From a virus: 39,371 bases of DNA. Position 1 is the first letter of the stretch; each line of letters begins with the position of its first letter. The notes beneath the pieces are model-generated. The model had not been told where the DNA came from, ran no database searches, and saw nothing but the letters and a program-made list of their open reading frames with translations. The DNA lies in the IMG/VR virus record IMGVR_UViG_3300046529_000229, positions 1 through 39,371 of that record. One strand, written 5' to 3'. The translations under genes were made by a program, and so were the position numbers. Of this stretch, positions 1 to 39,371 are shown one piece after another.

Positions 1-79
1 CAATTTTCAGCAATATGCCCAGCCGCAAGCGCAGGTCACGCCGCAGATGATGGGCAACATGATGATGGGGGGCCGCTGA
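1..79 (+). CDS. 3' end of a virion protein gene (partial)
   Basis: The frame that opens at base 2 ends in TGA at 77-79 and gives about 25 residues rich in Gln, Pro and Met, ending MMMGGR. The next gene starts two bases after this stop and begins with the same kind of Met/Gln/Gly-rich sequence. I read it as the C-terminus of a small structural or internal virion protein cut by the window edge. If the window is a circular genome opened here, the frame continues back to an ATG at 39298 at the other end (about 50 residues in all). Function is not recognised. Confidence 0.5.
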   Translation, partial: NFQQYAQPQAQVTPQMMGNMMMGGR

Positions 80-80
80 C

Positions 81-2030
81 ATGGCCGGTCCGATGATGGG
101 CGGTATGAACCCGATGCTGGCGCTGCTGCCGCCCGATCAGCAGCAGAGTTACATGCAGCTTCAGCAGCAGCAGGCGCTTGCGCAGGCCATGCTGCAACAG
201 GGCATGCAACCGCAGGACATGGGACAGAACCCGGTCGGCGGTATGGCCTATCACGTCAGTCCGCTGAACGGCGTCAACAAGGTATTGCAGACCTATCTCG
301 GCACGAAGATGGGGATGAATGCCATGGGCCAGCAGGCGCAGCTCATGGGGCAGATGTACGGCAACGCGTTCGGCACCAATCAGCCGCAGGCTCAGCCTCA
401 ACAGGCACCGACTGACGCAGGCGGAATGACGGATGGGCAATCCGGGCCGGGCGTTCAATCTATGCCGGTTTCGGCTCCCGGTGCGGCACCAAGCGGCGCG
501 CAGATCGGCGCGGCCATGGGCAGCGGCGGTGCGCCGGCGCAAGCGGCACCGCAGCAGCAGATGCCGAACGGCGCGCTCACGCTCCCCGGCAAGACGCCGC
601 AGCAATCCATGCTGCTGTTCAGCATGCTCGGGCCGGATGCATACGGAAAGATGCTCGAAGCGCAGACCGCGCCCACGGCGGCCACGCTCGCCGCGCGCCA
701 GGGTGGCTTTGATCCGATGGCAGCGAATCAGCGCATGTTCATGCACGACTCCTACAACGCGCCGATCCAAGGCACCGGGATCATGCGTGACCCGTTCTCG
801 CATCAGCCGGTGGCGTTCAATCCTGAAGTCCCGGCCGGCGCGACGCCGATGTTCGACGCGAGCGGGAACGTCGTCGCTGAGAAGTCCATTCCGGGCGCGC
901 AGGGCGTGATGCAGGGCAACGCCGCAGCGACGGCGGCCGGTGGCGCACAGTTCAAGCCGGTGCAGGTCTACAACCCAACCACGCATCAGATGGAGTTCTC
1001 CAGCGAAGCCGCAGTGACGAACCCGGCCGCGCCCGCACCGGTACGCAACAACAATCCCGGCGCAATGATGCCAGGCGGCAAGCTTGCGCAATATCCGGAC
1101 ATGCAGACCGGTCTGAAGGCGCTCGACGACAATCTCACGAACTACGGCAAGCAGGGCGTTAATACGGTCTCGGGCGTTATCTCGAAGTGGGCGCCGCCCA
1201 ACGAGAATGACACGCAGGCGTATATCAAAGACGTGTCGCAGCGCCTCGGGATATCGCCGAATCAGAAGATCGACCTGTCGAATCCGCTCCAGCGTCAGGC
1301 ATTGTCGACGGCAATCTCGCTGCATGAGAATGGGCCGGCCGGCATCTTTGGCGGTGGTGCTGCTCCGCAAGGTGGCGCGCCGGCCGCTGCGCCGCCGCTC
1401 GGGGCGACTACTGCCGCAGACAAAAGCGCCGGCAATCTTCAGGATGAGCTGTCGAAGAAGTGGACCGATCTGAGCGCGGCTAATACCCAAGCGCAAAGCG
1501 TCATTTCGAATCTGCAAAACATCAAGACGCTTGCCGCAAAGGCCGCAGTTGGACCGCAGTCGGACCGCGTGAATTATGCCAATGGCCTGTTGTCGCTCGC
1601 CGGCAGCGAGAAGGCTACGGATGCGGTCACGGCCAACGATCTGTTGAACAAGTATTCGAATCAGATCACGGCACGCCTGAGTGCTGGCGGCATGGACACC
1701 GACGCCGCGCGCTCAATCTTGCAATCGGCGTATCCGAATTCGCACATGACGCCGCAGGCCATCAATGAGGCCGCCGATAACCTTCAAGGCGCAAGCCAGA
1801 TGGTGCAGGCGAAAACGCGTCTGCTCGCGCCGCTGCGGAATGCAGGCGACGCGCAGGGTTACAACAACACAGAGGTGCAGTTCGACCAGAACGCCGATCC
1901 GCGCATCTTCCAGTACGCGAACATCAAAGATCCGACCGCGCGCGCGGCATTCGCGAAAAACCTGATGCAGCAAGACCCGACGATCGTCAACAAGATTCAG
2001 TCGCTGCAAAAGCTCGGGGCGCTGCAATGA
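81..2030 (+). CDS. Internal/ejection virion protein with NNPG-type domain
   Basis: 649 residues. The first ~300 are low-complexity Met/Gln/Ala/Pro/Gly sequence. Around residues 322-425 is a compact domain starting RNNNPGAM, with a WAPPNENDT segment and ending SLHENG. This is the signature of phage structural proteins often described as lysozyme-like or P5-type virion proteins, which may act on peptidoglycan during DNA entry. The C-terminal ~200 residues look alpha-helical and are Gln/Asn/Ala rich. The stop overlaps the next start by 4 bp (ATGA), so the two are probably translated together. The position before another Ala/Gly-rich internal protein fits an ejection-protein pair. Enzymatic activity is inference; I cannot assign catalytic residues. 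Confidence 0.75.
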   Translation: MAGPMMGGMNPMLALLPPDQQQSYMQLQQQQALAQAMLQQGMQPQDMGQNPVGGMAYHVSPLNGVNKVLQTYLGTKMGMNAMGQQAQLMGQMYGNAFGTNQPQAQPQQAPTDAGGMTDGQSGPGVQSMPVSAPGAAPSGAQIGAAMGSGGAPAQAAPQQQMPNGALTLPGKTPQQSMLLFSMLGPDAYGKMLEAQTAPTAATLAARQGGFDPMAANQRMFMHDSYNAPIQGTGIMRDPFSHQPVAFNPEVPAGATPMFDASGNVVAEKSIPGAQGVMQGNAAATAAGGAQFKPVQVYNPTTHQMEFSSEAAVTNPAAPAPVRNNNPGAMMPGGKLAQYPDMQTGLKALDDNLTNYGKQGVNTVSGVISKWAPPNENDTQAYIKDVSQRLGISPNQKIDLSNPLQRQALSTAISLHENGPAGIFGGGAAPQGGAPAAAPPLGATTAADKSAGNLQDELSKKWTDLSAANTQAQSVISNLQNIKTLAAKAAVGPQSDRVNYANGLLSLAGSEKATDAVTANDLLNKYSNQITARLSAGGMDTDAARSILQSAYPNSHMTPQAINEAADNLQGASQMVQAKTRLLAPLRNAGDAQGYNNTEVQFDQNADPRIFQYANIKDPTARAAFAKNLMQQDPTIVNKIQSLQKLGALQ

Positions 2031-4141
2031 CGGACATCGCTGCTCAGTTTCTGGCTGATGCGGGCGCCACGCCGGCAAGCGCTGGTGCGGCCGCGTCAGC
2101 GCCTGCCGCGACCGGCCTCGCGGCACAGTTCCTCGCGGATGCAGCGGCGGCACCGGTCCCGGCGTCAGCAACGGGCAGCGCGGGAGCTGCGGCATCACCC
2201 TCCGTTGCTGGGCAACTCGCGCATCAACTTGGGCTGACGGCGCGCGCGGGCATCACCGGGATAACGTCGCTGCCGGCGATGGCTGGCGATGCGCTCAATA
2301 CCGGCGTGAACAAGATCTTCGGCACGCATCTCGCGCCCGTGTCGCAATCGGTCCAGAACATCGAAAACAGTGCGGGCCTGCCGCAGCCGGCGAACGCTAC
2401 TGAGCGAGTCGTCCAGGACGCCGCCAGCGCGATGGCGGGCGTTGCTCCGTCTGTCGGTATCGGGAAGGCAATCGCGGGCGCTGCGTCGCCTGTGGCGCAG
2501 GCTGTGGGCCAAGCATTGCAGACCGCACCGGGCGCGCAGATCATGGGGTCTGCCGGCGCGGGTGCGGGATCGGGCGGGGCGCGCGAACTCGGCTTGGGAC
2601 CGGGCTGGCAAATCGGGGCCGCGATGCTCGGCGGGACCGCTGGCGTCGGCGCCGGGTCGCTCGGCACCGCAGGCATTCGCGCACTGACGCCGCGCTCGAT
2701 CAGCACGCCTCCGATCACGCCGGCCGCCGCTGCCTCACTCGCTGATTCGGGCGTTGACCAGGTCGCCAAGGAACTCGGCCCGCAAGCGCGCCTGACCTAT
2801 GCACCCGATGCTTCGATGACCGGGCCCGTCGACCCGAACAATCCCGGCGCGATGATGTCGCCCGCGAAACAGCAGGTTGCCGCAGCCATTCAGCAGAATC
2901 CGGGACTCAATGCCGCCGCCGCGATGCGCAATCAGGACTTCCAGACGCTCGGTATCCAGCCGACACTGGGGCAGATTACGCGCGACCCGGTGCAATATGC
3001 ACTTGAAAAAAATATGCGCGGCGCGCCCGGTGTTGGCGAGCCATTGATTAATCGTTTTAACCAGCAGAACACCCAGCTTCAGCAGGCGCTCTATGGGCTC
3101 GCCGGCAACCCGGCTGATACCTATCAGGCGGGTAATGCTCTGGTGGGCTCCCTGAAGTCTATTGATGACGGAATGCGGCAACAGGTGAGCAATGCCTATG
3201 CCGCAGCGCGCGCGTCGAGTGGCAAGAATCTGGACGTGCCATTGACCGGGCTCGCGCAGGACTATGCGCAAGTGCTGAACGACTTCGGCGACAAGGTGCC
3301 GAGCGGTGTGCGCAATAACTTCAATCAACTCGGACTAATGGGCGGCACGCAGCAGAAGACGTTTTCCATCGAGAACGCCGAGAACCTGCTGAAGGTCATC
3401 AACGCGAATCAGAGCAATGATCCGGCGACGAACGCTGCGCTCGGCACGCTGCGCACCAGCGTGAAGAATGCCATTCTCGGCGCTGACGATCAGGGCGGCG
3501 TTTATGCGCCGGCCCGCGCTCTCGCCGCGCAGCGTTTCGCCCTGCAAGACCAGATCCCGGCTCTGGAAGCGGCCTCATCCGGCACGATCAACCCGGACGA
3601 CTTCGTTCGCAAATTCATCATTGGCGGGAAGACAGATCAGGTCGGCGCGCTGGCGAACCTGCTGAAGGCACAAGATCCAGGCGCGTTCAACGAAGCGCGC
3701 GCGCAGATTGGCAGCCAACTCGCGTTAAAAGGGCTGGGCAACAATGTTTCCGGCGATGCGCCATTTAAACCAGATAGTTATGCAACACAAATGGCGACCT
3801 TCGGGCCGGCGAAACTAGGCGCGTTCTATACGCCTGACGAGATTAACCAATTAAACACGATTGGTCGAGTCGGAGCGTACATGAATTCGTTCCCCTCATC
3901 AGCGCCAGTAGGAACATCCAACACGGCTGCCGCTCTCGGGGCGATGGTCGGTAATGGCGTGAAGAAGATCCCCTATGTCGGCGGCCTGATCGAGAACGCG
4001 CAGAACCGTACGCTGGTCAATCGCGCGCTTGCAGCGCAGCTATCAGATGCGGCGAAGCAGCCGATTAACACTCCGACGCAAAACGCTCTCGGGGCGCTTA
4101 TTTTGCAGCAGGCGCCACGCACGCCAAGCGGCAACAGATGA
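2027..4141 (+). CDS. Large Ala/Gly-rich internal virion (ejection) protein
   Basis: 704 residues. The N-terminus carries the octapeptide AAQFLADA twice (residues 5-12 and 32-39). Residues ~60-230 are an Ala/Gly-rich, weakly hydrophobic stretch that could insert into membrane, and the remainder is predicted helical and polar. This composition is typical of podovirus internal proteins that leave the capsid with the DNA and build a channel across the cell envelope. It overlaps the upstream gene by 4 bp and is followed by the tail-fibre gene. No enzymatic motif is visible. The ejection role rests on composition and position, so confidence in the gene is higher than in the function. Confidence 0.75.
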   Translation: MTDIAAQFLADAGATPASAGAAASAPAATGLAAQFLADAAAAPVPASATGSAGAAASPSVAGQLAHQLGLTARAGITGITSLPAMAGDALNTGVNKIFGTHLAPVSQSVQNIENSAGLPQPANATERVVQDAASAMAGVAPSVGIGKAIAGAASPVAQAVGQALQTAPGAQIMGSAGAGAGSGGARELGLGPGWQIGAAMLGGTAGVGAGSLGTAGIRALTPRSISTPPITPAAAASLADSGVDQVAKELGPQARLTYAPDASMTGPVDPNNPGAMMSPAKQQVAAAIQQNPGLNAAAAMRNQDFQTLGIQPTLGQITRDPVQYALEKNMRGAPGVGEPLINRFNQQNTQLQQALYGLAGNPADTYQAGNALVGSLKSIDDGMRQQVSNAYAAARASSGKNLDVPLTGLAQDYAQVLNDFGDKVPSGVRNNFNQLGLMGGTQQKTFSIENAENLLKVINANQSNDPATNAALGTLRTSVKNAILGADDQGGVYAPARALAAQRFALQDQIPALEAASSGTINPDDFVRKFIIGGKTDQVGALANLLKAQDPGAFNEARAQIGSQLALKGLGNNVSGDAPFKPDSYATQMATFGPAKLGAFYTPDEINQLNTIGRVGAYMNSFPSSAPVGTSNTAAALGAMVGNGVKKIPYVGGLIENAQNRTLVNRALAAQLSDAAKQPINTPTQNALGALILQQAPRTPSGNR

Positions 4142-4235
4142 CTTCAGGATCAGATAGATGGCCACACACATCATCGGCGCAAGTGCAGTTATCGAATTTT
4201 GCATAGTTCCTTCTTAATCAACCGGGAGAGCGAAA

Positions 4236-5423
4236 ATTCCATTCAACGGCGCAGGCCAATTTAATCTGATTTTCAACTGGCAGGCCGATGCAGCAAACGG
4301 CCTGAATATCAGTTCCTCGCGCATGCAGGGGCAGGATGCCGACATTGCGGCCGCGCTCTCCATCTGCCTGACCAAAGACGGTCAGCAGCAGGTCGCCGCG
4401 AATCTGCAAATGGGCGGCTTCACGCTCACGAACATGGCCAACGCCATCGCGCAGAAGCAGCCGATCAGCGTGCAGGACTTCCAGAATGGTACTCCTACCT
4501 GGCTCGGCACCGTCAGCGGAACCGACACGATCAGCGGCGCCACGAACATTACGCCAGCGGCGTATGCGAGGGGGCAGAAGTTCCGGGGCATCGCGGCCGG
4601 CGCCAACACCACGAGCGCGGTCACGCTGAACGTCAACGGGCTCGGCGCGGTGCCGGTCGTCAAGAATGGATCGAGCGCGCTGGCTCCCGGCGACTTCTCA
4701 TCCGGCCAGATCTTCGAAGTGTCCTATGACGGCACGAATTTTCAGGTCACCGGCGCGAACAACGGACACGGCGCACTGATCAATACGCAGCTCATCACGG
4801 CCACCGGCACCTATACGCCGACACCGGGCGCGACCAATGGCTTTGCATGGGTGCAGGGCGACGGCGGCGCAGGGGGCGGCACACCAACCAGCGTAAGCGC
4901 CAATTATGTACTCGCCGGCGGCGGCGGCTCGGGCGGGACATTCGCGATTGTCCGTCTGCCGACTCTCGCGACCCAGACCGTGACCATCGGTGCGGGCGGC
5001 GTCGGCGTCGCGGGAGCGATTGGCGGTGCCGGCACCGGGACATCGTTCGGTGGCCTCTGCATCTGCCCCGGTGGCTTAGGCGGGGCCGTCAGCATTACGG
5101 GCGTCGGCGGTGCGCAGCCGGGCGACGTTTCAGGGCAGGTCGCCAATGGTCCCGGAGCACCGACCGGAACCGGGAATATCGTCTTCGTCAAGCGCGGCGA
5201 GTGCGGCCAGCCCGGTCTCGCTTTGCAGAACCCGTATGGTGGCGCCGGCGGCAATAGCTATTGGGGCGCTGGCGGTCCGGGCGGCGGGGCCGGCTTCGGC
5301 TCAGCCGGGTCGAACTACGGTGGAGCGGGCGCCGGGTGCGCGCGCACCGTTGGGGGTGGAGTTGCAGCGGCGGCAGGTTTCAATGGCGCACAGGGCGCGG
5401 TGCTCGTCTTCGAGTACGCATAA
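4236..5423 (+). CDS. Tail fibre with glycine-rich adhesin tip, apparent ATT start
   Basis: 395 residues if started at ATT 4236. The start begins (M)PFNGAGQFN and runs through FNWQADAANG and LTKDGQQQVAANLQMGGF, the classic N-terminal virion-anchoring region of podovirus tail fibres, whose relatives usually begin MPFNG. The first in-frame ATG (4323) would delete that conserved block. The frame is closed upstream by TAA at 4215, and GGGAG (4224-4228) sits 7 bases before the ATT. From about residue 210 the chain becomes a polyglycine-rich domain with repeated GGGG, GAGG and GGAG loops, like the Gly-rich receptor-binding tips of phage adhesins. It likely sets host range. ATT may be a real rare start (as in infC) or a one-base change from ATG. 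Confidence 0.85.
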   Translation: MPFNGAGQFNLIFNWQADAANGLNISSSRMQGQDADIAAALSICLTKDGQQQVAANLQMGGFTLTNMANAIAQKQPISVQDFQNGTPTWLGTVSGTDTISGATNITPAAYARGQKFRGIAAGANTTSAVTLNVNGLGAVPVVKNGSSALAPGDFSSGQIFEVSYDGTNFQVTGANNGHGALINTQLITATGTYTPTPGATNGFAWVQGDGGAGGGTPTSVSANYVLAGGGGSGGTFAIVRLPTLATQTVTIGAGGVGVAGAIGGAGTGTSFGGLCICPGGLGGAVSITGVGGAQPGDVSGQVANGPGAPTGTGNIVFVKRGECGQPGLALQNPYGGAGGNSYWGAGGPGGGAGFGSAGSNYGGAGAGCARTVGGGVAAAAGFNGAQGAVLVFEYA

Positions 5424-5448
5424 ATCAACACGTCACGGGGAAAATGAC

Positions 5449-5685
5449 ATGTGGAGCTTTCTAGGTCGCTATGCAATGAATTGGGTGATGCTCTCGGATC
5501 GGGCATTGAACGTCGCCTTCGGTGGATCGAGCGACGAGACGATGAGCTCGCGTGCGGGAAAGGGAATGAAGGAAGGGAAGGCGTGGGCATGCGTGCTCTG
5601 CAAGTTCCTGAATCTCTTCCAGCAGGATCACTGCCTGAAGTCGATCAATCCAGACGACGGCGTGAACGCCACCATACCGGACTGA
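5449..5685 (+). CDS. Conserved small phage protein next to lysis genes
   Basis: 78 residues beginning MWSFLGRYAMNW, with a short hydrophobic N-terminus, a central FGGSSDETMSSRAGKG segment and an FLNLFQQDHCLKSI tail. The pattern, an amphipathic N-terminus then (D)ET-SSRA and a C-terminal DHC-KS, matches a family of unknown function that I recall between tail-fibre and lysis genes of many podoviruses, sometimes mislabelled as a helicase. ATG 5449 is chosen because homologues start with a short Met-Trp/Arg segment; GGGG lies 8 bases upstream. A competing ATG at 5444 opens only a six-codon frame. Function unknown; membrane association is possible. Confidence 0.75.
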   Translation: MWSFLGRYAMNWVMLSDRALNVAFGGSSDETMSSRAGKGMKEGKAWACVLCKFLNLFQQDHCLKSINPDDGVNATIPD

Positions 5686-5689
5686 CGCC

Positions 5690-5854
5690 ATGAACACTCA
5701 GCACGCAACGATCCTCTCGATGCTGCCTCCATGGCTCGGTATCGCATTGGGCCATATCGTCGACAACGCGAACATCTCAAACATCGCGTCGATCGCCTCG
5801 ATTGCCTACTGTCTGGTCGGCGTCTACGTCATGTTGAAAAGGGGTAAGCCATGA
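5690..5854 (+). CDS. Candidate holin (small membrane protein)
   Basis: 54 residues with two hydrophobic segments, roughly residues 7-25 (ILSMLPPWLGIALGHIV) and 32-49 (IASIASIAYCLVGVYVML), and a short basic tail (KRGKP). It ends in an ATGA overlap with the endolysin start at 5851. A small two-segment membrane protein translationally coupled to an endolysin is the usual picture of a class II holin, which would open the inner membrane at lysis time. There is no strong family match, so the holin call is by position and topology. A second membrane protein with a recognised holin-like fold follows the endolysin, so which of the two sets lysis timing is open. Confidence 0.7.
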   Translation: MNTQHATILSMLPPWLGIALGHIVDNANISNIASIASIAYCLVGVYVMLKRGKP

Positions 5855-6333
5855 GCAGCTTTGATGATGCATTCGCGGCGCTGCTTGGGAATGAAGGCGG
5901 CTATGTGGACAACAAAGCCGATCCCGGTGGCGCCACGCGCTGGGGCGTGACAGAGCGCGTCGCGCGCGCCCATGGCTATACCGGCGACATGCACGACTTT
6001 CCGCTCGAGCAGGCCAAGCAGATCGCCAAGGGCTGCTATTGGGATCCGTACCAGTGCGACCAGTTCGACCCGCGCATAGCGTTTCAGGTGTTCGACGCAG
6101 CATACAACGGCGGCCGGCCGGCGCAGTGGCTACAGCAGGCAGTCGGCGCGACTGCTGACGGCGTGATCGGCGCGAAGACGATCGCCTCGGTGCGCGCAGC
6201 CGATCCGATGAAGATCGTCATTCTTTTCAATGCGTCGCGCATCCTTTATTACACCGGGCTCAATGCCTGGGCCGAGTTCGGCAAGGGATGGGTAAATCGA
6301 ATCGCCGGTAACCTGCGGAGGGCGGCATCATGA
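5851..6333 (+). CDS. Endolysin, glycoside hydrolase family 108 muramidase
   Basis: 160 residues, the usual length for the family. The N-terminal motif LLGNEGGYVDNKADPGGATRW carries the catalytic Glu15 in the EGGYV(D/N)..DPGG(A/P)T context that defines GH108 N-acetylmuramidases. Residues ~75-150 (AYNGGRPAQWLQQAVG, ADGVIGAKT) match the peptidoglycan-binding half found in the same proteins. It cleaves the glycan backbone of host peptidoglycan at the end of infection. There is no signal peptide, so export would depend on the holin. It overlaps the upstream holin candidate and the downstream 3TM protein by 4 bp each, forming a translationally coupled lysis cassette. Confidence 0.93.
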   Translation: MSSFDDAFAALLGNEGGYVDNKADPGGATRWGVTERVARAHGYTGDMHDFPLEQAKQIAKGCYWDPYQCDQFDPRIAFQVFDAAYNGGRPAQWLQQAVGATADGVIGAKTIASVRAADPMKIVILFNASRILYYTGLNAWAEFGKGWVNRIAGNLRRAAS

Positions 6334-6887
6334 GTTGGAGCGACGTTGCAAGCGTGGTAGAGAACTTGGCACCGACGATCGCCAGCGTCATAGGCGGCCC
6401 GCTGGCGGGCTCGGGCGTGTCGGCCCTTGAGAAGCTGTTCGGACTGACTCCGGCGCCCGCTGCGAGCGTCTCTGACCGTGCAAACGATGTTGCCGCGGCG
6501 ATTGCCGGCGCGACTCCGCAACAACTCGCGGATATGCGAGCCGCAGACCAGAATTATGCGGTTGCTATGGCTCAAGCCGGGTTCAAGGATACCGAGACGC
6601 TCGCCAGTCTGAAGGTGCAGGACACGATCAGCGCGCGCGACATGCAGACCGCGAACAAATCGCCCGTTCCGGCATGGCTGACGTTCTGCGTGACGGTCGG
6701 ATTCTTCGGGATGCTCGCCGCGCTTTTCGTGGTGAACGTGCCCGAGGCGAATAAAGCCATCGTTTTCAGCTTCATCGGGACGCTCGGCACCGCATGGCTT
6801 GTCATCATGCATTTTTGGTTCGGCTCTACCGCGGACACGGCTCAGGTCAACGATCTGCTCGCGAAGTCCACGCCGGCCGACAAGTAA
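6330..6887 (+). CDS. 3TM holin-like membrane protein
   Basis: 185 residues. A weakly hydrophobic N-terminal segment (LAPTIASVIGGPLAGSGVSA) is followed by a polar helical region, then two strong membrane segments at about residues 110-135 (PAWLTFCVTVGFFGMLAALFVV) and 143-165 (AIVFSFIGTLGTAWLVIMHFWFG). This arrangement, with KSPVPAW before the first strong segment and a short polar tail, matches the family named for gene-transfer-agent release (GTA_holin_3TM). It starts in an ATGA overlap with the endolysin. It may be the true holin, or a partner or antiholin of the 54-residue protein upstream. Confidence 0.8.
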   Translation: MSWSDVASVVENLAPTIASVIGGPLAGSGVSALEKLFGLTPAPAASVSDRANDVAAAIAGATPQQLADMRAADQNYAVAMAQAGFKDTETLASLKVQDTISARDMQTANKSPVPAWLTFCVTVGFFGMLAALFVVNVPEANKAIVFSFIGTLGTAWLVIMHFWFGSTADTAQVNDLLAKSTPADK

Positions 6888-7052
6888 TCACTGAGACGCG
6901 GGGCACGGCGGCGCATTGGCCGCCGTCGTCTCGCACGGTCGAAGCTGCGGCCCGATCGAGAACTGAGCTTTGGAACCTGCCACCGGCTGATCGTTGCCAC
7001 CGCCGCCACAGCCAGCCAGCAGCAGCGCTATGCAGAATGCAATTCTCATCAT
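6888..7052 (-). CDS. Small lipoprotein, antisense to lysis genes
   Basis: 54 residues read on the minus strand from ATG 7052 to TGA 6888. The N-terminus is a short signal peptide, MMRIAFCIALLLAGC, with a textbook lipobox LLAG|C at Cys15, followed by GGGGNDQPVAG and a polar tail containing two further Cys. GGGGGA lies 5-10 bases upstream of the ATG. The stop is immediately next to the TAA of the 3TM holin gene, so the two genes converge. It could be an outer-membrane spanin component, since no Rz/Rz1 pair is visible on the plus strand, or a lysogenic-conversion or exclusion lipoprotein expressed from the prophage. The sequence does not decide. Confidence 0.7.
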   Translation of the reverse strand: MMRIAFCIALLLAGCGGGGNDQPVAGSKAQFSIGPQLRPCETTAANAPPCPASQ

Positions 7053-7321
7053 GGCGTCCCCCGCCTTTCGTCTACTTATTGGATATCGGCACGATACTCC
7101 GATTTCTTGAGGCGTTCAAAACCATTGCGTAAGTACTTGATTTGTTTACGACTTGATAGGACGTTTTAGCCTGTATTTTTCATGGAGAAATAACTCCTAT
7201 CTGATTGATTTTGTTTGGAAAACGCGTGTTTTCCGAAATGTTTGTTTCAGAACTATGATTCGCCCCGCAAACCCTTGCTGGGTGGGGCCTGTTCAAAATT
7301 TGTTCACTAGATGTTCAAAAC
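7053..7321. other. Gene-free candidate attP / integrase-binding region
   Basis: This 270-base stretch lies between the lipoprotein gene and the integrase stop and is visibly more AT-rich than its surroundings. It holds three direct copies of GTTCAAAA (7114-7121, 7291-7298, 7313-7320), a hairpin GGAAAAC-GCGT-GTTTTCC (7217-7234), and a nested hairpin GCCCC..ACCC..GGGT..GGGGC (7262-7288). Lambda-type integrases need a core site plus several arm sites close to int, and this is the only sizeable non-coding gap beside it. No tRNA 3' end is recognisable, so the core cannot be fixed. Confidence 0.45.
7217..7234. repeat. Perfect 7-bp inverted repeat (hairpin)
   Basis: GGAAAAC and GTTTTCC flank the 4-base loop GCGT. 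It is followed on the plus strand by GAAATGTTTGTTTC rather than a clean T run, so it is a weak terminator candidate for the lysis operon and may instead be part of the integration site. Confidence 0.4.
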
Positions 7322-8404
7322 TCACGCGCTGATCTTTACTCGGATCGGCTCAATTCCGCGCCCATCGGCATACAGATCAGCCGCAGTTTCTGTCATGTGG
7401 CCAAGTAGGGCTTTCGTGTCGACGCCACCCTGTTTCTCATAAAGTCGCTTCGCAAGGCTTCGCAGCTCGTGAAAGCTCGGGGCGTCGTCGCCTTCGATGC
7501 CGGCCAGCTTCCGCGCGTCGGCGAATGCGTTGGTGATCGCGTCGAGCTTGATCGGTTGACCGCTCCTGGCTCCGCCCTTGTTGCGCACGTGATGGATCAG
7601 ATATTTGCTGACGACGCCGGTCGACTTGCACCGCGCGATAACATCGGCGAGCGACATGCCGAGTGCATCGAGCCGGATCGATGTCGGGATCTCTATGTAG
7701 ACCTTCGTCTTCTGGCGAAAGACCGTTGCGAGACCATCTTTCACAGAGTTGCGCTCCCAGAGCCGGCAGGTTGACCGGTCCTGTCCCGAGACAAGCGCGA
7801 GTAGCATCGCATTCTGAAGCCAATCGGCGACTTGCGGCGCCTTCTCATAGATCAGGTTAAATTCCTCGATGCCGCGAAGGCGTCGGCGTTTCACCGTGAT
7901 TTCTTCCTGCTCTGTGTGGGCGGCCGGATTGCCTGTCATCCATCCCAGCGCGGCGCCACGCTTGCACACAGCGAGAACCCGAGAGCGTAGATTCCGGGCC
8001 CAGGGCGCCTTACCGGCGTCGATCAACTCTTCCAGCATGTCAGCGACGTGCTTCGTTGTCAGTTCGGCGCATGGCACTGAGCCAAGGCATTTCTCTATGT
8101 GAGCATCGAAGTATCGGCGGCTCCGGATGGTGTTCTCTGCACCTTTGACCGGCATTTTTTTTAGCAGATCAGAGACCGTGTGCGCACTCTGTTGGACTCG
8201 CTCAGCGAGCGACTTCGATGGCTTGCCATTCTCAACGATCACATTGGCCGCCTGCGCCTCGTGGATGGCCTGAGCAAGCGTCATGCGGCCGAGCACGTGC
8301 GTCTTACCATCTCGTGGGTCTCGCCACGTGTAATAGCCGGGTCGCGGCTCGTGCATGTTCTCGGGCCAGTTGGCGCGCTTGCGGATACGTGGTCGGGCAG
8401 CCAT
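7322..8404 (-). CDS. int: Lambda-type tyrosine integrase
   Basis: 360 residues. Residues 1-50 (RKRANWPENMHEPRPGYYTW..GKTHVLGRMTLAQAI) are the arm-binding N-terminal domain typical of lambda-type integrases. Residues ~75-165 form the core-binding SAM-like domain. The catalytic domain shows HELR with His312 and Arg315, LLGH with His336, and the nucleophile Tyr345 in DLYADGRG. The first catalytic Arg should be Arg210 in SGQDRS, where relatives usually have TGQR, so it appears shifted by one position. The enzyme recombines attP with the host attB and, with excisionase, reverses this. It is the last gene of the leftward early operon, 3 bases after xis. The gene-free region at its 3' end likely holds attP. 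Confidence 0.93.
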   Translation of the reverse strand: MAARPRIRKRANWPENMHEPRPGYYTWRDPRDGKTHVLGRMTLAQAIHEAQAANVIVENGKPSKSLAERVQQSAHTVSDLLKKMPVKGAENTIRSRRYFDAHIEKCLGSVPCAELTTKHVADMLEELIDAGKAPWARNLRSRVLAVCKRGAALGWMTGNPAAHTEQEEITVKRRRLRGIEEFNLIYEKAPQVADWLQNAMLLALVSGQDRSTCRLWERNSVKDGLATVFRQKTKVYIEIPTSIRLDALGMSLADVIARCKSTGVVSKYLIHHVRNKGGARSGQPIKLDAITNAFADARKLAGIEGDDAPSFHELRSLAKRLYEKQGGVDTKALLGHMTETAADLYADGRGIEPIRVKISA

Positions 8405-8407
8405 GAT

Positions 8408-8605
8408 TTATTGTGGAATTCGTTGGGCCAATGGCGCGCGCACGGCGCGGTCCTGAAACGTTGCGTTCTGCTCGACATAATACGACCGGCCGACCTTGAC
8501 CGGCGCGGGATAGATCTTGCCGGCGTTGATCCAAAGGCGTGCGGTGCGGATTGCGGGCGGCGGATCGAAATTCCGGCTGAGCCACAGGTCAAGGCGGATT
8601 TTCAT
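8408..8605 (-). CDS. xis: Excisionase
   Basis: 65 residues, MKIRLDLWLSRNF...TARLWINAGKIYPAPVKVGRSYYV. A short winged-helix fold with the (R/K)xWIxxGKIYPxPxKxGRxYxV signature is the excisionase family found beside lambda-type integrases. It bends DNA at attP/attL and directs the integrase toward excision. GAGG lies 7-10 bases before the ATG. The ATG overlaps, as ATGA, the stop of the +1-frame ORF inside the methyltransferase locus, while the methyltransferase frame itself stops 6 bases earlier. The int start follows 3 bases after its stop. Confidence 0.9.
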   Translation of the reverse strand: MKIRLDLWLSRNFDPPPAIRTARLWINAGKIYPAPVKVGRSYYVEQNATFQDRAVRAPLAQRIPQ

Positions 8606-9432
8606 GCTGCCTCACTTTCTCTTGAGTATGGTGAATGCTGCCGCAGCCACTCGCGGAACTTGTCCATTGCCAAGGGCCTTAACTCGGTCCATCCGATGGG
8701 CCACCCCATCAACCACTCGACCCATTCCGGGTTCAACTGGCCATTCAATTCCTCGGGGGTAACCATGCCGCGCAATTTCTCGCGTGACCCCGATCCGCCC
8801 CATTTGCACATCGCTGTCCCGCCCGAGTTCGTCACGGCGGTTGGCGTCGGCCAGCGGCGTGCCGATATGGCCTCGATCAGCGTTCCTCCCTCTCGCCCTT
8901 TGCTGGGAGTAATTCGGCCGCCATGCGCCGCAAGCGTTGCTGTTGGCGTCGGCCAGTATCCAGATACGCTCTCGTAAATGGGGAGCGCCGGTATCCGCCG
9001 CAGAAACGACTCCCCATTCCGCATCGAACCCCATCGCGGCCAAGTCTCCGAGAACTTTTCCGAGTCCCCGAGAAGTGAGCATTGGGCTGTTTTCCACATA
9101 GACGAACTCTGGTCGTACTTCGCGAATGATGCGAGCCATATGCGACCAGAGACCGCTTCTTGATCCATCGATGCCGATCCCTGCGCCGGCTGCACTGATG
9201 TCCTGGCATGGAAACCCACCAGAAACGATGTCAACAAGGCCACGCCATGCTGTTCCGTCAAAACTCGTGACGTCAGACCAAATCGGGAATGGTCGCAAGG
9301 CTCGATCGTTTTGTCGTTGCGCCAGAACTTGTGCGGCGTAGGCATCACATTCAACTGCGCAGACGGTGCGCCATCCAAGCAGGTGTCCGCCGAGTATTCC
9401 GCCACCAGCGCCTGCGAAAAGAGCCAGCTCAT
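8602..9432 (-). CDS. Overprinted ORF within the methyltransferase locus
   Basis: 276 codons in the +1 frame relative to dcm, on the same strand. It starts at ATG 9432 directly after the upstream stop (TGA-ATG) and 8 bases after GGAGGG, and ends in an ATGA overlap with xis. Its protein contains PTPHKFWRNDKT (31-42), FSETWPRWGSMRNG (127-140), WPTPT twice, and LNPEWVEWLMGWPIGWTEL near the C-terminus. I recall these same phrases in phage proteins annotated as separate genes, often loosely called methyltransferases. That suggests either a genuine overprinted protein or widespread annotation of the shadow frame. The operon spacing fits this frame better than dcm. Translation is not proven. Confidence 0.5.
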   Translation of the reverse strand: MSWLFSQALVAEYSADTCLDGAPSAQLNVMPTPHKFWRNDKTIEPCDHSRFGLTSRVLTEQHGVALLTSFLVGFHARTSVQPAQGSASMDQEAVSGRIWLASFAKYDQSSSMWKTAQCSLLGDSEKFSETWPRWGSMRNGESFLRRIPALPIYESVSGYWPTPTATLAAHGGRITPSKGREGGTLIEAISARRWPTPTAVTNSGGTAMCKWGGSGSREKLRGMVTPEELNGQLNPEWVEWLMGWPIGWTELRPLAMDKFREWLRQHSPYSRESEAA

Positions 9433-9436
9433 TCAA
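8612..9436 (-). CDS. dcm: DNA (cytosine-5) methyltransferase, TTG start
   Basis: 274 residues. C5-methyltransferase motifs appear in order: motif I LALFAGAGGGILGG (4-17), motif IV GGFPCQDIS with catalytic Cys77, motif VI VYVENSP with Glu115, motif VIII APHLRERIWI (151-160), and motif X LGNGQVPRVAA near the end. The target-recognition region (~165-235) is short. It would methylate cytosine in a specific site on phage or host DNA, perhaps to evade host restriction; no partner nuclease is nearby. The frame begins at TTG 9436, four bases after GGAGGG, overlapping the upstream stop. A second, almost coextensive frame on the same strand starts at ATG 9432 with better SD spacing (separate entry). 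Confidence 0.9.
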   Translation of the reverse strand: MNELALFAGAGGGILGGHLLGWRTVCAVECDAYAAQVLAQRQNDRALRPFPIWSDVTSFDGTAWRGLVDIVSGGFPCQDISAAGAGIGIDGSRSGLWSHMARIIREVRPEFVYVENSPMLTSRGLGKVLGDLAAMGFDAEWGVVSAADTGAPHLRERIWILADANSNACGAWRPNYSQQRARGRNADRGHIGTPLADANRRDELGRDSDVQMGRIGVTREIARHGYPRGIEWPVEPGMGRVVDGVAHRMDRVKALGNGQVPRVAAAAFTILKRK

Positions 9437-9795
9437 GCGACCCTCCGCAACGTCATCGCCAGATCCGCGCGCCGGTACATCTCCGCGAAGTATCCGGTGA
9501 GCTCGCCTGTCATCACCGCATAGGTCCGAGGCTGTGCGACAGTCGCCGGGTCGACCTTCGGCTTAGGCTCGGGCAGCTTCCGCAGATGCTCGGTTCCAGC
9601 GAGGATGAACGACACGTTCTTGCGCGGCTTGATGATCTCGAGCGTGCCTTGTCTCACCATCTCCAGCAGCACCGCCTTGACCGGCGCGGCATGCGTGCGC
9701 AGACGCTTGGCGAGGATATGCGGCGGGTAGATGGCTCCCGGACGCATCAGCGAGAGCAGGAGTTCGGGCGTGGGTGCTTGTGTGGGGTAGGGCAT
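9433..9795 (-). CDS. Small winged-helix-like protein (paralogue of 21469-21816)
   Basis: 120 residues. Residues ~9-60 (ELLLSLMRPGAIYPPHILAKRL..VKAVLLEMVRQGTLEI) look like a winged helix that pairs a YxxxxLA recognition region with a wing. The C-terminus reads GELTGYFAEMYRRADLAM. The protein at 21469-21816 on the other arm shares LMxPGxxY, LLxxLxxxG and a C-terminal xLTGYxxxxxxxxLAM, so the two are paralogues. It begins one base before the XRE stop and ends overlapping both methyltransferase-locus starts. A regulatory or DNA-binding role is plausible but not shown. Confidence 0.75.
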   Translation of the reverse strand: MPYPTQAPTPELLLSLMRPGAIYPPHILAKRLRTHAAPVKAVLLEMVRQGTLEIIKPRKNVSFILAGTEHLRKLPEPKPKVDPATVAQPRTYAVMTGELTGYFAEMYRRADLAMTLRRVA

Positions 9796-10011
9796 TTAGA
9801 TCTCCTGCAAGCCGAGCAGATAATCGGCTGACACACCGAGAACCTTCGTCAGCTTCACGAGATTCTCATAGGTGGGCAGCGTCTTGCCCTGCTGATACAG
9901 GCAGATGACGCTGGCTTTCACGTCCATCGCGTTCGCCAGTCTGGACTGCGTGAGGCCAATGGCTGATTGCGCGCGAAGGAGGCGGATGGCGAATGAGTCG
10001 TCAGTCGGCAT
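9796..10011 (-). CDS. XRE-family helix-turn-helix regulator
   Basis: 71 residues made of a single HTH_3 domain: RLLRAQSAIGLTQSRLANAMDVKASVICLYQQGKTLPTYENLVKLTKVLGVSADYLLG. The helix-turn-helix lies at about residues 20-42 and the protein ends just after the ADYLLG motif common to Cro/CI-type proteins. It has no oligomerisation or protease domain. It overlaps the upstream gene by 11 bp and abuts the next one. It is a third DNA-binding regulator besides the CI and Cro of the immunity region and may control the int/xis end of the operon; that role is inference. Confidence 0.85.
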   Translation of the reverse strand: MPTDDSFAIRLLRAQSAIGLTQSRLANAMDVKASVICLYQQGKTLPTYENLVKLTKVLGVSADYLLGLQEI

Positions 10012-10597
10012 GGTCGGCCCCGCTTGCTGGCTGCGTGGCGGTCAGAGTCCACTCAGCCCAACGTACCGCTTTCGTGAACGATTTCAGATTGCATGGGCAA
10101 TACGGGTTGTCGGTGCTGAACGTCTTGCGCCAGCCTTTTTCAATCTCGGCAGCCGTCAGTGCCCGCTCCGTCTGTGCCCGCTCTGTCTGTGCTGGCTGCG
10201 TCGCCGTGGCCATTGCAACTCGCACTGCCTCGCCGTATGCATTCGCATAGCCCTGCATTTGGTGCTCGGTGAACAGCGCTTGATCGAATGCGTAAAAGCC
10301 TTGATTCGGTAGGGCCGGAAGTGGCGGCCACTCGAATGCCGTGGCTTGCGGGGATGCGGCGCGGGCTTGCCATGCCTTCCACATCAAATTGGCATACTGT
10401 CCAGCGTACGGATACCCTTCGAAATCGCGCATCCACACCTCAAACACCGACCGCTCTGCATCCAGCACCACGGCAGATTGCGCGGCCGTTTTCTCGGCAA
10501 GCAATGCACGAAGCCGTTCAATTTCGTCTGCTGCCTTGTTCATCATCAACCCATCGAACATGCGCAGAGTCGGCACGATGTCGTGATTTGAATCCAT
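10001..10597 (-). CDS. Phage accessory protein of unknown function
   Basis: 198 residues from ATG 10597, chosen because AGGAGAG lies just upstream and because the start shares a base with the upstream stop (TAATG). The N-terminus contains a short coiled coil, NKAADEIERLRALLAEKTA, followed by FEVWMRDFEGYP..YAGQYANLMWKAWQARAA, an arrangement common in mosaic early proteins of temperate phages (Ea22-like families). The C-terminal part has EIEKGWRKTFSTDNPYCPC and KAVRWAEWTL. No catalytic motif is visible. A longer ORF extends upstream but lacks a better start. Confidence 0.65.
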   Translation of the reverse strand: MDSNHDIVPTLRMFDGLMMNKAADEIERLRALLAEKTAAQSAVVLDAERSVFEVWMRDFEGYPYAGQYANLMWKAWQARAASPQATAFEWPPLPALPNQGFYAFDQALFTEHQMQGYANAYGEAVRVAMATATQPAQTERAQTERALTAAEIEKGWRKTFSTDNPYCPCNLKSFTKAVRWAEWTLTATQPASGADHAD

Positions 10598-11667
10598 TAC
10601 TTCTCTCCTAATCCGATCGGACACGGTGTAACCGGGCACTTCTCGCAGTAGCGAAACGGTGCAGCGTGAGGACAATCGGTAGCTTGCACGGGCTGGGATG
10701 GTTGCGGGGCGGCGTAGACAATGCGACGCGCGTGCTCGGGATGGTTGTTGTAAACATGCGCATGGGTGTCGAGCCAGCCGTCATCGTCCGAGAACGTAAC
10801 CTGATAAATCGGCTCGCCTGCCGCCGCGTCGGGCTTGGCGAATAGTGCGGCGACAGCTTGGAAGATTCGCCACGCGTGCTCCGCGTCGGCGTCGTCGTAG
10901 AAATCTCCGTCACGCGAAAGATTCGGCGTCGGGTCAATCTCGCCTGTTTGCATCCACGCCTCAAACGCCCCGCGCTCGTCCTGCGGCACAGCAGATTTAT
11001 AGCCGCACGTATCGGCCTCCCACAGGCACGATCCGCAAGCAGTCGGCCCCTTCATTACCTCACCACAAGCGGGACAATGAAAGTCGCCGTTGGTCATCTG
11101 CTCGCCAGCTTCCACGGGCTGGGATGGTTGAGGGGCGGATAGCGCGGCACGCGCACGTTCAGGGTACGGATGGTCGCAACCTTCTGTTCCTTTGCATATG
11201 GGACACGGAAGCCACGGATAGCCAAGGGCTTGTAAAAGCGTCTCGTAGGCTGATGCTTCCCGCTCCGCCGATTGCGCTGGCGCGGCAGGGGATGCGGCGA
11301 GCAGATATTGACCGAAGTCAGTCAAGAAATGGCGGCCACCGGGTGCCGGCCGCACTGCGCCCATTTCTGCTAGCGAGTGCATATCTTCTTTGTCAACGTC
11401 GTGGCCTCCTGACTTGGAGTCAGCGCAGCATTCATTGAATCGGCGAAGCTGGTTCAAGAGCCGCGGCTTGATCTGCGGCACTGCCTCTGCCCACACGGCA
11501 GGAGCGGGGCCGAGAGCGTAGCTGGTAATCACCTCACGCACCGAATCGCAATAGCCGCGAAGTTTCGCTTCGTCGGCTGTGTGTCCATCTCTGAAATAGG
11601 GCTTCGCCACTGTCAAAATTTGCTCGTCGCTCAACTGGTTCGGCACTGTGTCTGTATTAGTGTTCAT
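10597..11667 (-). CDS. Modular phage accessory protein with Cys pairs
   Basis: 356 residues from ATG 11667 ([17 protein letters not shown]). It appears to be assembled from short modules separated by APQPSQPV linkers, which occur twice (near residues ~180 and ~325). Between them are Cys clusters ([30 protein letters not shown]) that look like zinc-binding knuckles, and a [21 protein letters not shown] segment resembling FEVWMRDFEG..YANLMWKAWQA in the next gene. Such linker-joined mosaic proteins are common in early regions of temperate phages and have no established function. Its stop overlaps the next start by one base. Confidence 0.6.
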
Positions 11668-11679
11668 GTCTCTGGTCCG

Positions 11680-11707
11680 AAAAAAGCGGGGCCTATGCGA
11701 GCGCCCC
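11680..11707 (-). terminator. Intrinsic terminator candidate inside the left operon
   Basis: Read leftward, GGGGC (11707-11703) and GCCCC (11692-11688) form a stem with a 10-base loop, followed by GC and six Ts (11685-11680). It lies in the 86-base gap between two genes, a place where antitermination would be needed for int/xis expression. Confidence 0.5.
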
Positions 11708-11753
11708 TTCCAACACACACGCAGCGCCTTTGGGGAAGCGCCGCGCGAACCGG

Positions 11754-12335
11754 TTACTCGATGCGGCTTTCGTCCTGCGCTAAATCGCTGCCTTCAAAGG
11801 GATCGCGCTCGTCGTCCGTCTCTTCCGGATGCCCATCAAACAGAGTCGGCATGTGATCGGGCGGCGTCAGGTCGATGAATATCTCCTGTTGCAAGCGCGT
11901 CGCGATCCGGCCGTGGTCGACCTCATTGTTCGGATGCGCTGTCACCTTGAAGCCGATGCCGACCGAGCCGCCTTCCTGCGCGACGAAGCGGATATCTTTC
12001 AGGCCGCACTCGGCGAGTAGCACGTCGTCAGCGCCGGTCGCGCCGATGTGGAAGCGGAGCAGGTAGCCGGCGTACTTGCGGTCCCATGCGAAGTTGCGCA
12101 TGAAGGGGAAGCGCAGTTCCGTCAGGTCGTCGTGTTCCATCGGCAATTCACCAGGCGTCGGCTGCGGCTTGCGATAGAGCATCGAACGTATTGCGTTATC
12201 GAACTGATCGAGCATCGAGCCTGAGCCGACGAGATAGAGCCCGATTGAAAGCGCGGCGACGCGCTCTTTACCGTGCTTCTCGGCGACGTTCGTGCACGAA
12301 ACAATCTTTGCAAGCTGGTCATTCAATGTGAACAT
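11754..12335 (-). CDS. Recombination-cluster protein of unknown function
   Basis: 193 residues from ATG 12335, which has GGAGAAGAA directly upstream. It begins [33 protein letters not shown] and includes [57 protein letters not shown] and an acidic tail ([13 protein letters not shown]). I recall similar proteins beside RecT/exonuclease genes in many siphovirus and podovirus genomes, but no biochemical role is established. It is 10 bases downstream of ninB and is probably part of the same recombination module. The acidic tail could mediate protein contacts. Confidence 0.7.
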
Positions 12336-12345
12336 TTCTTCTCCG

Positions 12346-12738
12346 TTAAAGGGTGATGCCAAGGTCGTTAATTGCCCACGCACGAACACGTTCGATTAGC
12401 TCGCTGAATTCGCCAACGTTCAAATCGGTCGTGCTCATGCTGCGATCCAGCCGCGTGCCGTCAGGCAGCGTTACTTCTTCGATGCCGATGAACCGGCGTT
12501 TCACATGGTCTTTCCAGACCTCTGCGTCATACTGCTTTCCGTCGATTACAGCGCTCTCCGCGATCTCGTTGATAAGCGCATGCAGGAGCCTATTCTGGTC
12601 GCCTGTGCGCTTCGCCTTATAGACTTCGATCGTCACTACCAGCGGCTTCTTTGCGGCCGCCTGATGGCCTGCATTCGCCTTGATGAACTCGATCATTTTC
12701 TTGGCGTGCTCAGGATCGCGGAGAATGAACGTGCGCAT
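12346..12738 (-). CDS. ninB: NinB/Orf-family recombination mediator
   Basis: 130 residues. The stretch YKAKRTGDQNRLLHALINEIAE, followed by KQYDAEVWKDHVKRRFIGIEEVTLPDG and RSMSTTDLNVGEFSELIERVRAWA, is diagnostic for the NinB family (lambda Orf). Lambda Orf binds single-stranded DNA and helps load recombinases, replacing host RecFOR. Its start overlaps the YqaJ stop by one base, so it is translated with the exonuclease and RecT. Length equals the usual ~130-145 residues. Confidence 0.88.
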   Translation of the reverse strand: MRTFILRDPEHAKKMIEFIKANAGHQAAAKKPLVVTIEVYKAKRTGDQNRLLHALINEIAESAVIDGKQYDAEVWKDHVKRRFIGIEEVTLPDGTRLDRSMSTTDLNVGEFSELIERVRAWAINDLGITL

Positions 12739-13418
12739 CAGGCAGCCTTCTTTTCCAGTTCGGCGATCATGGCTTGAACTTCCTTTTCGAACTGGAGCAA
12801 GCTGGGAAGCAACACACCATTGATATATGCGTCGTCTCGCTCAATCCGCTGGTGATAGAGCCGGAAGCGCTCGGCGACGCGCGGATCATATGAGACGAAC
12901 TCCCACCATTTACGGCCGGTGACGAGCATGCAGCCCTGTACCTGCGGCTTGTGCTCGTCGGGCATACCGCAGAGCCAAGTGTTGATGTGCACGGCTTCAT
13001 CCATCGGGCATTTCGACTCATAGCCGCCGTCTGTGCCGATCAGCGCGTCAGGAGAGCATCCAATGAACGGATAGTCAGGATGCGTCACGAACTCGGCGGG
13101 CGCAACGATATACCCGGTCTCAAGTTCGAATGCCTCTTTGGCGAACGATTCGACATCCGTTCCCCAGCGCGTCGCATAGCCGCCTACCTCATGTGTCGGC
13201 GCAGCGGACAGCCGCTCGAATACGATCTCGCGCATGTATTTGTTGCGCACGGCGGATGATGTCGGAAGCTTCGGTTGACCTTTGCGCGGCCCCGATTTGA
13301 AAACTGCACCTGGTTCGGGCTGCGTAATGTCGATCGCATCCGAAAATCGAGACCCGGTAATTTTGCCGGCGCGTGCGAGACGCCATTCGTCGGTGCGCTG
13401 CTCGATCAGGTCATTCAT
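12738..13418 (-). CDS. YqaJ-type viral exonuclease
   Basis: 226 residues from ATG 13418 (an ATG at 13421 is also possible); GGGAG lies 6 bases before 13418. The N-terminus QRTDEWRLARAGKITGSRFSDAI is the YqaJ recombinase signature. The PD-(D/E)XK core is visible as Asp124 in GCSPDAL and Glu134/Lys136 in YESKCP. These enzymes are lambda Exo-like 5'-3' double-strand exonucleases that make single-stranded tails for a RecT/Bet annealing partner, here encoded immediately upstream with an 8-bp overlap. Together with NinB this is a complete Red-like module. Confidence 0.92.
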   Translation of the reverse strand: MNDLIEQRTDEWRLARAGKITGSRFSDAIDITQPEPGAVFKSGPRKGQPKLPTSSAVRNKYMREIVFERLSAAPTHEVGGYATRWGTDVESFAKEAFELETGYIVAPAEFVTHPDYPFIGCSPDALIGTDGGYESKCPMDEAVHINTWLCGMPDEHKPQVQGCMLVTGRKWWEFVSYDPRVAERFRLYHQRIERDDAYINGVLLPSLLQFEKEVQAMIAELEKKAA

Positions 13419-14232
13419 CATCGGCTCCCGGTTGGCCTTCGTCGGTTTCTGCGCTCGATTCTTCAGTGGCCGGCGACGTTTCTCCGACTGCTGCAATCTC
13501 TTGCAGTCGCGTGAGTTCTGACCGGCCGATCGCTTTACGATCTTCCTTCGTCAGTTTTCCCCAGGAATCCGAAAGAGCATCTGAGCCGTAGTCGCTGGCG
13601 ACCGCTTCGAGATCCAATATCAGGTTCGTGAGGCGATCGTCGCGCTCGGCAGGCTGCGGCAGAGCTGCCGCCGCAATCGCCGTCGCCGTCTTCGGCGTGA
13701 TGTCGCGCTCCAGTGGCTGATAATCCATCACCTCTTCGGCAATCGGGATACCCTTCAGCACATCGGCGAACTTGTCGCGCAAGGCAAAGGCGCGGGCGCG
13801 CAGTTTCTTCATGCGCTTCGGGTATTGCGACCACGGTCCCTGCTTCCCTATCAGACCGGCCTTTTTCGCATCGTCGTCGGAGAACGTCTGCACATGCTCA
13901 TCATCGCCGCGGCGCTTCACGCGACAGACAGCAACGCCGTTTTCCTCGGTCTCACGTACGTATTCGCAGACCGGCGAGGCGAGCACCAGAGCCAGCACAG
14001 CGTCCCCCCAGAGTGAGGGACGACCGTTGATAACCGCGATGTTCTGCAACGCCTGCATGGGCTTCAAACCGAGTTCCATGCCCCATTGAATGGCGACGAG
14101 CACGTTACCCGGCTTGCCCTTGAAATCCTTCGGGACTAGTTCACTGTCGGCGAGGTAGTCGGCAAATCTCAGAGCCTCATCCATCGAGCGCGGCGACAGG
14201 TCAAACGATTGTGTTTCTACGATATTGCTCAT
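13411..14232 (-). CDS. recT: RecT-family single-strand annealing protein
   Basis: 273 residues. The central block LVPKDFKGKPGNVLVAIQWGMELGLKPMQALQNIAVINGRPSLWGDAVLALV, then GPWSQYPKRMKKLRARAFALRDKFADVLKG, is the RecT annealing domain (residues ~30-170). The C-terminal third is variable and ends in an acidic Glu/Asp tail, typical for SSB or partner contact. It anneals complementary single strands produced by the YqaJ exonuclease encoded next to it. GGAGAAATC precedes the ATG. Expected use: replication-associated recombination and genome circularisation or concatemer formation. Confidence 0.9.
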   Translation of the reverse strand: MSNIVETQSFDLSPRSMDEALRFADYLADSELVPKDFKGKPGNVLVAIQWGMELGLKPMQALQNIAVINGRPSLWGDAVLALVLASPVCEYVRETEENGVAVCRVKRRGDDEHVQTFSDDDAKKAGLIGKQGPWSQYPKRMKKLRARAFALRDKFADVLKGIPIAEEVMDYQPLERDITPKTATAIAAAALPQPAERDDRLTNLILDLEAVASDYGSDALSDSWGKLTKEDRKAIGRSELTRLQEIAAVGETSPATEESSAETDEGQPGADDE

Positions 14233-14283
14233 GATTTCTCCATGCGCGAGACTCAGCCGCGCGTTAGGGGTTAGAACTACGGA

Positions 14284-14427
14284 CTACGTTGCACGCTCAT
14301 GTAAAGCCTGCGCAACGCTCGCCGGATCTTCCGGGACGACCGCAAGCGTGATCGCGATCAGCAGGAGCCAGCCGGCGACCATGCTTATGACCGGATGGCG
14401 GTCGGCGAAGGCATTAAGACGTTTCAT
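14284..14427 (-). CDS. Tiny membrane protein (third of a coupled trio)
   Basis: 47 residues from ATG 14427 (MKRLNAFADRHPVISMV). A single hydrophobic segment, about residues 14-33 (ISMVAGWLLLIAITLAVV), separates a basic N-terminus from an acidic/polar tail, which predicts one inner-membrane helix with its N-terminus in the cytoplasm. It starts in an ATGA overlap with the 28-residue membrane protein upstream. It ends 52 bases before recT. No family recognised. It could modulate the host membrane or superinfection, but the sequence alone does not say. Confidence 0.6.
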   Translation of the reverse strand: MKRLNAFADRHPVISMVAGWLLLIAITLAVVPEDPASVAQALHERAT

Positions 14428-14510
14428 GCCGTCCACCCATGTACGCCGGCCAGAGCCAGCAAGACGCCGCAGATCACGGCGATTGACCAATCGATCGCAG
14501 CGGCTTTCAT
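14424..14510 (-). CDS. Tiny membrane protein (second of a coupled trio)
   Basis: 28 residues, MKAAAIDWSIAVICGVLLAL followed by AGVHGWTA: essentially a single transmembrane helix. It is linked by ATGA overlaps both to the 42-residue membrane protein before it and to the 47-residue one after it. That repeated overlap pattern, rather than length, is the reason for calling it a gene. Function unknown. Confidence 0.55.
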   Translation of the reverse strand: MKAAAIDWSIAVICGVLLALAGVHGWTA

Positions 14511-14635
14511 GGGCAAACCACGTGCAGATAGAACGTGAACACCACAAGCGCCCCGACAGAAGCCGCGCAAACGCCAGCGCTGAAGGCTAGGGAGAGGTCG
14601 GCGAGGCGAAGGTCTCTTTCGCTGATCTGTTTCAT
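14507..14635 (-). CDS. Tiny membrane protein (first of a coupled trio)
   Basis: 42 residues, beginning MKQISERDLRLADLSLAFSA, with a charged N-terminal ~13 residues and a hydrophobic segment to the end (VCAASVGALVVFTFYLHVV). One transmembrane helix is predicted. It starts in an ATGA overlap with the preceding gene and ends in an ATGA overlap with the 28-residue protein. It is too short to be found by usual cut-offs. Function unknown. Confidence 0.55.
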   Translation of the reverse strand: MKQISERDLRLADLSLAFSAGVCAASVGALVVFTFYLHVVCP

Positions 14636-14868
14636 GACTGGCCTCGTGCGCGGAGCATTTCATCTGCGATGAAGTACGCGCCATCGGTTGCGCATCCGAT
14701 CGCGTTTGCGGTCATGCTTCCGTCAGCCTCAGTCACTCGCGAGATGATTGCTGCCATCGCCTTCGCCGCGAAGTAGTCGCGCAGCGACATGCCGGCCGGG
14801 TTCTCCCACTGCTGTTCCGGGTGATACGGCACCGGAAACGCCGGTCCACCAGTTTCGATCTCGCTCAT
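14632..14868 (-). CDS. Conserved small phage protein (GGPAFP family)
   Basis: 78 residues from ATG 14868: MSEIETGGPAFPVPYHP..., then GMSLRDYFAAKAMAAIISR, and a C-terminal AYFIADEMLRARGQ. The GGPAFP..G(M)(S/T)LRDYFAAKAM pattern is a very common small protein of temperate phages of Gram-negative hosts, with no established role. Both ends overlap neighbours by ATGA. Start chosen by that overlap and by the family's usual first residues. Confidence 0.8.
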   Translation of the reverse strand: MSEIETGGPAFPVPYHPEQQWENPAGMSLRDYFAAKAMAAIISRVTEADGSMTANAIGCATDGAYFIADEMLRARGQS

Positions 14869-15161
14869 GATTGGCTCCCGGTGGCTTTGGCGATTGCGGC
14901 ATTGATGAACGCTATGTCGCATTCGGACGCTTTGACCATCCGGCGTGCGTACTTCAGCGCTTCGAGCAGATCGGGCGCGGCAGCCATCAGTCGAGCGTTG
15001 AGATGCGCTTCATCGTCAGACGGAAAGAAAGGGGAGCCGCTATAGGCCGATGCCGAACCTACGATCACGTTTGTTTCACCGAGAGAATCGTATTGCTTGA
15101 TAATCGTCGGAGATTGACTGCTTAGGCCCCACGGTCCCACCGTGTGCTTGATCTCGCTCAT
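14865..15161 (-). CDS. Conserved small phage protein (HTxGPW / NARLxAAAPDLL family)
   Basis: 98 residues from ATG 15161, with GGGAG upstream. It begins MSEIKHTVGPWGLSSQ and contains DDEAHLNARLMAAAPDLLEALKYA and a helical tail. The HTpGPW opening and the NARLIAAAPDLLxAL block are hallmarks of a widespread phage early-protein family of unknown function. It is translationally coupled (ATGA) to the next gene. Confidence 0.8.
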   Translation of the reverse strand: MSEIKHTVGPWGLSSQSPTIIKQYDSLGETNVIVGSASAYSGSPFFPSDDEAHLNARLMAAAPDLLEALKYARRMVKASECDIAFINAAIAKATGSQS

Positions 15162-15162
15162 T

Positions 15163-15534
15163 TCAATGCTCCCAAGCTGCAACTTCGCGGTCGACACGCT
15201 CCATCCACTCCTGCGCCATGACTTCGGAATCCTGCTCGATGTGCATGTGAATCAGCGCTCGAGCCATCACGCCGAACACGTTCACATTGCCGGCGAGCAA
15301 GTGAGCGCGCATTGCACCAGCCGCCCCTTCGTTCGCGCTCTGAAGGCCCGCGATGATGTCGATCGGCGTCATCTCTGCCATGCGCTTCACGATCAGCTCT
15401 TGCGTCCGCGCGGCGATCATCTCGTCTCGCGATTCTTCGCTGTCGATCGCGGCGTCGAGCTTGGACTTGGCGCGCTCGGTGGCGAAGTCGGCCATTGCGG
15501 CGGCTTGCTTGGCGCAGTAGTTGATGGTGCTCAT
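15163..15534 (-). CDS. Helical early protein of unknown function
   Basis: 123 residues from ATG 15534 (MSTINYCAKQAAAMADFATE). It is almost entirely alpha-helical and charged (RAKSKLDAAIDSEESRDEMIAART, IVKRMAEMTPIDIIAGL), with no signal peptide or membrane segment. The stop is two bases before the next start. I do not recognise a family. Spacing inside the operon supports expression. Confidence 0.65.
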   Translation of the reverse strand: MSTINYCAKQAAAMADFATERAKSKLDAAIDSEESRDEMIAARTQELIVKRMAEMTPIDIIAGLQSANEGAAGAMRAHLLAGNVNVFGVMARALIHMHIEQDSEVMAQEWMERVDREVAAWEH

Positions 15535-15536
15535 GT

Positions 15537-15674
15537 TCAGCCCCAGCAAACGTTGCGATAGTCGACGGTGCGACGGATGACCCAATGCCGCTTGCTCTCG
15601 ATCATCCACGGATCGATGCAGGTCAGTTCCATGTACGCGTTGGCGAGCAGGATGATGACGTTGTGCAGTTTCAT
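15537..15674 (-). CDS. Small hypothetical early protein
   Basis: 45 residues from ATG 15674 (MKLHNVIILLANAYMELTCI), with GGGAGAG 5-11 bases upstream. The N-terminal part is mildly hydrophobic; the C-terminal part is basic and aromatic (ESKRHWVIRRTVDYRN). It sits one base after the upstream stop and two bases before the next start. Function not recognised. Confidence 0.6.
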   Translation of the reverse strand: MKLHNVIILLANAYMELTCIDPWMIESKRHWVIRRTVDYRNVCWG

Positions 15675-15675
15675 C

Positions 15676-15975
15676 TCACTCTCCCGCGTAAGGGATGAAC
15701 TTGGCTTTCTGGTACTGACGCATCTCGCTTTGCGGATACGGCTGAAAGTTGTCGACCGGCGATGCACGCAGATACCAGTCGCCGTAAGAGCTGCCGTTGC
15801 CGCCGCTCGAGCTGCTGCCCGCCGCTGATGCGCTCGACGAGCCACCGAATGCGCCGGCCGCAGCTCCGACAGCACCGTTATTGCCACCGCCGTGGTGGCC
15901 GTGATTGGCCGATGCGGTGGATGCGTGAGCCGATGTGGCCAGCGCGAGAAGAAGGATTGCGAGAACTGATTTCAT
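15676..15975 (-). CDS. Secreted His/Gly/Ser-rich protein, first gene after PL
   Basis: 99 residues from ATG 15975 with GAGG upstream. A clear signal peptide, MKSVLAILLLALATSAHA, ends in AHA|S. The mature part starts STASANHGHHGGGNNGA, continues as a low-complexity Gly/Ser/Ala stretch, and ends in a polar, Tyr-rich segment (WYLRASPVDNFQPYPQ). There is no lipobox. As the first gene behind PL it would be the earliest leftward product, exported to the periplasm. No homologous function is known to me; roles could include superinfection exclusion or metal binding (His cluster), both speculative. Confidence 0.7.
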   Translation of the reverse strand: MKSVLAILLLALATSAHASTASANHGHHGGGNNGAVGAAAGAFGGSSSASAAGSSSSGGNGSSYGDWYLRASPVDNFQPYPQSEMRQYQKAKFIPYAGE

Positions 15976-16015
15976 GGCGACCTCACAGGGTTGGGTGTGT
16001 TGCTGCTGTGAGTTA

Positions 16016-16044
16016 ATCTTAGGCGCGGCTAAAGTCGCCGTCAA
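16016..16044 (-). promoter_or_regulatory. Promoter PL
   Basis: On the minus strand, -35 TTGACG (16044-16039), a 17-base spacer and -10 TAAGAT (16021-16016). It points at the leftward operon starting at 15975. Operator OL1 overlaps the spacer and the first bases of the -10. Confidence 0.85.
16019..16033. promoter_or_regulatory. Operator OL1
   Basis: TTAGGCGCGGCTAAA fits the 15-bp consensus TTAG-N6-CTAAA, an inverted repeat TTAG/CTAA. It overlaps the PL spacer and -10, so bound repressor would block RNA polymerase. Confidence 0.85.
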
Positions 16045-16052
16045 GAACTATT

Positions 16053-16067
16053 TTAGGCCAAGCTAAA
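16053..16067. promoter_or_regulatory. Operator OL2
   Basis: TTAGGCCAAGCTAAA fits the consensus exactly. Its centre is 34 bp from OL1, upstream of the PL -35. A half-site TTAGGC follows at 16071-16076. Confidence 0.8.
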
Positions 16068-16080
16068 CTTTTAGGCGAAC

Positions 16081-16103
16081 AAAAAGCCCGCGCGCGGCGG
16101 GCT
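16081..16103 (-). terminator. Intrinsic terminator of the cI operon
   Basis: On the minus strand, AGCCCGC / GCGGGCT form a 7-bp GC-rich stem around a 5-base loop, followed by TTTTGTT. It sits after the 62-residue ORF and before OL/PL, so it separates repressor transcription from the PL operon. Confidence 0.85.
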
Positions 16104-16115
16104 GTCGGGTGACGG

Positions 16116-16307
16116 TTACTGGTGGGGGGAGACTTCGCGGAGCAGTTCAGCGGCCATCTGGAGGCACTGTGCGAGCCTCCGTATGGCTGATATGTCGGTG
16201 GTCTGTTCGGGCTTGCTGGGGTACGGAATACGGCTCTTTAATTCTTTTCCTCGGGCAATCGGTATTACGGTCGTTACGGTCGTTTCTAGTTCGGCAGGCG
16301 CATTCAC
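16116..16307 (-). CDS. Small protein downstream of cI (GTG start)
   Basis: 63 residues from GTG 16307, preceded by GAGGGGG. The sequence is polar: MNAPAELETTVTTVIPIARG, then KELKSRIPYPSKPEQTTDISAIRRLAQCLQMAAELLREV, ending in a likely amphipathic helix. It lies 98 bases downstream of cI and upstream of an intrinsic terminator. It would therefore be expressed with the repressor in the lysogen, the place where lambda carries rexAB. Function unknown; a lysogeny-maintenance or exclusion role is only suggested by location. Confidence 0.6.
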   Translation of the reverse strand: MNAPAELETTVTTVIPIARGKELKSRIPYPSKPEQTTDISAIRRLAQCLQMAAELLREVSPHQ

Positions 16308-16405
16308 GGTACCCCCTCATGGGCAATTATTCGAAAACGCATTCTTTCTACAGGTGAATGCGTCGGCAAATATTGCGCTGCTATTAAACGTTTGCTAAGC
16401 AGGGT

Positions 16406-16795
16406 TTACCCGTTATTTACAATTTGTTTCGAGCCTTTGTTTTCGGGCCTCAGCAGCCGGTTGATGAAATAAATTGCGTCGTCACGGACTGGACCTTTCG
16501 TCTGATCTATAGATATCAGTGCGGTAATAATTTCCCGCATTTCCGGGCTCAAATTTCCCTGATCAGCGGGCCGCATTGGCCCCTCTCTAAATAGCAACCA
16601 TTCAGGCCTGATTTTAAGCAACTGGCATACGCGGATTGCATTGTCAGCGGTCAGGTTGCGAGCTGGCGTGATGGTTCCGGCCCCGATCCATGCAGAAACG
16701 GAGGGCGCACTGACGCCCAGCGCGGTCGCCAGTGCGTTCGGGGTGTAGTCGCTCTCAGCGAGCGCGGCGGCTAGTCGTGTGTTCCAGGTATCCAT
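16406..16795 (-). CDS. cI: CI-type repressor (short, HTH only)
   Basis: 129 residues. The N-terminal 65 residues form an XRE/lambda-repressor HTH domain: RLAAALAESDYTPNALATALGVSAPSVSAWIGAGTITPARNLTADNAIRVCQLLKIRPEWLLFREGP, with the recognition helix near VSAPSVSAWI. The C-terminal ~60 residues (LSPEMREIITALISIDQTKG..FINRLLRPE) are helical and do not contain the S24/LexA-type autoprotease domain of lambda CI. It is divergent from cro, and its ATG overlaps operator OR3, which implies autoregulation. It should keep PL and PR silent in the lysogen. Without a protease domain, induction may not use classical RecA-stimulated self-cleavage. Confidence 0.88.
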   Translation of the reverse strand: MDTWNTRLAAALAESDYTPNALATALGVSAPSVSAWIGAGTITPARNLTADNAIRVCQLLKIRPEWLLFREGPMRPADQGNLSPEMREIITALISIDQTKGPVRDDAIYFINRLLRPENKGSKQIVNNG

Positions 16796-16809
16796 TAGTT
16801 AAGCCTAAA
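16795..16809. promoter_or_regulatory. Operator OR3 (overlaps cI start)
   Basis: TTAGTTAAGCCTAAA fits TTAG-N6-CTAAA. Its first base is the first base of the cI ATG on the minus strand, so occupancy would block cI expression. Confidence 0.8.
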
Positions 16810-16819
16810 TTAATTTGTT

Positions 16820-16834
16820 TTAGCCGGACCTTGC
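16820..16834. promoter_or_regulatory. Operator OR2 (degenerate)
   Basis: TTAGCCGGACCTTGC keeps the left half TTAG and the CT of the right half. Its centre is 25 bp from OR3 and 23 bp from OR1, the even spacing expected for a three-operator array. Confidence 0.5.
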
Positions 16835-16859
16835 GTTCTGTCTTAGGTCGGCCTAAACT
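16831..16859 (+). promoter_or_regulatory. Promoter PR
   Basis: -35 TTGCGT (16831-16836), 17-base spacer, -10 TAAACT (16854-16859), directed at cro. OR1 overlaps the spacer and the -10 in the same way OL1 overlaps PL. Confidence 0.82.
16843..16857. promoter_or_regulatory. Operator OR1
   Basis: TTAGGTCGGCCTAAA fits TTAG-N6-CTAAA and covers the last part of the PR spacer and the first four bases of the -10. Confidence 0.85.
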
Positions 16860-16887
16860 CGCTCCTAAGTCACCAAGGAACCCCGCA

Positions 16888-17103
16888 ATGCACATCGATC
16901 CGAACGTTGTTATCGACCGCCTTGGCGGCACCGGCGCCGTCGCTCGCATCTGCGAGATCGAGGCTGCATCCGTCTCGGGCTGGCGCACGAGCAAGAACGG
17001 CATCCCGAAACCCTGGGTGAAGTTCCTGCGCCTTGCCTATCCGGAAGCGTTCCTTCCTGTTCACGCTGAACCCAAAGTTCGGCGCGAGCCCACTACTGCA
17101 TAA
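16888..17103 (+). CDS. cro: Cro-like regulator
   Basis: 71 residues. DRLGGTGAVARICEIEAASVSGWRTSKNGIPKPWVKFLRLAYPEAF is the Cro/YdaS-type helix-turn-helix found opposite CI in many phages of Gram-negative hosts. AAGGA lies 9 bases before the ATG. It is the first gene behind PR. It would bind the same TTAG-N6-CTAAA operators, favouring OR3 if it acts like lambda Cro. Confidence 0.85.
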   Translation: MHIDPNVVIDRLGGTGAVARICEIEAASVSGWRTSKNGIPKPWVKFLRLAYPEAFLPVHAEPKVRREPTTA

Positions 17104-17134
17104 AAACAATCCATCAACCTAAAGGGGAACCTCT

Positions 17135-17362
17135 ATGTCTCGGCGTGCTGAATTCCGCAACGAAGTCAAAACGCGTCTGCGTGATGAGGTCTACACGAGG
17201 CTTCAGGATTTCAAACAGCTCAACTTCATCGACAGCGATTCGGCCGCTCTGGCTCGCCTGGCTGAAATGCTGTTGTGTGGAATTGTCCCTGCGCAGCGAA
17301 TAGGCGTCAGTGACGATTCGGACCATCAGTCCCCACGAGGGACGCTTCGGGATGCTGCATGA
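17135..17362 (+). CDS. Small early protein, possible ribbon-helix-helix
   Basis: 75 residues with AGGGGA upstream of the ATG. MSRRAEFRNEVKTRLRDEVY, followed by TRLQDFKQLNFIDSDSAALARLAEMLLCG, has the beta-strand then two-helix rhythm of Arc/MetJ-type (CopG) proteins. It occupies the position of cII in lambda but does not look like CII. Its stop overlaps the next start (ATGA). DNA binding is inference from the pattern. Confidence 0.65.
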   Translation: MSRRAEFRNEVKTRLRDEVYTRLQDFKQLNFIDSDSAALARLAEMLLCGIVPAQRIGVSDDSDHQSPRGTLRDAA

Positions 17363-17553
17363 CCGACCAAAACAAGCAGTACACGGTGGAAATTCCCGCG
17401 GGGGAAGCAGAGTTGATCGAGCAGGGCGCAGCAGAGCAGGGTGTTTCCACCCCTGACTTCATGGTGTATTGCGTCCGCGCCTTCTCGTTCGGCATCAATT
17501 ACGCAATTCGCATGCTGCCCAAGCAGGGACAACCTGGGCCGCGGGAGGACTGA
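17359..17553 (+). CDS. Small early protein, RHH-like
   Basis: 64 residues. QYTVEIPAGEAELIEQGAAE, followed by QGVSTPDFMVYCVRAFSFG, is a short strand plus two helices, again reminiscent of ribbon-helix-helix regulators or toxin-antitoxin DNA-binding parts. No toxin partner is next to it. It is coupled by ATGA to the gene before it. Confidence 0.6.
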   Translation: MTDQNKQYTVEIPAGEAELIEQGAAEQGVSTPDFMVYCVRAFSFGINYAIRMLPKQGQPGPRED

Positions 17554-17554
17554 C

Positions 17555-17629
17555 ATGGATCTGTTCTGTGCAGGGTGGATGATGGGCGTGATAGCGCTCT
17601 GTGCTGTCGGATGCTGGAGATCAGTATGA
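17555..17629 (+). CDS. 24-residue hydrophobic peptide
   Basis: MDLFCAGWMMGVIALCAVGC then WRSV. A strong SD, GGGAGG, lies 6-11 bases upstream, and the stop overlaps the replication-initiator start (ATGA). It is nearly a single membrane helix. It may simply couple translation to the next gene or be a real membrane peptide. Confidence 0.5.
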   Translation: MDLFCAGWMMGVIALCAVGCWRSV

Positions 17630-18288
17630 AGTTGCGCATCAAAAACTGGGCGAAATTCCAGCATTTCAAAGACCGTCGGCCGCCATGGGTGAAGCTCTAT
17701 CGCGACATTCTCGACGATCGCGAATGGCATCGGCTCGAACCATCTGCAGCAAAAGTGCTGGTGATGCTCTGGCTAATCGCCAGCGAATCAGATGGATATC
17801 TTCCTGATTCCGATGAATTGGCCTTCAGACTTCGAATCACAGAAACGGAAGTTATCGAGGCGATATCAGGGCTCGGATGGTGGCTAGAACAAGTTGATGA
17901 CACAGGCGATATCGCATGCGATGACGACCCGATATCAGATGGATATCAAGAGGATCGCCTAGAGAAGAGAAGAGAAGAGACAGAGACAGAGGAAGAGACA
18001 GAGAAGAAACCTCGCGCTGCGCGCTTCGACCCGCAAGCGTGTCTCGAATCTTGGGGAACGGAGTCAGGGGTCGCTCGTGACTGGCTAGCCGTTCGCAAGG
18101 CCAAGCGCCTGACGGCGACTGAAACCGCATTGAACGGCGTGAAGGCTGAGGCCGACAAGGCTGGTGTATCGATGGATGAAGCCTTGCGCACTTGCTGTCT
18201 GCGCGGCTGGGGTGGCTTCAAGGCTGATTGGCTGACGAACCAAGCAAACGGCCGCATGAACGGCCACTCCGACAACCCATTCGCCTAA
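17626..18288 (+). CDS. Replication initiator (lambda O-like)
   Basis: 220 residues. The N-terminus MKLRIKNWAKFQHFKDRRPP, then WVKLYRDILDDREWHRLEPSAAKVLVMLWLIASE, is the winged-helix origin-binding domain of phage initiators. A highly charged linker (EKRREETETEEETEKK) follows, then a C-terminal helicase-contact-like part ending RGWGGFKADWL. It should bind the phage origin and recruit the helicase encoded two genes on. Within its coding sequence are five GATATC-centred repeats followed by a purine-only-like tract, matching the way lambda places ori inside O. Start chosen by the GGAG 8 bases upstream and the ATGA overlap. Confidence 0.8.
   Translation: MKLRIKNWAKFQHFKDRRPPWVKLYRDILDDREWHRLEPSAAKVLVMLWLIASESDGYLPDSDELAFRLRITETEVIEAISGLGWWLEQVDDTGDIACDDDPISDGYQEDRLEKRREETETEEETEKKPRAARFDPQACLESWGTESGVARDWLAVRKAKRLTATETALNGVKAEADKAGVSMDEALRTCCLRGWGGFKADWLTNQANGRMNGHSDNPFA
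17787..18010. other. Candidate replication origin (iterons plus purine tract)
   Basis: GATATC occurs five times in 153 bases (17795, 17862, 17908, 17931, 17942), and the 14-mer ATCAGATGGATATC occurs twice (17787-17800, 17934-17947). A strongly purine-biased run (17961-18010) built from AGAGA/CAGAG units follows directly. Iterons next to a strand-asymmetric tract inside the initiator gene is the lambdoid origin arrangement. Confidence 0.6.
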
Positions 18289-18292
18289 CGCC

Positions 18293-18808
18293 ATGAGCCA
18301 ACTTCCTCGCAATGCCGAAAGCCTGATCGCCATGCGCACGGCTGAGAAACCGTCGGTGCCTGATCTGCCGATCCTGATCTCGCTGGTTGGCTCGCTCGGG
18401 TTCAACAACCTGACGCTGTACGCCAACGCGGGCACGGCCTACGACTGGCATCTGATCGCCGGTCTTGAGGTCGAAGTGCTCGCCTCCGCTGCTACGCCGT
18501 TTAGCCAGCTCCTGAGCCTGCTGGCTGCCATTGCTGCCGCCGTGCCGAAGCACATGGTCCTGACGTTCGTCGACGGCCCGCGCATCGATTGCGGCGAAAT
18601 GCGTACGGTTACCGACTTCGCCCTGTTCGACTGGTTCCCGATGACCATCACGCCAATCAACGCTGCGCCTGCTGCGCACATCGAGGCGTGGAACTCAGGC
18701 CGGATCATCGAACAGAAGCTCTGGAAAGCGCTCGGGAAGGAACTCCCGATCCCCTACGAAAAAGCCATGGACCTCGTGGTCCAGATCGCCAAGGAGAACC
18801 AGCAGTGA
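18293..18808 (+). CDS. Early protein of unknown function between initiator and helicase
   Basis: 171 residues. The sequence is mixed alpha/beta with several hydrophobic strands (DLPILISLVGSLGFNNLTLY, HMVLTFVDG) and a helical C-terminus (IIEQKLWKALGKELPIPYEKAMDLVVQIAKEN). No signal peptide. Position between initiator and helicase might suggest a helicase loader, but it lacks Walker motifs and I do not recognise it. The stop overlaps the helicase GTG start by 4 bases. Confidence 0.6.
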   Translation: MSQLPRNAESLIAMRTAEKPSVPDLPILISLVGSLGFNNLTLYANAGTAYDWHLIAGLEVEVLASAATPFSQLLSLLAAIAAAVPKHMVLTFVDGPRIDCGEMRTVTDFALFDWFPMTITPINAAPAAHIEAWNSGRIIEQKLWKALGKELPIPYEKAMDLVVQIAKENQQ

Positions 18809-19770
18809 AAATGATCCCGGATAACGTGGATTGGCAAGCCTACGTCAGCGACGAGAACGACGGCCGCGCAGACGTACGGCCCGCTTCAGAATTCGTCGAC
18901 GAACTGATTGAGCGCCTGCACGGCGCCAAGTCGCAGGAGATCTATGGCCTGCTGACGCCGTGGGCTTCAATCGGTCAAGACCTCGCGTTCCGCCCTGGCG
19001 AAGTGAGCCTGTGGGGCGGCGTCAACGGTCACGGCAAGTCCGCGGTGCTTGGTTACGTGATGCTTCACGGCATGGCAACCGGCGAGCGCGTATGCATTGC
19101 TTCGATGGAAATGAAGCCGATGGACACGCTCGATCGCCTCGCACGTCAGGCCGCATGCGCCGAGAAAACCCCCGCGCAATACCTCAGCAACTTTGGCCGG
19201 TGGACCGACGATCGTCTGTGGATCTACAACCACGTCGGCACGGTCAAGCGCGATCGCATGCTCGCCGTCGCACGCTACTGCCGGCGCGAGCTGGGCGTGA
19301 AGCACATGGTGATCGACAGCCTGCTCAAGTGCGGCATCGCTCCGGACGACTACGCCGGCCAGAAAAACTTCGTCGACGAACTCTGCTCGCTGGCACGCGA
19401 TACCGATCTGCACATTCACCTCGTGCATCACGCGCGCAAAAGCGAGAAGGAATCGAACGTGCCAGACAAGTTCGACCTGAAGGGCGCAGGGGAAATCACC
19501 GACCTCGTCGACAACGTGCTCATCGTGCATCGCAACAAGGCGAAAGAGGCTGATCTGCGCAAAGACATGACGCCTGAGAAACGCGAGGTCGTGCTTGCAC
19601 AGGCCGACACCGTGCTGATCTGCGCCAAGCAGCGCCACTACACATGGGAAGGCAACCTGAAGCTGTGGTTCGACCCGGCAAGCCTTCAGTTCCGCGATCA
19701 GCGTCAGCACGGCGCGACAGCACTCGACCTTGGCAAGAGCCAATGGATGCCGGTATGGGGGCGAGCATGA
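18805..19770 (+). CDS. Replicative DNA helicase, RecA-like DnaB/T7 gp4 type
   Basis: 321 residues from GTG 18805, which has AAGGAG 8 bases upstream and a GTGA overlap with the gene before; the first ATG is at 18811. Walker A GGVNGHGKS (Lys78), the MEMKPMDTLDRLARQ motif after strand 2, Walker B HMVIDS (Asp171), the HLVHHARK sensor-type motif and KGAGEITDLVDNVL are all visible, as in DnaB, T7 gp4 and Twinkle helicase domains. There is no N-terminal primase or zinc domain, so priming would use host DnaG. It unwinds DNA at the fork after loading by the O-like protein. Confidence 0.88.
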   Translation: MKMIPDNVDWQAYVSDENDGRADVRPASEFVDELIERLHGAKSQEIYGLLTPWASIGQDLAFRPGEVSLWGGVNGHGKSAVLGYVMLHGMATGERVCIASMEMKPMDTLDRLARQAACAEKTPAQYLSNFGRWTDDRLWIYNHVGTVKRDRMLAVARYCRRELGVKHMVIDSLLKCGIAPDDYAGQKNFVDELCSLARDTDLHIHLVHHARKSEKESNVPDKFDLKGAGEITDLVDNVLIVHRNKAKEADLRKDMTPEKREVVLAQADTVLICAKQRHYTWEGNLKLWFDPASLQFRDQRQHGATALDLGKSQWMPVWGRA

Positions 19771-20060
19771 CCCAATCCAGTACGCACGCGCGTGAATTGA
19801 CCGACTGGCTCAGCGTCGAGGACCAGTTACCAGAGATAGATTTTTCGGCACCGGAATACATGCGGCGAGTTGGCGTTATCGCATGCTGGGGGAGTAAGCC
19901 GGAGCAGGTCGCGGAAATGAGCTATGTATCCAACGCCTACGCCAAGACGGTGAAAGGGCGGGCGCCGCGTTTCGAATGGCAAGGAAGGGTTTCGCCGTGG
20001 AAGGTCACGCACTGGATGCCATTACCCATTCCGCCCATGAGCGGCAAGGAGCCAGCATGA
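19767..20060 (+). CDS. DUF551-type phage protein
   Basis: 97 residues from ATG 19767 (ATGA overlap with the helicase). TDWLSVEDQLPE near the start and VTHWMPLPIPP at the end bracket a variable middle; W(I/L)xVxxxLPE....xHWMPLPxPP is the DUF551 signature. Function is unknown, although it is very common in early regions of temperate phages. It ends in an ATGA overlap with the next gene. Confidence 0.85.
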   Translation: MTQSSTHARELTDWLSVEDQLPEIDFSAPEYMRRVGVIACWGSKPEQVAEMSYVSNAYAKTVKGRAPRFEWQGRVSPWKVTHWMPLPIPPMSGKEPA

Positions 20061-20200
20061 CCACCACAGTCCTGCTCGTCTTCCTCCTGTGCGCGCTCTC
20101 GATCGCGCTGCATGACCGGCGAATCACGCATCGGCAATTCACTTGGTGGGCGGTGCAGTCGATCGCCCTGGCGATGTTTGTTACGGGGAGAGTGCTTTGA
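20057..20200 (+). CDS. Small membrane protein
   Basis: 47 residues with two hydrophobic segments (TTTVLLVFLLCALSIAL, residues ~2-18, and WWAVQSIALAMFVTG, ~30-44) joined by a basic loop HDRRITHRQF. That predicts a hairpin in the inner membrane. Both ends overlap neighbours by 4 bases, which supports translation. Function unknown. Confidence 0.6.
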   Translation: MTTTVLLVFLLCALSIALHDRRITHRQFTWWAVQSIALAMFVTGRVL

Positions 20201-20523
20201 CCAAAATCTATGTCGCGGGTCCGATGACGGGAATCGAAGAATTGAACTTTCCGCTTTTCAACGCTGAATCTGCGCGACTTCGCGCACTCGGCTGGGAAGT
20301 CGTGAATCCGGCCGAGGTTCAACCTGACCAGTCGGCGCAATGGATCGACTGCATGCTGGCCGATATTCCGGCGCTCATGGCGTGCGATTACCTTGCGCTT
20401 CTTCCTGGATGGGAAAACTCGAAGGGCGCCCGCATCGAGCATTGCATCGCTTTGAACCACGGCATGAATGTATTGATGGCTTCTGACATCGTCTGGCCGG
20501 TAGCTCCGGAGGCTACATGCTGA
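20197..20523 (+). CDS. DUF4406 protein, nucleoside deoxyribosyltransferase-like fold
   Basis: 108 residues from TTG 20197, which has GGGAG upstream and overlaps the preceding stop. (M)TKIYVAGPMTGIEELNFPLFNAESARLRALGWEVVNPAE, CMLADIPALMACDYLALLPGWENSKGARIEHCIALNHGM is the DUF4406 pattern: a Rossmann-like fold related to nucleoside 2-deoxyribosyltransferases (AGPM(T/S) near the N-terminus, LPGWExSKGAxxE in the middle). It may act on nucleotides, but a specific reaction is not established. Family members normally start MKIYxAGPM, which supports the TTG start. Confidence 0.85.
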   Translation: MTKIYVAGPMTGIEELNFPLFNAESARLRALGWEVVNPAEVQPDQSAQWIDCMLADIPALMACDYLALLPGWENSKGARIEHCIALNHGMNVLMASDIVWPVAPEATC

Positions 20524-21029
20524 TCGTCTCGATTGATCCGGGCCTGTCTGGCGCCATCGCGGCCTTGGACGGTGCTGGCGTGCGCGGCGTGCATGACATG
20601 CCCACTCGGCCCGTTCCGAAGGCCTCAGGCAAGACCAAAAACGAAGTCGATCCCAAGGCATTGCGCGACATTCTTCGCAAGCTCATTCCTGCTGACGAAG
20701 CGGCGATCGTCGTGATGGAGGCTATGCATGCGTTCATGGGCGGCGGCGAAGAACGCAAGGGCTCCATGTCATCTCAGGCATCGCTGGCCGCTACCAAAGC
20801 GGTCATTTGCACGGTCTGTGAGCTGTCTGGCTTTGACGTGGCATTCGTGACGCCCCGCGAATGGCAGAGGCAATTCGGAATCCGCAAGACGGAGAGCGAG
20901 ACGACGAAACAGCAGTCGCTGCGCATTGCTCGCCAACTCTTTGGCAATCAGCATTGCCCGCTTGCCAAGCACGACGGTAGAGCTGATGCGCTTCTGCTGG
21001 GCCGCTACGCGCAGAGGCACTTCGTATGA
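20517..21029 (+). CDS. RuvC-like Holliday junction resolvase
   Basis: 170 residues with GGAGG before the ATG. The RNase H fold carboxylates are visible: Asp7 in VSIDPGLSGAI, Glu68 in VVMEAMHAF, and Asp153/Asp157 in KHDGRADALLLG. The middle has QASLAATKAVICTV and a TPREWQRQFG segment common to phage RuvC-like proteins. It would cut four-way junctions produced by the phage recombination system or by replication, preparing DNA for packaging. It overlaps DUF4406 by 7 bases and the next gene by 4. Confidence 0.9.
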   Translation: MLIVSIDPGLSGAIAALDGAGVRGVHDMPTRPVPKASGKTKNEVDPKALRDILRKLIPADEAAIVVMEAMHAFMGGGEERKGSMSSQASLAATKAVICTVCELSGFDVAFVTPREWQRQFGIRKTESETTKQQSLRIARQLFGNQHCPLAKHDGRADALLLGRYAQRHFV

Positions 21030-21358
21030 GCTACGGCAACCCGACCAAGATGCTCGCCATCGCCCGCGAGCGCATGACACCCGAGCAGTGGGCGAAGTTC
21101 GAAGCCGACTTCGAGCACTTCTGTGCGTATTGCGGGCTCAACCCGATGGCGCTCGGCGGCCATCATGAGCATGACATCGCATTCAGTTGGGCCAAATGGG
21201 CCTATCTCAGCGCGCGACCTGTCGAATGGACGGACAACGAGCACATCCGCGACGCCTATTTCGAGAAGATCGCCATCGCATCGATGACCGACGAGCAGGC
21301 GCAGCGCAGTCTGCAACGCTTCAGCATGTGGCAACGGATGAAGGGAGAGACGGCATGA
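21026..21358 (+). CDS. Small hypothetical early protein
   Basis: 110 residues. The mostly helical sequence starts MSYGNPTKMLAIARERMTPE and contains a single CAYC motif, an Asp/His-rich HHEHDIAFSWAKWAY segment, and a C-terminal helix (DEQAQRSLQRFSMWQRM). There are not enough Cys/His for a clear zinc finger. It is coupled to RuvC (ATGA) and to the next 33-codon ORF. Not recognised. Confidence 0.6.
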   Translation: MSYGNPTKMLAIARERMTPEQWAKFEADFEHFCAYCGLNPMALGGHHEHDIAFSWAKWAYLSARPVEWTDNEHIRDAYFEKIAIASMTDEQAQRSLQRFSMWQRMKGETA

Positions 21359-21456
21359 GCATCGTTCTGATCCTCGCCGCCGCACTGGCGATCCTCATCG
21401 GCCTCAGCGCCTGGTGCATCGTCTCAGCAGCGCGCGACAACAACACACGCGACTAA
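21355..21456 (+). CDS. 33-residue single-helix membrane peptide
   Basis: MSIVLILAAALAILIGLSAW followed by CIVSAARDNNTRD: one membrane helix and a short polar tail. AGGGAGA lies upstream and the start overlaps the preceding stop (ATGA). Function unknown. Confidence 0.5.
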   Translation: MSIVLILAAALAILIGLSAWCIVSAARDNNTRD

Positions 21457-21468
21457 ACGGGGAACACC

Positions 21469-21816
21469 ATGCGGCCACGTAAATCACGACTCCCTCTCAC
21501 CCTCGATTCACTGACCGCTCTCATGATCCCCGGCACGCCATACACGACCCTCAAGCTATCCCACATCTTCGACGGTTCGCCGGAGGCCGTGGCGGGGCTG
21601 CTGGCGACTCTCACGGCTATTGGCAGGGTCAAGACATCGCTTCCCGAATGCGGGCGCTACAAGGACCAGCGCGAGGAACGACGGGTGTACTGGATTCCGT
21701 TGCTTGAACGCACCGATGTCGCGCAGCGGCGCACCGGGCCGGCTGAGGTGGCGGGCGTCCTGACCGGCTATGACCTGACCAGCTTCGCGCGCCTCGCAAT
21801 GGCTTCTAGACGCTAA
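21469..21816 (+). CDS. Small winged-helix-like protein (paralogue of 9433-9795)
   Basis: 115 residues, preceded by GGGGAAC. LDSLTALMIPGTPYTTLKLSHIFDG, VAGLLATLTAIGRVKT, and a C-terminal GVLTGYDLTSFARLAMASRR parallel the left-arm protein at 9433-9795 position by position. It is the last gene of the rightward early operon, immediately before the first copy of the proposed late element. It could therefore be a regulator acting at the early/late switch; that is inference from placement and the wHTH-like region. Confidence 0.75.
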   Translation: MRPRKSRLPLTLDSLTALMIPGTPYTTLKLSHIFDGSPEAVAGLLATLTAIGRVKTSLPECGRYKDQREERRVYWIPLLERTDVAQRRTGPAEVAGVLTGYDLTSFARLAMASRR

Positions 21817-21818
21817 CT

Positions 21819-21835
21819 TTCCCGCTGCCTAGCAT
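21819..21835 (+). promoter_or_regulatory. Late-element copy 1
   Basis: TTCCCGCTGCCTAGCAT lies between the early operon and the RMF-like/terminase genes. It is one of four matching boxes in front of late units (see findings). No conventional -35 at 17 bp is convincing. Confidence 0.6.
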
Positions 21836-21862
21836 CTTCGCCATTCACCACAGGGGATCGCC

Positions 21863-22039
21863 ATGCTGAGCCGCGACGACATCGAGACGCTCATGCGCGA
21901 AGGTGCACAGGCATTCGAACGCGGCATGGCTGAAAACGTCTGTCCTTACCCGATGCTGAGCCCCTCGATGTGTACGTGGATGCGCGGCTATCAAAACGCG
22001 GCCTTTGGCGCCGCACACCAGGAGAAGCACCATGACTGA
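21863..22039 (+). CDS. RMF-like small protein
   Basis: 58 residues. EGAQAFERGMAENVCPYP followed by MCTWMRGYQNAAFGA matches the ribosome modulation factor pattern: a G..A...G....CPY....W..G(Y/W)..A arrangement. Bacterial RMF promotes 70S dimerisation in stationary phase. A phage copy could affect host ribosomes late in infection, or could have drifted to another RNA/ribosome-binding task. It is the first gene after late element 1 and overlaps the next gene by 8 bases. AGGGGA lies 6-11 bases upstream. Confidence 0.7.
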   Translation: MLSRDDIETLMREGAQAFERGMAENVCPYPMLSPSMCTWMRGYQNAAFGAAHQEKHHD

Positions 22040-22844
22040 TCCCGTCGCAGAAGCAGCAGCGCAATTGGCCGCTCAGGCCGCCGAGCCGAGCTTGCTCGAA
22101 AAGGCTATGGGCACCATCCACGACCTCGAAGCGAAGGTCGAGCACCTGATCCATCCGGATGCGGAGGTTGGCACGGCCGCAGCGGGGGAGTCGGTTCCCA
22201 GCTCATCATCGCCTGCGCCGAGTGCCGATTCTGCGGCATCTTCCGCGACGCCAATGGCCATTGCTTCTGCCCCGACTGGCTCGCCCGTCCCGATCGTTGG
22301 TGAGCCGGGAAACGCGCCTGCGGTTGCGGAGGCATCTGTGACGGAAGCTGCTACTGCTGAAGTCCCAAACGTCGTTGCCGGTGGTGCGGAACCGGCTTCC
22401 TCTGGTTCGGATGCTACTGCGCCGACTGTGAGCGAAACGGTCGCTGAACTCCCAAACGCTGCCGCCACACCGCCCGCTGGCGCTGCTACCGATGCGGCTG
22501 GTGATGTCCCAAACGTTGCCTCGGCTGCGGTCGCGTCTACAGCCGAGCCGGGCTCTGCATCGAGTGCCGCTGGCGCAAGTACCACGTCGCCCACCGCCGC
22601 AAGTTCCGCTGAGCCGAAGATGGTCGCCATGGACCTCGCATCCGATGCGCCATTGCACATGAAGATCGCGCAGCACCTGGAGTCGATCTACACGCTGGCG
22701 AAGTCCATACCCGCCGCCGCTGTCGTCGACACCAGCGCGCTCAAGACGCACGTCGGCGATATCCTGCACCGCATCAGCAACGGCATGGCCGTGACTGAAG
22801 GCGAGCTGGTGACGAAGCTCGAAGCTCTGTATCGGCTGCTCTGA
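22032..22844 (+). CDS. Ala/Ser/Pro-rich low-complexity protein
   Basis: 270 residues. A helical N-terminus (PSLLEKAMGTIHDLEAKVEH, within residues 1-45) and a helical C-terminus (MKIAQHLESIYTLAKSIPAA..GELVTKLEALYRLL) flank ~150 residues of Ala/Ser/Pro/Thr-rich linker. The linker contains an EVPN(V)/ELPN(A)/DVPN(V) motif three times, each encoded by a near-identical CCCAAACG segment. It looks like two small folded ends joined by a flexible arm. It sits directly before the small terminase and overlaps it by one base. Function unknown. Confidence 0.65.
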   Translation: MTDPVAEAAAQLAAQAAEPSLLEKAMGTIHDLEAKVEHLIHPDAEVGTAAAGESVPSSSSPAPSADSAASSATPMAIASAPTGSPVPIVGEPGNAPAVAEASVTEAATAEVPNVVAGGAEPASSGSDATAPTVSETVAELPNAAATPPAGAATDAAGDVPNVASAAVASTAEPGSASSAAGASTTSPTAASSAEPKMVAMDLASDAPLHMKIAQHLESIYTLAKSIPAAAVVDTSALKTHVGDILHRISNGMAVTEGELVTKLEALYRLL

Positions 22845-23284
22845 TGGTCGCATCCACTTTCACGCAAGCGCTCTTCGACAAGATCTGCGACCTGATCGCG
22901 GACGGCAAGAGCGTGCGTGAGATTGTCGAGATGAAGGGCATGCCGAGTCGCGCCACATTCCGGCAATGGCACATGCGCACGCCGGAATTGCAGGCGCAAT
23001 ACGACCGCGCGTGCCTTGATCGCGAAGAGGTCTACTTCGAACAGATCATCCAGATCGCAGACGACTCAGCCGGCGATTCGGTCAAGGTCGATGGATTGGA
23101 CCTCGCGAATCCGGAATATGTGCAGCGCTCACGCCTTCGCATTGACGCCCGCAAATGGACGCTCGCGCGCATGAACCGCAAGAAATACGGCGATCACATC
23201 ACCGAGGAATTGACCGGCCCGAACGGCGGCCCGCTTCAGGTCGTGCGGCTGCGTATGGCGCCGGTCGAGGAACTGCCGGAATGA
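22844..23284 (+). CDS. terS: Terminase small subunit
   Basis: 146 residues. ALFDKICDLIADGKSVREIVEMKGMPSRATFRQWHMRTPELQAQYDRACLDREEVYFEQIIQIAD is the helix-turn-helix plus oligomerisation region of Sf6-type small terminases, and RLRIDARKWTLARMNRKKYGDHITEE is the conserved C-terminal part. It recognises the packaging start site (pac) on phage DNA and feeds the large subunit. It starts in a TGATG overlap with the gene before it. In related phages pac often lies within or near this gene. Confidence 0.9.
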   Translation: MVASTFTQALFDKICDLIADGKSVREIVEMKGMPSRATFRQWHMRTPELQAQYDRACLDREEVYFEQIIQIADDSAGDSVKVDGLDLANPEYVQRSRLRIDARKWTLARMNRKKYGDHITEELTGPNGGPLQVVRLRMAPVEELPE

Positions 23285-23326
23285 ACGACGACCGCGACCA
23301 CTTCGACGAGCGTCTCGGGGGCAGCC

Positions 23327-24793
23327 GTGGCCGCCGCCGGTGAGATCGAGATCCCGCACAACTGGACGCCGCGCATCTACCAGGGCCGTCTGTGGAACTA
23401 CCTCATCAACGGTGGTACGCGCGCGATCGACATCGCACATCGCCGCTGGGGAAAGGATGAGGTTGCGCTGCACTGGACGTGCCTTGCTGCCCACGATCGC
23501 ATCGCCAGCTACTGGCACATGCTCCCTCAGGCATCGCAGGCACGTAAGGCCATCTGGGACGCCATCAATCCGCACACCGGCAAGCGGCGCATTGACGAAG
23601 CCTTTCCGCATGAGCTCCGCAAGCGCACGCGCGAGAACGACATGTTCATCGAGTTTCGCACCGGCTCGACGTGGCAAGTGCTCGGCAGTGACAACTTCAA
23701 CTCTCTCGTCGGCTCGCCGCCTGCCGGTCTCGTGCTCTCAGAGTGGGCGCTCTGCAATCCGGCTGCATGGGCCTATCTGAAGCCGATCCTTGACGAAAAC
23801 GGCGGCTGGGCCATCTTCATCACCACGCCGCGCGGCAAGAATCACGCACACGCCATGTTTCAGATGGCGCTGAAAAACCCGAAGTGGTTTGCCGAGGTCT
23901 CGAATGTGCTGAAAACCGGCCGTTTCTCACGCGATGAGCTTGAGGAACAGCGTGCCGAGTACATCAGCATGTTTGGCGAGGACCAGGGTAACGCGATGTT
24001 CGAGCAGGAGTTGCTGTGCAGCTTCGAAGCGGCGATTCTCGGGGCGTTCTATGGCGTTGAAATGGCCACCGCCGAGAGCGAAGGGCGCATCACCAGCGTT
24101 CCGCATGATCCGGCATTGCCCGTCTACACCGCGTGGGACTTGGGACGCACCGACGACACAAGCATCTGGTTCTTTCAGACGCATTGGGGCGAGATCCGCG
24201 TTATCGACCACTACAAGGCCAACGGCAAAGACCCGAAGCACTATGCCGAGGTCATCCATGGTCGCAAGATCGACGTGTCGGAGTATGGCGAGAACGGCAA
24301 GCCGGTGAAATGGAAGCTAGGCGCACCGATCCCCGAACATGCTCACCATATCGCCTATCACTACGGCAAGCACTGGCTGCCGCATGACGCCAGGCCGAAG
24401 AGTTTCGCGTCGCCGCGGTCCGCCATCGAGCAACTGAACGATTTCAACGTGAAGGCGTACATCGTGCCCAGCCTGTCGGTGCAGGATGGCATTCAGGCCG
24501 CGCGCGCCACGCTGAAACACGTCTATTTCGATGCGGAGCGCTGCGAGTTCGGTATCGAGTCGCTGAAGAACTACCGGCGCGAATGGGATGAGGACGCGAA
24601 GATGTTCAGCGACAAGCCGGAGCACGACTGGACCTCGCACGCGGCCGACGCCTTCCGTTACATGTCGCTTATCTGGCGCAATCCGGACTCAGAGAAGCCG
24701 ATCGAGAAGCCGCGCTTCCTGCATGACCTGACCGCCAACGAAGTGTTCTGGCCGAAGCATGAGCAGGGCAGCGGACAACGGGAGCGCATCTGA
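23327..24793 (+). CDS. terL: Terminase large subunit (packaging ATPase/nuclease)
   Basis: 488 residues from GTG 23327, with GGGGG just upstream. ATPase: variant Walker [10 protein letters not shown] (Lys43), Walker B LVLSEW with Glu139, coupling motif TTPRGKN (166-172). Nuclease: Asp271 in [12 protein letters not shown] and a C-terminal HAADAFRYM Asp, both of the RNase H-like fold. It drives DNA into the procapsid through the portal and cuts the concatemer. It follows terS by 42 bases, in which a 20-codon ORF (23281-23343) exists but is probably not a gene. It ends overlapping the tail-spike start. Confidence 0.93.
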
Positions 24794-26604
24794 TGTACGG
24801 GATATCCGACCTTCAGAAGCTCGTGCAGATGCTCAATTTTCTGGGTATTTCGCCGGGTTCTGGCTCGCCTGCTCATGCGGTGGTGCTCGGTGGCGGGACA
24901 TATGCAACACCGGGTGTTGCGGGCACGCTGTTCGCCTCGAATGGAGCGAGCGCAGATCCATCGTTTCAGACGCTTGCGGCGCTCGGCATTCAGCCTGCCG
25001 GCAGCTATGCCCCTCTCCCATTGCCGGCCGGTTCAGTCGGCTCAAGCCAGATCTCCAATGGTGCAGTCGGTGCGGCGCAACTCGGTGCGAACGTCGTCGG
25101 CGATGGGCAGCTTGCATGGGGCGGTGTTCTCTACCGCAACGTCGATACCATTGCAGCGCTTCGCACGCTATCGAAGATCATCTACACGCGCGTCTTCGCA
25201 ACAGGCTATTACGCGGCTGGCGATGGTGGGGGCGGTGCATACCGGTATAACCCGAGCGACACCACAAGCTCTGACAATGGCGGTTCTATCATCGTTGCCG
25301 CAGATGGCGGCCGGTGGTATCTGGTGCCGCACGGCGTCCTGTCGGTTAAACAGTTCGGCGCTTATGGCGATGGTACTCACGATGACACCGCATCGATTCA
25401 GGCTGCAATCAATTCATTGCCATCCAGCGGCGGGACCATCCGATTTACCGCTGGAACCTATCTCATATCGTCATCGATCAATCTGGGTAACGGAAACTCT
25501 GCCGCATCGTCAACGATCAATGGAATCGCCCTGGTGGGCGATGGCCTGCCGGGCCTCACTACACTCCATGCAACCGGATATGCGGTCAACCCAACGGTAA
25601 AGATCAAATGGACGGGCGCCAGTGCTGTGCCCATGTTCCAGATCAATGGTCCATTGGCAGGCTGGGGGCTGAAGAATCTCTATATTGACGGCAACCTCAC
25701 AGCAACCATCGGGATCATTCAATTTTCCGCATCGGCCGGGGATTGCAAAAATCTGAGCATCACGAATTGCACTACTGCGCAAATCTGGTCGGCCAGCTAT
25801 GCAACTTTCGCGGGCGCGACCCTGACCGATTCAATCCAGAATTACTGGCGCAACATCACCGTCCAGAACCCGGCAGTTTCCGGCGTATACGGGATCGTCA
25901 TGGATGGCGCATCGAACTCTGATTCGGACTACAACACATTCGTTCAGACGACCATCGTTATGGACCCATCTGTAGCGAACTATGGCCTTTATTTGCGTGC
26001 CGCCGATTCTGTCGGATTCATCAATCTGCATATCTTCGGCGCGAGCAGCGGCGGTATCACCTTTGACTACTCGTTCCGGGACTTCTGGCCGGCTGGCTGC
26101 TGGCTGCAAGCGGTCGACAATACCTCCGGATGGGCCAACATCGGCACACCGGGGAATATTGGTGGCCCGGTCGGAGCGAACGTTCTGCATTCCGTATTAG
26201 AGGCAAACGGCGCGACCTATCCGTCCCTTCCTAATCTGCTGGTGCCGGCTCTCCCCGGCCGGTGGGCCGGTCTGAATATGCCCGGTCAGAATGCCGCAAT
26301 TGCAGCGCAGGCAATCACCCCTTACGTTGTGCGCCATTCAGGTCTTTTCAGGCTATCCGGATATCTGTCAATTACGACGGCCGGGTCAGCTGCTGGAACG
26401 GTTACGCCAAAGATGTCCTGGAACGACGGCAATAACGGTGCCTCGATTGCGGGCGCTGGCATCGCACCGAGCGGGGGCTTCTCTCCATTTTCCCAGATTG
26501 TTTATGCTGCGGCCGGAACGAATATCTCCTATGAGGTTGATTTCTCCGGCGTCACGGCCAACCCGACATACACCGTTAATTTTGTTGTCGAGCAACTTTC
26601 TTAA
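24793..26604 (+). CDS. Tail spike with pectate-lyase-type beta-helix
   Basis: 603 residues. The N-terminal ~130 residues ([20 protein letters not shown].., a collar-like region rich in G/A/S) likely dock to the virion. From ~180, [42 protein letters not shown] is the start signature of Pectate_lyase_3 right-handed beta-helices found in phage tail spikes. A beta-sandwich C-terminus follows ([23 protein letters not shown]). Such proteins bind and often depolymerise capsule or O-antigen. No catalytic residues can be assigned by eye. Its placement directly after terL, away from the other adhesin, suggests exchangeable host-range modules. Confidence 0.85.
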
Positions 26605-26613
26605 AGGATGCCC

Positions 26614-27504
26614 ATGTTCAAACGCTTAATCCCCTTTATAACTGCGCTGGCCTTTTCGGCGAGTGCGATCGCCACGACGCTGAACCCGATCCAGCTTCTC
26701 GCGCCAATCGCGGCGAACACGGTCGTTTCCAACTTCACCGGATCGAGCGCATCGCCGACAGCGTTCGTCATGCCGAGCTGCTCGACTTCGACCAGCGCTC
26801 TGCAATACACGAGCGGGACCGGGTTCACGTGCTACGCGAACTCGGCGACGACGACCGGAACGTTGGCGCAATTCGCCGCGACGACGAGCACGCAACTGGC
26901 CGGCGTCATAAGCGATGAGACGGGCTCTGGTGTCCTGGTCTTCGGCACATCGCCGACGATCGGAACACCGACGATTTCAGGCGGCACCATCAACAGCACG
27001 TCGGTTGGCGCGACGACTCCTAACACGGGGGCATTCACCACGCTCTCGGCGACTGGCCTGGTCTCGCCATCGAGCACAGTCGGCATCAAAGGCACGGCGA
27101 CGAACGATAATACGCAGGCTGGCAGTATCGGTGAGTTTCCGATACCGACAAACCTGTCAGCGGTTTCATTGACCACTATCGTTCCCGCTAACGTCTCAAG
27201 CGTCTCTTTGACGGCGGGCGATTGGGATATTCAAGGGACTGTAGTCTATGTACCTGCTGGTTCGACCACGGCGACTACATTTGTTTCGGGTATCTCGACT
27301 ACTTCAGCGACTCTTGGCGCGAATGGCACCTTTTCCGCTCAAGTGTCCACATATGCTGCCGGAACGGGACAGCCTTCGATAACCAGCCCCACTGTGCGGA
27401 TTAGCCTCGCATCGACAACTACAGTGTTTCTCATTGCCGATGCAAATTTCGCCGTGAGTACCTGTACCGCATCAGGTTTTCTGCGCGCCCGCCGCGTTCG
27501 CTAA
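26614..27504 (+). CDS. Tail-fibre-like protein with apparent signal peptide
   Basis: 296 residues from ATG 26614; AAAGGA suits this ATG better than the one at 26608. The start MFKRLIPFITALAFSASAIA looks like a cleavable export signal. The middle has the repetitive PTIGTPTISGGTINSTSVGATTPNTGAFTTLSATG sequence of phage fibre shafts. The C-terminus (SLTAGDWDIQGTVVYVPAGSTTATTF..) resembles a small beta-sandwich trimer tip. A signal peptide is odd for a virion component. Either the protein is an exported accessory or the hydrophobic start serves virion attachment. Confidence 0.7.
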   Translation: MFKRLIPFITALAFSASAIATTLNPIQLLAPIAANTVVSNFTGSSASPTAFVMPSCSTSTSALQYTSGTGFTCYANSATTTGTLAQFAATTSTQLAGVISDETGSGVLVFGTSPTIGTPTISGGTINSTSVGATTPNTGAFTTLSATGLVSPSSTVGIKGTATNDNTQAGSIGEFPIPTNLSAVSLTTIVPANVSSVSLTAGDWDIQGTVVYVPAGSTTATTFVSGISTTSATLGANGTFSAQVSTYAAGTGQPSITSPTVRISLASTTTVFLIADANFAVSTCTASGFLRARRVR

Positions 27505-27514
27505 GGAGAGCATC

Positions 27515-28999
27515 ATGTTGCGAGCAGTATCGAACGTCGTCACGCCGCCATTCCCTCTTGCTGCAAACGCACGCGGGCTGATCAACGGCGCATATGCGAC
27601 CTATCCTGTGGGCTGTACGGTCGTCGCGACGCGCACAACCGGAACATTTAACTGGACCGGGTCAACCGCCTCGACGCCTTTTGATGTCATCACGATCCCG
27701 GCTAACACGATCGGCCCGTCTGGTCATCTGGAAGTTGAAATCAAATGGTCATTCACTTCGAGCGCAAATGCGAAAACGCTCGGCGTTGTGATGGGCCATA
27801 CGAATTTCGCCTGGACCGATGTGCAGACGACGAACCACAGTTCGACGATGAAGTTTTCGATTCAGAATCAGGGCACGACGCAATCGCAACTCGGGGCATC
27901 GGGCACCAACAACGGCGGCAGCACGCTCGATTTCGATTTTCTCGCCTTCGACTTTTCGCAGGAGCAGCGGCTTACGCTGTGGGGCACGCTGGCCAACGCG
28001 GCCGATGTGATGAAGATTCAAAGCTTCACGGTCAAGGCATATAACCCGCCCTGCTATAGCACCGCGCGCCTGAAGTACGGAACGCCGCTTTTCTACGGCG
28101 CGAACGCCCACTTCGACGACAGTCAATCCATCGCCTTCCACATCGCCGGTATGAAGACGATGGGCATGAAGTTGATGCGCATGACCTACGAATGGACCGC
28201 GCTCTCGACGCTCGTCGCTTACGCACAGGCGCTTCAGACGGACGGCACCGGTATCCAGATGCTCTGTTGTCTCGATGTGGGGATCAACAGCTATCCGGAC
28301 GAAGCATCGGCCTATTCGGCGACATTCGCGGCGGTCTTGCCGATCGTGCAGGCGCTCGCTGCGGTGGGTGTGACGATGTTCGAATGCGGCAATGAGATGG
28401 ACACGAAGGCTGGGCTCAACACTGGTGACGCTCAGGGCGGTTTACCGTCCGACTACAGCAACACCTTGGTGCCGATCTATCGCGGCGTGCAGCGTGGCGC
28501 GATTGACGCCGTGCATGCTGTGGCCGGATGCCTTGCCTGCTCGAATGCCTACACGGTCTGCTCGATCGCCCTGGCCGACATGATGTGGTATGGCACACAG
28601 CCGGACGGCACGAGCGGGCATCCTCTGGTGCGCTGGGACATCACGAGCTGGCACAACTACGAAGATTACGGGCCGCTGACCGCCGTCGAAATGGGCAACG
28701 CACGCCCATGGGTGAACATCTACGAGTACTGCAATCGCCGTTTCGGTGGTGTGCCGATCATGATCACCGAGTGGAATGGGAAGTCGTCCGACACCGATGC
28801 TCAGCGCGCCGCGTGGGCCTCACGTCATATGACCGAGGCTTATAACAACCGCTACCGGTGGAATATTGCTTCGATCATCGTGTACGAACTCTACGGCTCG
28901 CCGTGGCAGGTTCTGGACGGGGTCGCGAACACGCCAATCAGCACCTTCGGCACCACGGTTCAATCCTTCATCTCCAGCAATCCCGACACCGGACTATAA
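27515..28999 (+). CDS. Virion-associated glycoside hydrolase-like protein (clan GH-A type)
   Basis: 494 residues with AAGGAG before the ATG. Residues ~1-180 look like a beta-sandwich or carbohydrate-binding region. From ~185 the sequence reads like a TIM-barrel glycosidase: FECGNEMDTK places a Glu (residue 294) after Asn, the acid/base signature of clan GH-A; DITSWHNYEDYGP has the His-containing loop; and IMITEWNGK gives the candidate nucleophile Glu419, 125 residues later, as expected for strands 4 and 7. The exact GH family is not clear. Located between tail proteins and the portal, it probably rides on the virion and may trim host surface polysaccharide. Confidence 0.75.
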   Translation: MLRAVSNVVTPPFPLAANARGLINGAYATYPVGCTVVATRTTGTFNWTGSTASTPFDVITIPANTIGPSGHLEVEIKWSFTSSANAKTLGVVMGHTNFAWTDVQTTNHSSTMKFSIQNQGTTQSQLGASGTNNGGSTLDFDFLAFDFSQEQRLTLWGTLANAADVMKIQSFTVKAYNPPCYSTARLKYGTPLFYGANAHFDDSQSIAFHIAGMKTMGMKLMRMTYEWTALSTLVAYAQALQTDGTGIQMLCCLDVGINSYPDEASAYSATFAAVLPIVQALAAVGVTMFECGNEMDTKAGLNTGDAQGGLPSDYSNTLVPIYRGVQRGAIDAVHAVAGCLACSNAYTVCSIALADMMWYGTQPDGTSGHPLVRWDITSWHNYEDYGPLTAVEMGNARPWVNIYEYCNRRFGGVPIMITEWNGKSSDTDAQRAAWASRHMTEAYNNRYRWNIASIIVYELYGSPWQVLDGVANTPISTFGTTVQSFISSNPDTGL

Positions 29000-29002
29000 G
29001 CC

Positions 29003-29302
29003 ATGAACACACAGCCTTTCGCGATTGGACAGACCACGAAGATTGCGGTAACGAGCTCTAGCCAGAACGTTGTAATCGACTCGGCGACCAAATTTCCGAA
29101 TCAGACCGCGCGAGTCGTCGTCACGACCGGGAACGTCTATCTCAGATTCACCAGCAACGCCACCGATACCGCATCTGTCACCACGGATATGCCGGTTCTT
29201 TCTGGCACCGTTGAGACGTTCTCCAAGGGCGACAATTGCAATATCGCAATCGTTGCTGATACGACGGCGACCGTGTGGGTGACGGTCGGGGAAGGTATGT
29301 GA
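29003..29302 (+). CDS. Small beta-rich virion protein candidate
   Basis: 99 residues. The sequence alternates hydrophobic/polar beta-like segments (TKIAVTSSSQNVVIDSATKF, ARVVVTTGNVYLRFTSNAT, NIAIVADTTATVWVTVGEGM) with no helix, in the style of small head-decoration or fibre-tip proteins. It lies between the glycosidase and portal genes and ends in a TGATG overlap with the portal. Not recognised as a named family. Confidence 0.65.
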   Translation: MNTQPFAIGQTTKIAVTSSSQNVVIDSATKFPNQTARVVVTTGNVYLRFTSNATDTASVTTDMPVLSGTVETFSKGDNCNIAIVADTTATVWVTVGEGM

Positions 29303-31575
29303 TGAGCGAAGCTCGCGCGCAGGGCGACACTGCTCTCTCCACCGATAACACCGTTGTCCGGTGGATCAAGGAGATCGAGCTATACGAATCCAAGGCTGAT
29401 GCATGGGAGACCAAATCGAAGAAGATCCTGCGCCGGTACAAAGACGAGCGGAACGCGCGCGAGGGCAAGGAGAGCCGCTATAACGTGCTCTGGTCGAATA
29501 TCCAGACGCTGCTCCCGGCGCTCTATTCGAAGAATCCGAAGCCGGACTTTCAGCGGCGCTTTCTCGATGCCGATCCGGTCGGCCGCGTGACGTGTCAGGT
29601 GCTTGAGCGCGCCACGAGCTTTACGCTCGACAAGGAAGACTTCTTCCTCACCGCGCGCCAGTGCGTGACCGATCGGCTGTTACCGGGCCGTGGTACGGTC
29701 TGGATTCGCTACGTACCGCACTTCGCCGAGGGCGGGGACGGTATGCTCGGCAACGAAGGCCCTGAGATCGACGACGACGCCAACGCCAATGAAGCACCCA
29801 ACGTCGAGCAGCACGCATCGAGCGGTGAGGCGATCGTCGACGTGGAGTATGAAGAGATCGATATCGATTACGTGCACTGGTCTGACTTCGGCCACACGAT
29901 CGCCCGCACATGGCAGGAGGTCCGCGCCGTGTGGCGCATCTGTTATCTGACGCGCGACGAGCTGGTGAAGCGCTTCGGCGCCGAGAAGGGCAAGCGCGTG
30001 CCGCTCGACTACAAGCCCGAGGATCTGAAGGGGCAGGAAGTCACCGAGTACCAGCAGAAAGCGCGCATCTACGAGATCTGGGACAAGACGACGAAGAAGG
30101 TCTATTGGCTCTCGAAGGGCATGATGTTCGAATGCCTCGACGAGCGCGACGACATGCTCGGGCTCGAAGACTTCTTCCCATGCCCGCGGCCGATGCTGCC
30201 GAACCACGCCAACGACACCGTTATCCCGGTGCCTGACTATGCGATGTATCAGGATCAGGCGAACTCGCTCGACGACCTGACATCGCGTTGCAAGCTGCTG
30301 TCGGATGCGCTGCGTGTGGCCGGCGTCTATGATTCGAGCGTGCCGGGGCTTCAACAGATCCTTGCGGGCGGCTATGACAACCGTTTAGTGCCGGTCGACT
30401 CATGGGCAGCATTCGCGGAGAAGGGCGGCGTACAGGGCGCGATTGCATTCATCCCTATGCAGGAGATCGCCGAGACGCTGCAATCGCTCTATGAGACGCG
30501 CGAGAAGGTCAAGCAGGACCTGTATGAGATCACCGGCATGGCCGACATCATTCGCGGCTCGACCGATCCTGACGAGACCTACGGCGCGCAGAAGATCAAA
30601 TCCAATTGGGCATCGATCCGCCTGGTGGATATGCAAGCCGAGGTGCAGCGCTTCGCGCGCGATGTCGTCGTGATCGTGGCCGAGGTGCTCTCGAATCAGT
30701 TCGACATCAAGACGCTCGCCGAGATCTCCGGCTATCCGCTGATGACCGCGCAGGAGAAGCAGATCGCGCAGATGATCACGCAGATGGGCGGGACGCTGCC
30801 CGACGACATGGAGAAGCCGTTCACCGAGCCGACATGGGAAGAGGTCGACAAGCTCTTGCGCGATTCCAACATGCGTCATTTCCGGCTCGACATCGAGACC
30901 GATTCGACGCTCAAGATGGACCAGATGCAGGAGAAGCAGGACCGCACCGAGTTCCTGACGGCGGTCGGCGGCTTCCTGAAGTCGGCGGAAGGCGCTGATC
31001 CGGCGATGATGCCGCTGCTCGGCCAGATGCTTATGTTCGCGGTGCGCGCGTTCCCGGTCGGCAAGCAGATGGAATCATGCCTGCAAGAGACCGTCGACGC
31101 GCTTGAGAAGCGGGCGAAGCAGGCGCAGAGCAGCCCGAAACCCGATCCGGAGCAGATGAAGATTCAGGCTCAGATGCAGATCGCGCAGGGCAAGCAACAG
31201 GGCGATATGCAGGCCGAGCAGATGCGCGGCCAGATCGAACTCAAGAAGCTTCAGCAGGAGGCCCAGAACGATCAGCAGAAGGCCCAGCTTGACGCGTGGG
31301 TAGCGCAGCAGGAGCAGCAGGCGCAAGCCCGTCAGGCGCAGCAGGAGCAGCAGCTAGAGGCGCAGCGCAATGCGATGGACGCGCAGAATCAATTGATGAT
31401 CGAGCGCATGAAGGCGCACATGGAGCAGCAGACCGAAGGCCTGAAGCAGTCCATGACGCTGCTGATCGCGCAGTTGAACAACGCGCGCGCCATCGAAGTC
31501 GCGGAGATCGGCGCTCAGTCGGCGCTCGACACCGCACAAATCAGCGCGGCGAATGCCGCAACCTCGGGGGAATGA
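29302..31575 (+). CDS. Portal protein (P22-like, large)
   Basis: 757 residues, within the large-portal size range of P22-like podoviruses. WIKEIELYESKADAWETKSKKILRRYKDER, NVLWSNIQTLLPALYSKNPKPDFQRRF, then LYEITGMADIIRGSTDPDETYGAQKIKSNWASIRL are portal core motifs. From ~610 the C-terminus is a long Gln/Ala-rich coiled coil (LKKLQQEAQNDQQKAQLDAW..), like the P22 portal barrel. It forms the dodecameric channel at the capsid vertex. Start at 29302 chosen from GGGGAAGG upstream and the overlap with the previous stop. Confidence 0.9.
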   Translation: MSEARAQGDTALSTDNTVVRWIKEIELYESKADAWETKSKKILRRYKDERNAREGKESRYNVLWSNIQTLLPALYSKNPKPDFQRRFLDADPVGRVTCQVLERATSFTLDKEDFFLTARQCVTDRLLPGRGTVWIRYVPHFAEGGDGMLGNEGPEIDDDANANEAPNVEQHASSGEAIVDVEYEEIDIDYVHWSDFGHTIARTWQEVRAVWRICYLTRDELVKRFGAEKGKRVPLDYKPEDLKGQEVTEYQQKARIYEIWDKTTKKVYWLSKGMMFECLDERDDMLGLEDFFPCPRPMLPNHANDTVIPVPDYAMYQDQANSLDDLTSRCKLLSDALRVAGVYDSSVPGLQQILAGGYDNRLVPVDSWAAFAEKGGVQGAIAFIPMQEIAETLQSLYETREKVKQDLYEITGMADIIRGSTDPDETYGAQKIKSNWASIRLVDMQAEVQRFARDVVVIVAEVLSNQFDIKTLAEISGYPLMTAQEKQIAQMITQMGGTLPDDMEKPFTEPTWEEVDKLLRDSNMRHFRLDIETDSTLKMDQMQEKQDRTEFLTAVGGFLKSAEGADPAMMPLLGQMLMFAVRAFPVGKQMESCLQETVDALEKRAKQAQSSPKPDPEQMKIQAQMQIAQGKQQGDMQAEQMRGQIELKKLQQEAQNDQQKAQLDAWVAQQEQQAQARQAQQEQQLEAQRNAMDAQNQLMIERMKAHMEQQTEGLKQSMTLLIAQLNNARAIEVAEIGAQSALDTAQISAANAATSGE

Positions 31576-31576
31576 C

Positions 31577-31945
31577 GTGCCACTTTACACGTTTGAATGT
31601 CCGCAATGCGGGCAGACCGAAGCAGCGTTTCGCAAGATCGCGGACCGCAATGAAGCGCCGGAATGCAGGCACGGCGCGGGGGCAATTCGCATGCGGCGCA
31701 TCGTCGAAGCCCCCATGGTCGCGCCCGATATCGGCCCATACCAAGCCGTGGCCGTCGACGTTGCCACCGGCCGCCCGCCCGTCATCAACAGCCGCAGCGC
31801 GCACCGCGACTTCCTGAAACGCAACGGCTATACCGAAGTGGGCAATGAGCGCATCGGCCGCGCGCCGGGAGAAGTCCGCGGCGATTTCAACCTGCGCAAG
31901 GAACTGACTCAGGCCACGCGCGAAGTCTTGGGGAAACAGAAATGA
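31577..31945 (+). CDS. FmdB-like zinc-ribbon protein
   Basis: 122 residues from GTG 31577 with GGGGGA upstream. MPLYTFECPQCGQTEAAFRKIADRNEAPECRHG, followed by RMRRIVEAP, is the FmdB/zinc-ribbon pattern. The first knuckle CPQC is intact, but the second CxxC is reduced to one Cys (ECRHGAG), so metal binding may be altered. The C-terminal half (HRDFLKRNGYTEVGNERIGRAPGEVRGDFN) is helical. It lies directly behind the portal; comparable proteins appear there in other podoviruses without known function. Confidence 0.75.
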   Translation: MPLYTFECPQCGQTEAAFRKIADRNEAPECRHGAGAIRMRRIVEAPMVAPDIGPYQAVAVDVATGRPPVINSRSAHRDFLKRNGYTEVGNERIGRAPGEVRGDFNLRKELTQATREVLGKQK

Positions 31946-32106
31946 TCGGCGCCTTCCTTCCGCGTCTCGTGGAGCTCCTGCATCAGACGCAGGCTCAAGC
32001 CCAGCAGCGGGCGCTTCAGCAGGCGCAAGCGGCACAGCATCCACCTGGGCCGCCGCCCGGTGCGCCGCCCGCTCCGATGCCGCCGCAGGGCATGCCGCCG
32101 CACTGA
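31942..32106 (+). CDS. Small Gln/Pro-rich protein behind the portal
   Basis: 54 residues. A helical first half (MIGAFLPRLVELLHQTQAQA..QQAQAAQ) and a Pro-rich second half (PPGPPPGAPPAPMPPQGMPP). It starts in an ATGA overlap with the FmdB-like gene. The composition resembles the portal's own C-terminal tail, so it may be a virion or assembly component. Not recognised. Confidence 0.6.
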   Translation: MIGAFLPRLVELLHQTQAQAQQRALQQAQAAQHPPGPPPGAPPAPMPPQGMPPH

Positions 32107-32123
32107 TTCATTGCAGCGGTTTT

Positions 32124-32140
32124 TGCCGCTGCCTAGCATC
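32124..32140 (+). promoter_or_regulatory. Late-element copy 2
   Basis: TTGCCGCTGCCTAGCAT (32124 onward) lies in the 63-base gap before the scaffold/capsid genes. It shares 16 of 17 positions with copy 1. Confidence 0.6.
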
Positions 32141-32169
32141 TACCGCATACAAATCAGCGGGGATGCGAG

Positions 32170-33204
32170 ATGGACGGCGATAACGGTCAAATTGGCGACG
32201 CGGGCGCAGTAGAACAGACGCAGGAACTGTCTCTGCGCGAAGAGTTGGCGAAGAATCTCGCGGACCTGAAGGGCGACGCTGGCGATGATGCTGGCGTTGG
32301 CACTCCCGTCGAGAAGATCGTCACCACCCCGCCTGCCGAAGCAAGCGCCGGCAATCCGACCGAATCGAAGGTCACGCCCGCTGAAACACCGGCCGCCGTC
32401 GAGTCGAAAGCCAAAGCGCCGCAGAGCTGGTCAGCGACCGAAAAAGCGCATTGGGACAAGATCCCGGCCGAAGTTCAAGCCGTCATTGCGCGCCGCGAAG
32501 AAGAAGCACACCGCGGCATCACCGCGCTCGGGCAGGACGCTGCGCTCGGCAAGAAGCTGAAAGACGTCATCAACCCTTATCTCCCGATGATCCGCGCCGA
32601 AGGTGGCACCGAAGAAGGCGCGGTTCGGGATCTACTCCAGACAGCCTATACCTTGCGCACCGGCACGCCTCAGCAGAAAGCCGAGGTCATGCAGCACGTG
32701 GCGAGACTGTATGGAGTGGATTTGTCTGTCGCTGCGCAAGGCGCGCCACAGGTCAACCCGGAAGTGCAATCACTCCGTCAGGAAATTGCTCAACTCCGCG
32801 GTTATCTGGGCAATGCCGAGCAGCAGCAACATCAGCATGTACAGGGGCAGGCTCAAGCCATCATCGAGACCTTCGCTGCCGATCCGAAGAACGAGTTCTA
32901 CGAACAGGTGAAGCCGCTTATGGCCCATCTCCTGGTCGGTGGACAGGCCAAGGATATGCAGGAGGCGTACGACATGGCGTGCCATGCGAACCCTGATGTT
33001 CGTTCCACAATTCTCACCCGCTCACAGGCGGATGCAGAGGCGAAGCGAGCAGCCGACGCGAAAGCGAAAGCTGATGCAAAGCGTAAGGCAGCAGGATCGA
33101 TCAGCGGATCACCGGCCGGGACTGTCTCGACCACGACCACCGCGAATCAGAACCTCTCCCTACGCGATGAACTGCGGCAAGCAATGCGAGCCGCTAACTC
33201 GTAA
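32170..33204 (+). CDS. Scaffolding-type protein
   Basis: 344 residues, strongly charged and helical with Ala/Lys/Glu/Gln-rich sequence. It begins with an acidic segment; residues ~85-150 (QSWSATEKAHWDKIPAEVQAVIARREEE) match a common motif of podovirus scaffold proteins; the C-terminus is basic (KRAADAKAKADAKRKAAG). The motif LSLR(E/D)EL occurs near both ends (about residues 20-26 and 328-334). It is placed right before the capsid gene. It should guide coat assembly and leave the procapsid. No protease domain is visible. Confidence 0.85.
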   Translation: MDGDNGQIGDAGAVEQTQELSLREELAKNLADLKGDAGDDAGVGTPVEKIVTTPPAEASAGNPTESKVTPAETPAAVESKAKAPQSWSATEKAHWDKIPAEVQAVIARREEEAHRGITALGQDAALGKKLKDVINPYLPMIRAEGGTEEGAVRDLLQTAYTLRTGTPQQKAEVMQHVARLYGVDLSVAAQGAPQVNPEVQSLRQEIAQLRGYLGNAEQQQHQHVQGQAQAIIETFAADPKNEFYEQVKPLMAHLLVGGQAKDMQEAYDMACHANPDVRSTILTRSQADAEAKRAADAKAKADAKRKAAGSISGSPAGTVSTTTTANQNLSLRDELRQAMRAANS

Positions 33205-33222
33205 CCCTCTGGGAGTCACATC

Positions 33223-34212
33223 ATGGCCCTGCAAAATCCGTCGAGCACCCTCACGGAAATTGTCACGACCACGCTTCGCAACCGTACCGGGAAGCTGGCC
33301 GACAACATCACGAAGAACAACGCTCTGTTGTTCCGCCTCCGCAAACGCGGCAACGTCAAGACTGTCTCGGGCGGCCGGACGATCGTCCAGGAACTCGAAT
33401 ACGCCGAAAACGGCACGTTCAAGCGCTACAGCGGGTATGAAGCGCTGGACATCTCGCCGTCCGATGTGTTCACTGGCGCCGAGTTCAACTACGCGCAAGC
33501 CGCGGTGGCCGTCTCGATCTCCGGTCTGGAGCAGCTCCAGAATACCGGCGAAGAAGCGATTATCGATCTGCTCGAATCGCGTATCAAGAACGCGGAAAAG
33601 ACGCTGGTCAATAACATCGCGCTCGACTGCTATTCGGACGGCACCGCTGACGGCGGCCGGCAGATTGGCGGCCTCGCGCTGCTGGTGTCGAATACGCCGA
33701 CGACCGGCGTCGTGGGCGGTATCGATGCCTCGACGACCGTCGGCACCTTCTGGCGCAACCTGAAGTTCTCGGGCGTGACGGACGGCGGCGGCGCTACCAC
33801 TTCGGCTAATATCCAGTCGTACATGAACCGCCTGTACGTGCAGCTCGTGCGTCAGACGGACAAGCCGGATCTGATCGTCGCCGACAACAACTACTTCCGT
33901 TTGTATCTGGAATCGTTGCAGGCTATCCAGCGCATCACGTCGAACGAAATGGGCGAGGCGGGCTTCGACTCGCTGAAGTACATGAATTCCGACGTGGTGC
34001 TCGATGGTGGCTTCGGCGGCGGTGCTCCGGCGTCGACGATGTATTTCCTGAACACGGATTACATCTACTTCCGCCCGCACGTCGATCGCAACTTCGCCCC
34101 GATCGGTGACGACCGGTACGCAGTGAACCAAGACGCGATGGTAAAGCTCGTAGGCTTCGCCGGAAACATGACCGTCTCGAATCGCCGCCTCCAGGGCGTC
34201 TTTCTGGCCTAA
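33223..34212 (+). CDS. Major capsid protein
   Basis: 329 residues, GGGAG upstream. TLTEIVTTTLRNRTGKLADNITKNNALLFRLRKRGNVKTVSGGRTIVQELEYAENGTFKRYSGYEALDI at the N-terminus, then LIVADNNYFRLYLESLQAIQRITS and a C-terminal GFAGNMTVSNRRLQGVFLA, fit an HK97-fold coat protein of the type common in temperate podoviruses. No N-terminal delta domain is evident, in line with a separate scaffold upstream. It forms the icosahedral shell. Confidence 0.9.
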   Translation: MALQNPSSTLTEIVTTTLRNRTGKLADNITKNNALLFRLRKRGNVKTVSGGRTIVQELEYAENGTFKRYSGYEALDISPSDVFTGAEFNYAQAAVAVSISGLEQLQNTGEEAIIDLLESRIKNAEKTLVNNIALDCYSDGTADGGRQIGGLALLVSNTPTTGVVGGIDASTTVGTFWRNLKFSGVTDGGGATTSANIQSYMNRLYVQLVRQTDKPDLIVADNNYFRLYLESLQAIQRITSNEMGEAGFDSLKYMNSDVVLDGGFGGGAPASTMYFLNTDYIYFRPHVDRNFAPIGDDRYAVNQDAMVKLVGFAGNMTVSNRRLQGVFLA

Positions 34213-34224
34213 AGGAGAAACGAT

Positions 34225-34806
34225 ATGTCTTTCATTGCATATGACGTCACGATGGGCGTCGTCAAGCTGACGAATATCGACACCGTCGGTCCGGGTCCGG
34301 TCAATCTCGTTGCAGGCACTGGCGCGGGTCGCCAGTCGTTCAGCTTCGAAATCATGCGCGGCTATGACGCGGCGCTCGGTGGCGGCGAATTCGTGTTCGC
34401 GCAGTTCAGCGGCACGATTGCGGCCGGTACGGTGTGCCAGTTCAACCAGTCGCTCACCAGCGGCGCAATCGTCAACTCGGCCGCAGCATGGGCCGGCACC
34501 GCGAACAGCGGCGACGTGATCGGCGTGGCTCTTGCGGCCGGCACTGTCGGCCAATGGGGCTGGTTCCAGGTCAGCGGCAACGCCATTGCCACCTGTCAGG
34601 GTGCGCCGGTCGCCGGCAACCCGGTCTACTGGCAGGCAGCGGGCGTAGTCAGCCCGACGCTGGTCGCCGGCAAGCAGTTGCTTGGCGCCAAGTTCGCGAC
34701 GGCACCCGCCGTCACGCTCGGCACCGGTTCGACGGCTGTCGTTCTGTCGGCCACGCAGGCTGTCTTGCTGCTCGACCGTTGTACGGCTCAGTCGAACATC
34801 ACGTAA
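34225..34806 (+). CDS. Head decoration-type protein
   Basis: 193 residues, AGGAG upstream. The sequence is beta-rich, with Gly/Ala turns (GQWGWFQVSGNAIATCQGAPVAGNPVYWQAAGVVSPTLV..LLGAKFATAP). The QGAPVAGNPVYWQAAG stretch is typical of capsid decoration or stabilising proteins located next to the coat gene. An intrinsic terminator follows, making it the last gene of the scaffold-capsid unit. Confidence 0.75.
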   Translation: MSFIAYDVTMGVVKLTNIDTVGPGPVNLVAGTGAGRQSFSFEIMRGYDAALGGGEFVFAQFSGTIAAGTVCQFNQSLTSGAIVNSAAAWAGTANSGDVIGVALAAGTVGQWGWFQVSGNAIATCQGAPVAGNPVYWQAAGVVSPTLVAGKQLLGAKFATAPAVTLGTGSTAVVLSATQAVLLLDRCTAQSNIT

Positions 34807-34824
34807 TTCTCGCGGCAGCATCTT

Positions 34825-34850
34825 ACCGGGGCTTCGGCCCCGGTCTTTTT
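34825..34850 (+). terminator. Strong intrinsic terminator after the capsid unit
   Basis: ACCGGGGC-TTCG-GCCCCGGT is a perfect 8-bp stem with a UUCG tetraloop, followed by C and five Ts. It ends the capsid/decoration unit and separates it from the next gene at 34873. Confidence 0.93.
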
Positions 34851-34872
34851 CCCCTTCTGGAGACTCACCACC

Positions 34873-35478
34873 ATGGATTTCGCACAGGCCCGCATCGTCG
34901 AAAGTGGCAACCAGCTTCATGTAATGCACGGCGACGATAGCCGTCTGTACGTCGAATTCACGATGGAAGCGATCCATCAGACCGCCAAGTCTGAAGCAGA
35001 AGGGCGCCCGATTTTCAAGGATGTGCCGCATGTGCACATTCATTTCCCCGGCGATCGCACGAAGCAGATCTTCCGTCCGGTGAAGTTCATCGACGATCAC
35101 CAGGGGCCGGCCGATCCGGTGCGCTTCCCGAAACAGTGGGCCGCATTTCAGGCGCAGGCCGAGCAGGTACAGGACGGGACGCCGGTCGAGCATTGGGGAC
35201 CGCTGACGAAGTCGCAGGCAATGGAATTCAAGGCGATGCACATTCACACGGTCGAGCAGCTGGCCGGCATCTCCGACAGCAATCTGTCTTGGCTCGGCGC
35301 GCGCGAGCTGCGCGACAAGGCGATTGCGTGGCTTGCGCAGGCAGACGGCGGCAAGGAAACGATGCGCTTGCAGGGCGAACTGGCGAAGCGTGACGCCGAT
35401 ATCGACGACCTGAAGCGTCAGGTTAAAGAACTCGCCGCGCTCGTGCAGGCCGGCGCAGAAGTCAAAGTGAAGAAATAA
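34873..35478 (+). CDS. Head-associated protein of unknown function
   Basis: 201 residues. MDFAQARIVESGNQLHVMHGDDSRLYVEFT and a variable middle (VPHVHIHFPGDRTKQIFRPVKF, PVRFPKQWAAF) lead to GPLTKSQAMEFKAMHIHTVEQLAGISDSNLSWLGARELRDKAIAWLAQ, a helical, HhH-like segment, and a C-terminal coiled coil (LKRQVKELAALVQAGAE). Its place between the decoration and connector proteins suggests a head or portal role. Not recognised beyond that. Confidence 0.65.
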   Translation: MDFAQARIVESGNQLHVMHGDDSRLYVEFTMEAIHQTAKSEAEGRPIFKDVPHVHIHFPGDRTKQIFRPVKFIDDHQGPADPVRFPKQWAAFQAQAEQVQDGTPVEHWGPLTKSQAMEFKAMHIHTVEQLAGISDSNLSWLGARELRDKAIAWLAQADGGKETMRLQGELAKRDADIDDLKRQVKELAALVQAGAEVKVKK

Positions 35479-35481
35479 CCC

Positions 35482-36432
35482 ATGACCCAGCCCCTTACCT
35501 CCAGCGGCCAGAAAACCATTCTGCGGATCGTGCAGGAGGTAATGGGCGACTTCGGCTTGCCACAGCCTACCCAGGTCATCGGCAATACCGACAAGACGGT
35601 CTCGCAGATGCTCATTCACGCAACACGCGTGGGCGAGGATCTAGCGTCGCGCGGCGGCATGAATGATGGCTGGCCGGCGATGCGCAAGGAATACACGTTC
35701 AATCTCGTCGGCTTCGGCGGCTACTCGGGCAACACGACGCAGGGTTCGAACGTCATCACGAACATGAACACGGTCGCGAACATCGCGGTCGGCATGGTCG
35801 GCACGAGCACGGCGACGCCGTACGGTGTGACGGTCATCGCTGTCGATCCTGTCGGCATGACCGTGACGCTTAACCAGAACGCGCTCAATACCGACACCGG
35901 TGCGCTGTTCTCGTTCGGCAACGAGAGCTACCCGATTCCGGCCGATGCGGACCACTTCATCCAGCAGACCGGATGGGATCGTTCGTTTCGCTGGCAGCTC
36001 GTCGGCCCGCTCTCGGCGCAGGAATGGCAGGTGCTGAAGTCCGGTATCAGTCCGACCGGGCCGCGCCTGCGCTACCGGATCATGGACAGCATGATCTTCG
36101 TCAACCCGGTTCCAGCATCGCTCGACAGCCTGGTGATGGAGTACTACTCAACCGGCTGGTGTCAGTCGGTGGCCGGCGTCCCGCAGACGGCATGGGCGGC
36201 CGATACGGATACACCAGTCTTGCAGGACCGGCTTTTCATTCTCGGCATCATCGCGCGTTTCCTCAATCGCAAGGGCTTCGATTCGACCTCCGCACAGCGC
36301 GAGTATGACGACGCGGTAGAGGCGGCGATCGGGCGCTCGGGCGCATCTCGAGTCTTGCCGATCAATGCGCGCGCAGAGCCGCCGATTCTGCTGGGTTCCG
36401 CCAACGTGCCTGATTCCGGTTATGGCACATAA
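35482..36432 (+). CDS. Head-tail connector (adaptor-type) protein
   Basis: 316 residues. TILRIVQEVMGDFGLPQPTQVIGNTDKTVSQMLIHATRVGEDLASRGGMNDGW at the N-terminus, and a C-terminal FILGIIARFLNRKGFDSTSAQREYDDAVEAAIGR, resemble the helical portal-contact part of podovirus adaptor proteins. The middle holds a beta domain (GSNVITNMNTVANIAVGMVG..VTVIAVDPVGMTVTLNQN). It likely seals the portal and joins the tail hub. Role assigned by position and fold pattern. Confidence 0.75.
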   Translation: MTQPLTSSGQKTILRIVQEVMGDFGLPQPTQVIGNTDKTVSQMLIHATRVGEDLASRGGMNDGWPAMRKEYTFNLVGFGGYSGNTTQGSNVITNMNTVANIAVGMVGTSTATPYGVTVIAVDPVGMTVTLNQNALNTDTGALFSFGNESYPIPADADHFIQQTGWDRSFRWQLVGPLSAQEWQVLKSGISPTGPRLRYRIMDSMIFVNPVPASLDSLVMEYYSTGWCQSVAGVPQTAWAADTDTPVLQDRLFILGIIARFLNRKGFDSTSAQREYDDAVEAAIGRSGASRVLPINARAEPPILLGSANVPDSGYGT

Positions 36433-36454
36433 ATATATTTAGGAATGTTGAGAT

Positions 36455-36471
36455 TGCCGCTGCCTACGATG
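36455..36471 (+). promoter_or_regulatory. Late-element copy 3
   Basis: TTGCCGCTGCCTACGAT lies in the AT-rich 65-base gap between the connector gene and the HNH gene, 27-43 bases upstream of its ATG. Confidence 0.55.
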
Positions 36472-36497
36472 GACATGACCCAAAAAAAGGAGGTGTC

Positions 36498-37055
36498 ATG
36501 TTCACAATCGAAGGAATGCCGGAATCTTGGAAGCTGCGCGCGCTGGCCCGATTCATGGAAAAGATCGATGATTCGAACGGGACCGGGTGTTGGGAATGGC
36601 GAGCCAGCATATATGAAAGTGGCTACGGGCAATTTTATTACGGCGAGATCGACAGTAAAGAGAGACAGGGGAAGGCGCACAAAGCCGCATGGCTACTCTT
36701 GCGCGGCCCAGTTCCGGAAGGAATGCATGTGCTTCATCGCTGCAATAACCGGAAATGCTGTAACCCTGGTCACCTATATCTCGGCACGCATGAGGACAAC
36801 ATGAAAGACCGTGACGAATCCGGCCGAACCTCACGCGGCGCGCACCGATACAACTTCAAACGCGATGAGGGCCTAAACGCCAAAATTGGCGAACTCCGCG
36901 CGCAGGGTCTGAAAATCAGCATGATTTGCGAGGAGCTCGGCATTGGGACTTCGACTTACTATCGCTGCGTAGCGGCCGGCGCTGTCGATCCGGAAGCAAA
37001 CAAACAGGCGCGTTCTGCCAACATGAGCGCCGAGATGGCGCGGCGAGCTGCCTGA
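36498..37055 (+). CDS. HNH homing-type endonuclease with C-terminal HTH
   Basis: 185 residues, preceded by the near-perfect SD AAGGAGGT. CWEWRAS..GYGQFYY.., AHKAAWLLLRGPVPEGMHVLHRCNNRKCCNPGHLYLGTHEDNMKDRDESGR is a classic HNH_3 nuclease with its zinc-type Cys pair. Residues ~128-165 (NAKIGELRAQGLKISMICEELGIGTSTYY) form a DNA-binding HTH. Such stand-alone HNH genes usually mobilise into the genome, and its AT-rich leader suggests the same here. It overlaps the next gene by one base (TGATG). Confidence 0.9.
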   Translation: MFTIEGMPESWKLRALARFMEKIDDSNGTGCWEWRASIYESGYGQFYYGEIDSKERQGKAHKAAWLLLRGPVPEGMHVLHRCNNRKCCNPGHLYLGTHEDNMKDRDESGRTSRGAHRYNFKRDEGLNAKIGELRAQGLKISMICEELGIGTSTYYRCVAAGAVDPEANKQARSANMSAEMARRAA

Positions 37056-39253
37056 TGCCCCGCAAACAAGTCAACCGCGCGCCGCGCCTCCAGACCGAAA
37101 CCCTTCCGCCTCCCGTTGGCGGCCTCAATACGCTCGACGCGGTGGCGAACATGCCGCCCACCGACGCCGTCATTCTGGACAACTATTTCCCTGGCACCGC
37201 TGACGTTCCGTTGCGCAATGGCTATCAGACGTGGGGCTCGGGCCTGACGAACGTCGAGACGCTCGCGGTATATACGAGTGGCACGACCAAAAAAATGTTC
37301 GCGGTCGCCAAGGGCAAGATTTACGACGTGTCGGCCAATCAGGCGATCGGCTCGGGGAATGTCGTCGTCGAGGGGCCGTTCATCAGCGTGAGCGGGCAGA
37401 GCACCCTGGCCCTGTCGCAGACCTACGCGTCGCCCGCCGATATCCTTGTCCACTTCGACGGCGTCTATCAGGGCTTCGATCAGTACACGGTTGGCACGAA
37501 CAGCATCACCTTCACGTCGCCGATCCCGCCTGGCGTGACTCAGGTCTATATCGAGAGCATCGGCGCGGCCGCGGCGGATATCACCGCAGAAGGTCCATTC
37601 ACCGGCGTCGGCGGCCAGACCTCGGTAACGCTCTCGCAGACCTACGGCGGCACGATAAACCTGATCGTCTACTTCGACGGCACCTATCAGGGACCGGACC
37701 AGTATTCGCTCGCCGGCAAGGTGCTGACCTTCACGGCGGCTATCCCGGCCTTTGTCTCGAAGGTCTATGTGATCGCCGTCGCGATCGGCAACATCGCACA
37801 GGAAGGGCCTTATACGGGCGTTGGCGGGCAGACGACGCTTACCCTCAGCCAGACCTATCCGGCCTCGGCCAACCTGCTGATTCACTTCGACGGCGGGTTC
37901 CAAGGCCCGGACCAGTACAGCATCAGCGGAACGACGCTCACCTTTACTTCGGCGATCCCGGCCGGTATCGGCAAGGTCTACGTGATCGCGATCGGCTCAT
38001 CGCTCATCTCTGGGCTCACGAATTCCCGCTGGCAGTATGTGAACTTCAGCAATGCCGGCGCAGAATTCCTCGTGATGTGCAATGGCATCGATCCGGTGCT
38101 GATCTACAACGGCACCGCGTGGCAGGAAGTCACGCAGTCGTCGACGCCGATCGCGATTACTGGAGTCGATCCGACGACCTTCGCGAGCGTCAACGTGTTC
38201 GCGCAGCGCCTGTGGTTCGCCAAGCTGAACACGGCGCAGGCGTGGTATCTGCCGGTCGGCCAGGTGGGCGGCGCAGCCAACGTGCTCGACATCGGCTCAG
38301 AGCTGACGCTCGGCGGCTTCTTGGCCGGCATGGCCACATGGAACATTGACGACTCGGCTGGCCTGAATCCGTACCTTGTGCTGATCAGCTCGGTGGGTGA
38401 GGCGGTCGTCTATCAGGGTTCCGATCCATCGCAGGCGAACAGTTTCGGCATCTCTGCTCATTTCCGCATCGGTGCGCCGACTGGCCGCCGCTTCTACGAG
38501 AAGTACGGTTCAGACATCGTATTTATCGGTGCCGACGGTCTGACGCCACTCAGCAAGGCGCTGCTTAGCGACCGCTCGGAGCGCAATGAAACGCTCACGC
38601 GCAAGATCAGCCCGAGCGTGACGGCTGACGTGGCCGCCTATGGCGCGCACTTCGGCTGGCAGGTCATCCTCTATCCGGACGGTAACAAGCTCGTCGTGAA
38701 CGTGCCCGAGGCCGAGGATACGACCTCGCATCAGTACGTCATGAACACGCTGACGAACGCATGGTGCCGCTTCACCGGGTGGAATTCGACGTGCTTCGCC
38801 TATTTCAACAGCGGCCTGTTCTTTGGCGGCCCGCTCGGCGTCGCGCAAGCTGATGTTGGCAATGACGATGGCGGAAACGCAATCGATGCCGACATCAAGC
38901 CAGCCTTCAATTACTTTGGCCAGCGCGGCATGCAGAAGTATTTCAAGATGGTCAAGCCGCTCTTTCTGGCGAACTCGCCTTTCGTGCTGCAAATGGATCT
39001 GTCGGTCGACTTCAACAACACGTTGCCGACCTCGACGCCTGGGTTCTCGCAGGGCTTCTCGACGCCTTGGGACACGACGCCTTGGGATCAGGTGCCGTGG
39101 AATGGCGCGCAGATCATTCAGTCGGATTGGGAATCGATCGACGGCATTGGCTATGCGGCCACCTATCGCATGCGCACGCAGACGAAGGGGATCGCCTATT
39201 CGATCGAGTCGGCCACCTTCCTGTTTGAGCCGCAGACGCAGATAACACTCTGA
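37055..39253 (+). CDS. Large tail hub/nozzle-type protein with three internal repeats
   Basis: 732 residues from ATG 37055. RLQTETLPPPVGGLNTLDAVANMPPTDAVILDNYFPGTADVPLRNGY is typical of large podovirus tail proteins of the nozzle/stopper class. Residues ~104-320 contain three consecutive ~72-residue units starting with Glu106, Glu179 and Glu250 (EGP(F/Y)..V.GQ..(L/V).LSQTY......(V/I)(H/Y)FDG.(Y/F)QG.DQY). The C-terminal part contains LVLISSVGEAVVYQGSDPSQANSF and ends with a beta-rich segment. It probably continues the DNA channel below the connector and anchors fibres. Function by position; the repeats look like inserted beta-sandwich modules. Confidence 0.8.
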   Translation: MPRKQVNRAPRLQTETLPPPVGGLNTLDAVANMPPTDAVILDNYFPGTADVPLRNGYQTWGSGLTNVETLAVYTSGTTKKMFAVAKGKIYDVSANQAIGSGNVVVEGPFISVSGQSTLALSQTYASPADILVHFDGVYQGFDQYTVGTNSITFTSPIPPGVTQVYIESIGAAAADITAEGPFTGVGGQTSVTLSQTYGGTINLIVYFDGTYQGPDQYSLAGKVLTFTAAIPAFVSKVYVIAVAIGNIAQEGPYTGVGGQTTLTLSQTYPASANLLIHFDGGFQGPDQYSISGTTLTFTSAIPAGIGKVYVIAIGSSLISGLTNSRWQYVNFSNAGAEFLVMCNGIDPVLIYNGTAWQEVTQSSTPIAITGVDPTTFASVNVFAQRLWFAKLNTAQAWYLPVGQVGGAANVLDIGSELTLGGFLAGMATWNIDDSAGLNPYLVLISSVGEAVVYQGSDPSQANSFGISAHFRIGAPTGRRFYEKYGSDIVFIGADGLTPLSKALLSDRSERNETLTRKISPSVTADVAAYGAHFGWQVILYPDGNKLVVNVPEAEDTTSHQYVMNTLTNAWCRFTGWNSTCFAYFNSGLFFGGPLGVAQADVGNDDGGNAIDADIKPAFNYFGQRGMQKYFKMVKPLFLANSPFVLQMDLSVDFNNTLPTSTPGFSQGFSTPWDTTPWDQVPWNGAQIIQSDWESIDGIGYAATYRMRTQTKGIAYSIESATFLFEPQTQITL

Positions 39254-39255
39254 AT

Positions 39256-39272
39256 TCCCGCTGACTATACTC
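39256..39272 (+). promoter_or_regulatory. Late-element copy 4 (diverged)
   Basis: TTCCCGCTGACTATACT lies 2 bases after the stop of the 732-residue tail gene. The conserved TTSCCGCTG-CTA block is intact while the last bases differ. If the genome is circular, it faces the internal virion protein genes at 1-4141. Confidence 0.5.
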
Positions 39273-39297
39273 AGCCGCAGATTTTCCATCTTCATGC

Positions 39298-39371
39298 ATG
39301 CGGGGCCTCTCCCGCGGTAAAAGGTGCGCCGAGCCAGACCGCGCGCCTTCGTGCATCCAGCTTTGCGCATC
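39298..39371 (+). CDS. Possible 5' end of gene continuing at base 1 (only if circular)
   Basis: From ATG 39298 the frame is open to the end of the window (24 codons plus 2 bases) and, on joining the window ends, stays in phase with the frame that stops at 79. It would give a ~50-residue protein, basic/Cys-containing at the start and Met/Gln-rich at the end. No clear SD is seen. It depends on the window being a permuted circular genome. Confidence 0.25.
   Translation, partial: MRGLSRGKRCAEPDRAPSCIQLCA

Follow-up and report, generated by a model that had tools for sequence, protein, structure and literature searches.

A likely P22/DicA-type lambdoid immunity region, with TTAG-N6-CTAA operators, in an IMG/VR virus record

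Genes and promoters of the region

The window, meaning the whole stretch of DNA analyzed, is an IMG/VR virus record of 39,371 bases with 60% G+C. Its switch region is organized around two divergent genes, a cI-type repressor gene (16406–16795, minus strand; 129 aa) and a cro-like gene (16888–17103, plus strand; 71 aa). The structure model of CI (pLDDT 83) consists of a helix-turn-helix (HTH) domain followed by two C-terminal helices; when it was compared with the PDB, the P22 c2 repressor–operator complex was the second-best match, with all E-values above 0.001. CI matched a PHROG transcriptional repressor family (2.2e-9), and its similarity to phage repressors is weak but consistent, single-protein Pfam matches falling under Pfam's own cut-offs. 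No S24 peptidase domain was matched in Pfam or NCBIfam. The Cro-like protein weakly resembles YdaS and P22 Cro and matches PHROG 8008, a DNA-binding protein. Within the cI operon, a small conserved ORF (16116–16307, minus strand; 63 aa, GTG start) occupies the position of lambda rex; it has no Pfam, PHROG or NCBIfam match, and the pattern VIPIxRGK ... RRLxQCxxMxAELxREV recurs in most closer relatives. An intrinsic-terminator-like hairpin (16085–16103, minus strand) separates the cI operon from OL and PL, and most relatives carry at this position a hairpin-like, G+C-rich sequence that includes a T run.

Two promoter-like elements accompany these genes. PR (16831–16859, plus strand) reads TTGCGT (16831–16836), 17 bp, TAAACT (16854–16859), and PL (16016–16044, minus strand) reads TTGACG (16044–16039), 17 bp, TAAGAT (16021–16016). 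In closer relatives PR takes the form TTGCAT or TTGCGT, 17–18 bp, TAAAAT, compared with which the −10 element of the window is weaker. The genes expected to be read leftward from PL (12346–14232, minus strand) encode NinB/Orf-like, RecE-like exonuclease and RecT-like annealing proteins, and those expected from PR (17575–19770, plus strand) encode an O-like replication protein and a DnaB-like helicase. The first ORF past PL (15676–15975, minus strand) encodes a 99-aa protein that seems to carry a signal peptide, has a body rich in Gly, Ser and His, and returned no family match. Directly after cro lie two small plus-strand ORFs (17135–17362 and 17359–17553), the second of which marginally matches an Arc-like repressor (PHROG 582, E = 0.048); both are possibly regulators in the CII position.

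Operator array and its conservation

Exact matches to TTAGN6CTAAA occur at 16019, 16053, 16795 and 16843, with none further in the window; the 16053 site also matches on the opposite strand, as 16052. Shuffled windows contained a mean of 0.01 matches to this motif (maximum 1), and 20,000 simulated sequences matched in composition to the 844-bp region itself contained a mean of 0.0125 matches to TTAGN6CTAA (maximum 2), versus four seen. A weight matrix derived from the four sites scored them at 18–25 and all other positions at about 10 or less; the exceptions are the half-site at 16071 and a match that overlaps the 16795 site. Across the window it revealed no additional strong site, the best extra being that half-site. 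The half-sites of the window read TTAGG, TTAGC or TTAGT.

The sites are placed in register with the promoters and with cI. On the right, OR1 (16843–16856; TTAGGTCGGCCTAA) overlaps the PR −10, which starts within it. The degenerate OR2 (16820–16833; TTAGCCGGACCTTG) reads CAAG-N6-CTAA in the cI direction and includes the PR −35 TTGC in its right end, and OR3 (16795–16808; TTAGTTAAGCCTAA) shares a single base with cI, its final base in the cI sense being the A of the ATG. The starts of these sites (16795, 16820 and 16843) are separated by 25 and 23 bp. On the left, OL1 (16019–16032; TTAGGCGCGGCTAA) overlaps the PL −10, which likewise starts within it, and OL2 (16053–16066; TTAGGCCAAGCTAA) lies upstream of the PL −35, 34 bp from OL1. 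The earlier note had claimed four exact sites and one degenerate site at PL and PR, 17-bp spacers in both promoters, −10 elements starting within operators, an OR3 overlapping the cI start codon and right operators 23–25 bp apart, and the sequence agrees on each of these points. A possible OL3, present as a half-site only (16071–16084; TTAGGCGAACAAAA), is located 18 bp past OL2 and matches the third P22 left site in place. This degenerate third left site is absent from the earlier note; considered as OL3, it lacks conservation in the window's own relatives.

OR3 may also contain the promoter for cI. A putative PRM −10 (16802–16807, minus strand), TAGGCT, coincides with OR3 positions 2–7, and all 19 loci comparable in register have T at position 7, counted in the cI direction. 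This base is not demanded by the palindrome, and OR1 has mostly C or G there. In P22, operator positions 2–7 of OR3 read TAAGAT and fall in the RM promoter of the annotation, which has the c2 transcript begin 4 nt ahead of the ATG. For the window we infer a cI transcript start at ~16795/16796, at the ATG or 1 nt before it. With the putative PRM −10 placed within OR3, the cI message is predicted to begin at its own AUG and would be leaderless, as are the messages of lambda cI and PaaR2. In an alternative reading, the invariant T of OR3 would be there for Cro and not for RNA polymerase.

Relatives of CI were found in viral contigs and in Pandoraea iniqua LMG 31009, and a protein search of the bacterial family of that species gave matches in 19 of 398 genomes. 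In about 20 distinct prophages, Burkholderiaceae included, the same array recurs with a fixed spacing to the start codon of cI. Among 21 compared loci, many with CI proteins less than 60% identical to that of the window, the OR2–OR3 interval is 25 bp in every case and the OR1–OR2 interval 23–25 bp, while in every one of them OR3 stands at −13 relative to the cI start or no more than 3 bp beyond that. OR2 reads CAAG-N6-CTAA or nearly so in the cI direction in 18 of the 21, and its odd half includes the complement of the PR −35 (TTGC or TTGA), which explains the degeneracy of OR2: one half doubles as the −35 element. The left side of the relatives is likewise built from OL2, the PL −35 and an OL1 over the −10, with OL1 and OL2 33–34 bp apart. 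When IMG/VR was searched with a DNA pattern describing nothing but the array, 29 stretches were matched; upon translation of the distinct matches, a CI-type HTH frame begins at the expected ATG in all of them, and a divergent Cro-like frame is present in most, the automatic frame choice having missed a few. A strict array pattern, narrow enough to miss the window itself, matched none of 399 genomes of the order, and a DNA search with the 2-kb region matched no isolated phage.

The window is an IMG/VR contig with no attached host genome, as a decayed immunity region of a defective prophage or a viral fragment might be. Against decay, cI, cro, the promoter elements and the operators are intact, and the adjacent genes for replication, recombination and terminase have open reading frames, which makes a decayed region very improbable. 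The divergent repressor and Cro genes, the shared operators between them, the overlapping PR and a second operator set at the leftward early promoter past cI are the features of a lambdoid switch, and we consider this locus by far most probably a functional immunity region of P22/DicA type.

Relationship to P22, DicA and other prophage switches

Among the known repressors tried, the CI profile scored highest with DicA (46.8 bits), followed by P22 C2 (23.4), YdaS (18.4) and RacR (15.2), with lambda CI below zero. The P22 array has nearly the same geometry as that of the window. Its right operators (31666, 31691 and 31714) are spaced by 25 and 23 bp, equal to the intervals in the window, and its left operators (30895, 30930 and 30949) by 35 and 19 bp, compared with 34 and 18 bp, the third left site of the window being weak. 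Both systems use a 14-bp palindrome with an N4 center and an OR3 adjoining the repressor start, and the putative PRM −10 of the window lies within OR3 as does that of P22; the position of OR3 on the start codon was accordingly dropped as an unusual trait, P22 being nearly identical there. The two differ in half-site (TTAAG in P22, and TTAGG, TTAGC or TTAGT here), in the placement of PR relative to the operators, which is lambda-like in the window, and in the repressor, C2 being a 216-aa protein with a long C-terminal domain as opposed to the 129-aa CI. The array of the window is expected to work like that of P22, though with a different specificity.

The closest characterized repressor is DicA from the Escherichia coli Qin prophage. 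DicA and DicC share with the window a short repressor that has no cleavage domain, a divergent Cro analogue and TTAG-N6-CTAA operators, with one more beyond dicA. The dicC–dicA intergenic region contains TTGTTAGTCATAACTAACAA at −66 and TTTAGCATTAGCTAA at −16 from dicA. In cells, DicA binds the Oc operator TTGTTAGTCATAACTAACAA, of the TTAG-N6-CTAA form, and a single base change in CTAA abolishes this binding, whereas Om and Oa, two further operators proposed from sequence, were not bound (PMC3441716); some sites of such arrays therefore need not be strong. The window carries this operator at the PR of a short repressor, although the inner half-site bases differ (GT in Oc, mostly GG or GC here), the C-terminal parts of the two repressors are unlike, and CI falls outside the NCBIfam DicA family (PRK09706; 21.4 bits against a cut-off of 101).

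Two further prophage switches use related palindromes. The region bound by RacR in the Rac prophage contains three TTAGGC/GCCTAA repeats between the repressor and a Cro-like gene (PMC5700373), and further sites of this type are found on the far side of racR. The Rac palindrome, TTAGGC-N3-GCCTAA, is one base longer than that of the window; RacR starts well downstream of the final site, unlike the window CI, to which it is weakly similar. In CP-933P of E. coli O157:H7, PaaR2 is a short CI analogue (15,081 Da with tag) made from a leaderless message, its palindromes at PR have the half-site GTTTAGTAA, and similar operators occur at PL (PMC8630535). As judged from this description, the GTTTAGTAA half-site likewise yields TTTAG-N6-CTAAA. 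PaaR2/YdaS differs from the window in the inner bases (TAA vs GCC) and in having four evenly spaced inverted repeats.

With lambda, the window shares the order cI–OR–cro, the location of OL and PL past cI, and a PR with its −35 in OR2 and its −10 in OR1. The operator centers lie 6.5, 31.5 and 54.5 bp from the start codon, compared with 19, 42 and 66 bp in lambda, and are thus about 11 bp closer to cI; the window CI bears no detectable similarity to lambda CI and has no S24 domain. The earlier description of the region as lambda-style is therefore apt for its lambdoid cI/cro layout, while the homology of CI and the operator geometry are of the P22/DicA kind.

These comparisons bear on whether the operator defines a specificity private to the phage of the window within a lambda-type region. 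The lambda-like gene order and PR placement would fit such a reading, as would the INPHARED phages, among which CI identity nowhere exceeds 44% (a partial match) and no match covers 80% of the CI length. However, OR1 (TTAGGCCGACCTAA) is letter-identical in six prophages (L009, a Pandoraea iniqua prophage, and L019, L026, L053, L064 and L072), and OR3 (TTAGGCTTAACTAA) is letter-identical in L002, so the operator of the window is not private. The DicA operator is likewise of TTAG-N6-CTAA form, and the array is nearer to P22 than to lambda, leaving a private specificity unlikely. The new immunity specificity predicted by the earlier note is, as worded there, not supported: TTAG-N6-CTAA is already the DicA operator, the half-site TTAGGC/GCCTAA occurs in the RacR-bound region, and identical single sites exist in other prophages.

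A further question is which protein reads the sites. It might be chiefly the Cro-like protein or some host regulator, with CI acting elsewhere: sequence cannot separate CI binding from Cro binding, and in CP-933P one bound intergenic region is shared by PaaR2 and YdaS (PMC8630535). Yet within the window the sites are confined to this region, in many prophages their placement with respect to cI and cro is constant, and DicA, the closest characterized repressor, binds the same motif. In L029, moreover, the CI recognition helix and the operator differ together, the helix reading RPASVTQW instead of the SAPSVSAW of the window type and the operators being TTAAG-N4-CTTAA, the P22 form. IMG/VR, scanned for arrays built of TTAAG sites, gave no match, so this covariation rests on a single locus. 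Binding by another protein in place of CI appears highly unlikely.

From the sites, promoter-like elements, genes and conservation described above, which are read directly from the DNA, we infer binding and site roles as follows. For a P22/DicA-type switch, short CI dimers would bind the TTAGG-N4-CCTAA-type palindromes. At OR1 and OR2 they would silence PR and with it cro and the replication genes, and at OL1 and OL2 they would silence PL and the recombination genes, the combined shut-off maintaining a silent prophage. The Cro-like protein would compete for the CI sites, probably occupying OR3 first, and stop cI expression in lytic growth; occupation of OR3 by either CI or Cro is predicted to turn PRM off.

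Module exchange and mode of induction

To compare close phages carrying the same operator had been proposed in the earlier note as a check on hetero-immunity. At the sequence level, the operator is absent from the five viral contigs nearest by helicase: L079, L080, L081, L082 and L083, whose replicative helicases are 72–86% identical to that of the window, contain no TTAGN6CTAA in the DNA examined. Three of the five (L079, L081 and L083) have other repressors with other upstream sequences and palindromes; L082 yielded no CI-like reading frame, and the DNA beside the helicase in L080 is too short to judge the repressor. An array of the window's class is present in L084, whose helicase is 57% identical. 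By sequence, the immunity module is swapped between phages, as is usual in lambdoids.

Exchange also appears within the repressor. On the same kind of array, the repressor C-terminal part may be of the window type, the Pandoraea type, a longer short form or an S24 peptidase type, the last represented by full-length repressors in L041, L043 and L022 as judged from length and sequence. C-terminal modules thus appear to be exchanged upon a fixed DNA specificity. The window CI, with 129 aa and a model ending in two helices, has no S24 domain with a cleavage site such as characterizes an SOS-cleavable CI, and like DicA it is predicted not to be cleavable in the usual way. For the DicA and Gifsy repressors, an antirepressor relieves repression (PMC10448788). 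No candidate antirepressor gene was identified in the window, and a search for a LexA box, as a pointer to an antirepressor under SOS control, gave none. Given a CI with no self-cleavage domain, induction would probably proceed via an antirepressor or another signal and not by RecA-stimulated cleavage; such a route for the window is our guess.

By itself the region is ordinary, a further P22/DicA-type switch built on a plan known from P22 and the dicA prophage genes. The group of prophage switches to which it belongs seems previously undescribed: literature searches on Burkholderia, Pandoraea, Ralstonia or Pseudomonas phages gave no description of this operator, and, since INPHARED phages include no close CI relative, the class is uncharacterized. 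We tentatively suggest, as a possibility somewhat short of even, that TTAGG-N4-CCTAA marks a widespread, undescribed immunity class, represented for instance in Burkholderiaceae prophages, in which interchangeable C-terminal parts of the repressor go with a fixed array. If so, these phages retain their DNA specificity while altering their mode of induction, and modular repressors on a constant array would form a natural series for following a change of induction signal with DNA specificity kept. The predicted operator code applies to a prophage group, Burkholderia relatives included, for which no characterized immunity system was found here, and it would allow phages to be sorted by sequence into likely immunity groups.
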